Positions 1-64,000 of a stretch of DNA of 64,000 nt are shown in pieces. Made by a program: the position numbers and the translations under genes. How positions within the stretch are numbered: position 1 is the stretch's first letter; the number at the start of each line of letters is the position of its first letter. This DNA is from Portibacter marinus. GTDB lineage: Bacteria; Bacteroidota; Bacteroidia; Chitinophagales; Saprospiraceae. The stretch covers positions 238,258 to 302,257 of the forward strand of contig NZ_JAJNKB010000005.1 of the NCBI RefSeq assembly GCF_021533195.1, read 5' to 3'. The notes under the pieces were generated by a model. The model made no database searches. It was not told where the DNA came from and worked only from the letters and a program-made list of their open reading frames with translations.

Positions 1-189
1 TAAGAATAGCAAATAGGAAGAGTTGGTACCAAAAGAGGAAGTGAAAAGTATTTCATCTTCGTCAAAATATTGGTAAAGCTTCCTTAGTCTTTCTTCCGGA
101 TTTAAATTCTCAAAAATGCCATTGTACTTACCTATTGAAAACCGCTCAAAATCAAAACGCTCTTCCTTTGTCTCCTTACTAGAAATCAT
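1..189 (-). CDS. cysH: Phosphoadenylyl-sulfate (PAPS/APS) reductase, N-terminal part, cut by window edge
   Basis: Only the first 63 codons are inside the window; the frame is open at base 1. The residues around 50-60 (FTSSFGTNSSYLLFL) match the nucleotide-binding start of the PAPS reductase family, which usually reads SFG followed by a run of hydrophobics. The enzyme reduces activated sulfate to sulfite in the cytoplasm, using thioredoxin or a similar donor. The ATG overlaps the stop of the siroheme synthase gene by one base (TGATG), so the two are translationally coupled. It is the fourth structural gene of a sulfite-reduction operon. Whether it acts on APS or PAPS depends on C-terminal cysteines not visible here. 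Confidence 0.8.
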   Translation of the reverse strand, partial: MISSKETKEERFDFERFSIGKYNGIFENLNPEERLRKLYQYFDEDEILFTSSFGTNSSYLLFL

Positions 190-791
190 CAATTCTTAAA
201 TTCTTTTAGTTCAATCATACTTTTAGTCAAATCGTTAAGGATTTTGACTTTTTCTTCAAAATTTCGCTTCAACTTGCCGCGAAAGGCATGTAAGTTTTGT
301 AACAATTGGTTGGTATCTTCTGGAAATACTTCTTCGAAAACCTGCCTAAGTCGTTTAGCCAGGGTAGGGGATTTGCCATTAGTAGATATAGCAATTTTAA
401 GATGCCCTTTAGTCACGATGGATCCCAAATAAAAATCGCAAAGGTCTGGAGTATCTGCCACATTTACAAGTTTTCCTTTGGCTTTTGCCACTTTCCAAAC
501 CTCTTTGTTTAAAGATTCAATGTTGGTTGCTGCGATCACGAGATCGTATCCTTCAACATCTTCATCTGAAAATTCTTTCTGTTCAATCTTGAAACTGGTC
601 TCATAATAACCTTCCATCATCGCCCAAATACGATCATTGATTTCTGGTGCTACGATCTTTACATGGGTGATGGGGCTGCTTTTTAACATGAAAAACAATT
701 TTTCATATCCCACTTCACCCGCACCAACGACAAGTACTTTCAGTCGGTCAAGCCTGAAAAATACCGGAAACAACTGATTTTTCTGTTGCAT
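189..791 (-). CDS. Siroheme synthase, precorrin-2 dehydrogenase / ferrochelatase (Met8/CysG N-terminal type)
   Basis: A 200-residue protein with an N-terminal Rossmann motif GAGEVG at residues 23-28 and the family block NVADTPDLCDFYLGSIV around 110-127, followed by ISTNGKSPTLAKRLR. Members oxidise precorrin-2 to sirohydrochlorin with NAD and insert iron, giving the siroheme needed by the sulfite reductase encoded two genes upstream. The length fits the stand-alone Met8 form without the methyltransferase domain, which is supplied by the neighbouring gene. The first 44 bases overlap the end of the methyltransferase frame, an unusually long overlap. The start is well placed because family proteins begin a few residues before the LFPVF-like strand. 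Confidence 0.88.
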   Translation of the reverse strand: MQQKNQLFPVFFRLDRLKVLVVGAGEVGYEKLFFMLKSSPITHVKIVAPEINDRIWAMMEGYYETSFKIEQKEFSDEDVEGYDLVIAATNIESLNKEVWKVAKAKGKLVNVADTPDLCDFYLGSIVTKGHLKIAISTNGKSPTLAKRLRQVFEEVFPEDTNQLLQNLHAFRGKLKRNFEEKVKILNDLTKSMIELKEFKN

Positions 792-1536
792 TCTCTACAG
801 TTTTAGAATGTTCTAAATAAGCATTTACTACCTCTCCGATATAGATTATCGCAGGGGTAGCAATGCCAGCTTTGCTAACTTTCTCTCGAATCTCATTTAT
901 TGTACCATAGACCGCCTTTTGATGACAAAGCGTTCCATTTTGAATAACTGCTATTCCTAGATTTGCTCTATTAATTTCAAGATACTTTTGAACTATTTCA
1001 TCAAGCTTTCCCAAGCCCATTAACACTACAACTGTACCTTGAAGATCTGTGGCTTCTAAAAAGTCCTTACTCAAGTTTCCATTTTTACCTACAGCGGTGA
1101 CAACATGAAAACTACGACTAATATTTCTTAGCGTGACTGGTAGTCCATTCCAGGCGCTCACTGCAGTAGCACTGGACAAACCGGGAATAATTTCTACCGG
1201 AATCCCTAATTTTTCTGCATGTATTAGTTCTTCGAATCCTCGTCCGAAAACAAATGGATCTCCTCCCTTCAGGCGGACAACATGACCGATTCTTACAAAA
1301 TCGATTAGTTTGTCATTGATTTCTTCCTGCGTTGCGAAATGTTTTGCAGCTCGTTTTCCTACAAAAATTTTCAATGCATGAGAAGGAGCTTCAGCAATAA
1401 GTGCTGGATGAACCAATGCATCATACAATAAGACATCTGCTGATTGAATGGTCTTCAAACCTCTTAAGGTAATCAGATCCGGATCTCCTGGTCCAGCTCC
1501 AACGAGTGATATTTTATTCATTGAGTCTTGTTGCAT
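748..1536 (-). CDS. cobA: Uroporphyrinogen-III C-methyltransferase (SUMT)
   Basis: Makes precorrin-2 from uroporphyrinogen III by two SAM-dependent methylations, the first committed step to siroheme. Motifs of the tetrapyrrole methylase family are clear: VGAGPGDPDLITLRG at the N-terminus, VRLKGGDPFVFGRG and EIIPGLSSATA in the middle. I place the start at 1536 because AAAGGAAAG lies at ribosome-binding distance before this ATG. An upstream in-frame ATG at 1569, overlapping the reductase stop by eight bases, is possible, and so is one at 1518. It is co-transcribed with the reductase and siroheme synthase, so both methylation and oxidation/chelation steps for the cofactor are in the operon. Confidence 0.9.
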   Translation of the reverse strand: MQQDSMNKISLVGAGPGDPDLITLRGLKTIQSADVLLYDALVHPALIAEAPSHALKIFVGKRAAKHFATQEEINDKLIDFVRIGHVVRLKGGDPFVFGRGFEELIHAEKLGIPVEIIPGLSSATAVSAWNGLPVTLRNISRSFHVVTAVGKNGNLSKDFLEATDLQGTVVVLMGLGKLDEIVQKYLEINRANLGIAVIQNGTLCHQKAVYGTINEIREKVSKAGIATPAIIYIGEVVNAYLEHSKTVENATEKSVVSGIFQA

Positions 1537-1561
1537 GTTTCTTTCCTTTAAGCCAATTTGA

Positions 1562-3694
1562 TTATGCATTGTAGTAGCTTGCTGTGACCAATAAATCGTC
1601 AGGACTCTGGGTTTTATCTGATCTTACTGCATGAACCTTTTGATTAAAAGCTGAAGCGTCTTCAAGATATTTGACAGCAAATTCCTGATCCGCATTTTCT
1701 GTCTTCATTCTCAATACATATTCTGGAAAATTTGATTCTTTTGCCCAAAGAGGGTCTTGTCCATAGTGTGTTTGGAAATCTTCCAGAATTTTAATGTGGG
1801 TATTGCACTTCACATCCTTAGCAAGGAGAAGCGCCTTAGCTCCTACTATAAATGAAGTGTATGCATGATAGATGGCTTCTGAATACTCACTGATCTCTAA
1901 TTTTGCCCAGGCACTTTCTAGTTTTTCATCTGAATCTTTAACGATCGAAGAAAGCATGTCCAATGCTACACCTGCGCATTCACCCACTCCAATAGCTTGT
2001 ACATATTCTTCCTCATGTCCCCAATCCAGAAAATCTAAATTGGTCAGGCTATCTTTGTCCGCCAGGTCTTTAAGTAATTCGTAAAAATATTTTTTACCTA
2101 ATCGTACGGCATATTCTGTAAAGTGCTCGTCGATTTCAGCCACTTCATGGTAGTCATTTAGAAGTATGCTGATGGCTTCAGGGATTCTCTTCGTAGGTAA
2201 CTTAATGATCTTTTCGGCGATATACGCTTTATGTCCCACCACACCGCCACCTAACACTACCTGCATAGCGGGTAGAATTCGACCATCGACTTTAATTGAA
2301 CTTCCATGAAGTCCTATACTGGCGGCCATGTGCTGTCCGCAGGCATTCATACAGCCACTAATTTTGATGCTGATATCTTCATTTATTAAGAAAGCCTCAT
2401 GTGTTTTTTTGATGTGATTTTCAATTTCTTCAGCCAATCCAGTAGAATTGGTTACGGCCAGATTACACGTGTCGGTACCCGGGCAGGCTGTTACGTCTAA
2501 AATGGTTTCAGCCCCAAAGTCCGCAAGACCTATGATGTTTAGCTCATTGTAGATTTGCTCAATGTCCTGAGCCGCTGCAAATCTCAATAAGATTCCCTGG
2601 TGAACAGTAAAGCGGATGTCATCTGCAAAATATCGTTTGACAATTTTAGAAAGCGCACGCGCTCTGTCCGATGAAATATCTCCAAGCCTGATTTTAATAT
2701 TAACTGAATAGTAATCTGTACCTTTTATTTTTTTGAGATTGGTTTGTTTCCACAACTCAAATGCTCTATCGTCGGTAGCTTTCAGCTCATAAGGAATGGC
2801 TTGTTTTTTGGGCTGGGGAGCCTGCCATAAGTCTTCAGCAATTTCTATTTGCTGAGCAGGTAATGCTTTGAGTTCTTCATGAATAAGTCTTAATAATTCT
2901 TCCTGCCCAAAGCTCTTGAGTAAGAACTTCATTCTGGCCTTAAATCTCTTTTCCCGCTCTCCATATCTATCGAATACACGAATGGCTGCTTCCATAAAGG
3001 GTATGATCTCCTCAGTCGATATAAACTCACTGATGGTTGCAGCTTCCATTGCTTGTGCACCCAATCCTCCTGCTAATAGTAGTTTAAAACCACGCTGTCC
3101 CTTATTAATTCTGGGTATAAAGCCAAAATCATGAAAGTATGTAAAAGCTGAATCCGCATCGCTGGATGAAAAGGCAATTTTAATTTTCCTGCCCATTTCC
3201 TGGCAAATGGGATTTCTTAAAAAATAGTTGTAAACACCAACGACATATGGTGTAATATCAAAAAGCTCTTCAGGGTCGATGCCCGCATTAGAAGATGCTG
3301 TAATATTTCTGACAGTATTTCCACAAGCTTCTCTTGCATTCATGCCAACGTCAGCCATCAATTCCCAAACCTTAGGAGAATTTTTAAGCTTGACATAGTG
3401 AAATTGAATATTTTGCCTGGTTGTAATATGCAGATTGCCGGTTGCATATGCGTCAGAGATGTCAGCAAGTCTGTACAATTGATCGGCTGTAACATGTCCA
3501 AATGGAATTTTGGTTCTAAACATATGGACACCCAGTTGCCTTTGACCGTAAACGCCTCTTGTTAGTCTATAATGTTTGAATTTGTCTTCATTCATTTGAC
3601 CTTTTTTGAATTGCTCAATTTTGAACTTAAGCTCATCTACATCAGCGTTGGCCTCTGCAATAAATTGTTCTTTTGTTCTACTCGTTACTGACAT
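1562..3694 (-). CDS. Siroheme nitrite/sulfite reductase with C-terminal HEPN-like extension
   Basis: A 710-residue ferredoxin-type sulfite/nitrite reductase. Two half-domains are present; the siroheme/4Fe-4S ligands are in TACPGTDTC (C404, C410) and SGCMNACGQ (C448, C452). The substrate is most likely sulfite because the neighbours are cysH and siroheme genes. Residues after about 566 are an addition to the usual length; the stretch AIYHAYTSFIVGAKALLLAK resembles a HEPN helical bundle but I see no R-x4-6-H nuclease motif. The start at 3694 (MSVTSRTKEQ) is preferred: the in-frame ATG at 3736 lies in the loop of a terminator hairpin. Expression is probably controlled by the Cys-run leader peptide upstream. 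Confidence 0.88.
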   Translation of the reverse strand: MSVTSRTKEQFIAEANADVDELKFKIEQFKKGQMNEDKFKHYRLTRGVYGQRQLGVHMFRTKIPFGHVTADQLYRLADISDAYATGNLHITTRQNIQFHYVKLKNSPKVWELMADVGMNAREACGNTVRNITASSNAGIDPEELFDITPYVVGVYNYFLRNPICQEMGRKIKIAFSSSDADSAFTYFHDFGFIPRINKGQRGFKLLLAGGLGAQAMEAATISEFISTEEIIPFMEAAIRVFDRYGEREKRFKARMKFLLKSFGQEELLRLIHEELKALPAQQIEIAEDLWQAPQPKKQAIPYELKATDDRAFELWKQTNLKKIKGTDYYSVNIKIRLGDISSDRARALSKIVKRYFADDIRFTVHQGILLRFAAAQDIEQIYNELNIIGLADFGAETILDVTACPGTDTCNLAVTNSTGLAEEIENHIKKTHEAFLINEDISIKISGCMNACGQHMAASIGLHGSSIKVDGRILPAMQVVLGGGVVGHKAYIAEKIIKLPTKRIPEAISILLNDYHEVAEIDEHFTEYAVRLGKKYFYELLKDLADKDSLTNLDFLDWGHEEEYVQAIGVGECAGVALDMLSSIVKDSDEKLESAWAKLEISEYSEAIYHAYTSFIVGAKALLLAKDVKCNTHIKILEDFQTHYGQDPLWAKESNFPEYVLRMKTENADQEFAVKYLEDASAFNQKVHAVRSDKTQSPDDLLVTASYYNA

Positions 3695-3710
3695 TATCCT
3701 AATTTGATTC

Positions 3711-3750
3711 AAAAAAAAATCCCTTCGAAATTTCATCTCGAAGGGATTTT
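3711..3750 (-). terminator. Intrinsic terminator of the sulfite-reductase attenuator
   Basis: Read on the minus strand, a perfect 13-bp stem is formed by 3750-3738 and 3728-3716 around a 9-nt loop, and is followed by nine consecutive Us (3719-3711, partly within the stem). It lies between the leader-peptide stop and the reductase start, so it must be bypassed for expression. The 5' arm plus loop can also pair with the end of the leader peptide frame. Confidence 0.92.
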
Positions 3751-3800
3751 AGTATACTATATAAATACATTAAAGATCCGATCCAGATGAATCATTCATC
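3732..3800 (-). promoter_or_regulatory. Putative attenuator: competing protector and antiterminator pairings
   Basis: Three minus-strand segments compete. Segment 1 (3800-3794, GATGAAT) lies directly after the Cys codons and can pair with segment 2 (ATTCATC, 3792-3786). Segment 2 extended (3791-3772) can instead pair with segment 3 (3750-3732, the 5' arm and loop of the terminator): UUCAUCU with AGAUGAA, then GA with UC, GGAU with AUCC and UUU with AAA, 16 pairs by eye. A ribosome stalled on the Cys codons would cover segment 1 and free segment 2, preventing the terminator; one reaching the stop would cover segment 2 and permit termination. The pairings are seen; the mechanism is inferred from the trp/his attenuation model. 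Confidence 0.72.
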
Positions 3801-3865
3801 ATGCAACAACAACAGCACATCATTGCTATTCTTATGGTCCCGGCTTTAAATGTAATATCATTCAT
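3770..3865 (-). CDS. Cysteine/methionine-run leader peptide
   Basis: A 31-codon frame, MNDITFKAGTIRIA then MMCCCCCMM then NDSSGSDL. Residues 15-23 are nine consecutive sulfur amino acids; the five Cys codons (TGC TGT TGT TGT TGC) are at 3817-3803. The frame ends at 3770, 20 bases before the terminator stem. It heads the sulfite-reduction operon, whose end product is cysteine. Such runs are typical of leader peptides that sense the charged tRNA of the pathway product. Cys-run upstream frames are known in actinobacteria; I do not recall a described example of this form in Bacteroidota. Met codons on both sides may add methionine sensing. It is too small to have been called by most gene finders. 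Confidence 0.82.
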   Translation of the reverse strand: MNDITFKAGTIRIAMMCCCCCMMNDSSGSDL

Positions 3866-4204
3866 AATTTATTCGTCTCTTGCTTTAAGACATGACAATA
3901 TTGTGCCAATTAATTCATAATTCCAAAGATCAGGCGAAGTTTTAACAAAATCTTTAATGTTGATAAATGACCATATGTTCATATGTTATTATGTTGGAAA
4001 TCAAATAGTTATAGGTTTCGAAATTTTTAACAAGGCAAGCGGCCATTGACCTAAAACCCTTTAAAGAACTTTATCATTACAACTTTATTTAGCATAATCT
4101 AAATAAATATTTAGACAGTACTAAATAAAATGATTTACAAATGTCCGAATATTGCAGTGAAATTTTTGGCCTAGTGGAGCTTTTTAGTTTACACTTTTAA
4201 ACAA
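3866..4204. other. Intergenic region holding the sulfite operon promoter
   Basis: AT-rich, no reading frame I would support. The minus-strand promoter of the leader peptide must lie here; GATCTTTG around 3930-3937 is one mismatch from the TAnnTTTG -7 element, but no good upstream partner is evident. I see no recognisable riboswitch. Confidence 0.4.
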
Positions 4205-5317
4205 TTAAACCTTAATCGGCGGATTTTTTTCGATAAAATGGACTACTTCTTCCGGGTCATCGGTCAGCATGAGCAGTCGTTGATATGCCTTTTGATTTGA
4301 AAGCTGTTTCAGTACCGGAAAGAGCATGGTATCCATCTCATATCGCTGTCTGCCCAGAAAAACCATTGGACTGATATATCCAAATGTAGCGTAATGATTC
4401 TGAGCAGCATCCATAAAAATTTCCTGCGTTGTTCCAGCACTTCCGGGAGCGTAAACGATGCCGTGTAAACATATCGCAAGTAAGGTATCTTCACGGATAC
4501 TATTGGAAAAATACTTCGCTATATGTGATGCGAAGACATTGCTGGGCTCATGTCCATAAAACCAGGTGGGTATGGCCAGGCTTTCCTGCCCTTCGGGAAA
4601 CTCATGGAGCACTTCTTTAGCAATTTCCATATATCCATCATCCGTATAATGGGGTGCAAAAGAAAGCTTTCGAATGGCTTCTGCAAGCGCTTGATCTGAT
4701 TTTCCTGCAAAATATGCCCCCAAATTGGCCGCTTCCATAATACCCGGACCTCCACCAGACGCCACAAAATATCCATGTTCTGTGATAGCTTTAGCAGTAT
4801 AGGCTGTTTTGCTGAAGAAAAGGTCTGTTCTCAAAGTCCCATGTCCACCCATAAATCCAACCACTTTGAGTTCATAATCCCCCTTTGACCTTGCACCTAG
4901 TAATTCTCTTAAAGCGTGGTCCACGGCATGATCATGTATTCTTTGCCATAAAGATTCATTTATTGACGGGGAAAACCTGGTCTCTGAAAAATGTTCGTAA
5001 ATGTTCAGATCCTTCGTTCTTCCTTTTTCTATCACTTTTTCCAGTTCCTGCCAGGTGTAAAGAGAGGCTCTGTAAGGATTGTACGGTAACTCATTATAAT
5101 CCGGCAATATAAGCGCGCCATCATGAATGAGTTCCACCTCCAGATCTTTATCTAATTCACATCCAAGAAAAGTGAGTGTACATCTTTTGAATTTATCCGC
5201 AGATATTTGCTGATCCTTTAGATTAATATTTTGAAAAGTAATGTCTTTGTGATATGCCCCATCTGCAAGTAAAGTCTTAAATTCCTCCAACGTATTTATA
5301 ACCAATTCCTTTCTCAC
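4205..5317 (-). CDS. LOG-family (lysine-decarboxylase-like fold) nucleotide hydrolase-like protein
   Basis: A 370-residue protein. Residues 150-340 carry the LOG fold: GGGPGIMEAAN at 188-198 and the phosphate-binding loop PGSAGTTQE at 291-299, where the family usually has PGGxGTxxE; the second Gly is Ser here. LOG enzymes release the base from nucleoside 5'-monophosphates. The first 140 residues have no domain I recognise and make it larger than typical LOG proteins (about 190-250), as in the PpnN-like longer class. Its ATG overlaps the stop of the upstream gene by four bases, so the pair is an operon. Substrate is not determinable from sequence; the Gly-to-Ser change leaves the core GT and E intact. 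Confidence 0.7.
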   Translation of the reverse strand: MRKELVINTLEEFKTLLADGAYHKDITFQNINLKDQQISADKFKRCTLTFLGCELDKDLEVELIHDGALILPDYNELPYNPYRASLYTWQELEKVIEKGRTKDLNIYEHFSETRFSPSINESLWQRIHDHAVDHALRELLGARSKGDYELKVVGFMGGHGTLRTDLFFSKTAYTAKAITEHGYFVASGGGPGIMEAANLGAYFAGKSDQALAEAIRKLSFAPHYTDDGYMEIAKEVLHEFPEGQESLAIPTWFYGHEPSNVFASHIAKYFSNSIREDTLLAICLHGIVYAPGSAGTTQEIFMDAAQNHYATFGYISPMVFLGRQRYEMDTMLFPVLKQLSNQKAYQRLLMLTDDPEEVVHFIEKNPPIKV

Positions 5318-6747
5318 AATAATTCATCAATTTTTTCAACCAGCCAATTTCGGGAAGCAACACTGCCATCTCTGGCCAGATCATCTTTCAGCTTTTTAAG
5401 TTTAGGTTTAGAGTAGGCTAATTTCATTATTTTCTCAATATAACTGTTGAAGTTGCCGAAGATCAATTTATATTGATCCGGTATGTTTTTATGTCTGACC
5501 AGAAATACTTTAAATGCATTCACTGAAGACTGCGCCAGATCCTTGTTGTTCATTTCGTAATAAGCAATAATAAGCATAAGTTTAGAATCAAGGGTATACA
5601 CAAGGTCATCAAACTCAACTTCATTCAACAAGTCAATTAATCCATCATAGTCCTTCTTAAATAAAGCCACTCTAGCCAGATTAAATTGGAGTGCATTCGC
5701 CCGATACTTAGGATTGATCTTTTGAGCATACTCTTTGATGAATTTTTCCACCCACTCAATGTCACCTAGTCTTAAGCCTATGATGCAAATATTTCTGAAG
5801 GATGTAGGTGTGATTTCGCCATTGACCAGTAAAACTTCTTTTTCTAAACCTTCATTATAAATGGTCAACAGTTCCGAATTGAAGTTTTTCATCCCTTTAT
5901 TTACCTTTCTGACACAATAGTTAAGCGCTGCATCAAATATGTGCTTCGCTTCTTGCTGAGGAAAAAGGTTGAGGTTTTTCTGTATCAGTTCTTTAAGTTT
6001 GTAATAGTGTTCGACTTCTTCCGGCTCTATTGTCGTCAAGTAGATCTGATAGTAAATACCAATAGTGGGAATATTGTAATATTTTTTGTCTTTGACCAGT
6101 TCCACGATGTCTTCTATAAAAAGCAATTCAATATCGTGTTTGACGACGTTCTTCCACGATAGCATGGAACAGTAGTAGCGAAGCTTCTCGGCTATAAAGA
6201 AATAGTCCAGGTTGTCATTGATGTCCTGAATGTTGTAGAATTGAATTTTAGATTTTGAGGCAGATTTTTTTTCAAACTCACTGGTTAGATTAAAACGATG
6301 TTTTTCTGCCATATATTGATAGAAGTAGTAGTTGGCATTTCGTTCTAAATGTCGTTCGGAAAGGCGTTCAGTAGTTTTAAGTACAGAGTTGTAAAGTTCC
6401 GGCATCTTATTATCAATCACCGCTTCCAATAGGCTGGTAGATTCCTTTAGAGGCTGAGCTTTAAATTGTTCGACTGATAAAAATTGTTCTAGCAAGCTGA
6501 GTAGATCAGTATTGTACTTGCGAAATCTGGAATCCTTGAAACCCTCCTGTTTAAAAACCTTTTTCCAAATTTGCTCCTTTGTGTAATCTTCAGTTTCCCC
6601 TTTCTTGATTTCCTGATAATAGAAGTCAAATAAATTGATGAGCTTCTCATTCTGATTGAAATACGGAGAGTATATAAACTTTTTAAACCTGTTTAAGTCA
6701 TAGATACTCAGGCGGTTCAATGCTCTATAAAACTTAAGATTCTGCAT
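5314..6747 (-). CDS. Uncharacterised helical-repeat protein (477 aa)
   Basis: I do not recognise a family. The protein has no signal peptide or membrane segment and is rich in Leu, Lys, Glu and aromatic residues in a pattern of paired amphipathic helices, consistent with a TPR-like or alpha-solenoid scaffold. It begins with MQNLKFYRALNRLSIYDLNR. It is the first gene of a two-gene unit with the LOG-family protein, overlapping it by four bases. A helical adaptor role is a guess from shape only. A TAATTTTG match to the -7 element at 6784-6777 lies 30 bases upstream of its start. Confidence 0.6.
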   Translation of the reverse strand: MQNLKFYRALNRLSIYDLNRFKKFIYSPYFNQNEKLINLFDFYYQEIKKGETEDYTKEQIWKKVFKQEGFKDSRFRKYNTDLLSLLEQFLSVEQFKAQPLKESTSLLEAVIDNKMPELYNSVLKTTERLSERHLERNANYYFYQYMAEKHRFNLTSEFEKKSASKSKIQFYNIQDINDNLDYFFIAEKLRYYCSMLSWKNVVKHDIELLFIEDIVELVKDKKYYNIPTIGIYYQIYLTTIEPEEVEHYYKLKELIQKNLNLFPQQEAKHIFDAALNYCVRKVNKGMKNFNSELLTIYNEGLEKEVLLVNGEITPTSFRNICIIGLRLGDIEWVEKFIKEYAQKINPKYRANALQFNLARVALFKKDYDGLIDLLNEVEFDDLVYTLDSKLMLIIAYYEMNNKDLAQSSVNAFKVFLVRHKNIPDQYKLIFGNFNSYIEKIMKLAYSKPKLKKLKDDLARDGSVASRNWLVEKIDELL

Positions 6748-6776
6748 TGCTAGATTTAGGAAGTTTCTATATATAA

Positions 6777-6784
6777 CAAAATTA
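6777..6784 (-). promoter_or_regulatory. Putative -7 promoter element for the 6747/5317 unit
   Basis: Reads TAATTTTG on the minus strand, matching the Bacteroidota TAnnTTTG consensus, 29 bases before the start codon. No convincing -33 element at the usual spacing. Confidence 0.4.
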
Positions 6785-6880
6785 AAAATATAACAATCGG
6801 AGTAAAATGTTGGTGCTTTTTCAGTACTAAAATACGTAAATTAACGAAGGCGAAATTAAAGTTACCACTTCCCATGACCT

Positions 6881-6911
6881 GACGTCGACAACAAACCATA
6901 GTGTCGGCGTC
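6881..6911. other. Intergenic inverted repeat / hairpin
   Basis: GACGTCGACA and TGTCGGCGTC pair over ten positions with one G-T wobble around an 11-base loop. On the plus strand a T-rich stretch follows at a distance, so a terminator of an unseen small RNA is possible; a protein-binding site is also possible. No neighbouring gene ends here. Confidence 0.45.
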
Positions 6912-7195
6912 TTTACTTTAAAACTTTTTTTTATCTCGGCCGTACCAAGTTTGTAGCCTAACAACTAAATCAAGGGGCTTTCAAACTATTTTTACCCTTT
7001 AAAACTTAAATATTTTGATTTAATTTAATATGTAATCTGTTTAAACCCATTTGAATATATTAGAAAAAATATGATATGTGTGCTTTTGAGTGAAAATTGA
7101 CCGTTTTTTTATATTAAAAAAAAATATATGTAATCGAATTATTCTTTTTTCTTCTTATCTTGCTTCCTGTAATAACCATTTTAACTGCAATTCCC

Positions 7196-9658
7196 ATGAC
7201 AAAAGTGATTATTAAATCGCTCTTAAATGTTGTGGTAGTATTTCTACTACTGCCAGTTTTGGGTATGTCTCAGTCAAATCCTCAGGTTCTATATAAAGAT
7301 ATCATAGATTCTGAATTTCATTTTTCCTTCATTAGTAGTGCTGCACCTCCTGTAGTTTTAGAACACCCATCCCATGGTAGTTTTAGCTTACAAACTACAC
7401 CTGATGGTGAAAATACCTATAACTATACTTATGCACCAGGTATAGCAGAAGGGGAGACACAAGCAGTTATTGAGTATTATAGAGTAAATGAAGTTACTGG
7501 TGCCTTAACTCCTGACTATACCACTATATATTTCAGAATCACACCTTCGCTTATAAGTTGTTCAGATGATCGAATCATCATTGAGAAGAATGCTGGTATT
7601 ACTTCTGTTGATGTGTTGGCCAATGACAGTAGAACTGATGGGCCGTTGGTTTTAGAGTCTTTACTTTACTCGGAAAATGGAGCAGCCACAATCATCAATG
7701 GTAGGATTATGTTTATGCCAGATCATGATTTTGTGGGAGATGCGTTTATTTATTATAGCGTAAAAGACCAAAAAGGGAAGAAAGGATCTGGTTTGCTTAA
7801 AGTTAAGGTGGTTGATCTTGCGACTATTCCACAGAAAAAAGAGCTCTTTTATATTAGTTATGGCGGAGAACCAGTTGAAATAGATTTACCATTGAACGGT
7901 TTTAAGGTTAATGGAAATTTGAGCTATGGTTCTTTCAAGCAAGTCGACGGTGCTAATATGTATATTCCGTCGGGCAATCAATCCACTACAGAAGTTTTTG
8001 AACTTAAAAAGGATGGAATTACGAGGAAGATCAATGTTAAAATGATCTATATGCCTCGTCCTAATAGTTGGGTAAGAGATGATGTGAGATATACGACAAA
8101 GGGGGAGAAAGTTACCCTTGATGTAACCAAGAATGACCTTAAGAAAAATCAGCAGATCATTCAGCACTCCAGTGACTTGGTTCCCGGGTTATCCAGTGGC
8201 CTATTTACCTATGAACCGCCATCCTACTACACGGGTTCTAGGAAGATGACTTACACAGTCAGCGATGGTTATGATAGTGAAACTGGATTTGTTACGGTTC
8301 ATGTTAATAATTTTAATCCTCAAACAAGACATGATTATGAATTTCTAGCATTGGGGAATAATACGCTGGTCATCAACTATAGTATTCCGATCGAGAAATT
8401 CACTTTTGAATTAATAGAAGCGCCTGAACGTGGTAGTGTAGTCATTAACGATGGTAAATCCACCATTAATTTTGAATGTGACGCCATTTCGGGTAACAAC
8501 CTTATTCTTTATGATCCAGATTATAATTATACAGGGAAAGATGCTTTTAGAGTAAGATACTGCGTAGAAGGATCATGTAAGAATATCGAAATTGCTGTTG
8601 ATGTAGTGCAGAACAAAGAAGATATTTGTCATTGCTATACAGGGTGTGTGTGGGCTGGTGATGCCAATAATGATGGAGTGGTCAATGCTTCTGATTTAAT
8701 TTCAATGGCGAGTGCTTTTGGCGAAAGTGGTGCCGACTCTGACATGGGTGGTGTATGGTTGGGAAGGAAAACAGAGGATTGGAATTTTGTTTCTGACAAT
8801 GGGATTAATGCTAAGTTTGCCGATTCTGACGGAAATGGGCTTGTTGATGAATTCGATTTTGATGCGATTGAGGAAAACTACAATCAAAATCATGCACTGG
8901 TTCCTCCTCAGTTTATAGAAAGACGAGATTTCCCTTTCACTATTGATCTGGAGAAAGATACCGTTTATGCGGGAGATTTGATCACATTTGATATTGGAAT
9001 TGGAAACGCATATTACCCAGCACTAGAGGTCAATGGTTTGTCTTACTCCCTAGGATTTCCGCCCTCTTTTGTAGACTCTACATCATTTAAAGTTGCTTAT
9101 CAAAGCAACTCTTGGTTTGGCATTGATGAAAAATTAGTTTCAATTTCGAAACAAATACGGAAAGGATGGGTCGAATCAGCTGTCGGCAGATTGAGTCCAG
9201 CACATAAGAGTGGTCATGGGGTTATTGGTAAGATTAGTTTTATTGTAGAAGAAGATGTAGTGGGTGGTTTTAGAGTAAAAAATGATGGAATTATACCACT
9301 AACGATTCAAGTTTCAGACATTCAAGTTGCAACAGGAGATGGTGCCATTGGTGCACTTGACGACACTGGAATAACAATTTATATCAATGTGAATAAAAGG
9401 TCTGAAGAAAAGGAAAATGCTCGACTTTTGGTATTTCCTAACCCCGCTCAAAATGTCCTAAATCTTCACATGAATGGAGGACATGAAATTCTTTCTTATC
9501 AGGTATTGAACATCAATGGACAGGTGGTGAAAGCCCAATCTGGTCTTCTAAATCGCTCTGAGGTTTTTTATGTCAATGATTTGAATCCAGGCGTATACAT
9601 CTTAAAGGCCAATACTACTTCTGGAATAAGGGTAGAGAGGTTTGAAGTTCTAAAATAA
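7196..9658 (+). CDS. T9SS-secreted surface protein with cadherin-like and dockerin-like repeats
   Basis: An 820-residue exported protein. The start at 7196 gives a clean signal peptide (MTKVIIKSLLNVVVVFLLLP, cleavage after MSQ); the 12 extra upstream codons would begin inside the probable promoter. The middle has Ig/cadherin-like beta modules marked by DVLANDS and YTVSDGYDSETG strings. Two calcium-loop sequences, GDANNDGVVNASD near residue 488 and DSDGNGLVDEFDF near 543, form a dockerin type I-like pair. The last 75 residues, from VFPNPAQN, are a T9SS type A sorting domain, so the protein is expected to cross the outer membrane and be attached or released. Role in adhesion or polymer binding is inference. 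Confidence 0.85.
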   Translation: MTKVIIKSLLNVVVVFLLLPVLGMSQSNPQVLYKDIIDSEFHFSFISSAAPPVVLEHPSHGSFSLQTTPDGENTYNYTYAPGIAEGETQAVIEYYRVNEVTGALTPDYTTIYFRITPSLISCSDDRIIIEKNAGITSVDVLANDSRTDGPLVLESLLYSENGAATIINGRIMFMPDHDFVGDAFIYYSVKDQKGKKGSGLLKVKVVDLATIPQKKELFYISYGGEPVEIDLPLNGFKVNGNLSYGSFKQVDGANMYIPSGNQSTTEVFELKKDGITRKINVKMIYMPRPNSWVRDDVRYTTKGEKVTLDVTKNDLKKNQQIIQHSSDLVPGLSSGLFTYEPPSYYTGSRKMTYTVSDGYDSETGFVTVHVNNFNPQTRHDYEFLALGNNTLVINYSIPIEKFTFELIEAPERGSVVINDGKSTINFECDAISGNNLILYDPDYNYTGKDAFRVRYCVEGSCKNIEIAVDVVQNKEDICHCYTGCVWAGDANNDGVVNASDLISMASAFGESGADSDMGGVWLGRKTEDWNFVSDNGINAKFADSDGNGLVDEFDFDAIEENYNQNHALVPPQFIERRDFPFTIDLEKDTVYAGDLITFDIGIGNAYYPALEVNGLSYSLGFPPSFVDSTSFKVAYQSNSWFGIDEKLVSISKQIRKGWVESAVGRLSPAHKSGHGVIGKISFIVEEDVVGGFRVKNDGIIPLTIQVSDIQVATGDGAIGALDDTGITIYINVNKRSEEKENARLLVFPNPAQNVLNLHMNGGHEILSYQVLNINGQVVKAQSGLLNRSEVFYVNDLNPGVYILKANTTSGIRVERFEVLK

Positions 9659-9862
9659 TCTTTTGTTTTTTCTTTTTAAGCTCGGATGTTAAACTGTTCG
9701 ATATTCACGAGTTTTGGGACTGGCAAATTCCATTTGTCGGAAAAGTACCTAAAGCCTCTGGTCAGAAAAATACCGAGTCCCTAGCACAAACTAAGTCCAC
9801 TTGAAAAGTCTTTTAGATGTTAACCATATCTAACCTTTTCTACCTTTTTTAAGTAGCCAGTA

Positions 9863-10582
9863 TCACAACCTGTTTTGATTGACAATATCCAACAATTCAT
9901 CCCTGTAATTTTTGCCGATGGGCAATTGCTTGACTTTGCCATTTTCTAAGACTTCGACAGTATTTCCAACCACAGCCTGGATCTTATTCAATCCCAAAAT
10001 ATAGGAACGGTGAATTCGCTTAAAGAACTTCTCAGGAAGTTTGTCCTCCAGGCTCTTCATAGTCTGAAGGGTTATGACTCTGCCAGTTTCCATCCTTATA
10101 ATGACATAATCTTTCAGGCCCTCAATATATAAGATGTCATTGTAATTAACCTTGATCAATTTCTTATCAGCCTTCACAAAAATATACTCATCATCGTCAT
10201 TCCCAGCTGATCCACTATCTGACTTTGAGCCAATCTTCTCTGTAGCTTTATTTACCGCCTTCATGAAGCGATCTAGTGAAATAGGTTTAACCAAATAGTC
10301 CACAGCGTCCATTTCAAAACCTTCTACAGCATAATTTGAATAAGCTGTTGTAAATATGACTTCCGGCGGATTTTTCAAGGATTTATAGAAATCGATACCA
10401 GTCAATTGAGGCATTTGAATATCAAGAAAAATAAGGTCAATATCATGCTTCTTTAAAGCATCATTGGCTTCAAATGCATTTTCACACCTTTGAACTAAGT
10501 TGACTTCCGGCATCTGTTCGATAAATGTTTCAAGAACATCTAGGGCCAAGGGTTCATCATCTATTATTAATACATCGATCAT
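9863..10582 (-). CDS. LytTR-family response regulator
   Basis: A 239-residue regulator. Residues 1-120 are a receiver domain: acidic pocket IIDDE at 6-10, phosphoacceptor D54 in IFLDIQMP, and the conserved lysine in LVKPIS near 107. Residues 135-235 are a LytTR DNA-binding domain (VKADKKLIKVNYNDILYIEG, and FFKRIHRSYILGLNKI). It is the second gene of an operon with the kinase that ends 13 bases upstream, the usual arrangement for Bacteroidota AlgR/AgrA-like systems. Its target genes cannot be told from the window; pairs of this kind often act on unlinked genes. Confidence 0.93.
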   Translation of the reverse strand: MIDVLIIDDEPLALDVLETFIEQMPEVNLVQRCENAFEANDALKKHDIDLIFLDIQMPQLTGIDFYKSLKNPPEVIFTTAYSNYAVEGFEMDAVDYLVKPISLDRFMKAVNKATEKIGSKSDSGSAGNDDDEYIFVKADKKLIKVNYNDILYIEGLKDYVIIRMETGRVITLQTMKSLEDKLPEKFFKRIHRSYILGLNKIQAVVGNTVEVLENGKVKQLPIGKNYRDELLDIVNQNRL

Positions 10583-10595
10583 TTCACAAATTTAG

Positions 10596-11648
10596 TTAGT
10601 TATTTAATTTTATTTTCAAATCTATACAGTAGTTATTGGGGCTGTCCTTAATGCTCAGTTCATGGCTATCAGGATAAAGCAGGTTCAGTCGTCGTTTGAC
10701 ATTGACAAGTCCGATACCTCCACTTTTTTTCCCGTTAGGATTGGGCGCAGATTCAGCTTTGCTATTGTCAATAGAAAAGTGGACATCATTCTCTGATATC
10801 TTCATCAATATTTTCACATATCCCCCGCTTAATTGATTACTCAAGCCGTGTTTAAAACTATTCTCCAGAAAGGGAATGAATAATAGCGGAGCTATTTTTT
10901 GATCCTTTATCAGACCGGATACCAAAAAATCTATTTTTATATTTTTTTTCTGCCTTAGTTTTTCAAGTTCCAGGTAATTCTCCAGATAATTCACTTCCTT
11001 CCTCAAAGGCACCCTTTCCTCATTACATTCATAAAGCATATATCGCATCATTTCTGAAAGTTTCAGAACGATTTCAGGAGCTTGGTCTGACTTCTTTAAG
11101 GTCAAGGCATAAAGGTTGTTGAGCGTGTTAAACAGAAAGTGAGGATTGATTTGAGATTTGAGAAAATTTAGCTCGGACTCCGTATTTTTATGTTGAAGTT
11201 CCATCTTTTCCACACTTCCTTTCTGCCAGTCTAGAATGATTTGAAAGATGGTAGAAATAGACCCATAGAAGAGCAGTTGGAAAAAAATAATGCCTTGCCT
11301 CGATATAAAATAGGTCTGAACTCCCGGTTGATCACTGAACAGCAGGTAAAAAATAATGGTCTTTAAGGGGGTGAGAATGATGGCTGTAAGAACCAGTGCA
11401 ATGGCATAATTGATTCCACTATTTCTTCTAAGATAATTGGGAATTAAAAAATATAAATTGAAGTACACAATGACCATGTAAAAACAGATCGTCACTAACT
11501 CTTTGATAAGTGTAAAAACGCTTGAGGGGTTAGGGTCTATTAATATCAATGCAATGTAGAGCCCTACCCAGAAAAGAGCATGAAATAAAGTATCCCGTTT
11601 TGCCCAATCCGGTATGTTGAACTTCAAATCCGATCTAATACTCATCAT
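10596..11648 (-). CDS. LytS/YehU-type sensor histidine kinase
   Basis: A 350-residue membrane kinase. Four hydrophobic segments span about residues 22-140, with no periplasmic sensor domain of note. The His_kinase domain has SQINPHFLFNTLNNLYAL with the phosphoacceptor H170, then a short coiled stretch before it. The ATPase half has PFLENSFKHGL (N box) and KKSGGIGLVNVKRRL (G box). It phosphorylates the adjacent LytTR regulator. The ATG is doubled (MM); either could be used. A TATTTTTG element on the minus strand at 11743-11736 is a candidate promoter, divergent from the queD promoter. Confidence 0.93.
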   Translation of the reverse strand: MMSIRSDLKFNIPDWAKRDTLFHALFWVGLYIALILIDPNPSSVFTLIKELVTICFYMVIVYFNLYFLIPNYLRRNSGINYAIALVLTAIILTPLKTIIFYLLFSDQPGVQTYFISRQGIIFFQLLFYGSISTIFQIILDWQKGSVEKMELQHKNTESELNFLKSQINPHFLFNTLNNLYALTLKKSDQAPEIVLKLSEMMRYMLYECNEERVPLRKEVNYLENYLELEKLRQKKNIKIDFLVSGLIKDQKIAPLLFIPFLENSFKHGLSNQLSGGYVKILMKISENDVHFSIDNSKAESAPNPNGKKSGGIGLVNVKRRLNLLYPDSHELSIKDSPNNYCIDLKIKLNN

Positions 11649-11735
11649 CTGTATTTACAATGATTCCAACTGAAAATTGGTTTTCCTATGGCTTGTTTTT
11701 AGATCAATCATCACCAGCGATCGATGAATCACTTC

Positions 11736-11743
11736 CAAAAATA
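11736..11743 (-). promoter_or_regulatory. Putative -7 promoter element for the kinase/regulator operon
   Basis: TATTTTTG on the minus strand, a full TAnnTTTG match, about 88 bases before the kinase start and 25 bases from the divergent queD element. Confidence 0.45.
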
Positions 11744-11768
11744 AAGATAGTTTTTTCAAGCTTATTTG

Positions 11769-11776
11769 TACTTTTG
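11769..11776 (+). promoter_or_regulatory. Putative -7 promoter element for queD
   Basis: TACTTTTG, full TAnnTTTG match, 19 bases before the ATG at 11796. It overlaps the upstream TTG at 11766 that could otherwise extend the frame, which argues for the ATG. Confidence 0.55.
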
Positions 11777-11795
11777 CGCGAAATTAAAGCTAAGG

Positions 11796-12206
11796 ATGGT
11801 TTATTTGACTAGGATAGAAAAGTTTAATGCTGCCCATAAGTTATGGGTGAAGGACTGGTCAGAGGAGAAAAACCGTGAAGTATTTGGTAAGTGCAGCAAT
11901 AAGAATTGGCATGGCCATAATTACAAGCTGCTTGTCACAGTTAAAGGCAAACCTGATCCAGTCACTGGCTTTGTGATTGACGCTAAAAAACTAAGTAAAT
12001 TGATAAGAGTGCATGTGACTGATAAATTAGACCACAGCAATCTTAATTTAGATGTGGATTTTATTCCTCGCAATACGATGCCGACCACCGAAAATTTAGT
12101 AATCCTGATTTGGAATGAACTGAAACCCCATCTCGATAGTTGTACCTTACATTGTGTAAAATTAATTGAGACAGACACCATATACGCTGAGTATTATGGT
12201 GAATAA
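11796..12206 (+). CDS. queD: 6-carboxytetrahydropterin synthase / 6-pyruvoyltetrahydropterin synthase family
   Basis: A 136-residue protein of the T-fold. Zinc ligands are the His in FNAAHKL and the two in WHGHNY; the catalytic Cys is in GKCSNKNWHGH, and DHSNLN and PTTENLV are family blocks. QueD converts dihydroneopterin triphosphate to 6-carboxytetrahydropterin, the second step to queuosine. It is followed after nine bases by folE, which supplies that substrate, so the two steps are coupled. Start chosen at the ATG after TAAGG rather than the upstream TTG. A pterin-pathway PTPS role cannot be excluded, but no later pterin genes are near. Confidence 0.9.
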   Translation: MVYLTRIEKFNAAHKLWVKDWSEEKNREVFGKCSNKNWHGHNYKLLVTVKGKPDPVTGFVIDAKKLSKLIRVHVTDKLDHSNLNLDVDFIPRNTMPTTENLVILIWNELKPHLDSCTLHCVKLIETDTIYAEYYGE

Positions 12207-12215
12207 AGTTTGAAC

Positions 12216-12812
12216 ATGGCATATAAAAAAACAGAAGAATACAATCAGGAAACCACCGAAATACTAAAAGAGAACTTCACCAGTATCATCACGGAAATAG
12301 GGGAGGATCCTTCCAGAGAGGGATTAGTGAAAACGCCTGAAAGAGCTGCTAAGGCTATGCAATTTCTAACTCAAGGGTATTCGATGGATGCAAAGGAAAT
12401 TTTAAGTTCCGCTTTGTTTCCTGAAGACTACAGTGAAATTGTGATTGTAAAAGATATAGAGGTTTATTCTATGTGTGAACATCATATTCTACCATTTTTT
12501 GGTAAAGCTCATATTGCCTACATCCCGAATGGACATGTTGTGGGCTTGAGTAAGTTGCCCAGGGTAGTGGACGTTTTTGCCAGAAGATTACAAGTACAAG
12601 AAAGGTTAACACATGAGATCCTAAATTGTCTTCAAGACACTCTTAATCCGCTTGGTGCTGCTGTTGTAATAGAAGCACGTCATATGTGTATGATGATGAG
12701 GGGTGTAGAAAAACAGAATTCTATCACCACCACTTCAGCGTTTACTGGTGAATTTAGAAAAACAGAGACAAGAAATGAATTTCTTAAGTTATTACTATCT
12801 AACAGAGTATAG
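12216..12812 (+). CDS. folE: GTP cyclohydrolase I
   Basis: A 198-residue enzyme that turns GTP into dihydroneopterin triphosphate, the precursor of folate and queuosine. Zinc ligands are the Cys and His of [10 protein letters not shown] and the Cys of [10 protein letters not shown]; the substrate-site strings [10 protein letters not shown] and QERLT are intact, as is the C-terminal [10 protein letters not shown]. The ATG at 12216 is preferred over the TTG two codons earlier. It sits between queD and fabD with gaps of nine and three bases, so one transcript is likely. Confidence 0.96.
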
Positions 12813-12815
12813 AAA

Positions 12816-13694
12816 ATGAAAGCATATATATTTCCTGGACAGGGGGCTCAATTTGAAGGAATGGCGTCAGAGTTGATGGCTACATCAGACGAAGCCAAAC
12901 TCTTGTTTAAAAAGGCAGATGAAATATTGGATTTCAAGATTTCAGAAGTCATGGTGTCTGGTAGTGCAGACGAGCTAAAAGAAACTAAAGTAACCCAGCC
13001 GGCCATATATTTACATTCAGTGATAAAGGCTAAATTGGCAGGTGATGCTTTTCAGCCGGATTTCGTAGCAGGACACAGTTTGGGTGAATTCTCAGCACTT
13101 GCAGCGGCAGGTGCATTGTCGTTTGAAGAAGGTCTTAGCCTGGTAAGTAAGCGCGCTTTGGCAATGCAAGAAGCTTGCGAAATGCAAGAATCCACCATGG
13201 CTGCAATTTTGGGATTAGATGACGCTGTTGTAGAGGAAATATGTGGAAAAGTGAAAGATCTAGTGGTACCTGCAAATTATAATTGTCCTGGTCAACTGGT
13301 TATTTCAGGAACCATAAATGGAGTTCAGGAGGCTGTCCAGCTAGCAAATGAAGCAGGTGCAAGAAGAGCGTTGATTTTAAATGTGGGAGGAGCATTTCAC
13401 TCACCATTGATGGAGCCGGCGAGAGAATCTTTACAATCGGCAATTCAAGAAGCACAGATTGATTCGCCGATGATACCTATTTTTCAAAACGTAGATGGTG
13501 AAGCACAAACCAATCCTGAAATCATTAAATCAAATCTGATTAAACAGTTAACAGCACCAGTTTTGTGGACACAGACCATGAACAATATGATCAAGGCTGG
13601 TGTCACTACCTTCGTAGAAGTCGGTGGAACAGGCAAAGTACTATCAGGTTTGGTCAAGAAAGTCGATCGCAAGATGCCTTGTGAAACTTTATAA
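12816..13694 (+). CDS. fabD: Malonyl-CoA:ACP transacylase
   Basis: A 292-residue enzyme that loads malonyl groups on acyl carrier protein for fatty-acid elongation. The nucleophile is the Ser of GHSLGEFSAL, the catalytic His is in AFHSPLMEPA, and the N-terminal oxyanion block PGQGAQFEGM is present. Length is normal for the stand-alone enzyme. It starts three bases after folE. There are no other fatty-acid genes nearby, so the grouping looks like housekeeping co-transcription rather than pathway clustering. Confidence 0.96.
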   Translation: MKAYIFPGQGAQFEGMASELMATSDEAKLLFKKADEILDFKISEVMVSGSADELKETKVTQPAIYLHSVIKAKLAGDAFQPDFVAGHSLGEFSALAAAGALSFEEGLSLVSKRALAMQEACEMQESTMAAILGLDDAVVEEICGKVKDLVVPANYNCPGQLVISGTINGVQEAVQLANEAGARRALILNVGGAFHSPLMEPARESLQSAIQEAQIDSPMIPIFQNVDGEAQTNPEIIKSNLIKQLTAPVLWTQTMNNMIKAGVTTFVEVGGTGKVLSGLVKKVDRKMPCETL

Positions 13695-13702
13695 AACCTT
13701 GT

Positions 13703-13710
13703 TATATTTG
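13703..13710 (+). promoter_or_regulatory. Putative -7 promoter element for yqgE
   Basis: TATATTTG, with CTTG at 13678-13681 about 21 bases upstream. It is only eight bases before the ATG at 13719, so transcripts from it would be nearly leaderless. Confidence 0.45.
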
Positions 13711-13718
13711 GGACTGAT

Positions 13719-14270
13719 ATGAATGTTGAAGTAGGAAAATTACTTTTGGCCCAACCTTTTATGTTAGATCCTAATTTTAAGAGATCTGTAGTGCTTTTGT
13801 GTGAGCATGATTCTGCCAAGGGATCACTTGGTTTTATTCTGAATAAACCTTTGAATATGCAGATTTTAGAACTAGTGGGTGACTTTCCGGATATAGAAGC
13901 AGATGTTTTTTACGGTGGACCGGTAGCAACAGACACCTTACACTACATACACGATAAAGGTGACCTTCTACAGGATAGTATAGAAATTCATAAGGGAATT
14001 TATTGGGGCGGTGACTACACAAGGCTTAAGTTTCTAATCGAAAACAAACTCATTCTGGCCAGTAATATTAAATTTTTTGTAGGATATTCAGGATGGTCTG
14101 AAGAACAACTGGATGCTGAATTGGAGATTGGATCGTGGGTTGTTGCAGATATGGATTTTAATTATCTTTTTCATAAGGAGGAAGGTAAACTTTGGAAGAA
14201 GGTCATGGAAAATAAAGGTAGTTCTTATGGCGTCATTGGCCAAATTTCCGAATCACACAGATTGAATTAG
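13719..14270 (+). CDS. YqgE/AlgH family protein (DUF179)
   Basis: A 183-residue cytoplasmic protein with the family blocks FMLDPNFKRSVVLLCEHD, GSLGFILNKPL, YGGPVATDTLHYIHD and FVGYSGWSEEQLDAEL. Widely conserved, biochemical role not established; AlgH has been linked to alginate control in Pseudomonas. It lies between fabD and an ABC-F gene; the gap to the latter is four bases. A promoter-like element lies immediately before the start, so it may head its own unit with the ABC-F gene. Confidence 0.92.
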   Translation: MNVEVGKLLLAQPFMLDPNFKRSVVLLCEHDSAKGSLGFILNKPLNMQILELVGDFPDIEADVFYGGPVATDTLHYIHDKGDLLQDSIEIHKGIYWGGDYTRLKFLIENKLILASNIKFFVGYSGWSEEQLDAELEIGSWVVADMDFNYLFHKEEGKLWKKVMENKGSSYGVIGQISESHRLN

Positions 14271-14274
14271 TGTT

Positions 14275-16173
14275 ATGATTAATGTGCAAGGTCTGTATAT
14301 CCAATACGGAGACAGAATTCTTTTTAATCGACCAAATCTCACCATCGAGAAAAATGAGAAGATCGCATTGATCGGTCGGAATGGTGCTGGCAAATCGAGT
14401 CTTTTAAAGCTATTATGTGGTAAGTTTACTCCCGATGAAGGAAGCATAGAAGTACAAAACGGTGTTACCATGGGTTATCTTGAACAAGACCTTGACCTGA
14501 ACTATGATACACCGATACTAACGGAAGCTAAAAAGGCTTTCGAGCACGTCAATAAACTAAAGCAAGACCTGGAAAAGATCAATGCTGAATTAGAGAAGGG
14601 CATTGAGGATATGGATTATATGACCAAGCTTCTTGAGCGTCAGGGTGACTTGTTTAACAGATTAGAGATTCTTGGTGGAAATACGATAGAAAGTGAAGCT
14701 GAAAAAATTTTACTGGGTTTGGGTTTTAAATCTACGGATCTGACTCGTAAGCTAAGTGAATTTAGTGGTGGTTGGCAAATGAGAGTAGAAATTGCGAAGT
14801 TGTTATTGAAAAAACCGGACGTACTTTTACTGGATGAACCAACCAATCACCTGGATATTGAAAGTATTATATGGTTGGAGAAATACTTGAAAAACTATGA
14901 AGGTACAATCGTGCTCATTTCCCACGATACTCAGTTTCTTGACACCATTTGCAATAAAACCATTGAAATAGATGGTGGTCAATTCCATGAGTACAAAGCA
15001 TCCTACTACAAATACATTGAATTGAGGGAAGAGCGGATCGCTATTCAAACTGCAGCGTTTAAGAATCAGCAGAAAGATATTGAGCAGAAAGAAAAGACCA
15101 TTAAACGCTTTATGGCGAAGGCCAATAAAACAAAGATGGCGCAATCCATGCAGAAGCAATTGGATAAAATGGAAAGAATATCCATTGACCATTTTGACAC
15201 CAGGAACATGAATCTAAGATTTCCAGATCCTCCCAGATCAGGCAGGCTGGTTGTAGACGCTCATTGTTCTAAAAGCTATGGCCACCTGAAAGTCTTAAGT
15301 GATATTCAGTTTTCAATTGAACGTGGGGAAAAAGTAGCTTTTGTTGGACAAAATGGACAAGGAAAATCTACGCTGGCTAAACTTATTGTTGGACAAATTG
15401 AACCAAGCAGTGGGAATATAGAGCTTGGGCACAACGTCGAGATTGGGTACTATGCTCAAAATCAGGCTGAAGAGTTAGATAGAGAGAAAACGCTTTTAGA
15501 AACCATGCAGGATCATTCCTCCGCAGAACAGAGACCAAATTTACGAAGTATCCTGGGTAGTTTTATGTTTTCCGGTGAGGATGTGGATAAGAAAGTAAGT
15601 GTCCTTTCAGGAGGTGAAAGAGCGAGACTTGCTTTGGCGGTGATGGTTCTAAGATCTTTCAATCTTTTGATATTAGATGAGCCTACGAATCATTTAGATA
15701 TTCAAGCAAAAGCGGTGCTGAAAGATACTGTTGATAACTATGAAGGCACTTGTATCATTGTGTCACACGACAGAGAATTTTTATCCGGCCTAACCGATAA
15801 AACCTACGAGTTCCGAGATAATCAATTGATAGAGTATTTAGGAGATGTGAATTATTTCTTAAAGAAGAGGGAGTTGGATAATATGCGCCAGGTCGAGAGA
15901 ACAGAGAAGATAACCGACCAGCGTGAAGAGAAGTCCAAGCTGTCTGAGGACGAAGTAAAAAAAATGAAGAGAAAAATTCAGTATTTGGAGAGAGATATTG
16001 AAAAATTAGAAACAAAAATTGAGGCGGTTCAGAATAAAATGTATGAACCTGATTTTTACAACGACCCAGATAGTCAAAAAGTAATTTCCAGGCACAACGA
16101 GATGAAGAAGGAGTTGGCTCAAAAAATGGAAGACTGGGAATCTCAGGTAGAATCTCTAGACGGATTTGCGTAA
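14275..16173 (+). CDS. ABC-F family ATPase (ribosome-associated type)
   Basis: A 632-residue protein with two ABC domains and no membrane segment. Walker A motifs are GRNGAGKSSLLKLL and GQNGQGKSTLAKLI; signatures are FSGGWQMRVEIAKLL and LSGGERARLALA; both Walker B motifs end LLLDEPTNHLD/LILDEPTNHLD. The linker between domains is charged and coiled (about 230-300). A C-terminal coiled coil covers about 540-632, as in Uup and related members. ABC-F proteins bind the ribosomal E site and relieve translation stalls. Which subfamily cannot be settled by eye; resistance function is not suggested by the context. The 3' end overlaps the convergent pseudouridine synthase gene by 18 bases. Confidence 0.93.
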   Translation: MINVQGLYIQYGDRILFNRPNLTIEKNEKIALIGRNGAGKSSLLKLLCGKFTPDEGSIEVQNGVTMGYLEQDLDLNYDTPILTEAKKAFEHVNKLKQDLEKINAELEKGIEDMDYMTKLLERQGDLFNRLEILGGNTIESEAEKILLGLGFKSTDLTRKLSEFSGGWQMRVEIAKLLLKKPDVLLLDEPTNHLDIESIIWLEKYLKNYEGTIVLISHDTQFLDTICNKTIEIDGGQFHEYKASYYKYIELREERIAIQTAAFKNQQKDIEQKEKTIKRFMAKANKTKMAQSMQKQLDKMERISIDHFDTRNMNLRFPDPPRSGRLVVDAHCSKSYGHLKVLSDIQFSIERGEKVAFVGQNGQGKSTLAKLIVGQIEPSSGNIELGHNVEIGYYAQNQAEELDREKTLLETMQDHSSAEQRPNLRSILGSFMFSGEDVDKKVSVLSGGERARLALAVMVLRSFNLLILDEPTNHLDIQAKAVLKDTVDNYEGTCIIVSHDREFLSGLTDKTYEFRDNQLIEYLGDVNYFLKKRELDNMRQVERTEKITDQREEKSKLSEDEVKKMKRKIQYLERDIEKLETKIEAVQNKMYEPDFYNDPDSQKVISRHNEMKKELAQKMEDWESQVESLDGFA

Positions 16174-16872
16174 TTGATTGATCACGGCCCTTAAATCCTT
16201 GGGTAATTCTGCGGCCAGTTCTAAAGAATTATTGGTCATAGGATGTTTGAATTCCAGTTTATGGGCATGTAGACTTACTCTTGAAAGCAATGGTTTCTCT
16301 TCTTCGTGTTTAGCTTTCCTGTACTTTTTTCCTTTAATTTCTGATAGAAAGAAGGCATTATCACCATAGATGGGATCGACCAGTAAGGGTGTAATGATAT
16401 TCTGAAAATGTACTCTTATTTGATGATGACGTCCAGTCAAGATTTCAGCTTCTAATAACGCAAAGTTTCCGAAAGTTTCCACTACCTTATAAACTGTAGA
16501 GGCACTTTTCCCATCTTTAGCTACAACACTTTTATTTTGGTTATTCAATTTTTTCAAAGGTAAATCAATTTGCCCTTCGTCAGGTCTCGGAAGTCCTCTG
16601 GTCAATAAGACATAGAATTTTCGAATTTGTCTATTTTGAAACATTAAGCTAAGCAACCTGTGTGTTTCAGCATCCTTTGCCAGAATTACAATTCCGCTAG
16701 TTTCCATATCAATACGATGGACGATAAAAATTTCACCCAATTTTTTCTTGTAGTAATATTTTAAAGATTTATCCATCTCGGCCGTTCTTGTCGGAATCAC
16801 AGGAATCCCGGATGGTTTATTGACTACAATTAAAAACTCGTCTTCGAATAAGATTTCAGCCAGGGGTTTCAC
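16156..16872 (-). CDS. RluA-family RNA pseudouridine synthase
   Basis: A 238-residue synthase without an N-terminal S4 domain. The catalytic Asp is in VHRIDMETSGIVILAK, and the family strings VNKPSGIPV, GRHHQIRVHF and LHAHKLEFKHP are present. It isomerises specific uridines in rRNA or tRNA; the target is unknown. Its start overlaps the stop of the RibF-GT2 gene by four bases, so the two are co-transcribed. It converges with the ABC-F gene, sharing the last 18 bases. Confidence 0.92.
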   Translation of the reverse strand: MKPLAEILFEDEFLIVVNKPSGIPVIPTRTAEMDKSLKYYYKKKLGEIFIVHRIDMETSGIVILAKDAETHRLLSLMFQNRQIRKFYVLLTRGLPRPDEGQIDLPLKKLNNQNKSVVAKDGKSASTVYKVVETFGNFALLEAEILTGRHHQIRVHFQNIITPLLVDPIYGDNAFFLSEIKGKKYRKAKHEEEKPLLSRVSLHAHKLEFKHPMTNNSLELAAELPKDLRAVINQLRKSV

Positions 16873-18851
16873 AGCTCTTCGAATTTTCTTTTTCCTAGCA
16901 AATAAAAACTAATAGGTATGACCTTGTTATACTTTCCAGTGTGATTCTCCGGGCCGATGGCATTTTCCTCTATCAGGCGGTTGAAGTTTCTTTTCGACTT
17001 CATGATTTTCCTAAAATTACCATAGACCGATAAATGAGCTTTAACGACTGTCGGAATAGCATCCCATTGACCTTTCATGAACAACAGTAAGGCTGCTCCG
17101 CCATCGAGGACTAGTCTCAAGATAAACTTGGGATACTTCATCAAGCCGGTCTCATTTTTAAGGAAAGTTTTCAAACTATTTCTGAAGTTAAGATAGATCT
17201 TCTTAGAACTTTGGTAGGGTAGCGTGCCTCCGCCCAGATGGTAAACCACACTTTCATTGACAGACATGACCTTGTATCCTGCCCTTTTCATACGCCAGCA
17301 TAAATCTATCTCCTCATAATGTGCAAAGTAAGTTTCGTCAAAACCTCCAAGGTTGTTGAATAGCTCTGTTCTGACCACCATAGCAGCACCACTTGCCCAA
17401 AAAACCTCTAAAGTATGATCGAATTGTCCTTCATCTAATTCTACTTCGTCAAAAATTCGACCTTTACAAAATGCATAAGATAAAGCATCAAGATAGCCTC
17501 CGGCTGCTCCGGCATGTTCAAACTTTGTAGGCTCGGAAAGCGATCTGATCTTAGGCTGGCATGCTCCTATCGTCTTATCGTTAGACATTAATTTAAGGAT
17601 GGGGTCTAGCCAGTTTTCAGTTACTAAAACATCATTGTTTAAGAGGACGGTGAATTCTGTGTCCACGTCTTTCATTGACCTGTTATAACCTTCTGCGAAT
17701 CCATAATTCTTTGAGTAGGCTAAGACGTTAACCTCAGGATGCCATTCTTCCAGATATGCTACCGATTCATCCGTTGAAGCATTGTCTATGACCAGTATAT
17801 CCACGTCATCTTTACTACTATACAAAACCGAAGGCAAGTATGATTCAAGGTAATCCAATCCATTATAATTGATAATAGCAATAGTGCATTTTGCAGATTG
17901 CTCCATTTGCCTTACCAAATACTGATGCAATACGAGCTTTGCATGCTGTTCATCTTCATGTAATTGAACTTTTAACTTTTGGAGATTATCAAAAGTCATG
18001 TCATCCCTAATGAACATAACCAATTCAAGTGTTAGTGTTTCACCGTAAATATCATGATCAAATTCAAATATATTAACCTCGATTCTCCTTTCCTCTTTCC
18101 CTTTTAAAGTCGGTCTTTTGCCTATGTAAAGCATTCCCTGGTAACGTTCTGCTCCGATTTTAACAAAAACAGCATATATCCCATCGGGAGGAATCAATTT
18201 ATGTTTTTCGCTAATTTGAATATTGGCTGTGGGAAAACCTAATTCTTTACCTATTTGCTCGCCACTGATGACTTTTCCGGTGATGACATAATGGTAATTC
18301 AGAAATTTATGTGCAGCTGACATCTCTGCATTCAATATGGCTTTTCGGATCTTCGTACTTGAGATGGTGATTTCTTCTATTTCCTGTGCTTCTATCTGAA
18401 CCACCTTGAACTGAAATTTTTCCTGATATGCCTTTAGCAGGTCAATATTCCCTTCACGATTCAATCCAAATCTGTGATCATATCCGATGACGATAAAGCT
18501 AGGCTTGAAATATCTCTCCAGAAAGTTCTCCACGTAATCTCGTGGGTGCATCTGTGAAAATTCGACTGTAAAGGGCACGATAACGAGTATGTCCACGCCA
18601 AATTTTTCTAGAAGTTCTATTTTTTCCTCAAGTGAGGTCAGTAGTGACAAGGATTGGTCTTTGGGATAAATCACACTTCTTGGGTGTGGATCAAACGTTA
18701 CAATGACGCTCTTTCCATTGATCTCCGTCGCCAACTGGTTAATTCGAGCAATGATCTTTTGATGTCCCCGATGCACACCATCAAAAGAGCCAATCGTCAC
18801 TACAGCATTTTCAATCTCTGGAATTTCTTCCAGCTTTCGAAATATTCTCAT
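16869..18851 (-). CDS. ribF: Fusion of riboflavin kinase/FAD synthetase with a family-2 glycosyltransferase
   Basis: A 660-residue single frame. Residues 1-312 are RibF: the nucleotidyl-transfer block GSFDGVHRGHQKI at 22-34, SSTKIR, and the kinase block GKELGFPTANI with ERRIEVNIFEFD. Residues 316-660 form a complete GT2 enzyme: IAIINYNG, ILVIDNASTDES, the NNDVL metal-site string and GGFDETYFAHYEEIDLCWRM. The junction reads QYLVRQM, and M316 (ATG at 17906) could itself start the second enzyme. RibF makes FMN and FAD; the GT2 half likely works in cell-surface glycan synthesis. The functions are unrelated, so a lost stop or a sequence error is a live alternative: TAA occurs one frame off at 17914-17912. 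Confidence 0.9.
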   Translation of the reverse strand: MRIFRKLEEIPEIENAVVTIGSFDGVHRGHQKIIARINQLATEINGKSVIVTFDPHPRSVIYPKDQSLSLLTSLEEKIELLEKFGVDILVIVPFTVEFSQMHPRDYVENFLERYFKPSFIVIGYDHRFGLNREGNIDLLKAYQEKFQFKVVQIEAQEIEEITISSTKIRKAILNAEMSAAHKFLNYHYVITGKVISGEQIGKELGFPTANIQISEKHKLIPPDGIYAVFVKIGAERYQGMLYIGKRPTLKGKEERRIEVNIFEFDHDIYGETLTLELVMFIRDDMTFDNLQKLKVQLHEDEQHAKLVLHQYLVRQMEQSAKCTIAIINYNGLDYLESYLPSVLYSSKDDVDILVIDNASTDESVAYLEEWHPEVNVLAYSKNYGFAEGYNRSMKDVDTEFTVLLNNDVLVTENWLDPILKLMSNDKTIGACQPKIRSLSEPTKFEHAGAAGGYLDALSYAFCKGRIFDEVELDEGQFDHTLEVFWASGAAMVVRTELFNNLGGFDETYFAHYEEIDLCWRMKRAGYKVMSVNESVVYHLGGGTLPYQSSKKIYLNFRNSLKTFLKNETGLMKYPKFILRLVLDGGAALLLFMKGQWDAIPTVVKAHLSVYGNFRKIMKSKRNFNRLIEENAIGPENHTGKYNKVIPISFYLLGKRKFEEL

Positions 18852-18937
18852 TTACTTGTCGGGAGTAAAATTTATGCAAAAGTAATAAAATTAAGGTCTT
18901 AAAAAACCACTGAAACATTAATGAATATTAAATGTTT

Positions 18938-18945
18938 TACATTTG
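18938..18945 (+). promoter_or_regulatory. Putative -7 promoter element for mrp
   Basis: TACATTTG, full consensus match, 17 bases before the ATG at 18963. It lies downstream of the ATG at 18921, which therefore should not be the start. Confidence 0.5.
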
Positions 18946-18962
18946 TAGTAAATTATAAAACA

Positions 18963-20051
18963 ATGTCGATTGACAACAATAAGGTGGTAAGTGCATTAGG
19001 GACTGTGAAAGACCCCAAGACCGGGTTGAATATCATCCGATCGAAGATGGTGGAAGGACTGAAAATTGACAATTTGAATGTTACTTTTACTCTGAATGTG
19101 CCTTCAGATGACCCTCAAATTAAGAGTGAAATTAATTTTGCCTGTATTGCTGCCATTCAGAATGTATATCCGGAGGCCAATGTGCATGTTCATATGGCCG
19201 GATCCGGTACTCCAAATAAGAAAGGGACCCTTCCTCAAATCAAGAACATAATTGCTGTGGGTAGCGGGAAAGGCGGAGTAGGAAAATCTACGGTTGCTGT
19301 CAATCTTGCACTAGGGCTGAAAGAGCTTGGTGCCAGTGTGGGTTTAATGGATGCCGATTTATATGGACCTTCTGTACCTACCTTGCTAGGTATGCAGGGT
19401 GAGCGGCCTAAGATTGAGAAATTGTATGGTCAACCGAAAATGAGACCATTGGAAAAATATGGGATATCGACCATTTCTATTGGATTCATCATTGAGCCCG
19501 AGCAGGCGGTAGTTTTACGGGGTCCCAGGTTAGGTGGAATTATCAAGCAATTTATCAACGATTGTCTTTGGCCGGAATTAGATTTTTTAATTATTGACTT
19601 ACCTCCGGGAACAGGCGATATTCAATTGACTATGGTTCAGACCGTTCCGGTCACTGGTGTTGTTATGGTGACCACTCCACAGGAATTGGCGTATGTAGAT
19701 GCACTTAAGGCGATGAATATGTTTAAACTGTCTAACGTCAATGTTCCAATTTTGGGTGTGGTAGAAAATATGGCGTGGTTTACACCTGGAGAGCTTCCTG
19801 ATCACAAGTATTATATTTTTGGAAAAGGGGCTGGTAAAAGATTGGTTAAGGAAAGCAATACAACCCTTCTAGGTCAAATACCGTTGATCCAAAGTGTAAG
19901 GGAGTCCGGTGACAGTGGTGCACCAGCAATGACGCAAAAGGATCATCTCGCCTTCCCGTATTTCAAATCGATGGCAGAAAAAACACTTCACCAGGTCAAT
20001 TTGCGAAATGAAGTGATGGCACCAACCCAAATAGTGAAAATAAAAACGTAA
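18963..20051 (+). CDS. mrp: Mrp/NBP35-family iron-sulfur cluster carrier ATPase
   Basis: A 362-residue protein. Residues 1-85 are a MIP18/DUF59-like domain, and the rest is a deviant-Walker P-loop ATPase with GSGKGGVGKSTVAVNLA, the switch string DADLYGPSVPTLLG, and DLPPGTGDIQLT. Mrp proteins carry and deliver Fe-S clusters. I do not see the usual C-terminal CxxC; the equivalent region reads ENMAWFTPGELPDHKYYIFG, so the bridging cysteines appear to be absent. The start at 18963 is set by the promoter and by homologous N-termini. The next gene, a NifU-like scaffold, supports an Fe-S role. Confidence 0.92.
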   Translation: MSIDNNKVVSALGTVKDPKTGLNIIRSKMVEGLKIDNLNVTFTLNVPSDDPQIKSEINFACIAAIQNVYPEANVHVHMAGSGTPNKKGTLPQIKNIIAVGSGKGGVGKSTVAVNLALGLKELGASVGLMDADLYGPSVPTLLGMQGERPKIEKLYGQPKMRPLEKYGISTISIGFIIEPEQAVVLRGPRLGGIIKQFINDCLWPELDFLIIDLPPGTGDIQLTMVQTVPVTGVVMVTTPQELAYVDALKAMNMFKLSNVNVPILGVVENMAWFTPGELPDHKYYIFGKGAGKRLVKESNTTLLGQIPLIQSVRESGDSGAPAMTQKDHLAFPYFKSMAEKTLHQVNLRNEVMAPTQIVKIKT

Positions 20052-20060
20052 TTTTGCAGT

Positions 20061-20318
20061 ATGTCTGACAATGAAAGAAAGGAATGGATCAATAGAGTAG
20101 ATACTGCTCTAGAAGACATTAGGCCTCACTTAGCCGTGGACGGTGGAAATATCGAGGTCATGGATGTTACCGATGAACTGTTGGTGGAAGTGAAGTGGCT
20201 TGGTAATTGCGAAATGTGTTCCATGTCTACGATGACCATGAAAGCTGGGGTAGAGCAGGCAATCAAATCCAGGGTGCCTGAAATCAATGGTGTAGTGGCA
20301 GTCAATGGAGTTCAATAA
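20061..20318 (+). CDS. NifU C-terminal-domain Fe-S scaffold protein
   Basis: An 85-residue protein that is nearly only the Nfu domain: [16 protein letters not shown] and the CxxC cluster ligand in [19 protein letters not shown]. Nfu proteins hold a bridging 4Fe-4S cluster between two subunits and pass it to apoproteins. It follows mrp by nine bases, and its end overlaps the pyrF start by 14 bases. The pairing with mrp suggests hand-over of clusters between the two. Confidence 0.93.
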
Positions 20319-21132
20319 TCAACGAATTTTCGAGTATATTTTAAAGAAGCAATCCTTCCTTTGTGTAGGATTAGACAGCGATTTCGAACGAATACCGGAT
20401 CACTTAAAGGATACGGAAGATCCTGTATTTGAATTTAATAAAGCGATTATTGATGCGACAAAAGATTTTTGCGTCGCTTACAAACCGAATATTGCATTTT
20501 ACGAATCTTTAGGACCAAAGGGGTGGCACTCGTTACATAAGACCCTCGAATATATCCCAGAGGATATCTTTACCATTGCAGATGCCAAAAGGGGAGATAT
20601 CGGTTATACTTCCGCACAATATGCGCGCACCTTTTTCCAAACCTATGAGTTCGACAGCGTGACCATTGCTCCTTATATGGGAGAAGACTCCGTCACACCA
20701 TTTTTAGGATTTAAGAAGTATGTTATTTTACTGGGACTTACTTCTAATAGAGGAAGCACCGATTTTCAACATTTTAAAAATGAAAATGGTCAGGAGTTAC
20801 ATGAACTGGTAGTGACTAAGGCACAGCAATGGGCAAGTCCCGACGAACTAATGTTTGTAATAGGGGCGACCCATCCGGAGGCCTTTAGAAAAATCCGATC
20901 ATTGGCTCCAGAGCATTTTTTTCTGGTTCCGGGAGTTGGAGCTCAGGGTGGTTCCCTGGAAGGCGTTTGTAGGCATGGCATGAATGATCAAGTAGGATTG
21001 TTGATTAATTCTTCGAGAGGTATTATTTTTGCTTCTACGGGTAAATCATTCGCTCGTGATGCTGGGATCAAGGCTCAAGAGTTGCAAATTGAAATGGCTA
21101 AGATTCTAAAACAAAAAGGTTTTATCCAATAG
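20305..21132 (+). CDS. pyrF: Orotidine 5'-phosphate decarboxylase, type 2
   Basis: A 275-residue enzyme making UMP from OMP. The catalytic K/D cluster is in [15 protein letters not shown], with [15 protein letters not shown] phosphate-side residues near the start (LCVGLDSD) and VPGVGAQGG near the C-terminus. Length and spacing match the longer bacterial type 2 class. The first 14 bases overlap the NifU-like gene. No other pyrimidine genes are near. It converges with a GNAT gene with two bases between the stops. Confidence 0.94.
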
Positions 21133-21134
21133 TT

Positions 21135-21665
21135 CTACGTAGTACTTACTGAATAGATATAGTCCTCGCAATCTTCTTCATCATTGTACTTGATACCTAA
21201 ATTAACAAAGCCATTTTTATTTAAAACGCATTGACTTGCAATATTTCGGCGGTCAGCATATGCAACGAGGTTGTTAATCTCTGGTATTTCCTCACACAAT
21301 CTAATAAGTCCAGCGACCATTTCGCTTCCAAATCCTTTACCCCAATATTTTCTAAGCAAGCGATAGCCAATTTCCCAGTTATCTTCCTTGTCTTTAATCA
21401 AGGCAATGGTACCCACAAAATCTTCACTTTCCTTCTTGACTACTGCCCACACCCAAAATTCATTTTCTTCGTCAAGATACCTGGATATTACCTTTTTTAA
21501 ATCTTTTCGATTCTCCTTTTCGGTGTTTGCTTTTTTAGCTACATATTTCATAACCTCGGGATCGCCTTGCATTTCATGAAATGCGTCAAAGTCATACGAA
21601 GTAAGTTGCCTTATGGTCAGTCGCTCTGTTTGATAAATATTATCTTGTTTCAAAATAGATATCAT
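21135..21665 (-). CDS. GNAT acetyltransferase, RimJ/RimL-like
   Basis: A 176-residue acetyl-CoA-dependent N-acetyltransferase. It begins near TERLTIRQLTSYD, typical of the RimJ/RimL subclass, and has the acetyl-CoA loop RKYWGKGFGSEMVAGLI followed by AYADRRNIASQCVLNKNGF. Substrate unknown; protein N-termini and small amines are both common in the subclass. Its start codon is separated by a single base from the start of the divergent gene at 21667, so at least one promoter must lie inside the neighbouring frame or one start is wrong. Confidence 0.88.
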   Translation of the reverse strand: MISILKQDNIYQTERLTIRQLTSYDFDAFHEMQGDPEVMKYVAKKANTEKENRKDLKKVISRYLDEENEFWVWAVVKKESEDFVGTIALIKDKEDNWEIGYRLLRKYWGKGFGSEMVAGLIRLCEEIPEINNLVAYADRRNIASQCVLNKNGFVNLGIKYNDEEDCEDYIYSVSTT

Positions 21666-21666
21666 A

Positions 21667-22104
21667 ATGAAAGTAAAGTTAATGATCTTTTGCCTTTTTA
21701 CCTTACCCTTCTTGTGCTCAGCACAGATAAGCTCTGAGGATCGAGAAGAAATTATTGAGGTGATGAATTTTCAGGAGAATGCGTGGAATGAAGGAGACAT
21801 TCCAGCCTTTATGGAAGGATATTGGAAATCTGATTCATTAAGATTTACCAGTTCAGGTCGAACCAATATGGGTTGGCAGAATACACTTGAAGGCTATATT
21901 AAAGCGTATCCGACTTTAGAGAAAATGGGAAAGTTGACTTTTGAAATATTTGATATATATCCTATAACCGATGGTTCCGCGGCATTAACGGGATCTTACT
22001 ACCTTGAAAGAATGGATGAGGATTTGAGCGGATTTTTCACGTTGATCTGGCGGAAAATAGATGAGGAATGGAAAATCGTTTCAGATATGACTTGTACTAA
22101 CTGA
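21667..22104 (+). CDS. Exported SnoaL/DUF4440-like protein
   Basis: A 145-residue protein with a signal peptide (MKVKLMIFCLFTLPFLCSA, cleavage before QISS). The mature part is one cone-shaped NTF2-like domain, with WNEGDIPAFMEGYWKSDSL and the C-terminal LIWRKIDEEWKIVSDM. DUF4440 proteins bind small ligands or act as enzymes, and no catalytic residue can be assigned here. It probably acts in the periplasm. It is divergent from the GNAT gene with one base between starts. Confidence 0.82.
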   Translation: MKVKLMIFCLFTLPFLCSAQISSEDREEIIEVMNFQENAWNEGDIPAFMEGYWKSDSLRFTSSGRTNMGWQNTLEGYIKAYPTLEKMGKLTFEIFDIYPITDGSAALTGSYYLERMDEDLSGFFTLIWRKIDEEWKIVSDMTCTN

Positions 22105-22129
22105 TGCTTGCATTTCATGCATTGTGTGT

Positions 22130-23518
22130 CTAAAATGAAATGATCTTAAGATGAGGGTGTTCCAGGATATAGTTTCTTACAATATTATTGGTTTCTGGAT
22201 TTTCAGGGACATAGTTAATGGTTTCCTTGATTTCCTCTATGCCCATGTTCAGGTCTTCCACAGTGGCGTATCCAAAACCTCTGTAATATCCTTCTTCGAC
22301 TAGAATAACTGAGTATTCCTCTTTATGACGACCCTGATCGACCAGAATGAAATTTTCACGAAAAAGCCGGGATAGGCTCGATATGGCCAGATTGGCTCTT
22401 TCATTATAATCTTCTACAGATTCCTTGAGAATACAGGCACCCAAGCAGTTACCTAGCTTATAATCGAAGCACGGACCATCGCCGCTTTCCAGGTCATTTA
22501 ATTTTAAGCAAAGTGTAAATTCCTTCGAAACATTTTTGATATGTGATTTTGCACTTTGAAGGCTGGAATAGTCTGAAAGAATGTTTTTGTCCTTTCTACG
22601 TTTCTTGCTAGTTTTCTCAATACGAAGTCTTAAATATCCCAAATCATCTATAAAATGATGGACGAAATATGGAAAATGTTTATTTCTGGAAGCTCGATTG
22701 ATTTCAGGCTGATGTAATTTTATTTCTCTAGATTCATGGAGCAGTGAAATAAGTTCACTACCAGTTAGCTCAAAATCGATAGAATCAACGTGTTTTTGCA
22801 AATTCTCTGCTTTCTTAGTCGTCTTAACAAAGTGCTGAATGACCCTTTTTTTAATGTTCACACTTTTTCCAATGTAGACCACTTTTCCATAAGAATTATA
22901 AAAGTAGTAGACGCCACACTCTTCCGGAAGCTGGTGTAAACGCTCCATGGTAATGGACTTGGGCAGTTGAGATTCTCTTAGTCCATGATTAATGTACATT
23001 TTGATATTATCGGCAGAATCTTCGACTTTAAAAATTTTCTCCAATAGTTCCGTCGTAGCCATGGCATCTGCTAGGGCTCTATGTCTGGCATTGACCTCTA
23101 TTCCAAAGTGCTTGATCAGGTTTCCCAGGCTGTATGATTTCAGACCTGGAAAAGTCTTTCGGGCCAATCTGACGGTATCCAGCTGGCGTTTGCTATAGGT
23201 GTAACCTAAATCTTTAAATGCCTCTTTAATAAAAGTGTAATCAAATCTCACATTATGCGCGACGAAAATAGCCCCTTCGGTAAGTTCGACGATCTTCTTT
23301 GCCACTTCGTAGAATCTAGGAGCATCGGCGACCATTTCATCCGTTATTCCTGTTATTCTCACAATATTCGGAGGAATACTCCTTCCTGGATTGATGAGTG
23401 TTTCATAGGTTTCTAAAACACGATTTCCATCATGTACAACGACTCCTATTTCAGTGATTTTATCGCGTTTTGCCATTCCACCAGTTGTTTCGATGTCAAT
23501 AATGGCATATTTTTTCAC
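22130..23518 (-). CDS. DnaQ-like 3'-5' exonuclease fused to a GIY-YIG (UvrC-type) nuclease
   Basis: A 462-residue nuclease. Residues 1-165 are a DEDDh exonuclease: D and E in IIDIETTGG, D in HNVRFDYTFIK, and H/D in RHRALADAMAT. Residues 195-280 are GIY-YIG: GVYYFYNSYGKVVYIGKSVNIKKRV. The remainder includes a Cys-containing stretch (CFDYKLGNCLGACI) like that after the GIY-YIG domain in UvrC/Cho relatives. Known as a fused epsilon-subunit/Cho-like protein in several phyla; a repair role is inferred. A TAAATTTG element at 23562-23555 is a likely promoter. Confidence 0.92.
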   Translation of the reverse strand: MKKYAIIDIETTGGMAKRDKITEIGVVVHDGNRVLETYETLINPGRSIPPNIVRITGITDEMVADAPRFYEVAKKIVELTEGAIFVAHNVRFDYTFIKEAFKDLGYTYSKRQLDTVRLARKTFPGLKSYSLGNLIKHFGIEVNARHRALADAMATTELLEKIFKVEDSADNIKMYINHGLRESQLPKSITMERLHQLPEECGVYYFYNSYGKVVYIGKSVNIKKRVIQHFVKTTKKAENLQKHVDSIDFELTGSELISLLHESREIKLHQPEINRASRNKHFPYFVHHFIDDLGYLRLRIEKTSKKRRKDKNILSDYSSLQSAKSHIKNVSKEFTLCLKLNDLESGDGPCFDYKLGNCLGACILKESVEDYNERANLAISSLSRLFRENFILVDQGRHKEEYSVILVEEGYYRGFGYATVEDLNMGIEEIKETINYVPENPETNNIVRNYILEHPHLKIISF

Positions 23519-23554
23519 TAAATTTGACGATTAAGGCGTTAACAATTGAGATGC

Positions 23555-23562
23555 AAATTTAA
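23555..23562 (-). promoter_or_regulatory. Putative -7 promoter element for the exonuclease/GIY-YIG gene
   Basis: TAAATTTG on the minus strand, full consensus, 36 bases before the start codon. Confidence 0.45.
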
Positions 23563-23572
23563 TATAAATTAG

Positions 23573-24799
23573 ATGATTAGATATATATACTTTATTACAT
23601 GTGTTTTATTTGGATTAGCAGCTTGTGAAGAGCATTCAAATTCTATTGCAAACGGTTATGACAAGTCCAATGGGAAGTTTGTCTCAGCTGATGTCTCTAT
23701 CTCTGTAGGAGCAGAGCAAATGGGTGCTTACTATCCCTATATTAAAGATCGGAAGATAGGGCTGGTTGTTAATCAAACCAGTATGGTGAATGATAAGCAT
23801 TTAGTCGATACCTTGCTAGAATTAGAAGCGGATATCGCTGCAATCTTTGCTCCTGAACATGGTTTCAGAGGTGAAGCAGACGCAGGCGAGCATATCACAT
23901 CGGGTAAGGACCCATTGACAGGTGTGAATATCGTTTCGATTTATGGGAAAAATAAAAAACCAACAAAAGAACAACTGGCGGGTATCGATTTGATGATTTT
24001 TGACATTCAGGATGTAGGTGCTCGATTTTATACTTATATCTCCACACTGCATTATATTATGGAAGCGTGCGCGGAAAATAACATTCCATTACTAGTACTT
24101 GACAGGCCTAATCCAAATGGCTTTTTTGTAGATGGACCTGTTCTCGACAAGAATTATAAGTCTTTTGTGGGAATGCATAAGATCCCTGTCGTGCATGGCA
24201 TGACTGTAGGAGAATATGCAAAAATGATCAACGGTGAAAATTGGCTGCCCGATGGTATGCAATGCGAACTGGTTGTCATTCCTTGTGTAAATTATACGCA
24301 CAACATGACTTATGACCTGCCAATTAAACCATCACCTAATTTGCCTAATTTAAGATCTATTCTTTTGTATCCATCCATTTGCTTTTTTGAAGGGACTAAA
24401 ATAAGTATAGGCAGGGGTACTGATAAACAATTCCAATTGATCGGACATCCTGAATTGGATAATTATGAATTTACATTTACTCCTGAATCAAAGCCAGGAG
24501 CCACTTCACCAAAGTTGCAAGGTCAAAAGTGCTACGGAAGAGATCTCACCGAATTGTCCGTAGACTATTTAAAAGGAGTGGCAAAATTAGACCTTTCTTA
24601 TCTATTAGAAGCATATCAAGCTTTTCCAGATAAAGAGGAGTTCTTCTTAAAGAGTAGTTTTTTTGATAGACTAGCTGGAAGCGACCAACTTAGGAAACAG
24701 ATACAAGCTGGCTTATCGGAAAAAGAGATCAGGGCCAGTTGGGAACCGGCATTAAGCAATTATAAAAGAACTAGATCAAAGTATTTAATATATGAATAA
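23573..24799 (+). CDS. Exo-beta-N-acetylmuramidase NamZ-like lipoprotein (DUF1343)
   Basis: A 408-residue lipoprotein; the lipobox is in FGLAACEEH, so lipid attachment at Cys18 is expected. The domain has the family strings GLVVNQTSMV, APEHGFRGEADAGE, DIQDVGARFYTYISTLHYIMEA, LDRPNPNGFFVDGPVLD, and SPNLPNL. The founding NamZ enzymes cleave terminal MurNAc from peptidoglycan fragments for recycling. The gene stands alone here, without the kinase, etherase or transporter genes that accompany murein recycling in some relatives. It converges with the next gene at eight bases. Confidence 0.9.
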   Translation: MIRYIYFITCVLFGLAACEEHSNSIANGYDKSNGKFVSADVSISVGAEQMGAYYPYIKDRKIGLVVNQTSMVNDKHLVDTLLELEADIAAIFAPEHGFRGEADAGEHITSGKDPLTGVNIVSIYGKNKKPTKEQLAGIDLMIFDIQDVGARFYTYISTLHYIMEACAENNIPLLVLDRPNPNGFFVDGPVLDKNYKSFVGMHKIPVVHGMTVGEYAKMINGENWLPDGMQCELVVIPCVNYTHNMTYDLPIKPSPNLPNLRSILLYPSICFFEGTKISIGRGTDKQFQLIGHPELDNYEFTFTPESKPGATSPKLQGQKCYGRDLTELSVDYLKGVAKLDLSYLLEAYQAFPDKEEFFLKSSFFDRLAGSDQLRKQIQAGLSEKEIRASWEPALSNYKRTRSKYLIYE

Positions 24800-24807
24800 A
24801 GTATAAA

Positions 24808-26853
24808 TCAAAACTTAAATCTTAATTGGGCCTTTACGTCGGTTCTTTTATTATCACCTATTTCTTCTAAACCACTTCCTACGGTTTCTCTATCGTTAAA
24901 ATAGGTGCGTGCGATGCGAAACTCTGCTGTCAAAAAGCGGTTGACCCTATATCTTAGGTTGGCATAAGTTCTAAATCCTCTGTTAGAAAAGGCAGGTATA
25001 CTAAATTCATAAAGTAAGTCATTTTCGTAGGCATAAATTCTACTATCATAATCATCAGTGTCAAAGACCGCATATCTAAATATTGCTGAAAGTGGAAAAT
25101 CATTTGACCTAAAAATAAGGTCTTGATACAGTAAGAATCCAGTCGAGATATTGTTTGTTTTGGTAAACCTGCTCAACTCTAGTCGATTTCTGATTTCAAT
25201 ACTAGCATTGACAACATAGGTATTATGAAAGCGCAGTCGATGCCTATTAGTACTTGCAACTCTGGTCGTTTTGAAGTTCTCATTTGATTGATTTTGATCT
25301 TTTTGCTCAAAAAAGTATTGAATGTAAAAATCAGCTTTTCTTTTTTTGTGATACCAAAATTTGATAAAGTATTCCCTTCCATTGGACGGGGAATCCACTC
25401 TAAACCTCAACCAGGGAAAAGTAAAGAAATCGGCATATCCATGAACTTGAAGACTTTTATTCAATCTTATGATGGATGAAAGATATACTCCTTTTTCATT
25501 TCTGGCAGTACTTGATTCAGTAAATGAATTGGCATAGATGGTTTGATAGTCCCGGGCAATATTCCTGTAGACAATCGATAGTTCAAAACTTTTATCCAGC
25601 CCAAGAATAAGTCCGTTCAATATAGCTAGATCACCCTCTTTATCAGAGGCAAATTCACCGAAAAGATTAAAGTTTTTCCAGATATAACTATAATCCAAAC
25701 TACCATTGACATAAGACCTCTGAAGGCTGCTGAATAACTGATATAGCTGAGTGCGCGTATTGAGTGACCCGTTAAAGCCGGAATACAGAAAATTAGCATT
25801 CAAGTTAAAAACATTTTTACGATATCTCAGACTTCCACCAATGTCTGTATATCCTAACTGGTCTTCCTTTCTTATTTCGTTGATAGTCCGGTGAAATCCG
25901 TCAGATGGCAATGAGGTGTAGAAGGTAAAGGGGTTATTGTTAATGGTATCTACAAAGAAATTTGCATCTCTTTTTTGATAGGAAGCGAAACTGGTTAGTG
26001 AGAGGTGGTCGTTTAAACGGATATCAAAAGCCGCACCACGTAGATAATTAAATTCATTTACTGAAGTATAGGGTCGAAGTGTTCTTGTTCTGTTCTTCAC
26101 CCTCATCACCTGAGTACTTTTTCCAGTGCCAAACCCCATGGCTGCTACCAACCCTTGTCCCATACTTACTGAATAGTCCCCTATGATTATCTGATCAACG
26201 GTGTTGATCGGATTCTTAATTTGCAAGTGTCCTGAGTAGTAGTCAAATCCTTGCTGATTAGAACCTCTAAAGAACTCCTCACCTGCATCTTTCTCTGCGG
26301 TCAGACCCAGCTGTACCTTTCGTCCTGCAGTGTATTTATATCTTACATACAGTTTATTAGGATCTCCGAGATAGGGATTCAGAGGCTCATCGGTATAACC
26401 TCTTTGTGTTTCTAAAACCCGGCGCCATTTGAGGTAAAGTTCACTTTTTTGATCTCTCAATAAGCCCTGATTAAATTCCCGGTCAGACTGAGCGCCCACT
26501 TTTACGAGAGATGACAGAAGCCTGACTTTATCAATAGAAAGTCCTTCTACACTCTGAAGTTCCAGGACGCTGACGAAATCTCCGTGATCTTCTCTGTGTT
26601 TTAAAATAGCGTTGATCTCTAGATCACTCAGAAAAAACAATGCAGATAGTTGCTCTCTTGTGATATCATTCAGGTCAGCAGGTCGGTCTAAGTACTCATT
26701 GATTTGTTCCAGGATGGTATTCAGATCTAAGTCTCCATCTTCATCCTGATTCGCAAGAATGCTTTCAATCCACTCTTGCGCTTCGAGAGATTGAGCAGCA
26801 ATTCCTTTTGAAATCAAAAAACAGCATCCCAGAATGAGTAACCACCGTAACAT
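24808..26853 (-). CDS. Helix-hairpin-helix outer-membrane beta-barrel protein
   Basis: A 681-residue exported protein. A signal peptide (MLRWLLILGCCFLISKGIAA) is followed by tandem helix-hairpin-helix-like repeats at about 45-125 (LSALFFLSDLEINAILKHRE, then LELQSVEGLSIDKV), similar to ComEA-type DNA-binding repeats. From about 150 to the end there are alternating beta strands rich in Tyr, Arg and Phe ending in FKF with aromatic C-terminal residue, consistent with an outer-membrane barrel. The combination is common and conserved in Bacteroidota but uncharacterised; a link to DNA uptake is suggestive only. Confidence 0.82.
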   Translation of the reverse strand: MLRWLLILGCCFLISKGIAAQSLEAQEWIESILANQDEDGDLDLNTILEQINEYLDRPADLNDITREQLSALFFLSDLEINAILKHREDHGDFVSVLELQSVEGLSIDKVRLLSSLVKVGAQSDREFNQGLLRDQKSELYLKWRRVLETQRGYTDEPLNPYLGDPNKLYVRYKYTAGRKVQLGLTAEKDAGEEFFRGSNQQGFDYYSGHLQIKNPINTVDQIIIGDYSVSMGQGLVAAMGFGTGKSTQVMRVKNRTRTLRPYTSVNEFNYLRGAAFDIRLNDHLSLTSFASYQKRDANFFVDTINNNPFTFYTSLPSDGFHRTINEIRKEDQLGYTDIGGSLRYRKNVFNLNANFLYSGFNGSLNTRTQLYQLFSSLQRSYVNGSLDYSYIWKNFNLFGEFASDKEGDLAILNGLILGLDKSFELSIVYRNIARDYQTIYANSFTESSTARNEKGVYLSSIIRLNKSLQVHGYADFFTFPWLRFRVDSPSNGREYFIKFWYHKKRKADFYIQYFFEQKDQNQSNENFKTTRVASTNRHRLRFHNTYVVNASIEIRNRLELSRFTKTNNISTGFLLYQDLIFRSNDFPLSAIFRYAVFDTDDYDSRIYAYENDLLYEFSIPAFSNRGFRTYANLRYRVNRFLTAEFRIARTYFNDRETVGSGLEEIGDNKRTDVKAQLRFKF

Positions 26854-26995
26854 ATGATTGAAGGTATAAAATCCCTGAGAAATTTAAGCGTCTATTTACT
26901 TGGCATAACAATTAATAATAATATATTATACTGATAATCAAATGATTAATGCGTGTGTATATCACTTAGAGATAACAATAAAGGCTAAATGCTGC

Positions 26996-27025
26996 TTTGA
27001 ATTGGCACACCTTATGATATTTTTG
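26996..27025 (+). promoter_or_regulatory. Putative promoter of glutamine synthetase gene
   Basis: TTTG at 26996-26999 and TATTTTTG at 27018-27025, 18 bases apart, match both elements of the Bacteroidota promoter (TTTG / TAnnTTTG). The start codon is 38 bases downstream. This is the best two-element promoter I found in the window. Confidence 0.62.
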
Positions 27026-27063
27026 CATGCATTGAATTTTAATTACAAAACTAATATTAAGCG

Positions 27064-28068
27064 ATGTCAAAAGTTAAATTAGAGTACATATGGCTGGATG
27101 GTAGCCAACCAATGCAAGGATTGAGAAGCAAAACGAAGATTATGGATTCGGGCTTTTCAGGCAAATTGAAAGATTGTCCTAATTGGTCATTCGATGGTTC
27201 TTCTACTCAGCAGGCTGAAGGTAATTCTTCAGATTGTGTTCTGAAGCCTGTATTCATTTGTCCTGATGCTGATAGAAAAAATGCTTTTCTGGTGATGTGT
27301 GAGGTTTTGAATGCTGATGGAACACCACATGAGTCTAACGGGCGAGCTACTGTACAAGATAAAAGTGATGAATTTTGGTTTGGATTTGAACAAGAATATA
27401 CCATATGGAACCCAGAAACGGATTTGCCGGTAGGATTTCCTGCCAATGGATATCCTGCACCTCAAGGCCCTTATTACTGTGGAGTCGGCACAGGCAATGC
27501 TGTCGGAAGAGAACTTGTAGAGGAGCATTTAGATCTATGTCTTGAGGCTGGTCTGAATGTAGAAGGGATTAACGCTGAAGTAATGTGTGGTCAATGGGAA
27601 TTTCAGATCTTTGCAAAAGGAGCTGAGTCTGCAGGGGATCAGATCTGGGTGGCAAGATACTTACTAGAAAGAACAGCTGAGAAATATGGTTTAAGCATCA
27701 ATTGGGAATGTAAGCCTGTCAAAGGAGATTGGAATGGATCTGGAATGCACGCTAATTTTTCAAATTCGGAGTTACGTACAGCCAATTCAAAAGAAAAGTT
27801 TTATGAAATATGTGAGAAATTCAGAGATGTTGTCGATGAGCATATCGCGGTATATGGGCATGACAACGATCAACGGCTGACAGGATTACATGAAACAGCT
27901 GCAATCACCGATTTTTCATACGGTGTTTCAGACAGAGGAGCCTCTATTAGAATTCCGCTGTATACAGTAGAACATGATTGGAGTGGTTACCTGGAAGACC
28001 GTAGACCAAATTCTGCGGCAGATCCTTATAAGGTGGCTGCCAGAATAATAAAAACTGTTAGCAGTTAA
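27064..28068 (+). CDS. Glutamine synthetase, type II (eukaryote-like GSII)
   Basis: A 334-residue enzyme forming glutamine from glutamate, ammonia and ATP. It starts with the GSII beta-grasp string KLEYIWLDGSQPMQGLRSKT, and has NWSFDGSSTQQAEG, GINAEVMCGQWEFQI, GDWNGSGMHANFS and the Arg-rich RGASIRIP. The length (about 335) fits GSII and excludes GSI (about 470) and GSIII (about 700). There is no GSI-type adenylylation loop, so control is probably transcriptional or allosteric. It stands alone, with its own promoter and terminator. Confidence 0.94.
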   Translation: MSKVKLEYIWLDGSQPMQGLRSKTKIMDSGFSGKLKDCPNWSFDGSSTQQAEGNSSDCVLKPVFICPDADRKNAFLVMCEVLNADGTPHESNGRATVQDKSDEFWFGFEQEYTIWNPETDLPVGFPANGYPAPQGPYYCGVGTGNAVGRELVEEHLDLCLEAGLNVEGINAEVMCGQWEFQIFAKGAESAGDQIWVARYLLERTAEKYGLSINWECKPVKGDWNGSGMHANFSNSELRTANSKEKFYEICEKFRDVVDEHIAVYGHDNDQRLTGLHETAAITDFSYGVSDRGASIRIPLYTVEHDWSGYLEDRRPNSAADPYKVAARIIKTVSS

Positions 28069-28095
28069 GATACAGATACGTTAATTAATACTCCA

Positions 28096-28128
28096 GGGTC
28101 TGAAAATTCATTTTCGGACCCTTTTTTA
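28096..28128 (+). terminator. Intrinsic terminator after glutamine synthetase
   Basis: GGGTCTGAAAA and TTTTCGGACCC form an 11-bp stem (one U-G pair) around TTCA, followed by six Ts. The T-run overlaps the stop end of the convergent small membrane gene. Confidence 0.9.
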
Positions 28129-28338
28129 TTTTGAAACAGCAGTCGAGGTTCTTGTAACATAAATAATGATCAATCCTGCAACGATCATAACTATTCTAAT
28201 CAAGAAACCCAACAATGCACCCAGATTGTCGATGAATTTCAGATAACTTAATTGTAATCCCAGTCCCATCAGAATCAATGATAGAAAACCAATGATTAAT
28301 AAGGTAAAACCGAGAATGGTAAATAGCGCTTTCTTCAT
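28126..28338 (-). CDS. Small two-helix membrane protein
   Basis: A 70-residue protein with two hydrophobic segments, about 5-30 and 43-63 (IRIVMIVAGLIIIYVTR). No family recognised. It begins MKKALFTILGF, with normal codon use. It is convergent with glutamine synthetase and shares its terminator region. Small proteins of this shape are common and often unannotated; the frame is supported by its hydrophobic pattern, not by homology. Confidence 0.55.
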   Translation of the reverse strand: MKKALFTILGFTLLIIGFLSLILMGLGLQLSYLKFIDNLGALLGFLIRIVMIVAGLIIIYVTRTSTAVSK

Positions 28339-28639
28339 GTATCAGATTTCGTCCGTAAAGATATTAAATAAACAGAAGATAGAACTTTTCGTTTACCTCA
28401 AGCATGAAATAGTTAAGCTTTTATCTAGTGATTTAAAATACCATTAAAAACTTAAAACATCTCTTGCAACCATCAATTATGTGGTAAAAATTCAATAACT
28501 AATGCAAATCAGTATTTTATAGGGTTCCAATAGGGGAAGAATAGCAGATAATGTGTCATTTATACAATAACTGAAAAACACAACCCTTTTGACCCCGGCC
28601 GTAGGACTCATACCCTGAGTATTTGTCTGAACACTTTTT
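28339..28639. other. Gene-free region in front of an orphan terminator
   Basis: No reading frame longer than a few codons is credible on either strand. The stretch 28500-28639 is less AT-rich than its surroundings and includes short self-complementary pieces (ACTCA/TGAGT at 28609-28623). It precedes a strong plus-strand terminator, so a small RNA or 5' leader is possible; see the next entries. Confidence 0.45.
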
Positions 28640-28669
28640 AAACCTGGATGTACCCATTCAGGTTTTTTT
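28500..28669 (+). ncRNA. Candidate small RNA or cis-regulatory leader ending in a terminator
   Basis: The glutamine synthetase transcript already ends at 28128, and no plus-strand gene lies between there and the terminator at 28640-28669. Something must therefore start in the gap. Either it is a free small RNA, or it is the attenuated 5' leader of the HMG-CoA lyase gene 70 bases downstream. I do not recognise a known riboswitch, 6S, SRP or tmRNA signature. The 5' end is a guess. Confidence 0.35.
28640..28669 (+). terminator. Orphan intrinsic terminator upstream of HMG-CoA lyase
   Basis: AAACCTG (28640-28646) and CAGGTTT (28659-28665) form a 7-bp stem with a 12-base loop; seven Ts run to 28669. 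No gene ends in front of it. Confidence 0.75.
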
Positions 28670-28739
28670 ATTTTAGATTGCTGTTCACTTAAGATTTTCA
28701 GTGCTTATTTCGTTACTTTGAAAGTAAAGCGAATATCTG

Positions 28740-29591
28740 GTGTACAAGATTATAGAATGTCCAAGAGATGCAATGCAGGGTATACATGAGTACATTCCTG
28801 TAGAAAAGAAAGCAGCATATATTAACCAGCTGCTCAAAGTTGGATATGATACTATTGACTTTGGGAGTTTCGTTTCTCCTAAGGCCATCCCTCAAATGAG
28901 AGACACCGCTCAAGTATTGTCGCAACTAGATTTGGATAAAAACAGGTCGAAATTACTTGCAATTGTAGCTAATGAAAGAGGGGCCAGAGATGCTTGTGAC
29001 TTTGAACAGATCAACTACTTGGGCTACCCCTTTTCGATTTCTGAAACGTTTCAGAAAAGAAACACCAATAGCAGTATTGAGGAATCACTGGTACGCGTTG
29101 ATAAAATACAGGAATTAGCTGTTTTGTATGGAAAGTCTCTTGTGATATATATTTCGATGGGTTTTGGTAATCCATATGGGGATCCCTGGAATGTTGAAAT
29201 TTGTCAAAAGTGGGTGGATATCCTGGCTGATATGGGCATTAGAACTATAGCTTTGTCGGATACTATTGGCGTTGCAAATCCAAATAGTATTACCTACTTA
29301 TTTTCTAATTTGATTCCTCCATATCCGGATGTAGAGTTTGGTGCACATTTGCATACGCAGGTTCATAATTGGCGAGAAAAATTAGAAGCAGCATATTCAG
29401 CAGGGTGCAAGAGATTTGATTCAGCAATTAAAGGGTTTGGCGGGTGTCCAATGGCTAAGGATGATCTGACAGGTAATATGGCGACGGAAAATGTACTCTA
29501 TTTCTTTGAGTCAAAGAAAGAGCAGTTAAATCTGAATATGACAGAATTTGAAAAGGCGCTTAAAATGTCTTCGAAGATATTTCCGTTATAA
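28740..29591 (+). CDS. mvaB: Hydroxymethylglutaryl-CoA lyase
   Basis: A 283-residue TIM-barrel enzyme that splits HMG-CoA into acetyl-CoA and acetoacetate, the last step of leucine degradation. ECPRDAMQGI near the start corresponds to the family's E-PRDGLQ; other strings are DFGSFVSPKAIPQM, SDTIGVANP and GAHLHTQVHN, and the late GCPMAKDDLTGNMATENV. The GTG start is required by the family N-terminus; no ATG is available at that point. No other leucine-degradation genes are near. A terminator 70 bases upstream may control it. Confidence 0.9.
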   Translation: MYKIIECPRDAMQGIHEYIPVEKKAAYINQLLKVGYDTIDFGSFVSPKAIPQMRDTAQVLSQLDLDKNRSKLLAIVANERGARDACDFEQINYLGYPFSISETFQKRNTNSSIEESLVRVDKIQELAVLYGKSLVIYISMGFGNPYGDPWNVEICQKWVDILADMGIRTIALSDTIGVANPNSITYLFSNLIPPYPDVEFGAHLHTQVHNWREKLEAAYSAGCKRFDSAIKGFGGCPMAKDDLTGNMATENVLYFFESKKEQLNLNMTEFEKALKMSSKIFPL

Positions 29592-29699
29592 AATATATTG
29601 TGTTGTATATGCCTTAAATTAATGGAGAGATTTCATAGCGAAGTGATCTGATATTAATTTTAATTAACTATGATGTGAGTCGTGCAAATAGGATGAGAA

Positions 29700-30224
29700 T
29701 TGTTATTTCAGTCGAAAGAAGAGTATAAGCAGGTTTTTGAGGAGTATTATAATCCTCTGTGTAATTTTGCCTACAAGTATGTGAACAACTCAGATACAGC
29801 AGAAGATGTTGTCCAGGAGGTTTTTGTGCAAATGTGGCAAAAAAGAGAAAAGATTAAATTGACCAGTGGCATTAAAAGCTATTTATTTCAGTCTACCAGA
29901 AATAAGGCCATTGAACTGATAAGGAGAAATAAGCTGCAAGCAGCCTACGTAGATGAAGAGATTCAGAAGGCTGAAACCACTTATGAACTAGAAGATGAGT
30001 CCGAAAATTATCTTCTCAAAGAACAATTATTTAAGTCTATCCGACAATTACCTCCCAAATGTCAAAAAATATTTGTGTTAAGCAAGATGAATGGCTTAAC
30101 TTACGGTGAAATTGCCGAAGAGCTTGATCTCTCCGTGAAGACAGTGGAAAATCAAATAGGCAGAGGATTAAAGTTATTGAGAGAAAAGCTAACTAAAATG
30201 AGATCGGACAATGAGAATACATAA
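29700..30224 (+). CDS. ECF RNA polymerase sigma factor (FecI-like)
   Basis: A 174-residue sigma-70 family factor. Region 2 has YYNPLCNFAYKYVNNSDTAEDVVQEVFVQMW and region 4 has LPPKCQKIFVLSKMNGLTYGEIAEELDLSVKTVENQI. It belongs to the group that Bacteroidota use with FecR/TonB loci. The start is TTG; the nearby ATG at 29693 is in another frame. The end overlaps the first FecR gene by 14 bases. It is expected to transcribe the receptor locus when the receptor is occupied by its ligand. Confidence 0.94.
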   Translation: MLFQSKEEYKQVFEEYYNPLCNFAYKYVNNSDTAEDVVQEVFVQMWQKREKIKLTSGIKSYLFQSTRNKAIELIRRNKLQAAYVDEEIQKAETTYELEDESENYLLKEQLFKSIRQLPPKCQKIFVLSKMNGLTYGEIAEELDLSVKTVENQIGRGLKLLREKLTKMRSDNENT

Positions 30225-31167
30225 CCTAATTGCACGCTTTCTTGTGAATAAAACGACAAAGGAAGAATGGAACGCACTTGAGACCTGGAAGCAAGAATCC
30301 CAGGATAATCTGAATGAACTTCTGGAAATGCAATCGATTTGGAATGACTCGATTGATTTGAAAGACTATAAAGAATTTGATAAGAATAACGCCTGGGATC
30401 TTATTAACTCTCAGATTGAAGAGCAATCACCTCAAGAAACTCCTAAGAAATCTTATAAAATTTTACAATTGAAATGGGCAGCGGGAATCGCAGCTACCAT
30501 CGCAATCATACTATTCTCAATATTCACGCTGGACGTTGGAACAATTGATGGTTACAATCATATCACAGCTGATGGATTAATTGAAAGTTTTACTTTGCCA
30601 GACGGTTCAGATATCTATATTAACCGCAACTCTGCTGTGGATTATGCCACAAATTTTGCTGATAATCGAAGTATCATCCTTGACGGTGAAGCATATTTTG
30701 ATGTGGCCAGAGATGAAGAAAGTCCTTTTACCATTGTAACTGATGAAGCTGAAGTAACTGTTTTGGGAACCAGTTTTAACATTGAGGAGCACGACGGAAA
30801 AGTGGATATTTATGTGACTTCAGGTAAAGTGAAGGTTGTTTCAGGTGAAAATGAAGTAATCCTTTCTAAAAATGAAATGGTTAGCTGCAGCAATGGTAGA
30901 ATAGAGCAGATAGCTGTACCAAGCGGAAATTATCTTAGTTGGAAATCCAACAAACTTATATTTGAAGAAACGCCTCTACACAAAGTAGTACAGGACCTCA
31001 GTCGTCATTATCATACCAGGTTAGTTTTCTCAGGAGGTTCAAAGGCGATGAATCAACAAGTTACTGATATATTTGAAGGTGAAGATTTCGAAAGTGTGCT
31101 GGAAACACTTGTTTTGATCACCGGAATTAAGTATAATAGAGAAGGAAATACTTACATTATTCAGTAA
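30211..31167 (+). CDS. FecR-type anti-sigma regulator (cognate to the sigma factor)
   Basis: A 318-residue inner-membrane protein: cytoplasmic sigma-binding part 1-88, one membrane helix around 89-108 (AAGIAATIAIILFSIFTL), then periplasmic FecR domain with FTLPDGSDIYINRNSAVDYA and LDGEAYFDVARDEESPFTI, and a C-terminal STN-interacting DUF4974-like part (LHKVVQDLSRHYHTRLVFSG). It transduces the signal from the receptor's STN domain to the sigma factor. It overlaps the sigma gene by 14 bases, which fixes the partner. Confidence 0.95.
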   Translation: MRIHNLIARFLVNKTTKEEWNALETWKQESQDNLNELLEMQSIWNDSIDLKDYKEFDKNNAWDLINSQIEEQSPQETPKKSYKILQLKWAAGIAATIAIILFSIFTLDVGTIDGYNHITADGLIESFTLPDGSDIYINRNSAVDYATNFADNRSIILDGEAYFDVARDEESPFTIVTDEAEVTVLGTSFNIEEHDGKVDIYVTSGKVKVVSGENEVILSKNEMVSCSNGRIEQIAVPSGNYLSWKSNKLIFEETPLHKVVQDLSRHYHTRLVFSGGSKAMNQQVTDIFEGEDFESVLETLVLITGIKYNREGNTYIIQ

Positions 31168-31178
31168 CGCTACACTTA

Positions 31179-33827
31179 ATGAGGAATATTCTTCGAATTG
31201 CCTGTGCTATATTAAGCGCGGTGCTGTTACAGGTGCCTTCTGTAGCCCAAAAAGATATCCTCGACCGCAAAGTGACTCTCACCATTGAGCAGGGTGAACT
31301 TAAACAAATCTTCGAAAATCTAGAAAAAAACAATGATGTGGTGGTGAGCTATAGCTCAAGTATTGTAGATATTTCTGCTCGCAAAACACTAGATACGACT
31401 ACTTATATCTGTTCAGAGTTGTTTTCGCTTTTACTGGAAGAGCAACCTGTAAGAGCAATTTCCAGAGGGGCAAAAATTCTGATTATACCAGATCCAAGTA
31501 AGAATATCACCTTTAATCGACTCCGACCCAGAAACTTTTTTACCATTAATGGATATGTGAAAGATGCAGAAACAGGTGAAATACTGATAGGTGCTTCAGT
31601 CTATAATCCGGTTACCAATAGAGGAACCATTACCAACGAATTTGGTTATTACAGTTTTACCATGCCGCAAGGTTCTCAAACCATTAACTATTCCTTTGTT
31701 GGATATTCACCCGTATCCAGAACGTTTAAAGTCAATAAGCGGCTTCGAGCAGATATCTATCTGAAATCTGACTATGAAATTGAGGAAATCATCGTTATTG
31801 ATCAGGACAGTTCTATGATTTGGCGTGGTAGAGAGAAAATTTCACTGGATGAAATAAGGGATTTACCTGCAGTTTTTGGTGAAGTAGATGTTATAAAGTC
31901 TATTTCGTTGTTGCCAGGTATTCAATCAGGAAATGAAGCACAGGGAGGTCTGCTGGTGAGGGGAGGAAGCCCTGATCAAAACTTGATCATGCTGGATGGA
32001 ATACCACTTTATGAAGTAAACCATCTTTTTGGATTGGTCTCCATGTTCAATGAAGATGCGATTAACAATGTTAATTTATATAAAAGTGATTTTTCTGCTA
32101 AGTACGGAGGCCGGCTTTCTTCGGTGGTAGATATTCAATTAAAAGATGGAAACTATAAGAATTTTGGCGGTTCTGCAACCTTAGGTGTCCTGGGAGGAAA
32201 GCTTAATGTGGAAGGTCCGATTCAAAAAGAGAAATCTTCGTTCAATGTTGCAGGCAGAACTTCATGGATAGGAGGCCTTGTTGGACCCACGGTCAATAAT
32301 TTTCTGGAAGTAGAAGGGACAAGGTTTAATTATTACGATTTTAATGTAAAAATTAAACGGGAGTTTCAGACGAGTAATTCATTGACCTTCAGTGCCTACC
32401 ATGGGAGAGATAATATTTCTTTCATCGATAATTCAAGAAAAATTGGAGATTTTAATTTAAGCACCAATAATCAATTGAGCTGGGGCACGGATGTAGCTTC
32501 TATGCGCTGGTCCAGACTGATTGGGCCTAAGGTTTTTGCCAACTTAACCATGGGATTTGTTAATTACAATTACTTGTATAATGTACAACATGATTTGGCA
32601 AATATGGTAGATCCATCGATTGAGGATCAGAGGCTAAACGTTGCTTCTACCAGTAGAATACTGGATAGGATTGTTAAGCTTGATTTTGATTATTTCAGGT
32701 CCAATAAGTTAGATATTAAATATGGACTGGGTTATACTTTACATACTTACAACCCATCTGTTAAGCAAGCGAGTCGGTTTCTTGGCAGTAGCATCCAAGA
32801 AATTTTTCCAGATATTATTGCGACCAATACTGCTGAATTTACGGCCTACGGTGAAAGTTATTATAGACCTTTTGCTAATTTAAGTATTCATACAGGGTTG
32901 CATTTTGCGACTTACGTATTAAAAGATAAAACTTATAGGTCACTTCAGCCAAGACTTTCCGTAAATCTGGGATTACCCTGGCAAGGATTCCTGGGAATAT
33001 CATACTCAAGAATGAATCAGTTCATTCACCTTTTGGGCAATCCGGGATTGGGATTGCCTGTCGATTTGTGGGTTCCCAGCACGACAGAATTAGCTCCCGA
33101 AATTTCAGATCAGTTTTCTTTGGGCTATAATATGGATGTTTTTGAAAATTACCGAGTCAGTACCTCTGTTTACTATAAGACCTTTAAGAACCTAATAGAA
33201 TTTAGATCGGCTTATGATCTATTTAATCCGGTTGTCAACAACCTATCACAGCAACCCGTTTTTGAAGAATCCAGGGATTGGGAATCAAGGGTTGATTCAG
33301 GGACGGGCCTGGCGTACGGGTGGGAAGCACAGATAAAGAGGCGCGAGGGTAGATGGACAGGTAGTGTATCGTATACCTATGGTCGTTCTATCAGAACTTT
33401 TCAAGAAATAAACAGAGGAGAGGCTTTTCCATATCGATATGACCGAAAACATGATGTTAGTGTAACTTCCGTCTTTCATATCAACCCTAGGGTAAGTCTT
33501 GGCGCTCTTTGGATTTATGGTACAGGTAATGCGATCACACTGCCGTTAGAAGGATTTCTGGATGACAATGGCAATGAAATTTTGAATTACCAGACCAGGA
33601 ATAATTTCCGACTACCTCCTTATCACCGTTTCGACATAAGCCTTAATTACGACCGGGAATTCGGAAATTATAAATTCAGCTCGTCTATTGGCGCTTACAA
33701 TCTGTATAATCGGCAAAATCCATACTATGTTTATCTATTCCAAAACCCCAACACTGATGAATATTCTCTGCGACAGATCAGTATTTTTCCCATTTTACCA
33801 TATATAAATGTAAAGTTGAAGATATAG
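31179..33827 (+). CDS. STN-containing TonB-dependent outer-membrane receptor (transducer)
   Basis: An 882-residue outer-membrane protein. A signal peptide (ending PSVAQ) precedes an STN signalling domain at about 30-105, a carboxypeptidase-regulatory-like domain at about 120-205 (INGYVKDAETGEILIGASV), a plug at about 225-335 (GLLVRGGSPDQNLIMLDGIP), and a 22-strand-type barrel to the end. The STN domain shows that ligand binding is reported to the FecR protein. The substrate is not evident; no SusD-type partner is present, but DUF4249 proteins commonly replace SusD next to receptors of this type. Confidence 0.94.
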   Translation: MRNILRIACAILSAVLLQVPSVAQKDILDRKVTLTIEQGELKQIFENLEKNNDVVVSYSSSIVDISARKTLDTTTYICSELFSLLLEEQPVRAISRGAKILIIPDPSKNITFNRLRPRNFFTINGYVKDAETGEILIGASVYNPVTNRGTITNEFGYYSFTMPQGSQTINYSFVGYSPVSRTFKVNKRLRADIYLKSDYEIEEIIVIDQDSSMIWRGREKISLDEIRDLPAVFGEVDVIKSISLLPGIQSGNEAQGGLLVRGGSPDQNLIMLDGIPLYEVNHLFGLVSMFNEDAINNVNLYKSDFSAKYGGRLSSVVDIQLKDGNYKNFGGSATLGVLGGKLNVEGPIQKEKSSFNVAGRTSWIGGLVGPTVNNFLEVEGTRFNYYDFNVKIKREFQTSNSLTFSAYHGRDNISFIDNSRKIGDFNLSTNNQLSWGTDVASMRWSRLIGPKVFANLTMGFVNYNYLYNVQHDLANMVDPSIEDQRLNVASTSRILDRIVKLDFDYFRSNKLDIKYGLGYTLHTYNPSVKQASRFLGSSIQEIFPDIIATNTAEFTAYGESYYRPFANLSIHTGLHFATYVLKDKTYRSLQPRLSVNLGLPWQGFLGISYSRMNQFIHLLGNPGLGLPVDLWVPSTTELAPEISDQFSLGYNMDVFENYRVSTSVYYKTFKNLIEFRSAYDLFNPVVNNLSQQPVFEESRDWESRVDSGTGLAYGWEAQIKRREGRWTGSVSYTYGRSIRTFQEINRGEAFPYRYDRKHDVSVTSVFHINPRVSLGALWIYGTGNAITLPLEGFLDDNGNEILNYQTRNNFRLPPYHRFDISLNYDREFGNYKFSSSIGAYNLYNRQNPYYVYLFQNPNTDEYSLRQISIFPILPYINVKLKI

Positions 33828-33903
33828 ACTCTTCTTTTTCAGGACTAATTTGGGGGTTTATATGAATGAATTCGTCATATAAAGCGAATGATAGAATTAA
33901 AAT

Positions 33904-34854
33904 ATGAGCAACTCAAATGAAAAGGCTTTCATCCTCATTGATAAGTTTCATTCGGGTCAGGCTTCGCAGGAAGAATTGAATTCCTTAGATGATTGGAAAA
34001 GATCATCGTCAGGTAATGTGAAACTTTTCGAAGAGCTGATCCGACTATTAGAAATAATCAATAATTTAAAAGATTGGAGAACTTTTGACAATAAAAAGGC
34101 CTGGCATAAATTTCAGTCTGAGATTGGAAGTAAAGGGCTAAGGATCACTCGACAGATCATGGCAGCCGCAGCGATTTTCATTTTTGTGTTGGCCGCGACA
34201 CTTTGGAATTTTGTTGGGAATGGCGTGGGCAACAGTGCCTCTTATTTGTCCGGAAATGAATTTAAATTTTCAGTGTTAAATGATGGAAGTGAATTGTTTC
34301 TGAGTCAAGATGCGAAAATCTATACTACTAATTTCAAGGCAGATTCAAGATTTCTTAGAACCGAGGGAAGTTACTTTGTCAATGTGGCTCATAATACAGA
34401 GGCACCATTTACCTTAGAAACGGAAAGAGTGTCTTTGAAAGTTTTAGGAACATCATTTAAAGTGAGTGAAAATAATGATGAAACAATTATTAAAGTCAGA
34501 GATGGTAAGGTTCTGATTACCAACTATGATGGTGCAACATATACGGTAGAGAAGGGAAGGCAGATTCTAATCAATGACGATTATGATGTATCTATTAGCA
34601 ATATAGCAGATGAAGACTGGGGACTATTTGCAAAATCATATGAAGATGAGTCGCTATTTAATGTTTTGAATGATTTAGCAACCGAATATGGAAATCTGAA
34701 AATTGCACCCTCTTCCATTGATTTATCGTGTAGACTCACTACAAAAATTCAAAATTCTACGGTATTGGAGATTTTACAAGAATTAGACTTGCTGTTCAAT
34801 GTAGAGTATTCAGTGAGTGCCGGTATCATCACTGTTCATAAAATTACTTGTTAA
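33904..34854 (+). CDS. Second FecR-like protein without its own sigma factor
   Basis: A 316-residue protein with the same plan as the FecR gene at 30211: cytoplasmic part, membrane helix near 83-102 (AAAAIFIFVLAATLWNF), FecR domain (FSVLNDGSELFLSQDAKIYT, VNVAHNTEAPFTLETE) and a DUF4974-like end (LFNVLNDLATEYGNLKIAP). It lies between the receptor and the DUF4249 gene, 76 bases from the receptor, and no sigma gene precedes it. The two are clearly divergent in sequence, so the duplication is not recent. It may bind the same sigma, an unlinked one, or have lost the function. Confidence 0.9.
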   Translation: MSNSNEKAFILIDKFHSGQASQEELNSLDDWKRSSSGNVKLFEELIRLLEIINNLKDWRTFDNKKAWHKFQSEIGSKGLRITRQIMAAAAIFIFVLAATLWNFVGNGVGNSASYLSGNEFKFSVLNDGSELFLSQDAKIYTTNFKADSRFLRTEGSYFVNVAHNTEAPFTLETERVSLKVLGTSFKVSENNDETIIKVRDGKVLITNYDGATYTVEKGRQILINDDYDVSISNIADEDWGLFAKSYEDESLFNVLNDLATEYGNLKIAPSSIDLSCRLTTKIQNSTVLEILQELDLLFNVEYSVSAGIITVHKITC

Positions 34855-34904
34855 ATAAAATCGTGTAAAATAATTTATTGCTGGTAAGTGTTAATTAAAT
34901 GACT

Positions 34905-34912
34905 TAAATTTG
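34905..34912 (+). promoter_or_regulatory. Putative -7 promoter element for the DUF4249 gene
   Basis: TAAATTTG, full consensus match, 29 bases before the ATG at 34942. It would give the DUF4249 gene expression independent of the receptor. Confidence 0.45.
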
Positions 34913-34941
34913 AGTTGTTCATATTTCACTAACTACTAGCA

Positions 34942-35841
34942 ATGAATAAAGCCTTAAATTTTAAGAAGGTGTGTCTATTTTTGCTTTGTGCTATTTCCAT
35001 GGTCACATGCACGAAGGATTTTAATTTTGCTAGTAATGAAATTGAGCCTAAACTAATCATCAATTGTACCTTCAACGTTAACAAGCGATTCAATGTCAAA
35101 TTGAAGACGAGTCGGAACATTCTGGACCCCAACAGTAAGAATGAATCTGTATCTGATGCTTATGTTGCCATAAAGGATGGAGAAGGAAAATTGATAGAAG
35201 TACTTACTGAAAGTAACCGATTAGGAATTTACAAATCCTCCTCAAAGTTGACTGCCTTTCCCGGGCGACGATACAGCCTGGAAGTTACACATCCCAATTG
35301 GCCTGAAACTGTTTTCACAGCTACCAGCTCTGTTCCTTTATTAGGTAATGATTCTGTTTTGGATACCAATACTATTCTGCTTTCTGATGGTCCGGCTATG
35401 GAAATTTCAGCACTTATCGATGACGGTATGGATATGGGGGAGAAATATATTTTCCAAATTGAATTGCCTAATGGCGAGCTGGCACCTTTATCCGGATATG
35501 GTTCTGATGTTCAGGTATATGGAGACAGGAATGTTGCAAGGAGGCTTTTTATACAAGATGAAAACTTTAACGGACAGAAGAAATCGCTCGATTTTTTGAG
35601 CAAGAAGAGCCTTGATGAAGCAAATGGAAATCAAACCTCTGTTATTAGAATGGTGAATGCAAGTCCTGAGTTATATGAATACTACAAAAGTTTAGAGGAA
35701 TACAATTTAGCACAATCGTCTATAGGATCTGCCAACACTTCTGCAGTGAGGGTCTATTCTAATATCAAGCAATCTGGGATTAACAAAGGATTTGGAATCT
35801 TTGCCGGATATAACTCTAAATATTTAGAAGTTAAAAGATAG
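34942..35841 (+). CDS. DUF4249 outer-membrane lipoprotein
   Basis: A 299-residue protein with a lipobox (AISMVTCTKDF). DUF4249 signs are the early EPKLIINCTFN beta strand, an Ig-like repeat region with LEVTHPNWPETVFTATSSVP, and the C-terminal FGIFAGYNSKYLEV. Such lipoproteins sit beside STN-type TonB receptors and are thought to act as surface partners. It is somewhat shorter than usual for the family. Its last codons and stop are included in a 26-bp tandem duplication. Confidence 0.88.
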   Translation: MNKALNFKKVCLFLLCAISMVTCTKDFNFASNEIEPKLIINCTFNVNKRFNVKLKTSRNILDPNSKNESVSDAYVAIKDGEGKLIEVLTESNRLGIYKSSSKLTAFPGRRYSLEVTHPNWPETVFTATSSVPLLGNDSVLDTNTILLSDGPAMEISALIDDGMDMGEKYIFQIELPNGELAPLSGYGSDVQVYGDRNVARRLFIQDENFNGQKKSLDFLSKKSLDEANGNQTSVIRMVNASPELYEYYKSLEEYNLAQSSIGSANTSAVRVYSNIKQSGINKGFGIFAGYNSKYLEVKR

Positions 35842-35887
35842 TGATCGGCTCAAGAGTTGTTAGATAGTGATCGGCTCTAGATTTGTT
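35836..35887. repeat. 26-bp tandem duplication at the DUF4249 stop codon
   Basis: Two adjacent 26-base units (35836-35861 and 35862-35887) share AGATAGTGATCGGCTC and differ at two positions afterwards. The first copy contains the gene's final Arg codon and TAG stop. Confidence 0.85.
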
Positions 35888-36143
35888 AAAGTAGTCCAAA
35901 AAAAAGGGTTAGAACTCTCCAGCTCTAACCCACTTACGAAAAAACTCTCACTACTTATATTTTCAAGTCAAAATGACTTCTATTTTGCATTTTATATATC
36001 CATAACGAGAATATACGGCCTATATTTTCTAAAATTACAACTTTATTTTATAAAAATCCAGTGATACAGGTTTTCACAATATAAATTAATATTTCCTTAA
36101 CAGTGTTCGATTCATCAGTACGCTCAAAAAAAGATATAAGAGT
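35842..36143. other. Intergenic region with duplication and minus-strand terminator
   Basis: Contains the second copy of the 26-bp unit and a minus-strand terminator at 35898-35931; otherwise AT-rich sequence with no gene I would support. Confidence 0.5.
35898..35931 (-). terminator. Intrinsic terminator on the minus strand
   Basis: Read on the minus strand, GGGTTAGA and TCTAACCC form a stem, extended by CT/AG across one mismatch, followed by eight Ts. The nearest minus-strand gene upstream of it is the peroxidase ending at 36579, so that transcript would run antisense across the acetyltransferase gene. Confidence 0.7.
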
Positions 36144-36593
36144 ATGAGAGAGGTCAATTTTGAAACTTATGAATTTGCTACTCCATTGTATGCTCTGAGT
36201 GTTGCACTAAGAGACCAGATTCTACGTGCACCTTTGGGTATTGTGTTTGAAGAAGAAGAACTAAGCGAGGAATATGCGCATATTCACCTTGGGGGTTTCA
36301 CTGAAGAGGGAAGACTCTGCGCTTGTATGGTATTGGTACCACTTTCAGATAAAGTGGTTAAAATGCGACAAGTTGCGGTTGTAGAAGATTTACAATCCCA
36401 GGGATTAGGTTCAAAAATGGTTCAATATGCTGAAAACTACCTGACTCACTTAGGTTACGATATAATAGAGTTAAATGCAAGGGATAATGTGGTCGAGTTT
36501 TACAAAAAATTAGGATATAAAGTAGTCGGAGATCAATTTGTTGAAGTAGGAATTCCGCATTTTAAAATGAAGAAGAACCTAATTACACCCTAA
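36144..36593 (+). CDS. GNAT family acetyltransferase (ElaA-like size)
   Basis: A 149-residue acetyltransferase. The acetyl-CoA site is VKMRQVAVVEDLQSQGLGSK, followed by ELNARDNVVEFYKKLGYKVV. Substrate unknown. It overlaps the convergent peroxidase gene by 15 bases. A minus-strand terminator beyond its 5' end suggests it is exposed to antisense transcription from the peroxidase gene. Confidence 0.9.
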   Translation: MREVNFETYEFATPLYALSVALRDQILRAPLGIVFEEEELSEEYAHIHLGGFTEEGRLCACMVLVPLSDKVVKMRQVAVVEDLQSQGLGSKMVQYAENYLTHLGYDIIELNARDNVVEFYKKLGYKVVGDQFVEVGIPHFKMKKNLITP

Positions 36594-37919
36594 ATCCATT
36601 CGTGACTGGAAATCTGCATTCGGAAAGCAATTTCCAGAGAAGATGTGATCTGGATAATACCTTTCTAAAGACGGATCTCTTAAAGATCTTTCCAAAAATA
36701 AGGTTAATTGATCAATCTCCTCATCAGTTAAGTTCAAAGGCTTAAATAGTGGTGAGATTTGCTCATCAGGCACATTTGGGTTTTCTGGAATAGCATCATT
36801 GAAATATTTTACCAGTTCTTCCAAATCAGTATAACTTGCTCCATGAAAATAGAAAGGAGTATCTGACAAATTATAAAGTTGGGGAACTTTAAATTTATAA
36901 TTGTCTTCTGCTAACTGCGTGTATCCACCTCGCCCAAGGTTTCTTTTGTCTTCTGCCGAAGTACCAAAAGAGGGTTGCTGATACATATCTTTAACTCCCA
37001 GAGCGTGATATTCTAACGAGCTTAATCCAGGAGACTTATGACAGTTGATACATCCTGCTTTGTCAAAAAATAATATCGCCCCTTTCTTTTCATCCGTACT
37101 CATTGCAAAATGATCCCCTTTTAGCCATTTCTGAAATGGAGCCTCATTTGGAAATATGGTTCTGATGTATGCAGACAATGCCAGAGCAGCTGTAGTATTT
37201 GAATATCTTATATCCCCTTCATATTCCGGAAATGAAGCATCAAACAATTCTGTGTATCCTAACTCCTCAGCAATGCTTTTATCGATAAATAAACGATGAA
37301 TCTTCATTCCTTCGAAATTCTGAGCTTCTAATCCGTGAAATCCTTCTAGATTTCCATGAAATGCTTCATCTTGCTCCCATAAATGCTCCTGTCCAGCATT
37401 TGTAGCAGTTGATCCAAAGGAACCGTTCCACATAGAGTTTTCTGCATAGGCAACGTTGATCATACTTAGAGGTCTGGCTCCCTGCACATCCATTTGTTCT
37501 TCAGCGTAATTGATGTTTCGAACCCTTTCTTCACCGAAAATTCCAAATCCAACACCTCCATCTGCAATACCTTGTGCTTTTCCAGGCTTAAATCCAGCCT
37601 CAGGAATATGACAAGTAGCACATGAGTAAGTACCAATTCCTTCCTCATTTAAGGCATCCTTTGCAATACCAGTTTCATAAAAAAGGAGATTACCTAATTC
37701 GACTTTGGATACGGTAAGAGGGTTTTTAGGATCTTGTGGTATATTGTTCAGGTCATCACGATTGGGGGTGATGAAGAAATCTGATTTACGATTGGGCGAA
37801 ACTTCAGAAAGAAGTTCCTTCAATTCATAGTCCAAATCAGGTATAGGCGTCATCTGATCTTTGACACAAGACTGAAGGGTTATTACAAGTACAAAAGCAG
37901 ACGTTAAGAAATGCTTCAT
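36579..37919 (-). CDS. Dihaem cytochrome c peroxidase family lipoprotein
   Basis: A 446-residue exported protein with lipobox LQSCVKD near residue 18. Two haem c sites are visible: SCATCHIPEAG in the first half and GCINCHKSPG in the second; the MauG/CcpA family strings LGNLLFYETGIAK and VPQLYNLSDTPFYFHGA are present. It reduces hydrogen peroxide or oxidises a protein or small substrate at the periplasmic face. It overlaps the convergent acetyltransferase gene by 15 bases. No partner gene is adjacent, and the substrate cannot be inferred. Confidence 0.9.
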   Translation of the reverse strand: MKHFLTSAFVLVITLQSCVKDQMTPIPDLDYELKELLSEVSPNRKSDFFITPNRDDLNNIPQDPKNPLTVSKVELGNLLFYETGIAKDALNEEGIGTYSCATCHIPEAGFKPGKAQGIADGGVGFGIFGEERVRNINYAEEQMDVQGARPLSMINVAYAENSMWNGSFGSTATNAGQEHLWEQDEAFHGNLEGFHGLEAQNFEGMKIHRLFIDKSIAEELGYTELFDASFPEYEGDIRYSNTTAALALSAYIRTIFPNEAPFQKWLKGDHFAMSTDEKKGAILFFDKAGCINCHKSPGLSSLEYHALGVKDMYQQPSFGTSAEDKRNLGRGGYTQLAEDNYKFKVPQLYNLSDTPFYFHGASYTDLEELVKYFNDAIPENPNVPDEQISPLFKPLNLTDEEIDQLTLFLERSLRDPSLERYYPDHIFSGNCFPNADFQSRMDLGCN

Positions 37920-38051
37920 GGAAGTAATTATTCGGTTATGGAACGATCAAATATATTAAATAATTTTCTTATATATTTAATTCTCCAGGTTTTAATTTGC
38001 TCTACAAATGTATTAAAGTAAACTCAGAAAGTCTATACATGTTCGAATAAT

Positions 38052-39878
38052 TTAAAACTTTAATCGTTTCCAGGCATACTGTAAAAATAGGATTCCTAGC
38101 ACAGAAACAACTCCTAGAATAATGGACAATGTGATTTGACCGTAGATCCAATTTCCTACACAAAACAACAAGGCATATACGGATACAAATCCTACCACAA
38201 CGCATGTCAATTCAAGCGGAAGATTACCATTTTCCGTAGGCATCGGTATATTTTTAGTGGCTGCGTAGGCTTTAACTTTATCCCAACCAGGGCCGCCAGG
38301 TCTTATTTTTTGATAGAAATCAATAAGTGTGGCCATTTTTGTGGATCTGGTAAAGTAGACTGACAAGATCCAGACGATAGTAGTAATAATGGTACCTACG
38401 ATAAGAGTCTGCCAGCCTTCCAGCCCATGATTGATAACTACGTCCTCAGGTGAAATACCCACCTCGGCATTCAATCGTGAGAAATAAGGATTAATGAAAC
38501 TAAAGTAGGCAGCTACAATCAGGGAAACAATCATGGCAATGATTTCAGTCATCGCATTGATTCTCCACCAAAACCATCTCAATAGGTAGATCAGACCAGT
38601 CCCTGCGCCAAGCAATAAAAGTAAATTGAAAGCCCCTGAAGCGTCGGTAAGTAAAAGTCCAAAACCAAGACCTAAAATAGCAGAACCTACTGTAAATATT
38701 CTGGCCCACATGATCTTCTCTTTTTCAGTGGCTTCTGGTTTGATGAATCGCTGATAAAAATCATTGACAAGGTAAGAGGATCCCAGGTTCATTTGTGTAG
38801 ACATGGTAGACATAAAAGCTGCAATAAGCGATGCTGCAACAAGGCCCAGGAGACCCGAAGGAAGTTTGGTCAACATAGCAGGGTAACCCGTATCGTGTCC
38901 GAGCTTACCTTCTGAAATCGTAGGAAAGACCTCCTGAATGTCACTTAATTCCGGAAAAATGATGAGTGAAGCCAACGCGATTAGAATCCACGGCCATGGT
39001 CGGAGCGCATAGTGTGCAATATTAAAAATCAACGTTGCACCTATGGCATTTTTTTCATCTTTCGCTGAAAACATTCGCTGGGCAATATATCCTCCACCTC
39101 CAGGTTCAGACCCGGGATAATAAGATGCCCACCATTGAACAGCAAGTGGAACAATCAACACCGGTACATATATCGATGGATCTGAGAAATCAGGAAAGAT
39201 TCTGATCTTGTCGACTACATTGGCATGCGTAATTAACTCAGACACCCCTCCGATTTCAGGAAGATTGACAATATAAATACAAGCCCAAATCGCCCCAATC
39301 ATCGCAAGGATAAATTGAACAAAATCTGTAATAACGACAGCTTTAAGTCCTCCAAGCGTACTATATAATATCGTGATAGATCCAGCAATCAAAAGAGTTT
39401 CCCAACCAGGCCAGCCTAGTATAATCTCACCGAATTTAACAGCTGCAAGTGAAACAGCACCCATCACCACCACATTAAATATCAAACCAAGATAGAGTGC
39501 TCTGAAACCTCTGAGAAAGGCTGCTGCCTTTCCGCTGTACCTCAACTCGTAAAACTCTATATCTGTTAAAACCATTGACCTTCTCCACAACTTAGCATAG
39601 ACAAAAACAGTCAACATACCCGTAATCAGTAGACACCACCAGCCCCAATTTCCCGATACTCCGTTCTGTCGGACCAGATCAGTAACAAGATTAGGAGTAT
39701 CAGCTGAAAATGTAGTAGCCACCATTGAAATGCCCAATAACCACCATGGCATATTTCGACCACTTAAGAAAAATTCAGAAACATTGGCTCCAGCTTTGCG
39801 CGATACCATAAGACCGATCGCCAGGACAAATACAAAATATATAGCTACGATCGTCCAGTCTAATCCTGATAAAGTCAT
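38052..39878 (-). CDS. Sodium:solute symporter (SSS family)
   Basis: A 608-residue membrane protein with about 14-15 hydrophobic helices beginning with LDWTIVAIYFVFVLAIGL. The family strings SRKAGANVSEFFLSGRNMPWWLLG, TPNLVTDLVRQNG and IAAFMSTMSTQMNLGSSYLV are clear; the last forms the sodium site around the Ser/Thr residues. Substrate unknown; sugars, amino acids and carboxylates are all used by relatives. It stands as a single gene, divergent from the nucleotidyltransferase. Confidence 0.92.
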   Translation of the reverse strand: MTLSGLDWTIVAIYFVFVLAIGLMVSRKAGANVSEFFLSGRNMPWWLLGISMVATTFSADTPNLVTDLVRQNGVSGNWGWWCLLITGMLTVFVYAKLWRRSMVLTDIEFYELRYSGKAAAFLRGFRALYLGLIFNVVVMGAVSLAAVKFGEIILGWPGWETLLIAGSITILYSTLGGLKAVVITDFVQFILAMIGAIWACIYIVNLPEIGGVSELITHANVVDKIRIFPDFSDPSIYVPVLIVPLAVQWWASYYPGSEPGGGGYIAQRMFSAKDEKNAIGATLIFNIAHYALRPWPWILIALASLIIFPELSDIQEVFPTISEGKLGHDTGYPAMLTKLPSGLLGLVAASLIAAFMSTMSTQMNLGSSYLVNDFYQRFIKPEATEKEKIMWARIFTVGSAILGLGFGLLLTDASGAFNLLLLLGAGTGLIYLLRWFWWRINAMTEIIAMIVSLIVAAYFSFINPYFSRLNAEVGISPEDVVINHGLEGWQTLIVGTIITTIVWILSVYFTRSTKMATLIDFYQKIRPGGPGWDKVKAYAATKNIPMPTENGNLPLELTCVVVGFVSVYALLFCVGNWIYGQITLSIILGVVSVLGILFLQYAWKRLKF

Positions 39879-39988
39879 CTAATTCGTTTTGTTGTTAAAT
39901 CTTAGAAGTCTTGATGGAGTGATTTTAAATCAATGATCAATTTAAGAATTTTTTTAATTTATTATCTTGCGCACCTAAATTAAAGTCA

Positions 39989-40894
39989 ATGAAAAAAAAA
40001 ACATTACTGGTTTTAGCAGCTGGCATGGGAAGCAGATACGGAGGTCTAAAGCAAATGGATGCCTTTGGGCCAAATGGTGAGACGATTATAGATTACTCTA
40101 TTTATGATGCGATAGAAGCAGGTTTTAATAAGGTTATTTTTATCATACGGGAACATTTTAGAAGCGAATTCAAAGAGGTTTTTGATGGAAAATTCAGTGA
40201 TAAAGTAGCTTTAGAATATGTTGCACAGGAATTGGATGACATACCAGAGGGCATCGCAGTACATCCAGAAAGGGAAAAACCCTGGGGAACCATGCACGCT
40301 GTTCTCGTTGCTCAGAACCAAATTAAAGAGCCATTTTGTGTTATCAACGGTGATGACTACTACGGTAAAGAAGCTTTTAAAATCGCGGCCCAGTTTTTTG
40401 AAAGTGCACCAGATGAAGACACTTATGCAGTAATCAGTTACCTGCTTGAGAATACACTTTCCGAACATGGAACAGTTAATAGAGGAGTATGTAATGTCGA
40501 TCAGAATGGAAATCTAATTGATATCAAAGAATGCGTAAAAATTGGAGTTCATAGCAACGGTAAAGTAGCTTATCCTGAAGAAAATGGGATGACTGAATTA
40601 TCTCCCGATACCCTTGTTTCCATGAATCTTTTTGCCTTTCAGCCCTCTATTTTCGAATATACCAATCAATTATTTGCAGAATTTTTAAAAGAACGCGGCC
40701 AGGAACTAAAGTCTGAGTTTTATATACCATCTGCGCTCGATACATTGATTAAAAAAGGCACCATTAGCGTGAAAATTTTAAAGTCAGAATCCATTTGGTT
40801 CGGAGTTACTTATAAGGAGGATAAACCTGTGGTGGTTGAAAAATTGAATAATTTAATAGAGCAGGGTGTATATCCTGCTAATCTTTGGGGTTAA
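39989..40894 (+). CDS. Sugar-phosphate nucleotidyltransferase
   Basis: A 301-residue NTP-transferase. The N-terminal loop LAAGMGSRYGGLKQMDAFGP is the GxGxR-type nucleotide site, and VINGDDYYG is the metal Asp site. It forms an NDP-sugar from a sugar 1-phosphate; the sugar is not determinable. The start ATG is followed by a run of ten A residues (39992-40001). The stop is directly adjacent to the aspartokinase ATG, so the two are an operon although the pathways look unrelated. A TATCTTG -7-like element is at 39963. Confidence 0.85.
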   Translation: MKKKTLLVLAAGMGSRYGGLKQMDAFGPNGETIIDYSIYDAIEAGFNKVIFIIREHFRSEFKEVFDGKFSDKVALEYVAQELDDIPEGIAVHPEREKPWGTMHAVLVAQNQIKEPFCVINGDDYYGKEAFKIAAQFFESAPDEDTYAVISYLLENTLSEHGTVNRGVCNVDQNGNLIDIKECVKIGVHSNGKVAYPEENGMTELSPDTLVSMNLFAFQPSIFEYTNQLFAEFLKERGQELKSEFYIPSALDTLIKKGTISVKILKSESIWFGVTYKEDKPVVVEKLNNLIEQGVYPANLWG

Positions 40895-42160
40895 ATGGTA
40901 GTCTATAAATTTGGTGGAGCATCAGTAGCCGATGCTCAGAATATTAAAAATGTTGCAGCCATTATTAAGGCTTATTCATCAGGTCCATTAGTCGTCGTCA
41001 TTTCCGCTATGGGTAAGACTACTAACGCCTTAGAGGAAATATTGAGAGCTACCAGAAATAATGAAAATAAAAGCGAATTAGTCACTCAGTTAAGAACTTG
41101 TCACGAGGAGATTCTTACAAATCTCTATGGCTCCAGTAAGCAAAATCAGCAGTTATCGAGATTATTAGACCAACTTGAGGAAAATCTTGTGAAATTTCAA
41201 GACATGCCTTATGATATGGCTTATGATCAGGTGGTTTCATTCGGTGAACTCATTTCAACAACTATCATTTCAGAATATTTGAATGAGATCGGTATCACCA
41301 ATGAATTAATCGATGCAAGAGAGATTATTCGTACTGATGACACTTATCGCGAAGGAATCATTGATTGGAAAACCACCGAAAAACATGTCAAGAAGACTCT
41401 TGCAGACAAAAACTTAGTCATTACACAAGGATTTATCGGAGGGACTAACGATGGACTTACCACTACTTTAGGGCGTGAAGGCTCAGATTTCACCGCAGCT
41501 ATCCTTAGCTTTTGTTTGGATGCTGAGTATATGGCGATTTGGAAAGATGTGCCCGGCATCCTGACCGCTGATCCCAGACTTTTTGAAAATGTTGCAAAAA
41601 TAGACCGGTTGTCCTACAAAGAAGCCATTGAGATGACCTACTATGGAGCTAAAGTTATCCATCCGAAGACGATCAAGCCCATTCAGAATAAGAACATACC
41701 ACTGTGGGTTAAGTCTTTTAAACACCCAGAAGCAGAAGGTACCTTAATCAGTGGAGAAATCGAATTGACTTATCCACCCATGATCGTTGTGGAGCCTAAT
41801 CAGGCGTTGATACATATCTCAACCAAAGATTTTTCCTTTGTTGGTGAAGAACATTTAAGTAAACTATTTAAAAAATTTAATGATCACAGAGTGCGCATAA
41901 ATATGATGCGAAACACAGCCATCAGTTTTTCTGTTTGTACCAACGATATAAAAGAACGTATCGAGCATTTGATTCAAGATGTTCAACACGAATTTAATAT
42001 TGTAATAGATCATGGATTAGAGTTAATCACATTAAGGCATTATACAGAGGACCTTATTACCAGCTTGAGGAAAGGGAAAATAGTGCTTTTCGAAGAAAGG
42101 CTACGCCAGACGATTCAGATCGTCGTGAAAGATGTGCCTGACATGATTAGAAAAAAGTAG
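40895..42160 (+). CDS. lysC: Aspartate kinase
   Basis: A 421-residue monofunctional aspartokinase that starts the lysine/threonine/methionine branch by phosphorylating aspartate. Kinase strings are VYKFGGASVADAQNIKNVA, TTLGREGSDFTAA and the IWKDVPGILTADPR loop. Residues from about 300 on are an ACT-type regulatory region (ISTKDFSFVGEEHLSKLFKKF), so feedback control is likely. The last codon and stop lie inside the stem of a terminator that serves the convergent gene. Confidence 0.93.
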   Translation: MVVYKFGGASVADAQNIKNVAAIIKAYSSGPLVVVISAMGKTTNALEEILRATRNNENKSELVTQLRTCHEEILTNLYGSSKQNQQLSRLLDQLEENLVKFQDMPYDMAYDQVVSFGELISTTIISEYLNEIGITNELIDAREIIRTDDTYREGIIDWKTTEKHVKKTLADKNLVITQGFIGGTNDGLTTTLGREGSDFTAAILSFCLDAEYMAIWKDVPGILTADPRLFENVAKIDRLSYKEAIEMTYYGAKVIHPKTIKPIQNKNIPLWVKSFKHPEAEGTLISGEIELTYPPMIVVEPNQALIHISTKDFSFVGEEHLSKLFKKFNDHRVRINMMRNTAISFSVCTNDIKERIEHLIQDVQHEFNIVIDHGLELITLRHYTEDLITSLRKGKIVLFEERLRQTIQIVVKDVPDMIRKK

Positions 42161-42190
42161 GCTGCTGGTTGTTCATTAAGCAGCCTACTT
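42151..42190 (-). terminator. Intrinsic terminator of the outer-membrane protein gene
   Basis: AAGTAGGCTGCT and AGCAGCCTACTT form a perfect 12-bp stem with a 12-base loop. The minus-strand reading is followed by Ts (complement of 42151-42156), so it ends the 42208 gene; the plus strand has no T-run. Confidence 0.85.
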
Positions 42191-42207
42191 CCAACTTATT
42201 ATCTAAA

Positions 42208-42735
42208 CTAAAATCTGTAACCCAATCTGCATTTTATTCCATTGAATAAATCGACACCACCTCCAAACTTACTGACTCTCTCTGGCTGATCGTCTACTAC
42301 GTAACTTTCATAAATGCCAACATGGGGTCGGGACTCAAATCCGAGCAATAACTTTTTAGTTAAGTGTATTTGTACTCCAACGGGAAACCCCAGATCCACA
42401 TCATAAGCGGCGAAATTGTTATCGATTCGGTCGTAATCAAAGTGGATTCCTGGTTCTAAACCATAAACCAATCTAGATCTCAAAAGAAGGTTCTTTTGTT
42501 TTTCTAAACCCAGTCTAAATCCGCTTTCACCGTCTCTAAGTCCCAGATCAGTGATCCCCATTCTTATCCAATTTTTCCTGCTGATCTTGGCTTTATACTG
42601 AAGACTTGTAGGTCCAAAACGAAATGGTTTGACACCAACATTGATCTCATTGGATCCTCCTTTCCAATTGTCTTGTGCTTGGATTGCTACGAATCCGAAA
42701 GCAAGAAATAAAAATAAAGCTATTGTCTTTTTCAT
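42208..42735 (-). CDS. Small exported outer-membrane beta-barrel protein
   Basis: The start at 42735 gives a 175-residue protein with a clear signal peptide (MKKTIALFLFLAFGFVAIQA); the ATG five codons earlier is less likely. The mature part has alternating beta strands and ends CRLGYRF with terminal Phe, consistent with an 8-strand barrel. No family recognised. It has its own terminator and converges with aspartokinase. Confidence 0.7.
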   Translation of the reverse strand: MKKTIALFLFLAFGFVAIQAQDNWKGGSNEINVGVKPFRFGPTSLQYKAKISRKNWIRMGITDLGLRDGESGFRLGLEKQKNLLLRSRLVYGLEPGIHFDYDRIDNNFAAYDVDLGFPVGVQIHLTKKLLLGFESRPHVGIYESYVVDDQPERVSKFGGGVDLFNGIKCRLGYRF

Positions 42736-42828
42736 AATATTGATTTTCACTAGAGACGAAAAACCAACGAAGTAAGTATCAATGCAAGGGTCAGCTTAGC
42801 GCTTTTTTAACAAAATCGTTAAGAAAAC

Positions 42829-43146
42829 TTAAATGATTTTAGATAACCTGTCCCACATCTTTTTTTCTTGATCTGAAAAGACTTTATCGGAATAAAAAAG
42901 TTGTCGAACCATGTGTCTGAGTTCTTGTTTTTGATCAGAAGTAGGGTAGTAGACACCTTCGTACTCCTTGATTTTGCGAAGTCTATCGTCTTCGGTGTCT
43001 AAAGAAAACTCAGCCATTATTCGATGAAAACTTTCATTGCTTACTTTTTCAAGAATGAGCTGTCGTTCTTCAGGAGAAAATTCTCCGTCAGCATAGGACG
43101 CATAAATGAGTAAATAAGCTATAAATTCTTCCTGATTCCAATTCAT
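42829..43146 (-). CDS. TerB-like / tellurite-resistance-fold protein
   Basis: A 105-residue helical protein, starting at MNWNQEEFIAYLL. IYASYADGEFSPEERQLILEK is the acidic loop typical of TerB-like helical bundles, which bind metal. The longer frame from 43209 overlaps the preceding gene and lacks family support. It follows the HsdR_N gene by 31 bases. Function unknown. Confidence 0.72.
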   Translation of the reverse strand: MNWNQEEFIAYLLIYASYADGEFSPEERQLILEKVSNESFHRIMAEFSLDTEDDRLRKIKEYEGVYYPTSDQKQELRHMVRQLFYSDKVFSDQEKKMWDRLSKII

Positions 43147-43177
43147 GACTTGTTTTTTATCAAATTTATGATTTTCC

Positions 43178-43636
43178 TTAGAATTTTTCAGGTGCCGGAA
43201 TGTAATCAATAAATGCGAAGGACTTTTTTTCGAAATTCAAGTGGCAGGCATAATTGTCGATGCCATTAGACACCATCAGGTAAGGAACTCGGAGAGGTAT
43301 ATTATACATGGCGATTTGGTTAAATACCTTTTGTGTTATGGCTTGCCCGGGTCTTTTTACTTCGATAATCATGTACGGTAAAATATTGCGATCATAGAGA
43401 ATCAAATCACATCTTCTAAATAAGCCATTGACCTTAATCCCTCGTTCCACACTGATTAAATTCTTTGAAACCCCTTTTTCATCAACCAGATACCAAATGA
43501 TACATTGACGTACCAATTCTTCGGGCAACAACACAATTGGTTTCTTGCGAATGATATCATACACCCATTTTTTTCCGTCTGATTCGGAAATTTCAAGTTT
43601 GCCTGATTGCTTTAAGAGGTCCAGGTTAAGATTCAT
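43178..43636 (-). CDS. HsdR N-terminal-domain nuclease-like protein
   Basis: A 152-residue protein matching the type I restriction enzyme HsdR_N fold alone. The PD-(D/E)xK site is visible in RRCDLILYDRNILPYMIIEVKRP (only part quoted: CDLIL then IEVKRP). Close relatives are widespread in Bacteroidota as short stand-alone proteins and need not be part of a restriction system. No HsdM or HsdS is present. Its start overlaps the end of the large helicase-like gene by 11 bases, so the two are co-translated. Confidence 0.82.
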   Translation of the reverse strand: MNLNLDLLKQSGKLEISESDGKKWVYDIIRKKPIVLLPEELVRQCIIWYLVDEKGVSKNLISVERGIKVNGLFRRCDLILYDRNILPYMIIEVKRPGQAITQKVFNQIAMYNIPLRVPYLMVSNGIDNYACHLNFEKKSFAFIDYIPAPEKF

Positions 43637-45974
43637 GCTTTACCGTCGCTTTTCTTTTCAATGGCAACTCAGCAATTTCAAGTAGTTGTAAAATTTTGCC
43701 ATCTTCCGCCATGGCTAAGGAAAAAGAATCCAGGCTTAGGACTTTGATGCCTGCGCGTTGTAAATGATGGAGTGCTGAAATTTGCCATTCCAGATCTATT
43801 TCGGAATCTAAAAACCCATCCTGAATGATCAGGTATTTAGAGACATCATCTTTAATAATAACATCATCAACGATTCCAGAATCGATCCCATCGTGTCGAA
43901 GCGCTTTTATTCGATGGTCCAGTAATTCGATTTCCAACAATTTGGAACAAAAATCGGACATGCATGTAATGATGCTGAAGTCTTTACCACTGTAGAATTG
44001 CTTCTCATAAGAAACTTCCTGAAGAACATAGGTGAGATATTTAGCCATCTGAAGATTAAATCCAACGCTGTCATTTAATTTTTCCCCGGAAGGAATGGCT
44101 TTGCTCTTAAGATGAAATTGCCGTTTGTGTTGGTAATTCTTCGCCGAATGAGCATTTTCTAAAACTGAACGACTAAAATTTCTCTCAGCAACCATCAGAA
44201 TAGAATTGAAGTGCGAGTTGGCAAACAAATTTAACGGTACATCTTCGTTCTCAATACATATCAAATGCTCATAGTTTAAATGGGCTATTTCAGAAGTGAA
44301 AAAATCCTCATCACAAACGATGATCGGGAAATTATACTTAAATCCATCACGATCCGCAATGAGGGCTGATTTCCAGTCCAATCCATTCTTTCCAATTTTC
44401 TTGTGTAATAAATCTTTGTTGTATCTCAATCGGTCAAAGGCATGAGCAATTCTAAAGCTTTCGAAATTGATGTCCAGATGCTTATATTGAGCAAGCAGTT
44501 GATACTTAGATTCTATACCAGTCAATTCATGAATATAGTACTTGTCAAAAAGTGCTTTAAAATACCATGCTTCAAATGAATCCAACCAAAGATGAGTTTT
44601 AACATTTTCCATGGCGGTGATAATGGCATTGGTCTTACTGTCTAGTGAAAATTCAAAGCTACGGTAAATGGCATATTGCATATTGGCCTCAAGAAAGAGT
44701 TTTGCTTTTCTGAGTTTACTGACCAATTCTTTAAGAAAACTGTAATTTTTCCATGAGCTGATACTGAGATTATGTATGGCGTCCTTAAAGATTTTAGAAC
44801 CATTGATGGCAAAAATCAATGCTTGCTGCTCCTGATTAATATCGATAAGCTCGGGAGCGTGATAATTATTGGCATTAATGATTTCCAACTGCTCCTCCAC
44901 TTTTGACTGAATGATAATGTGTGCGTTCTTCAGTAGTTTTTGTAGGTCAATGTTAAAGCTTTTGAGCTTTTCTACATCAGGATTCCAATCGTTATCAGGA
45001 CAAGTTATTTTATAGAGCGGGGTTTCTGCAATTGCATCGATCAGTAACTGGTAAATCGCCCGCAAATTTTTTTTAGATTCATCTAATGGATCAGTCTTTT
45101 TTTGAAAAACTTTCTTCTTTGGGGCAAGATCCTGCTCTATTTGAAAATAAGAAATTTTAAGTTCCAGCTCTTCACTTAATGCCTTGATTTTTTGAATTTG
45201 AGCTCTGAACTTGGCGTACATTTGATTACTGATAGTTTGAAAGGCATTCCTATATTGATCTGACAGATTTACGGCATCCTGAAGGAATTTATTCAGATAA
45301 CTGAAAATGATGGATTGATTTTCAGACAGATGAAAATCTTTATATATATCGCTACTAAAATCATCACTGGTTTTCAAGAAATTATAAGTACTCTTAAAGT
45401 ATTTGCTGGCTTTCTCAATCTTATTTCTAATGGTCCAGAATTCATTCTGGGTGTAGGTGTAGTTTTTAGCAGAAATATCCAAATCAAGTTTGTGATTTAA
45501 ATTTCTTTTATTGGATAAATACAAAAACTCGTTTAATTTTTTTCGCGAATAGTTGCCAAAAACATTTTCATTGTAGCTACTTTGAATAGATCTTAATTTC
45601 GATAGGAGCGTATTGTATTTTATATGTGATCTGATGGCTTCTACTTGATAATCTCTGTCTGTATAGACATTCTTATCAAGTTGATCTCTGGTGATGTATG
45701 TGTCCTTCATCAATTCTAAAACCAAATCATTCAAGCCCCATTCATCCAATATATTAAGCAACTGTTTTTTAGCAGAAGTCCTAAAGATGAAGGTATTTCC
45801 TTCCGCAAGTCGTGCAAATAGGAATGACTTTAAGACGAGTGTCCTTCTGGACAAATCGGAAGATTTTAGAAATGCGATGGCTCCATCCTTTCCTAAAAAT
45901 TCAAGTATTTCTACTTCTTTATTGCTTAGACTGTAGGGATTGGTATTCAAGTATGCATATTTTAGCAAGGCCAA
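43626..45974 (-). CDS. Large helicase-like protein without visible ATPase motifs
   Basis: A 782-residue protein that I cannot assign securely. The region with FEAWYFKALFDKYYIHELTG, FPIIVCDEDFFTSEI and NYEHLICIENEDVPL resembles the part of Dna2/NAM7-type superfamily 1 helicases before and at the DEAD/Walker B strand, with the acidic motif altered. I see no GxGKT. The last 70 residues (LEWQISALHHLQRAG) resemble the small nuclease-like end of those proteins. The N-terminal 300 residues are coiled and Lys-rich. It may be an inactive paralogue kept as a scaffold. It is co-translated with an HsdR_N nuclease-like protein. Confidence 0.55.
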   Translation of the reverse strand: MALLKYAYLNTNPYSLSNKEVEILEFLGKDGAIAFLKSSDLSRRTLVLKSFLFARLAEGNTFIFRTSAKKQLLNILDEWGLNDLVLELMKDTYITRDQLDKNVYTDRDYQVEAIRSHIKYNTLLSKLRSIQSSYNENVFGNYSRKKLNEFLYLSNKRNLNHKLDLDISAKNYTYTQNEFWTIRNKIEKASKYFKSTYNFLKTSDDFSSDIYKDFHLSENQSIIFSYLNKFLQDAVNLSDQYRNAFQTISNQMYAKFRAQIQKIKALSEELELKISYFQIEQDLAPKKKVFQKKTDPLDESKKNLRAIYQLLIDAIAETPLYKITCPDNDWNPDVEKLKSFNIDLQKLLKNAHIIIQSKVEEQLEIINANNYHAPELIDINQEQQALIFAINGSKIFKDAIHNLSISSWKNYSFLKELVSKLRKAKLFLEANMQYAIYRSFEFSLDSKTNAIITAMENVKTHLWLDSFEAWYFKALFDKYYIHELTGIESKYQLLAQYKHLDINFESFRIAHAFDRLRYNKDLLHKKIGKNGLDWKSALIADRDGFKYNFPIIVCDEDFFTSEIAHLNYEHLICIENEDVPLNLFANSHFNSILMVAERNFSRSVLENAHSAKNYQHKRQFHLKSKAIPSGEKLNDSVGFNLQMAKYLTYVLQEVSYEKQFYSGKDFSIITCMSDFCSKLLEIELLDHRIKALRHDGIDSGIVDDVIIKDDVSKYLIIQDGFLDSEIDLEWQISALHHLQRAGIKVLSLDSFSLAMAEDGKILQLLEIAELPLKRKATVKHES

Positions 45975-46017
45975 ATATACATATTAAAAATAATTTTATA
46001 TGTTGAATAAATGGTAT

Positions 46018-46617
46018 TTATTCGTTCGTAACGATACCACCACTGATTTTTTCACCGTCCTTATACTCATATTCTAACACCACATTCCCTTCTTCATCAT
46101 ACTGCCGGTAAGTGCCGTGAATTTTGCCTTCCTTATACCCAGTTTCCTTGGTAAGCTTGCCACGATCGCTATATTCTTTGGATACACCGTCCAGTATACC
46201 TTCGTCATACATATACTCCTTGATCGGTCTTCCGAATTTGTATTCTGAATATAATCCATGGTATTGATTATTGACATAAGTTACCCGTTTTTCCACCTGG
46301 CCACGATTGTTAAATTCCATGTACGGGCCATTTACGACACCATTGACATATGAAATGACGGATTTAATCTTATTCATATCATCACCATCAGGCCAGTAGG
46401 TTACCCAAGTTCCATCCTGCAGACCATTGACGACCATGCCTTCTTCCAAATTGTTGCCTGCAGGCCCTTTCTTTACCACATAGAAAGCATTGCTTCCGTT
46501 GATGGCTTTCGTTTCAAAATTACTAAGATCGATCCCTCCGGGTACAGATTCAGGTTTTTCCTCACATTGTGTCAAAAGGATGGCCGATAAAAACAACAAA
46601 ATATAAAATCTCATCAC
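46018..46617 (-). CDS. MORN-repeat (YwqK-like) lipoprotein
   Basis: A 199-residue lipoprotein (lipobox LLTQCEEK). About six MORN-like units follow, each with a G-Y/F-x-x-Y/F pattern: NGVVNGPYMEFNNRGQ, QYHGLYSEYKFGRPI, GILDGVSKEYSDRGKL, GKIHGTYRQYDEEGNV. Such proteins are often called antitoxin-like, but there is no toxin gene beside it. Envelope localisation is expected; function unknown. Confidence 0.85.
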   Translation of the reverse strand: MMRFYILLFLSAILLTQCEEKPESVPGGIDLSNFETKAINGSNAFYVVKKGPAGNNLEEGMVVNGLQDGTWVTYWPDGDDMNKIKSVISYVNGVVNGPYMEFNNRGQVEKRVTYVNNQYHGLYSEYKFGRPIKEYMYDEGILDGVSKEYSDRGKLTKETGYKEGKIHGTYRQYDEEGNVVLEYEYKDGEKISGGIVTNE

Positions 46618-46690
46618 TTTAGAAATTTGATTTGACTACAAAATTAAAATCATCTGAAAACTTTCCAAATTAAGAGTGGTTCAGAATTAC

Positions 46691-46698
46691 TACCTTTG
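46691..46698 (+). promoter_or_regulatory. Putative -7 promoter element for the ABC exporter
   Basis: TACCTTTG, full consensus match, 14 bases before the ATG at 46713. Confidence 0.5.
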
Positions 46699-46712
46699 CG
46701 GCAATTTAAGAT

Positions 46713-48503
46713 ATGAAAGAAAAAGAGGAAAAACCTAAGAAATTAACTAGAGCCCAACTTTCAGAAGCATGGAAAATGCTAAAGTTTGTTAGGCCTTATC
46801 GGTGGTATTTTATCGGCGGACTGATCTTGTTATCGATCTCCAGTTTATTGGTGATGGTGTTTCCATGGTTAACAGGTCAAATGGCTGATATCGCAACGGG
46901 AAATTCCAAATATGGCCTAGATTTTCAATCTATTGCTAAGATTCTTCTGGTTTTACTAGTGGTGCAAGGATTGGTTTCATATTTCAGAGTGATTTTCTTT
47001 GCACAGGTAAGCGAACGTGGAATGGCAGATGTCAGAAAGAATCTATATCAAAAATTAATCACTTTACCTGTTTTCTTTTTTGAAGAGAATAGAGTAGGGG
47101 ACTTAATGAGTAGAATTTCATCAGATGTTGACCAGTTACAACAATTATTTTCTGTGACACTTGCTGAGTTTCTCAGACAAATCTTTATTCTGGTGGTTGG
47201 AATTGCTTACGTTATTTATGCAGCACCTAGGTTGTCCGTGGTCATGCTGGTATCCTTCCCTTTTATTGTAGTGGGGGCGGTTTTCTTTGGGAGATTTGTC
47301 AGAAAGTTATCGAAGAAAAGACAAGAGGAATTGGCAGAAACAAATATAGTGGTTGAAGAATCGCTACAAGGAATTCGTACGGTTAAAGCTTTCGCGAATG
47401 AAGTATTCGAGTTTGTAAGATATGGTGAGAAGATAAGCAAGCTTGTTAAAATTTCGCTTGACCTTGCAAAATATAGGGCATTGTTTTCGACATTCATTAT
47501 AGTAGTACTTTTCGGAGGAATATTTTTCATCCTGTGGTATGGATTCAGAATGGTAGATAATGGAACTATGACCATTGGCGAATTGATTGCTTTTATTACA
47601 TATATGGCCTTTATTGGGGGATCACTAGGAAGTTTGGGCACTTTCTACACCCAGATACTTTCCACATTAGGAGGTACTGAGAGACTAAGAGAAATATTAG
47701 AGACTGATGGAGAGATGAATTTGACGCTGGATCAGGATATAGAGGCCATTGACGTACAAGGTAGTATTCAGTTCAAAGATGTTCACTTTTCTTATCCCAG
47801 CAGGTCGGATCTTCCAGTATTAAAAGGAATTAACTTATCTGTTAATACGGGTGAAAAGATTGCTTTGGTAGGTCAGAGTGGCTCTGGCAAATCTACAATT
47901 GTTCAGCTCTTGATGAGATTGTATCGCTTGAATAGTGGCATCATTACATTGGATGGCAAGGATATACAGGAGTTTGACTTAACAGCTTTTAGGTCAGTCA
48001 TTTCGATTGTTCCACAGGAAGTATTGCTTTTCGGTGGATCTATAAAGGAAAATATATCGTATGGTAAACCTTATGCATCAGATGAAGAAATTCGCATTGC
48101 TGCAGAACAAGCCAATGCTTATGAGTTCATATCAAGATTTCCAGATGGCTTTGAAACATTGATTGGAGAAAGAGGTATTAAATTATCAGGTGGTCAGAAG
48201 CAAAGAATTGCCATTGCAAGAGCCATTCTCAATGATCCAAAAATCCTGATTCTCGACGAAGCCACCTCTTCATTGGATTCCGAATCTGAAAAATTGGTAC
48301 AAGACGCGCTGAATACCTTAATGAAAGGAAGAACTTCTATCATTATCGCACATAGATTATCTACTATTGTGGATGTTGATCAGATTTACGTTTTAGAAAA
48401 TGGCCATATTGTAGAGCAAGGTACACACAGGGATTTGGCTGACAGAGAAGATGGCGCATATTCAAGTCTGGCTAAATTGCAATTTCAAGGCAATAATGTG
48501 TAA
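46713..48503 (+). CDS. MsbA-like ABC exporter (fused permease and ATPase)
   Basis: A 596-residue half transporter. Six membrane helices lie within about 30-330; the ATPase follows with Walker A GQSGSGKSTIVQLL, signature LSGGQKQRIAIARAIL, Walker B ILILDEATSSLDSE and the H-loop IIAHRLSTI. It forms a homodimer and exports lipids, peptides or drugs; the substrate cannot be inferred. It opens a run of envelope genes, but the gap to the next gene (60 bases) leaves the operon question open. Confidence 0.93.
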   Translation: MKEKEEKPKKLTRAQLSEAWKMLKFVRPYRWYFIGGLILLSISSLLVMVFPWLTGQMADIATGNSKYGLDFQSIAKILLVLLVVQGLVSYFRVIFFAQVSERGMADVRKNLYQKLITLPVFFFEENRVGDLMSRISSDVDQLQQLFSVTLAEFLRQIFILVVGIAYVIYAAPRLSVVMLVSFPFIVVGAVFFGRFVRKLSKKRQEELAETNIVVEESLQGIRTVKAFANEVFEFVRYGEKISKLVKISLDLAKYRALFSTFIIVVLFGGIFFILWYGFRMVDNGTMTIGELIAFITYMAFIGGSLGSLGTFYTQILSTLGGTERLREILETDGEMNLTLDQDIEAIDVQGSIQFKDVHFSYPSRSDLPVLKGINLSVNTGEKIALVGQSGSGKSTIVQLLMRLYRLNSGIITLDGKDIQEFDLTAFRSVISIVPQEVLLFGGSIKENISYGKPYASDEEIRIAAEQANAYEFISRFPDGFETLIGERGIKLSGGQKQRIAIARAILNDPKILILDEATSSLDSESEKLVQDALNTLMKGRTSIIIAHRLSTIVDVDQIYVLENGHIVEQGTHRDLADREDGAYSSLAKLQFQGNNV

Positions 48504-48563
48504 CTTTTAAAAACATTCATTCGTCGAAAGTTTAGATCATTTATACAACCCAACTTTATTAAA

Positions 48564-49178
48564 ATGAAACAATTCTTTCTTCTTGTTCTTCTGACCTTAC
48601 TTTCTTTGACATCTATGCAAGCCCAGGTTGGTTTGGGATTTGTAGTAGGTAACGATGTTTACCAAAGATATGTTAACCCGGATGGTGGTTCAGCGGGAAA
48701 TGCCATTCTCAATCTCCACATTGGACCCAAGATTTGGATAGGTGGTCAAAATTTTTCTGTTTCTGTAGAAGCGCACGCAAATTGGGGCTCTACGGCATTG
48801 TCCGTAGGCGATTATAAAGGAATGGGAAATCTTGCACTTCCTCTGCTTGCCAAACTAAATTTCAATGCCAATAGTGGGTTCAACACAGAGTTGACATCAG
48901 GCTGGTCAATTGGTGGTGGGTACCAAATGTCAAGAACTGAATGGTATGGAGTCAATACCAGTGCCGCTCAGGAAGACGTTGTCCGCGAATTCTATCCTGT
49001 GATGATTGGTGAAATAGGATATGGATACGGAATCAGTGGTTTTATAGTAGAATCCTTTATCAGATATGGCTGGGACACTCAATCCAAAGCTTCGACCCTG
49101 AATGTGGGTATTTCTTATAACATCAATTTGCGAGGCTTTACCAAATTGAAAAGAAAGCTGGATAGATTTGATGATTAA
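48564..49178 (+). CDS. Exported outer-membrane beta-barrel protein
   Basis: A 204-residue protein with a signal peptide (MKQFFLLVLLTLLSLTSMQA). The mature part is glycine-rich with amphipathic strands (VGLGFVVGNDVYQRY, WSIGGGYQMSRTEWYG, IVESFIRYGWDTQS), like a small barrel. Family not recognised. It lies 30 bases before murB. Confidence 0.7.
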   Translation: MKQFFLLVLLTLLSLTSMQAQVGLGFVVGNDVYQRYVNPDGGSAGNAILNLHIGPKIWIGGQNFSVSVEAHANWGSTALSVGDYKGMGNLALPLLAKLNFNANSGFNTELTSGWSIGGGYQMSRTEWYGVNTSAAQEDVVREFYPVMIGEIGYGYGISGFIVESFIRYGWDTQSKASTLNVGISYNINLRGFTKLKRKLDRFDD

Positions 49179-49191
49179 AATGTCTTTATAT

Positions 49192-49212
49192 TTCATATTA
49201 TTGTAATATGAA
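49192..49212. promoter_or_regulatory. Perfect 21-bp inverted repeat at the murB start
   Basis: TTCATATTA, spacer TTG, TAATATGAA; nine-base arms are exact. The murB ATG (49208) is inside the right arm, so binding or pairing here could affect initiation. The TTCATA/TATGAA core also occurs in the palindrome upstream of the amidase gene. Confidence 0.45.
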
Positions 49213-50206
49213 GAAATATGAAGATGTCAGCCTTAAAGCATACAATACATTTGGTATTGATGTAAAATGTCGACTGTTATACAAGATTTCCTCTGAACAT
49301 CAACTACAGAAAGTTTTATCAGAAACAGATGGACCTTACTTCATTCTAGGTGGTGGTTCCAATCTTTTACTTTCAAGTGATCAAGAGCTGACCATTTTGA
49401 AAAATGAAATTGATGGCATCATCATAGATTCAGAAACTGCTGAAAGTGTAATCCTTAAAGTGGGAGGCGGAGTCAATTGGCACTCATTGGTTTTATGGGC
49501 AGTTGAACATGACTATGGAGGGCTGGAGAATTTATCATTGATACCAGGTACGGTAGGAGCTTCTCCCATACAAAATATAGGGGCATACGGAGTGGAATTG
49601 GATCAAATATTTCTGAAACTTGATGCGATTAGGATTGAAAATGGTAAAAAAACAACATTTTTAAAGGAGGATTGTCATTTTGGATATCGGGATTCTGTTT
49701 TTAAGAAAGAATTGAAAGGCCAATATTTTATTACCTACGTCTACTTTCAGTTGACTAAGTCCAATCATAAAATAAACATCAGCTATGCTCCTTTAGCAGC
49801 AAGATTCAATGATATACCTACGATTAAAGCAATCAGTGATGCTGTCATTGAAATTAGACAAAGCAAGCTTCCTGATCCTGCAAAATTAGGTAATTCCGGA
49901 AGTTTTTTTAAAAACCCAATCATTTCCATCGAAGAATTTGAAGCGCTTAAGCATAAATATCCTTTGATTCCTTCTTATCCTGTGAATCAACACAATATAA
50001 AGGTGCCTGCAGGATGGTTGATAGAAAAAGCCGGCTGGAAGGGGCGTCGAATCGGCGATGCCGGCAGCTATGAAAAACAAGCGTTGGTCCTAGTCAATCA
50101 CGGAAACGCTTCGGGGTCTGAAATTTGGCAATTTGCTCAAATGATCATCAAAGACGTTGAGTTAAAGTTTGGTATAACCTTATCTCCGGAAGTAAATATC
50201 GTTTAA
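49208..50206 (+). CDS. murB: UDP-N-acetylenolpyruvoylglucosamine reductase
   Basis: A 332-residue flavoprotein that makes UDP-MurNAc for peptidoglycan. The FAD site is LGGGSNLLLS and IPGTVGASPIQNIGAYGVE; the catalytic Ser is in GNSGSFFKNP and the Glu in SPEVNIV at the end. The inserted domain after about 215 fits type I MurB. It converges with the MlaD-type gene four bases away. Confidence 0.95.
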   Translation: MKKYEDVSLKAYNTFGIDVKCRLLYKISSEHQLQKVLSETDGPYFILGGGSNLLLSSDQELTILKNEIDGIIIDSETAESVILKVGGGVNWHSLVLWAVEHDYGGLENLSLIPGTVGASPIQNIGAYGVELDQIFLKLDAIRIENGKKTTFLKEDCHFGYRDSVFKKELKGQYFITYVYFQLTKSNHKINISYAPLAARFNDIPTIKAISDAVIEIRQSKLPDPAKLGNSGSFFKNPIISIEEFEALKHKYPLIPSYPVNQHNIKVPAGWLIEKAGWKGRRIGDAGSYEKQALVLVNHGNASGSEIWQFAQMIIKDVELKFGITLSPEVNIV

Positions 50207-50210
50207 AAAT

Positions 50211-51305
50211 TTAATTTTTGACGATTGTATCCTGTTCTATTTGGGTCGCCGGGTCATTTTCGGGTAATGTATATTCAGATTGTTTCTTGCCAAAAACAGA
50301 AACATTGACATATCGCTTTGGATTCAAACGGAAATCCTGGAGCAGCAAGTCAAGGTTTTGAGAAGTACTTTCCAGGTTATTGTAAAGCTGTTTATCATTG
50401 ATCAGAGCACTTAAAGACCCATCGCCATTCTCTACTTTTTCGATCAATTGATTGATGTTTGAAATGGCCTCTTCAGCACTTTTGACAGTTCCTTGAATAC
50501 TGGTTAAGCTCGTTTTTACTTCGCCAATGGCGCCTTCTGCAGCTCCAACGGTCTTACTAATTTCTGCATTTTTTAAGTCTGTACTTACCTTATCCAGATT
50601 ATCAATGATACTCGCGATTTTACCGTTTGAATTCTTAAGCGTCTCTGAAAGTGAAGCTACATTGGAAAGCGTTTCATCCAGGTTCGCCGAAGATCGAGCG
50701 AGAATAACATTTAATTTATTACTAATGCCAGATAAGTTCTTGATGGTATTTTGAAAATCCTCCAAACTTTCTTTAATGCTTTCTTCGGTATTAGGAGAAC
50801 TATTGGTGATGGTATCCACTAATTGCGAAAAACCTGCTGATAGTTTATCAAAATAAATGTCAACTTCATCAGCATCAACCATTGAACCCAATAAGCCTTT
50901 GGAACTTCCATTGATATAAGATTTATTTTCAAGAATACCGTTAGCCATGTCCTCGTTGCCGTATTCTAACATGATGGACTTGCCTCCCATGATCCCAGAT
51001 GCAGTAAGCACCGCTTCAGCTGTCTTCGGTACTTGTATTTCTCCATCCACTTCTATCGTCACTAATATTTGCTCGACATCATCAGGTTTAAGCTTCACTG
51101 AAGTGACAGTTCCGACCTGAAAGCCATTGATATATACAGCAGCAGAGGAAGACAAACCGTCAACATCCGCATAGGTTATGTAATATGTATTAGAATTATC
51201 AAGCAAGTTCTTCCCTTTGAGGAAACGATAGCCCCAGATTAAAACGGTTAATGTCACAATAGCTAACAAACCAAGCTTTGCTTCATTAGAAAATTTACGA
51301 GCCAT
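50211..51305 (-). CDS. MlaD-family (MCE) lipid-transport protein
   Basis: A 364-residue protein anchored by one N-terminal helix (GLLAIVTLTVLIWGYRFL, about 12-29). The MCE domain covers 35-125 (GLSSSAAVYINGFQVGTV, TASGIMGGKSIMLEYG) and is followed by a long helical tail with repeated Asn/Leu heptads. MCE proteins form rings that carry phospholipids between membranes. The permease and ATPase are not in the window. It follows the amidase gene by 75 bases on the same strand. Confidence 0.9.
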   Translation of the reverse strand: MARKFSNEAKLGLLAIVTLTVLIWGYRFLKGKNLLDNSNTYYITYADVDGLSSSAAVYINGFQVGTVTSVKLKPDDVEQILVTIEVDGEIQVPKTAEAVLTASGIMGGKSIMLEYGNEDMANGILENKSYINGSSKGLLGSMVDADEVDIYFDKLSAGFSQLVDTITNSSPNTEESIKESLEDFQNTIKNLSGISNKLNVILARSSANLDETLSNVASLSETLKNSNGKIASIIDNLDKVSTDLKNAEISKTVGAAEGAIGEVKTSLTSIQGTVKSAEEAISNINQLIEKVENGDGSLSALINDKQLYNNLESTSQNLDLLLQDFRLNPKRYVNVSVFGKKQSEYTLPENDPATQIEQDTIVKN

Positions 51306-51380
51306 ATTTATTTATTATTTGAAAATAATCCACAAGGATACGAAGCATTTAGACCTCACCCAATTTTTGATCTATATAAT

Positions 51381-52160
51381 TTATTGAGATTGGTAGTAGG
51401 CGATGTATTTCCCCACACCTGAAACTACGGATAGGGCAATTTTGTTTTGTTCTGACTCTTCTTTTAGACGAGCGGCATCATCAGGATTGGTGATAAAACC
51501 TGCTTCCACAAGAATACTGGGAACAACGACCTTTCTCAATACGACGAATCCTGCCTGCTTTACACCACGATCCCGAAATGTAGTTTCACCAGCACATTTA
51601 CTCTGTACAAAACCGGCCAATTGGATAGATTTTTCAAGGGTTTGTTGCTGCATCATGGCCAACATGATATGTCCCTCATCTGTATAAGGGTCGTATTCAG
51701 ATAGATCCTCCATTAAGATGACTTCGTTTTCTCTTTTTGCTATAGCCATATTTTCTTCGCTGGTCTCTATACCCATGACATAAGTCTCAATACCATTAGC
51801 AGCTTTACTGCCTACGGCATTGCAGTGTAATGAGATGAAAAGATCTACGTCGTCTTCATTTGCCATTTTGACCCTTTCGTGAAGGGGTATAAACACATCT
51901 GTAGTTCTGGTATATCTGACTTCAATATGAGGATAATTGACAGTGATTAATTGGCCAACTTTAAATGCCAATTCAAGTGCCACTTCCTTTTCCATCAGAG
52001 AGTGACCTGTACATCCAGAGTCTTTTCCTCCGTGCCCCGGATCAATTAAAATGACATCGATCTCATTGTTCAAATGAAGCAGCGATAACTCGTGCCCAAT
52101 GGCTTTCGCAGATATTTGCAAACACAAAAAAACAAAAATAGAGATAGCTGTAGTTTTCAT
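51381..52160 (-). CDS. N-acetylmuramoyl-L-alanine amidase (Amidase_3)
   Basis: A 259-residue exported cell-wall hydrolase; a signal peptide (MKTTAISIFVFLCLQISAKA) precedes the domain. Zinc ligands are His in DPGHGGKDSG, Glu in LMEKEVALEL and His in FISLHCNA; the catalytic Glu is in LVEAGFITN. It cleaves the bond between MurNAc and the peptide stem. Together with MlaD and divergent lptD it forms an envelope block often seen in Bacteroidota. A 24-bp palindrome lies eight bases upstream of the start. Confidence 0.94.
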   Translation of the reverse strand: MKTTAISIFVFLCLQISAKAIGHELSLLHLNNEIDVILIDPGHGGKDSGCTGHSLMEKEVALELAFKVGQLITVNYPHIEVRYTRTTDVFIPLHERVKMANEDDVDLFISLHCNAVGSKAANGIETYVMGIETSEENMAIAKRENEVILMEDLSEYDPYTDEGHIMLAMMQQQTLEKSIQLAGFVQSKCAGETTFRDRGVKQAGFVVLRKVVVPSILVEAGFITNPDDAARLKEESEQNKIALSVVSGVGKYIAYYQSQ

Positions 52161-52167
52161 TCCATTA

Positions 52168-52191
52168 CATATTATGAAACTTCATAATATG
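52168..52191. promoter_or_regulatory. 24-bp palindrome upstream of the amidase gene
   Basis: CATATTATGAA, spacer AC, TTCATAATATG: eleven-base arms are exact. Located between the putative amidase promoter and its start, so it could be an operator or an RNA hairpin at the ribosome-binding site. Confidence 0.5.
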
Positions 52192-52217
52192 AAGATAGAG
52201 ATTTGCTTTCTTATATG

Positions 52218-52225
52218 CAAATCTA
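52218..52225 (-). promoter_or_regulatory. Putative -7 promoter element for the amidase gene
   Basis: TAGATTTG on the minus strand, full consensus match, 57 bases before the amidase start. Confidence 0.4.
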
Positions 52226-52461
52226 GTAGCGTAATTGTCAGTAATGAAGCGCATGGAGAATAGGGCGTCTATACGGGATCGATTATATTGAGACTTCCTT
52301 TATGATGTCACGAGCGTTGAATGTGATGGTTTAAGATAACCTTAACATGATATGAAACCACTGTTATATGGACGTTTCGGACATTCAATATGATTTTGTA
52401 GACAAGCTCCAATAACGAAGGGATAGCAAATGGAGAGGATATTACGTTACAACTATTAGCT

Positions 52462-52469
52462 TATATTTG
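52462..52469 (+). promoter_or_regulatory. Putative -7 promoter element for lptD-like gene
   Basis: TATATTTG, full consensus match, 55 bases before the ATG at 52525. Confidence 0.45.
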
Positions 52470-52524
52470 CGACTTATTAAAAGCGTATATCAATTTAACT
52501 TAATGATACCGTGTGTGAGGTGGG

Positions 52525-55284
52525 ATGCGAAATAGATACATCTACATATTATTACTAGTATTTTCTTTTAATCTGTTGGCCAATGGACAGATTTTAGATT
52601 CTCTGGAACAACCTGAGTTGAAAGATACATTTCCGATCATCAATGATTCTCTAATGTCAAGAGATTTCGTAGATCCACCACTCCCTGACAATGTGAAGTT
52701 TTCACCTGATGCTCCTCAGTCCGAGATCATTTATGGCGCGACGGACAGGAAGTGGTTTGATTTAGATAGTAATCTAGTTCACCTTTATGGAAATGCATTT
52801 GTGGAGTATGGAACACTGAAATTGAAGGCGGGATATATTGTCTTTGACTTTAAAAACAACATTGCTACGGCAGAAGGTATTATCGATAGTGCCGGTACAG
52901 AATCTCAGCGACCGACTTTTATAGATGGTGATAATCAATTCAGCTATAATAAATTGAGATACAATTTTAAATCCCAGAAGGGATTTGTTTACAACACCTA
53001 TACCCAGGAAGGTGATCTTTACGTACAGGGCACGCAAACTAAGTTTATCAGTGCGGAATCGGACAGTACTACTCAATATGATCAGATTTTTAACAAGAAT
53101 GCCATCATCACAAGTTGTAATCTGGACCATCCTCATTTCGGTATTAGAGCACAGAAACTCAAAGTGGTACCGGAACAATTAGCAGTACTCGGCCCAGCTA
53201 GATTAGAGATCGCAGAAATTCCCACACCATTGATTTTACCGTTTGGGTTTTTTCCTTTGGTACAGGGTAAGAGTTCAGGGCTCATTTTTCCGGATAACTA
53301 TGAGTATTCAGAACAATGGGGATTTGGCTTGCAGAACATCGGCTACTACTTCGGGATCAACGATTATATAGACATGAAGATATCCGGAGATATCTACCTG
53401 AGAGGAAGCTTTGGGTTGGGGCTCGAAACGAATTATACCAAGAGGTACAAATATAGAGGGGGTTTGAATTTGAGTTATGCTTCCAGAATTACTCAGCGTC
53501 AAGGAGAATTAGACCAACCACGGGATAACTCTTTTAGAATCAATTGGACACACAATCAGGATGCAAAAGCTCATCCATATTTCAAAATTGCAGGATCCGT
53601 CAATATGGAATTTGGAGGTTTCACCCGACAAATTAAGACAGGCTGGCAAGCCAGATCCAGAACTACGCAAAGGTCTAACATCAATATAAGTCACTCCCTT
53701 CCAGGCACACCATTTTCAACCTCAGCTAGTTTTAACCACTCACAAAATCTCAGGACAGGAGATATCACCATGACTTTTCCCAATTTACAATTGAGAATGA
53801 ATCAGGTCTATCCCTTTAAAAAGAAATCCACTCAAGGGAAACCCAAGTGGTACGAAAACATCACCCTTAATTACGGTTCAACAGCTAAAAACTATGTAAA
53901 GGCCAAGGATTCCACATTCTTTAGTCAACAGACTTTGGATGATCTTGAATATGGAGTACAGCATAAAGTCAGTTCAAATGTGTCGCTGAAAGTATTGAAG
54001 TATTTTAATTTTAATCCCAGTGTAAGCTATGATGAAACATGGTATTTCAGAAGACGGCAAAAGGAATTGCTAAGAGAATTGCTTCTTGAGGAAACCAAGA
54101 TTGATGTGGATCCAAATGGTGACACGATCTTTAGGGTAGACACTACTTTTGGAGTTTTACAAGATACCATTTTAACCCAATTTACACCTTATCGGAATGT
54201 AAGTGCTTCAGCTAGCCTCACCACTACCATTTTTGGTACCAAAAGATTCTCAAGGGGTAAGTTAAGAGGTATCAGACATGTTATCAAGCCCAGTGTTTCA
54301 TTGAATTATCAACCTAACAACCGCAACCTTTATGTAGAATTTGTAGAAACGGACTTTCGGGATGGATTTGGAGAACTAGAGGAATACAGCATCTTTCCCC
54401 AGGGCGTTTTTGGTACACCAACCATCAATTCTCAAGGTAATTTCAATGTGAGTTACCGGTTTAAGAATGATATGGAAGCAAAGTACATGTCAAAGCAGGA
54501 CAGTACTTTGAAGAAAATAAAGGTTTTTACCAACTGGAACATAGCTGGTAATTATAGCATGTTTGCTGACAGTCTAAAATTTTCACAAGTCAGCTTTTCT
54601 ACCGGGAATACTTCTTTTTTAAAAGGTATCATCAATGTAGGCTTAAATTTGCGGCTAGATCCTTATCAGCTTAATGAAAATAGACGTCGGATCAATGAAT
54701 TTCAATTTGCCAAGAATAAGGTTCCCCTTCGTTTTGACCAAATGAATTTTACGATGACTACCAGATTCACGGTCAGAAAAATAAGGGACTTGATAGCTGG
54801 TTCCTTAAAAAGTCAGGATGAACTCGAAGATGAAGAGTTGGAAAACGAAGAAGAATCAGCGGGCAGAGGTGGTAGAACGAGAGGACAAAGAACCTCTGGT
54901 ACTGTTGGCAGGAATACTGAACAGTCATTCTTAGATTTATTTGACAATTTCAGTATTAACCATACATTCCGCTACACAGGTATGGATATGGGAACCAGAG
55001 ACACTTTCTTTGTCAGTAGTAATACCATCAATTTAAGAGGAAACATTGACCTGTCTGAGAATTGGAGTATAAGAATCGGAAATATCGGTTATGATCTCAA
55101 AAGAAAGGGATTAACTTATCCTGATTTTGGATTTGAAAGAAACTTGCATTGTTGGAACATGAGCTTCAGCTGGCAGCCTCAGTTTGGCACCTATTCCTTT
55201 TTTATAGGTGTTTCATCTAACACTTTAAACTTTATAAAGACGAACTACAACTTGAATACTCAAGATGCCAGGTTCCGGCGCTGA
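52525..55284 (+). CDS. LptD-like LPS assembly outer-membrane protein
   Basis: A 919-residue outer-membrane protein with a signal peptide (IYILLLVFSFNLLANGQ). Residues about 65-230 form an OstA/LptA-like beta-jellyroll (LVHLYGNAFVEYGTLKLKAGYIVFD, AEGIIDSAGTE), and the rest is a large barrel with many WY- and R-rich strands. It contains an acidic/Gly-Arg-rich insert (DEELENEEESAGRGGRTRG) that is low complexity. The family inserts lipopolysaccharide in the outer leaflet. Divergence from the amidase/MlaD pair fits an envelope-biogenesis block. It is the Bacteroidota variant and differs from E. coli LptD in length and cysteines. Confidence 0.88.
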   Translation: MRNRYIYILLLVFSFNLLANGQILDSLEQPELKDTFPIINDSLMSRDFVDPPLPDNVKFSPDAPQSEIIYGATDRKWFDLDSNLVHLYGNAFVEYGTLKLKAGYIVFDFKNNIATAEGIIDSAGTESQRPTFIDGDNQFSYNKLRYNFKSQKGFVYNTYTQEGDLYVQGTQTKFISAESDSTTQYDQIFNKNAIITSCNLDHPHFGIRAQKLKVVPEQLAVLGPARLEIAEIPTPLILPFGFFPLVQGKSSGLIFPDNYEYSEQWGFGLQNIGYYFGINDYIDMKISGDIYLRGSFGLGLETNYTKRYKYRGGLNLSYASRITQRQGELDQPRDNSFRINWTHNQDAKAHPYFKIAGSVNMEFGGFTRQIKTGWQARSRTTQRSNINISHSLPGTPFSTSASFNHSQNLRTGDITMTFPNLQLRMNQVYPFKKKSTQGKPKWYENITLNYGSTAKNYVKAKDSTFFSQQTLDDLEYGVQHKVSSNVSLKVLKYFNFNPSVSYDETWYFRRRQKELLRELLLEETKIDVDPNGDTIFRVDTTFGVLQDTILTQFTPYRNVSASASLTTTIFGTKRFSRGKLRGIRHVIKPSVSLNYQPNNRNLYVEFVETDFRDGFGELEEYSIFPQGVFGTPTINSQGNFNVSYRFKNDMEAKYMSKQDSTLKKIKVFTNWNIAGNYSMFADSLKFSQVSFSTGNTSFLKGIINVGLNLRLDPYQLNENRRRINEFQFAKNKVPLRFDQMNFTMTTRFTVRKIRDLIAGSLKSQDELEDEELENEEESAGRGGRTRGQRTSGTVGRNTEQSFLDLFDNFSINHTFRYTGMDMGTRDTFFVSSNTINLRGNIDLSENWSIRIGNIGYDLKRKGLTYPDFGFERNLHCWNMSFSWQPQFGTYSFFIGVSSNTLNFIKTNYNLNTQDARFRR

Positions 55285-55291
55285 CAATGCT

Positions 55292-56011
55292 TTATCTCAA
55301 TTTCACTTTTTCATTCAGCTCTGCTGTCACGACTTTCTGGTCAGCATTCAGTAATTTGATCAGCTTCGAGTAATGGATACTGCTATGGTCATGTCTTATC
55401 ACATATAAAGAGCGATTGGGAGCGATTCTTTTATCGAGTTGAACGCCATACTTGCGATATTTAGAAATCCATTTATGAAAATCAGCTTCGACCCTTAGTT
55501 CGACGATGATGGTTGGCTCTAAACTTTCTTTTCTACCAGCATTTGCTTGTTCAGTTTTGTATTTCATATCAATTTTGTTCCAAGTTTGATGAGCATTTGT
55601 GTTCAAAGGAGAAAGTTCAATCAATTCTTTTTCTAATTTCTCAAGCCTACGAGGCATATCTGTTTTGACCTTAATATTTTTTGAAAATTCGTCAGTATGA
55701 TATGTAAAATGAGTCACAGGAACATCAGTGACATTCATTCCGTATTGATCATCAAGTTTGTTGAATTTTGCTTTTTTTATTTTGCAACTCAATTTTTTCA
55801 ACTCTTTATTGGTCAATTGACGAGAAAGTTCACCCTCTACTGCTGTGTTTTGCTTGCCATGGAATTGGAAAAGACCATCTTCGTCCACAGAAATTTCATA
55901 TACCGGACATTCTCCAAAACAGGCACTTTTCGACATGACCACCATGGGTGATTGTGAATGGCATATTTGTATTGTACAAATAAAAAATATGAAAAAAGCA
56001 CTCTTGACCAT
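55292..56011 (-). CDS. DUF6438 domain lipo/secreted protein
   Basis: A 239-residue exported protein; a signal peptide covers about 1-19 (FFIFFICTIQICHS). The N-terminal half is DUF6438: MSKSACFGECPVYEISVDED, with a paired Cys (CFGEC). The second half has a cystatin-like or ferredoxin-fold pattern (IIVELRVEADFHKWISKY), unassigned. It is the third gene of a unit behind the OmpA lipoprotein and the M43 protease, one base after the latter. Function unknown. Confidence 0.78.
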   Translation of the reverse strand: MVKSAFFIFFICTIQICHSQSPMVVMSKSACFGECPVYEISVDEDGLFQFHGKQNTAVEGELSRQLTNKELKKLSCKIKKAKFNKLDDQYGMNVTDVPVTHFTYHTDEFSKNIKVKTDMPRRLEKLEKELIELSPLNTNAHQTWNKIDMKYKTEQANAGRKESLEPTIIVELRVEADFHKWISKYRKYGVQLDKRIAPNRSLYVIRHDHSSIHYSKLIKLLNADQKVVTAELNEKVKLR

Positions 56012-56012
56012 G

Positions 56013-57131
56013 TTATAGGATTACAACTTTTTGCGAAATCATTAATTCTTCGCTGTGAATGAACAACAAATAGATGCCTGTAGGAATTCCCGCTGTATGT
56101 ATTTTAAGATAACTTTCACCATTAGATTTCCCTGTGTACAAATGCTGGCCGCTAATGCTATATAGTCCAACTGAAAACTGATTAATGGCCCCGTCCGTAT
56201 AAATATCAATATTGGCATAAGAGGACTGCACAAAATAGGTCTCCGGCAAATTTTTGGTAAAGCAATCATCGTTTTGTAAGAAGTTACTCATAAAAGTCAT
56301 GACAAACTTATGCATGCGCTCTACTTGAAGTCTGGTAAAATAATTCAAGCAAGAATCTGGTGAAAAGTCCATGATATTTCCTGCATTCGAGTGGCTACCG
56401 CAATCTGTGACTGGAGAGCATTCAAATCGAGGAGCACTTTGGAATGGTGTGTCTGCGATTCCATCATCTTCATTGTCACAACCAGTTTCATTTCCCCAGG
56501 GATGTAGTAGTCCAAGATAATGACCCATTTCGTGTACTAAAGTTTTAGGATTAGATTCAAGAGAGGAGACATCCAGTATAATCCCCTTTGTATCCTCGCT
56601 TTCTGAATTAAAGGTAACAGTGGATCCCAAGCTGATTGTCCGTTCGCCAATCCAGATATTGATATATTGATTGGGGTCCCATGGTGAAGAACCACCATCT
56701 TCAGTTGTCTTAATAATGGATTGGTCATTCTGGTTGAGTATATCACCTATATTATTTATAGTGGTCAGTGTGCGAATGATTCCATCTGTATTGTCCCCGT
56801 TGGGATCTGTGTCTGCCAACTCAAATTTAAACCCTAATGTTCCAACTCTTGATTGTGCGCTGTGAGAATTTGAATCTAATAAGGTAAAAGGTTCATTGGA
56901 AACTTGATTGAGAAGGCCCACCAATTGATGAATCTGCCCTTTGCTGATGTTGTGTTTGGGTTCCTTATAGACGATATGAACGACTAAGGGAATGATTACC
57001 TGCTTACTTCTTAAATTTGCATTTTCGTCCAGATTTTCAATTTTTGATTGAGGTGGAGACTCACAAATGTTTTGGCAAAGGATAGCATGACATAGGAAGA
57101 TAGCTGCTGATATGAGAATGCAGCGAAGCAT
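56013..57131 (-). CDS. M43 (pappalysin/cytophagalysin-like) metalloprotease with T9SS sorting domain
   Basis: A 372-residue secreted protease. After a signal peptide (ILISAAIFLCHAILC), the catalytic domain has LVHEMGHYLGLLHPWG, the HExxHxxGxxH zinc motif, and downstream NIMDFSPDSCLNYFT with the Met-turn. The last 75 residues (from about 295, ISGQHLYTGKSNGESY and IPTGIYLLFIHSEELM) form a T9SS sorting domain. Secretion across the outer membrane is expected. The start overlaps the OmpA gene stop by one base (TAATG). Confidence 0.92.
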   Translation of the reverse strand: MLRCILISAAIFLCHAILCQNICESPPQSKIENLDENANLRSKQVIIPLVVHIVYKEPKHNISKGQIHQLVGLLNQVSNEPFTLLDSNSHSAQSRVGTLGFKFELADTDPNGDNTDGIIRTLTTINNIGDILNQNDQSIIKTTEDGGSSPWDPNQYINIWIGERTISLGSTVTFNSESEDTKGIILDVSSLESNPKTLVHEMGHYLGLLHPWGNETGCDNEDDGIADTPFQSAPRFECSPVTDCGSHSNAGNIMDFSPDSCLNYFTRLQVERMHKFVMTFMSNFLQNDDCFTKNLPETYFVQSSYANIDIYTDGAINQFSVGLYSISGQHLYTGKSNGESYLKIHTAGIPTGIYLLFIHSEELMISQKVVIL

Positions 57132-58060
57132 TAGTTAGATCTGAAAAGCTCCATGACCTGATCCATCTTAGGAGACAAAATGATCTCTGTTCTTCTGTTG
57201 AGACTTTTGCCCTCTTCTGTATCATTTTTAGCAACTGGTTCATAGAAAGCTCTACCGGCTGCAGTGAGGTGATCGGGATTAACACCGGCATTCTGTAAAT
57301 TCTTGACGATGGTCGTTGCCCTCCTTGTACTTAGATCCCAGTTATAAGAAGGATCTCCATCTACGTCAGTATGGCCTTCTACTACTACATCCAGGTCCTC
57401 CCTATCTTTAAGCACCTCAGCAAGTTTGGACAATGCATTTTTTCCTTTAGCATCTAATTTATCACTGTTTTTATCAAACAGTAATTTTTGACTAAGAGAG
57501 ACATATATTTTACCATCCCTTTGCTCAACGCTAAGGTCAGATGGCCCAAAGACAAATAATGCATTACTAATGGTGGTTTGTAGCGAGTCCATCAGTTGTT
57601 TTTCCTGTTCAAGTCTGGCTTCTAGTTCTACTATTTTCCTTTGACTCTCACTGATTTGTTCCAACTTTTCATTGAGTTCCTGCTCCTTTTCATTTAAGGC
57701 CTCCTCTTTGAGATTGATCTCTCTTGTCAGATTTGATTTTTCTCTCGAAGTAATATCTAAAATATCTTTATTCTGATCCAATACCTCTTTGTAAGATTGC
57801 TGTAATTCTTCATAAGAGTCTTGCAATCCATTATAGCGCGCCGTTAATTCTTCCAGCTCGCTTTCAGTATTGCGAAGTACCTGACGCGTATCGGCAAGAT
57901 CATCTGCTGCTTTTTCTCCTTTGGATTTGGCCAACTCTAAACTTCTGATTTGACTACTTTGTCTTCGATTCTCTGATTCTAATTCCTTATATTTTTTACT
58001 AGACACACATGAACAAAGTGTGAAGGAAAGTAGGAATAGTATACAGATTCTTGTGTACAT
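57131..58060 (-). CDS. OmpA-family peptidoglycan-binding lipoprotein with coiled coil
   Basis: A 309-residue lipoprotein (lipobox LCSCVSSKK at 15-18). A long coiled coil covers about 20-165, rich in Glu/Lys/Leu heptads, and the OmpA domain is at 190-300: LLFDKNSDKLDAKGKNAL, VVEGHTDVDGDPSYNWDLSTRRA and LNRRTEIILSP with the conserved Asp/Arg peptidoglycan residues. It links outer membrane and cell wall. It heads a unit with the M43 protease and DUF6438. Confidence 0.93.
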   Translation of the reverse strand: MYTRICILFLLSFTLCSCVSSKKYKELESENRRQSSQIRSLELAKSKGEKAADDLADTRQVLRNTESELEELTARYNGLQDSYEELQQSYKEVLDQNKDILDITSREKSNLTREINLKEEALNEKEQELNEKLEQISESQRKIVELEARLEQEKQLMDSLQTTISNALFVFGPSDLSVEQRDGKIYVSLSQKLLFDKNSDKLDAKGKNALSKLAEVLKDREDLDVVVEGHTDVDGDPSYNWDLSTRRATTIVKNLQNAGVNPDHLTAAGRAFYEPVAKNDTEEGKSLNRRTEIILSPKMDQVMELFRSN

Positions 58061-58156
58061 ATGACAAGGTTGTAAAAAAGAGTGCTAAGATACTTAAATG
58101 TGTTTTAATAAAACGCTTAAATTGCGCCAGGAAATTATCGTAAATCTCCATTATAG

Positions 58157-58681
58157 ATGCAATTAATAGTTAAATCATTGTTAAAGGTTTTTTGTTTGAC
58201 AGTTGTCATTGGCCCTCACACTTCCTGTAAAAATTCGCGTATCAACAGGTTAGAGGGTAAGGAAGGGCGGTATATGGCTAAGATTGTTACGAGCGCAGGG
58301 GATCATATAGACAAATTGAATAATGATACTTTAGATTATCTGGTTTTTCCATTCAATGTAGCCGAGTTTTCAGGAAATCGAAATCAGAAGAAAACAGTTT
58401 TTATTATAGGTAAGTCAATTAACACAGGCCAAAATGTGAGCTTTTTACCCTTAGCAACATTGACCTATAACAATGGAGAGGAAAGGAAAGTCATTGTCGC
58501 CAGGCCCACTAATCCACAGTTGGTGACAGCCCAAATCGAAAATTATTATGACCTGATCAGTGTCCATTATGGTGTTCAAAAGTTAATAGAAACCTGGATC
58601 ACTTACTCTAAGGGATTTGGGAGTTTAAAATATATGGAGTGGAACAACGAAGACAGTGCCATCAACTTTCTGGGCACATAA
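58157..58681 (+). CDS. Uncharacterised exported protein, possible lipoprotein
   Basis: A 174-residue protein with an N-terminal hydrophobic segment (LLKVFCLTVVI) and a Cys at residue 24 (PHTSCKN), a weak lipobox. The rest has no motif I recognise; beta-rich with TLTYNNGEERKVIVARPTN. It is followed by the FemAB/GNAT-like gene after 45 bases on the same strand. Confidence 0.6.
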   Translation: MQLIVKSLLKVFCLTVVIGPHTSCKNSRINRLEGKEGRYMAKIVTSAGDHIDKLNNDTLDYLVFPFNVAEFSGNRNQKKTVFIIGKSINTGQNVSFLPLATLTYNNGEERKVIVARPTNPQLVTAQIENYYDLISVHYGVQKLIETWITYSKGFGSLKYMEWNNEDSAINFLGT

Positions 58682-58726
58682 CTATTTTTAATTTTGTTTG
58701 TTCAAAACACTGTCTAAAGCAATTTG

Positions 58727-59911
58727 ATGCCTGGAACCAATATTATTGATGACAATCTTTCTTATTCCGCATATAAAAATCTTTCTGAAATTTCAGAGGA
58801 ATGGTACTCGCTTGCTAGGGACCTTGGTGTATTTTTCTCAGTTGAATTCTTGACTGCTGTAGAAAATGCACCGCCATCTGGATTAGAGAATCGATACATT
58901 TTAGTCTATAATGGATCTGACCTCATCGGACTGCTTTCTTGCCAATTACAATCTTTCAATGCTTCAGAAAGTATTAAATTTAAACCCAAACAAAGCTTGA
59001 TCGGCAAAGTAAGTAACAATGTCAAAAGTGCTTTTTCTAATCTTATTAATTTTCAGGGCATTGTTTGTGGATCAGTCTTATTGACAGGCATGTATGCATA
59101 TCACTTTATACACACCCCTGACCATAAGAAACAATTTTTATTGGCGGAGCAGATCATGGAGGATTATAGACTTAGCTTAAATGCAAATGGTCACCGTATC
59201 AAAGTGACTTTTCTTAAAGACTTCTACGAGGATAAGGCGCTCAATAATTATGATATTTCTGAAACTGCTTACCAAGAATTTTCGGTACAACCTAATATGA
59301 TTCTACATCTTAGACCCGAATGGAAGCACTATGAAGATTATCTTTCATCCTTTCAATCTAAGTATAGGGTACGGGCTAAAAGAGCCAGAAAAAAATTTGT
59401 GGGGGTAGTTCGGAAAGAATTAGAACTTGATGACATAGAGCAAAATAGTGAACGATTATATCAACTTTACAGAAATATCGTAGATCATATAAATTTTAAT
59501 CTATTCTATCTTCATCCCAACTACTTCAGTGAACTTAAGCGGCATTTGAAGAATAAATTGAGGTTATTTGTCTACTATAAGAATAATGAGATAGTCGCAT
59601 TTTATACGTGTATAGATAATCTGACAGAAATGAATGCCCATTTTTTAGGTTATGATCCGGAAGCCAACTATGAACATCAACTCTATCTAAATTCATTGTA
59701 TGATATGGTTGAGCTTTCATTGCAATATAAGTTCACTAACATTAATTTTTCAAGAACAGCCATGGAAATTAAAAGCAGTGTTGGTGCAGAACCGTATGAA
59801 ATGCTATGTTACCTGAAGCATCAAAATGGATTCATTAACTCAAAGCTTTCCAGAATAGTAAGCTCGTTGAATCCTACTGAAGAATGGGTTCAGAGAAAGC
59901 CATTTAAATAA
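58727..59911 (+). CDS. FemAB/GNAT-like (Acetyltransf_6-type) transferase
   Basis: A 394-residue protein, ATG start at 58727 in place of the TTG just before it. The layout is a degenerate N-terminal GNAT half and a clearer C-terminal half: LHLRPEWKHYEDYLSSFQSK, RVRAKRARKKF, FVYYKNNEIVAFYTCID, then NINFSRTAMEIKSSVGA. Proteins of this type transfer an acyl or amino-acyl group to cell-surface or peptidoglycan precursors. No substrate can be assigned. It converges with the HYR-like gene. Confidence 0.75.
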   Translation: MPGTNIIDDNLSYSAYKNLSEISEEWYSLARDLGVFFSVEFLTAVENAPPSGLENRYILVYNGSDLIGLLSCQLQSFNASESIKFKPKQSLIGKVSNNVKSAFSNLINFQGIVCGSVLLTGMYAYHFIHTPDHKKQFLLAEQIMEDYRLSLNANGHRIKVTFLKDFYEDKALNNYDISETAYQEFSVQPNMILHLRPEWKHYEDYLSSFQSKYRVRAKRARKKFVGVVRKELELDDIEQNSERLYQLYRNIVDHINFNLFYLHPNYFSELKRHLKNKLRLFVYYKNNEIVAFYTCIDNLTEMNAHFLGYDPEANYEHQLYLNSLYDMVELSLQYKFTNINFSRTAMEIKSSVGAEPYEMLCYLKHQNGFINSKLSRIVSSLNPTEEWVQRKPFK

Positions 59912-59943
59912 AAGAAGCCACCGCAGAACGAATCTGCGATGGC
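59906..59943 (-). terminator. Intrinsic terminator of the HYR-like gene
   Basis: GCCA-CGCAGA (59917-59927) and TCTGCG-TGGC (59933-59943) pair across one mismatch; on the minus strand a T-rich run (complement of 59906-59916) follows. Confidence 0.7.
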
Positions 59944-59961
59944 CATAATGCTAATACCTAA

Positions 59962-62900
59962 TTACCTAATCTTCACAAATCTTTTAACTTCATTCTGTGT
60001 TCCATTTTCGACTTGGAGGAAATATACTCCTGGTGTTAGTTGGCTAATATTAATTTCAACAGCATTCATGCCTTCACTCAATTCAATGGACTGAGTAGTA
60101 AGCTTTTGATCTGTTGTAGTGACAATATGATATTTAGCATTTTGTGTTTTAGTTGAGAAAGCTTCAAGCGTAATTCTATCTGAAGCTGGGTTTGGATTTA
60201 AGCCGGTAACTTCAATTCTATCAAGTTCTTCAATAGATCTTGCTTTAATCTCTCCCTTATCGTTACAATTAATAATTGTTTCACAATTTGTAATACACCC
60301 ATTGGCATCGGTAACTGTAAGTCCGACCACGACTTTTGTGAAGCCGACATAAACTTCAATACTTTCAGTACCTTGACCTGTTTGTATTTGACAATCTTTG
60401 CCTTCGATGGTCCACTCATACTGATAAGGAGCAGTACCTTCAGTCACGACAGCTGTCAGAACGTTTCCATGCGAGTTGCATGAAATTTGCTTATCTCGAT
60501 CAATGTCACAGGCAATATCAGAAGAAACCAATGCACTTAATTCTTGAATCGCTAAAGTTTGATTTCCGCAGACATCAGTAGCAGTGAAAACGTTGGTTAT
60601 GGTGATTTTATCATCTACCATGTCCATCACCTCAGTAAGCGTTATGGTTCCTGTCATAGAATCGGTTAATTCAGCAAACTCAGGTAGTTCGAGGTTACCT
60701 AGATCTGGGATTCCATTACATCCAAAATCAGCACTTAACGGCAAGTTCAGAAGTTCAGGAGCAACATCGTCGATAATGATCAATTCCGCAGTTTCAGTTA
60801 CAGAATTTCCACATGCATCTGTAAAAAACCAAGTATAATGATACTTGCTTAGGAATCCTTCTTCTGCACAATTTACTGATTCTTCTACCTCGAGTGTATA
60901 CTCTGGTTGAATGATTTGTCCCGCACATTGATCTAGCGCCACAACACTGTAGTTATGAATTTGATTGAGAACTGCCATATCACTCGCGCTCGACATCATT
61001 AATTCAGTCGACTGGCCCATATATGCTTCAGCTGCATCCGCATACACCAAATCTGGTGGGGTATTGTCATTGAAACTAATGATTTGCTCAATTTCAGTCG
61101 TATTCCCACACTGATCACTTGCAGACCAAATTCTTCTGACTAAAAATTCAGTTGTGCACAATTCATTGACGATGGTATCCTGAACCATGTTTACTTCAAT
61201 ATCATCCGTTGTGCAAGCATCAACCGCAGTTACGTTAGGTATGGAAAGATCTTCACAGAGATAAGGCTCAACACCAGTGATTCTAGGACCTTGCTGGTCA
61301 ACTACATGAACGGTCTGACTCGTTTGAAGTACATTTCCACATTCGTCCTCTGCAAATATTGTTCTAATTATATCGTACGTACCCGGACATTCCTGGTTGG
61401 CTATGGTTTCGTTGATAACAGCTGAAAAGTCACCAGAATTGTCAGTTATGATAACATCAGGTATATCTCTTGAACAAGAGACCGTCATTTCACTTTGGAA
61501 ATCTACGATTACAGGAGCCTGAGTGTCAACTATCACAGCAGTGATGGTGTAAGTAGACATGTTGCCACACATATCCGTGGCTGTCCAGATCAAATTGACA
61601 CTACCTTTACTCTTGTTTTCGTTACATTCCATTTCGCTAAGAACTACTTCTTCGAAAGTGGTCTCTAATGGATATTCACACTCATCATTAAATGAGGCAT
61701 CTTCGATTCCAAAATTGGTATATCGATCTTCCAGCTGACTATCCCATTCTACAACTATAGAACTTCCATCGTCTAAGCCAGCAAAAACTGGATTACTCAA
61801 TGTGATTTCAGGGGAAGTGACGTCCTCATTTAAGATATACATAGTATCTCGAGTTAGATTTCCGCATGCATCTGTAGCACTGTAAATTCTCCTGGTTTCC
61901 ATTCCACACGGGCCCTCTACAAGCCTATCAACAAATTGAAGCAAAGAGCTTGAGCAGTCATCTAAAGCATAAACAAATGGTAAGTCAGTAGCACAAGCTC
62001 GTTCTTGTATGCCCAGAATAGCAGGACCCACATTATCAGTAACGTTTAATTCAAGTGTTACAGTACTTAAATTACCACAAGCATCAGCCGCCTCCCAGGT
62101 CATCGTTGTGGTTTCTATAGATCCATTACTGCAATTGCTGGAAGTACTACTGGCTAGACTTAAATTAATATTTTGTATTCCGCTACATAGGTCAGAGGCA
62201 CTCGCTGCATTTGCGGTAAGACTTAAATATTCACCTGGGATACCACCTGCGTTACAATCAAATGATAAAGAAAGATCATCTGTAATGATATTGCCATCAG
62301 GTAATGTCACTGCAAGTGACGGGGCAGCATTATCACTAATGAAAATTCTCTGTGTTTCAATGGTTACATTTCCACAACAATCTGTTGCAGTCCAGGTTCT
62401 TGTAATGACCTGGTTGTTCAAGCAATCGTCTGTAAACAAGCTTTCAGTAAACTCAAGATCTGCACATAGACACTCATCCTCAGCTATCACAGTTGGTGCT
62501 ATAGGAATACTTTCGCATGAAACTGCTATGTCTTGTGGAACTCCGATTAAGACTGGAGGAATGGTATCAATAATTTCCATAAAAATGCTTAATGAAATTT
62601 CATTTTCACATTCGTCAATAACCGTCCATGTACATTGGTATCGAGTGATGTAGCCATCTGAAGAACATTCTCCTTCAGCTATTTTGATCTCAGTGACGAC
62701 AGGGATCAACTCTTCACCACATCCACCATTGACTGAAACGTCATTTACTGAGGCCTGAGGAGGGGACCAATTTGGATCCTGACCAAAGCACTGAACCTGA
62801 ATGGTTCCTCCTGGCTGTACGCCAATTAGGTCTTCATTAACAAACACGATTTCAGCAGTTTCCTCACTTTCTCTCCAGGTGTAGGTCACTTGACAAGTGT

Positions 62901-64000
62901 TGGTCAAACCACCACAGTTGTCTTGTGCTGTAACAGTCCACGTTTGTGATTTTTCACAACCTTCCCCTTCTATTCCATTAGGTGAGACAGCAGAAATAAT
63001 ACTGGCGCCACATGCATCAACTACTGAACTGGCAGCTATAACATCTTCAGCTGTTGGTATAACTTCAGGGTCACAACCCAAGTATGTGTTTTCTGGACAA
63101 GTCACTACAGGCGCATTATTATCTTCTGTCCATGTATAAGTCACAGTGCAAGATCCTTGTAATCCACCACAATTATCGGTAGCTGTTACAGTCCAGGTCT
63201 GAGATTTTTCACAGCCTTCACCTTCAATTCCATTAGGAGAAAAGGCATCGACAGTGTAATCATCGCATAGGTCTGAAACGGTCACATCCGCTATGACTTC
63301 TAGCCTTGTCGGAATGGTTTCAGGATTACAACCAAGGTCAAGTCCTGTTGTAGGACAAGTCACTACAGGTGCAGTGTTATCTTCCGTCCATGAATAAGTC
63401 ACAGTACAAGAACCCTGAAGTCCGCCGCAATTATCGGTAGCTGTTACAGTCCAGGTCTGAGATTTTTCACAACCTTCACCTTCAATTCCATTAGGAGAAA
63501 AGGCATCGACAGTGTAATCATCGCATAAGTCTGAAACGGTCACATCCGCTATGACTTCTAGCCTTGTCGGAATGGTTTCAGGATTACAACCAAGGTCAAG
63601 TCCTGTTGTAGGACAAGTCACTACAGGTGCAGTGTTATCTTCTGTCCATGTAAATGTAACCTGACAACTACTTGTATTTTCGCAGAAATCACTGACTACA
63701 ATTTGGAAAGATTGAAGTTTAGTGCAGACTCCAGATATTTCTCCTGGAGTAGGAATGGTGGACGCAATTCCACAGTTGTCAGAACTTGAAATTATTTGTG
63801 CTAACGCATCTTCTCCTGTTGGTCTCTCTGGGTTGCAACCAAGCTCAATTATTTGCTCATTGCATGCTATTTCAGGATCAGTCGTATCGTTAATGGTAAT
63901 GATTTGAGTAGCGGTGCCAATATTTAGACAAGCATCGGTATAAGTCCAGGTTCTGGTGATGGTACCTCCACAAGGGCCACCCACCAAAGGACCGTCAACA
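59962..64000 (-). CDS. Very large HYR-like repeat surface protein with T9SS sorting domain, 5' end outside window
   Basis: The frame is open at base 64000, so at least 1345 residues are present and the N-terminus is missing. It consists of about 12-15 HYR-like/Ig-fold modules with the repeated blocks TWTVTATDNCGG, APVVTCPTT and DACGN, each holding paired cysteines. Near 63121-63636 two modules are nearly identical at DNA level. The last ~80 residues (VTGLNPNPASDRITLEA onward, PGVYFLQVENGTQNEVKRF) are a T9SS type A sorting domain. A function in adhesion or biofilm is inferred from the family. The gene has its own terminator. Confidence 0.92.
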   Translation of the reverse strand, partial: VDGPLVGGPCGGTITRTWTYTDACLNIGTATQIITINDTTDPEIACNEQIIELGCNPERPTGEDALAQIISSSDNCGIASTIPTPGEISGVCTKLQSFQIVVSDFCENTSSCQVTFTWTEDNTAPVVTCPTTGLDLGCNPETIPTRLEVIADVTVSDLCDDYTVDAFSPNGIEGEGCEKSQTWTVTATDNCGGLQGSCTVTYSWTEDNTAPVVTCPTTGLDLGCNPETIPTRLEVIADVTVSDLCDDYTVDAFSPNGIEGEGCEKSQTWTVTATDNCGGLQGSCTVTYTWTEDNNAPVVTCPENTYLGCDPEVIPTAEDVIAASSVVDACGASIISAVSPNGIEGEGCEKSQTWTVTAQDNCGGLTNTCQVTYTWRESEETAEIVFVNEDLIGVQPGGTIQVQCFGQDPNWSPPQASVNDVSVNGGCGEELIPVVTEIKIAEGECSSDGYITRYQCTWTVIDECENEISLSIFMEIIDTIPPVLIGVPQDIAVSCESIPIAPTVIAEDECLCADLEFTESLFTDDCLNNQVITRTWTATDCCGNVTIETQRIFISDNAAPSLAVTLPDGNIITDDLSLSFDCNAGGIPGEYLSLTANAASASDLCSGIQNINLSLASSTSSNCSNGSIETTTMTWEAADACGNLSTVTLELNVTDNVGPAILGIQERACATDLPFVYALDDCSSSLLQFVDRLVEGPCGMETRRIYSATDACGNLTRDTMYILNEDVTSPEITLSNPVFAGLDDGSSIVVEWDSQLEDRYTNFGIEDASFNDECEYPLETTFEEVVLSEMECNENKSKGSVNLIWTATDMCGNMSTYTITAVIVDTQAPVIVDFQSEMTVSCSRDIPDVIITDNSGDFSAVINETIANQECPGTYDIIRTIFAEDECGNVLQTSQTVHVVDQQGPRITGVEPYLCEDLSIPNVTAVDACTTDDIEVNMVQDTIVNELCTTEFLVRRIWSASDQCGNTTEIEQIISFNDNTPPDLVYADAAEAYMGQSTELMMSSASDMAVLNQIHNYSVVALDQCAGQIIQPEYTLEVEESVNCAEEGFLSKYHYTWFFTDACGNSVTETAELIIIDDVAPELLNLPLSADFGCNGIPDLGNLELPEFAELTDSMTGTITLTEVMDMVDDKITITNVFTATDVCGNQTLAIQELSALVSSDIACDIDRDKQISCNSHGNVLTAVVTEGTAPYQYEWTIEGKDCQIQTGQGTESIEVYVGFTKVVVGLTVTDANGCITNCETIINCNDKGEIKARSIEELDRIEVTGLNPNPASDRITLEAFSTKTQNAKYHIVTTTDQKLTTQSIELSEGMNAVEINISQLTPGVYFLQVENGTQNEVKRFVKIR
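63121..63636. repeat. Two tandem 258-bp repeats in the HYR-like gene
   Basis: The units are 63121-63378 and 63379-63636 (86 codons each), differing at roughly a dozen positions over their whole length by eye; a third, more diverged module precedes them toward the C-terminus. Synonymous differences are few, which indicates recent duplication or gene conversion. Confidence 0.9.

Follow-up and report, generated by a model that had tools for sequence, protein, structure and literature searches.

A poly-cysteine leader reading frame and candidate transcription attenuator preceding a sulfite-reduction operon in Portibacter marinus and other Bacteroidota

A short open reading frame with a run of cysteine codons, followed by the elements of an attenuator, precedes a sulfite-reduction operon in the 64,000-nucleotide stretch of Portibacter marinus DNA analyzed here (the window), and this layout is real (Table 1). 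Based on sequence comparisons and modeled RNA folds, we put at about 90% the probability that this leader is a ribosome-mediated, cysteine-responsive transcription attenuator of the trp/his type that would sense charged tRNA-Cys. A trp/his-type reading had been proposed in a first-pass annotation of this DNA, and it is supported by the recurrence of the leader in relatives with co-varying antiterminators. Such an attenuator would give sulfite reduction in Bacteroidota a concrete cysteine-responsive mechanism that is recognizable from sequence alone.

Table 1. Features of the leader region and operon in the window
Feature	Position	Strand	Basis
Candidate promoter: TTTG at 3927-3924, 20-nt spacer, CAATATTG at 3903-3896	3927-3896	(-)	Box scoring, alignment
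Leader ORF, 31 codons plus stop, MNDITFKAGTIRIAMMCCCCCMMNDSSGSDL	3865-3770	(-)	ORF reading; counterparts found in relatives
Met codon pairs flanking the Cys run	3823-3818 and 3802-3797	(-)	Sequence
Five consecutive Cys codons (TGC TGT TGT TGT TGC), proposed stall site	3817-3803	(-)	Sequence
Predicted protector hairpin, 6 pairs, 3-nt loop	3800-3786	(-)	Folding
Predicted 5' strand of the antiterminator (region 2), partner of 3750-3732	about 3791-3772	(-)	Folding, duplex energy
Leader stop codon	3772-3770	(-)	
Predicted intrinsic terminator, 16-pair stem, 3-nt loop; 5' arm is region 3	hairpin 3750-3716, element 3750-3711	(-)	Folding
Siroheme sulfite/nitrite reductase family protein (NirA-like), first operon gene	3691-1562	(-)	NCBIfam
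Uroporphyrinogen-III C-methyltransferase, siroheme synthesis	748..1569	(-)	Family match
Siroheme synthase N-terminal-like dehydrogenase	189..791	(-)	Family match

The 31-codon minus-strand frame with the residues MMCCCCCMM that had been annotated earlier was recovered by ORF reading, and translation of the leader ORF places this run inside it. When the window was aligned with its two genus mates, all changes within the Cys run were synonymous, with the sole exception of the first Cys, which is Gly in G002. A pattern scan of the 5.19-Mb genome for (TGY)4 gave 35 matches, 30 of which became loci; only the two overlapping matches at this locus fall outside longer open frames, and the other 28 overlap open frames of at least 87 codons.

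The best NCBIfam matches of the reductase encoded by the first operon gene score below the equivalog cutoffs. Beyond the genes in Table 1 comes the gene for phosphoadenylyl-sulfate reductase (cysH), which lies mostly outside the window, and then one for a thioredoxin-reductase-like flavoprotein; because cysH is a neighbor, sulfite reduction is favored over nitrite reduction. A sulfite-reduction operon makes sulfide for cysteine, and the Cys run of the leader ORF matches the end product indicated by these gene families.

RNA spanning positions 3880-3705 has a folding z of -3.85, with 0 of 200 shuffles folding as well. The terminator with nine U residues that had been annotated at 3750-3711 folds as a 16-pair stem (-19.6 kcal/mol computed for the hairpin), with positions 3719-3711 forming the U tract. 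The annotated protector also stands as a hairpin at 3800-3786; the seven pairs and 1-nt loop described for it are impossible, and it folds with six pairs and a 3-nt loop instead. The antiterminator duplex in the window has an energy of -16.4 kcal/mol (z -3.43 compared with shuffles). With a ribosome on any of the five Cys codons (modeled one nt upstream of each) and the 5' arm of the terminator made, the antiterminator is the minimum-energy fold, at -18.5 to -18.6 kcal/mol. A ribosome at the stop codon covers region 2; in this case, the computation gives no fold until the 3' arm of the terminator is made, and only the terminator is possible. These ribosome-position folds bear out the earlier description of 3791-3772 pairing with 3750-3732 as an antiterminator exclusive with the terminator. 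After the 3' arm has been completed, the terminator is computed to be more stable than the antiterminator even if the ribosome is stalled; the switch would therefore need to act kinetically, as that of the trp leader does.

According to the proposed mechanism, a ribosome supplied with ample cysteine would reach the stop codon and cover region 2, and the terminator would then halt RNA polymerase before the sulfite reductase gene. If Cys-tRNA were scarce, the ribosome would stall in the Cys run; region 2 would then stay exposed and pair with the 5' arm of the terminator, and RNA polymerase would continue into the genes for sulfite reduction and siroheme synthesis and into cysH. We infer from this arrangement that the leader is translated, that ribosomes stall on it, and that it responds to cysteine, possibly also to methionine. 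Leader-peptide transcription attenuators of the trp/his type are known from enterobacteria; as in those systems, a short ORF containing repeated codons for the product of the pathway is followed by a protector, an antiterminator, and a terminator, all before a biosynthetic operon. Unlike in the trp/his systems, the codons here are for Cys with flanking Met, the organisms are Bacteroidota, and many relatives have two units in series.

A search of 100 genomes for the reductase gave matches at E ≤1e-60 in 28, among them the genome of the window. Loci of the relatives were combined with the best 80 of the named loci listed, giving 104 loci after removal of L061 and L086 (duplicates of L037 and L056), L073 (its leader is a near-repeat of that of L070), and L058 (no upstream DNA). 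This set still includes L078 and L090, with 3 and 0 nt of upstream DNA, and L037, L047, L068, and L103, with 321-578 nt. A strict rule called a poly-Cys sORF when at least 4 Cys occurred in 6 residues, with an upstream ATG, no more than 900 nt upstream of the reductase, and a terminator was called at -12 kcal/mol or better if it started 10-60 nt past the leader stop. Among the loci listed, 39 of 104 have a strict poly-Cys sORF, 34 have a terminator at 10-60 nt, and 17 have two complete units; the corresponding numbers for the 27 loci from relatives of the window alone are 21, 20, and 11. The first-pass annotation had suggested checking in relatives whether the Cys run and the pairing are conserved, and both recur, the run in these 39 loci and the pairing as the co-variation described below.

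Named carriers of the leader include Saprospiraceae MAGs, Fulvivirga, Marinoscillum, Cesiribacter, and a Chitinophagales MAG. The strict rule found no poly-Cys sORF in 65 of the 104 loci listed (two of the 65 without usable upstream DNA), so the leader is not universal, and the loci listed from Flavobacteriia, Sphingobacterium, Spirosoma, Fibrella, Larkinella, Runella, and Chitinophaga contained no poly-Cys leaders. Where the reductase is not the first gene, a leader could lie further upstream, and up to 6 kb was scanned with a Cys-run rule. A looser rule that allows CCC gave 65 leaders in 45 of 105 loci listed, with two leaders in 20 loci, and this set includes a few apparent chance cases, such as the second leader of L089, and L132. 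L063 and L074 contain poly-Cys frames with no upstream ATG and were excluded from the leader list; a terminator-like hairpin follows in both. By eye, the hairpins of L042 and L079 are weaker or U-poor. In three Pedobacter loci (L094, L099, and L111), shorter CCC or CCCC runs followed by KTQ or ETK and a stop occupy the same place, and a detected terminator follows two of the three; these leaders are possibly a reduced form of the poly-Cys leader.

The antiterminator was analyzed in 57 leaders with a terminator, the 8 of 65 looser-rule leaders with no detected terminator being excluded. Pairing of the region after the Cys run with the 5' arm and loop of the terminator had a mean z of -2.29 relative to dinucleotide shuffles, with p <0.05 in 36 of 57 leaders; it was nonsignificant in 21, two of which (L075 and L085) paired more weakly than their shuffles. 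In 56 nonredundant leaders, matched pairing averaged -13.95 kcal/mol, compared with -9.48 kcal/mol (SD 0.34) for re-dealt partners, and 0 of 20,000 re-dealings, a statistic that ignores kinship, reached the matched value. Control pairings gave -6.87 kcal/mol with sequence upstream of the run and -9.25 kcal/mol against the 3' arm of the terminator. Of the 56 terminator arms, the leader's own ranked first for 14 leaders and among the best three for 20. Swapping arms between the two leaders of one locus keeps genome and composition constant; in the 18 loci with two testable leaders, the own pairing was better than the swapped one in 31 of 36 cases. Because pairing with the own arm is far better than with the arms of other leaders, the antiterminator co-varies with the terminator. 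In 48 of 56 leaders, the stretch that a ribosome at the stop codon would cover also includes part of the antiterminator duplex.

These results bear on the possibility that the main target of the poly-Cys ORF is translation of the gene that follows and that the hairpin is an incidental terminator. Mycobacteria have polycysteine leaderless sORF attenuators (Canestrari et al. 2020; PMC9031893, PMC9094748, PMC13236596), and in passages of two of these papers the M. smegmatis poly-Cys sORFs are reported to regulate downstream translation (PMC9031893; PMC13236596). As described in those passages, the systems are alike in that a poly-Cys sORF lies upstream of a sulfur or cysteine operon, and in mycobacteria cysteine availability sets the speed of the ribosome. 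Translational control would also be a better fit for leaders with a C-terminal Cys run, 6 of 10 of which have no terminator-like site in the scan, the other 4 having weak or distant ones. In contrast to the leaderless sORFs and translational control in those passages, the poly-Cys leaders before the reductase have a strong terminator at a fixed spacing and a co-varying antiterminator, which point to transcription; we therefore consider a mainly translational role improbable. The poly-Cys leaders of Bacteroidota and mycobacteria are probably of independent origin.

Still less probable is that the leader ORF encodes a functional small Cys-rich (e.g. metal-binding) protein and that the terminator merely marks its 3' end. 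In its favor are the recurrence of the Cys run and the lack of an NCBIfam family match for the leader peptide, but the peptides share little outside the run beyond the flanking Met, and both the stop-to-terminator spacing and the antiterminator pairing are kept. The sORF also recurs in front of the sulfite reductase gene, and often there are two in series with different peptides.

Cys runs within 650 nt upstream of the 104 listed loci number 60 in the sense and 2 in the antisense orientation, and the 65 looser-rule leaders contain 46 distinct DNA runs, with TGT used 213 times and TGC 107 times. Because TGY repeats read as Leu one frame over, the frames were compared using terminators picked blind to frame (n = 58). 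The distance from the stop of the Cys frame to the terminator has a median of 28 nt and an SD of 14, with 53 of 58 within 10-50 nt, compared with SDs of 52 and 411 nt, and 25 and 26 of 58 within 10-50 nt, for the other two frames. A terminator pick favoring the Cys frame had placed 52 of 56 within 10-50 nt, and the frame-blind repeat agrees.

Translation of the YTG (Leu) frame of the run instead is very nearly negligible as an explanation. T/C variation is silent in both the Leu and the Cys readings of TGY repeats, and poly-Leu frames are present in 33 listed loci versus 36 for poly-Cys. However, 49 of 51 poly-Leu runs contain no more than one codon other than YTG, whereas YTG makes up only 49% of the Leu codons of the neighboring reductase genes; an upstream in-frame ATG is found for 10 of 56 in the Leu frame and 56 of 56 in the Cys frame (the latter following from the selection rule); and the spacing from Leu-frame stops to the terminator is scattered. 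The poly-Leu reading was rejected on these grounds, and we infer that the poly-Cys frame is the translated one. A metabolite riboswitch or T-box in place of a leader peptide would likewise account for a structured 5' leader with a terminator, but it is almost certainly not the explanation, as no Rfam family matched within the window at gathering score and what recurs is a run of codons in a single frame.

Two features, the tandem arrangement in relatives and a general enrichment of Met, are additions to the first-pass annotation. At tandem loci, a separate terminator and antiterminator belong to each of the two units (mean z -2.66 and -2.12); in the window and in each of its two genus mates there is a single unit and no tandem pair. 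A promoter score of at least 9 was found between tandem leaders in 0 of 18 cases, compared with 3.4% of shuffles, and the tandem units fit two attenuators in series on one transcript, although a promoter of another type could lie between them. Met accounts for 37 of 127 residues just before the Cys run versus 23 of 742 further up, and for 27 of 119 residues just after it versus 15 of 421 further on. The enrichment before the run could come from start codons; that after the run cannot easily be so explained, and a Met-flanked Cys leader might read methionine supply too.

Taken as a whole, the idea that Bacteroidota have an attenuator of their own, in which a Met-flanked poly-Cys leader reads both Cys and Met and many genomes stack two units behind one promoter as two serial cysteine checkpoints, has in our judgment slightly less than an even chance of being right. 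If it is, a tandem attenuator for the same signal would sharpen the switch, and the tandem form raises the testable question of what benefit a second copy of the same attenuator brings. The Met enrichment next to the run points to the possibility of a single leader reading both of these sulfur amino acids.

Several published systems can be compared with this one. According to passages on Salmonella mgtCBR, one leader RNA contains two short ORF-based attenuators, for ATP and proline (PMC3641672); the tandem loci of the relatives also have two each, and both of their units carry Cys runs. In the same phylum as the window, leader-peptide attenuation, the same general mechanism, is suspected for amino acid operons of Flavobacterium psychrophilum, in passages that name no cysteine or sulfur operon (PMC9723704), and passages of a Bacteroides transcriptome paper mention sORFs reminiscent of leader peptides. 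The relevant passages of Naville and Gautheret (2010) give leader-peptide systems as known in Proteobacteria and Actinobacteria and add Firmicutes. No cysteine leader in Bacteroidota is described in the open literature searched. Poly-Cys leaders are already known from mycobacteria, and the mechanism of the one in the window is very likely that proposed in the first-pass annotation.

The specificity of the run was also assessed with short DNA patterns. Bare (TGY)5 proved useless for searching, matching 59 of 60 genomes, many through long repeats. Of 150 family genomes, 12 contain ATGATG(TGY)4, with 13 sites in all: 9 precede this sulfite reductase, 2 precede OAH sulfhydrylase, and 2 lie elsewhere. 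Six of the nine reductase-linked sites were already in the locus set (including the window and, by identical peptide, the L067 genome), and three, in two genomes, are new. No Cys or Met leader was found before the OAH sulfhydrylase gene in the genome of the window or in those of the two genus mates.

A second leader type, in which the ORF closes with the Cys run, was seen at L173, L175, L070 (4080-4109), L073, L074, L077, and L080 (3821-3847). These leaders precede homoserine sulfhydrylase genes (by family search for L070, L173, and L175), with a ferredoxin-like gene, recognized by eye, between the two in L070-like loci. No terminator-like site was seen at L070, L073, L077, L080, or L175, and those at L074 and L173 are weak. 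C-terminal Cys-run leaders were also seen in two Pontibacter (L085, 5528-5551, and L089, 5571-5597) and in Botryobacter (L105, 5682-5702), lying 319-473 nt before the sulfite reductase match; there is no terminator-like site at L105, a weak one at L085, and one far downstream at L089. Folding gave no common structure for the second leader type, which may work by another route, such as translation.

Promoter boxes were scored against what we take to be the Bacteroidota consensus. Those of the window score 8 of 10, which is weak alone, as 34.8% of shuffled regions reach at least 8; in the two genus mates the score is 9. Boxes scoring at least 9 precede the first leader at 16 of 43 loci listed, compared with 4.8% of shuffles, and transcription from the candidate promoter of the window would start about 25 nt upstream of the leader ATG. 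A sigma-54-like reading of TGGCAC was set aside: its spacing is one short of the consensus as we assume it to be, and among the leader loci scanned it is confined to the genus of the window. Upstream of the candidate promoter, a block of ~60 nt (about 4003-3940 in the window) is well conserved in three genus members, and its CATATGRTC core also occurs upstream of the leaderless relatives L046, L055, and L066. This core is found in 6 of 104 upstream regions of listed loci (shuffled mean 0.46) and, being present in just those six, was dropped as an operator common to the loci. The conserved block could be an activator site.
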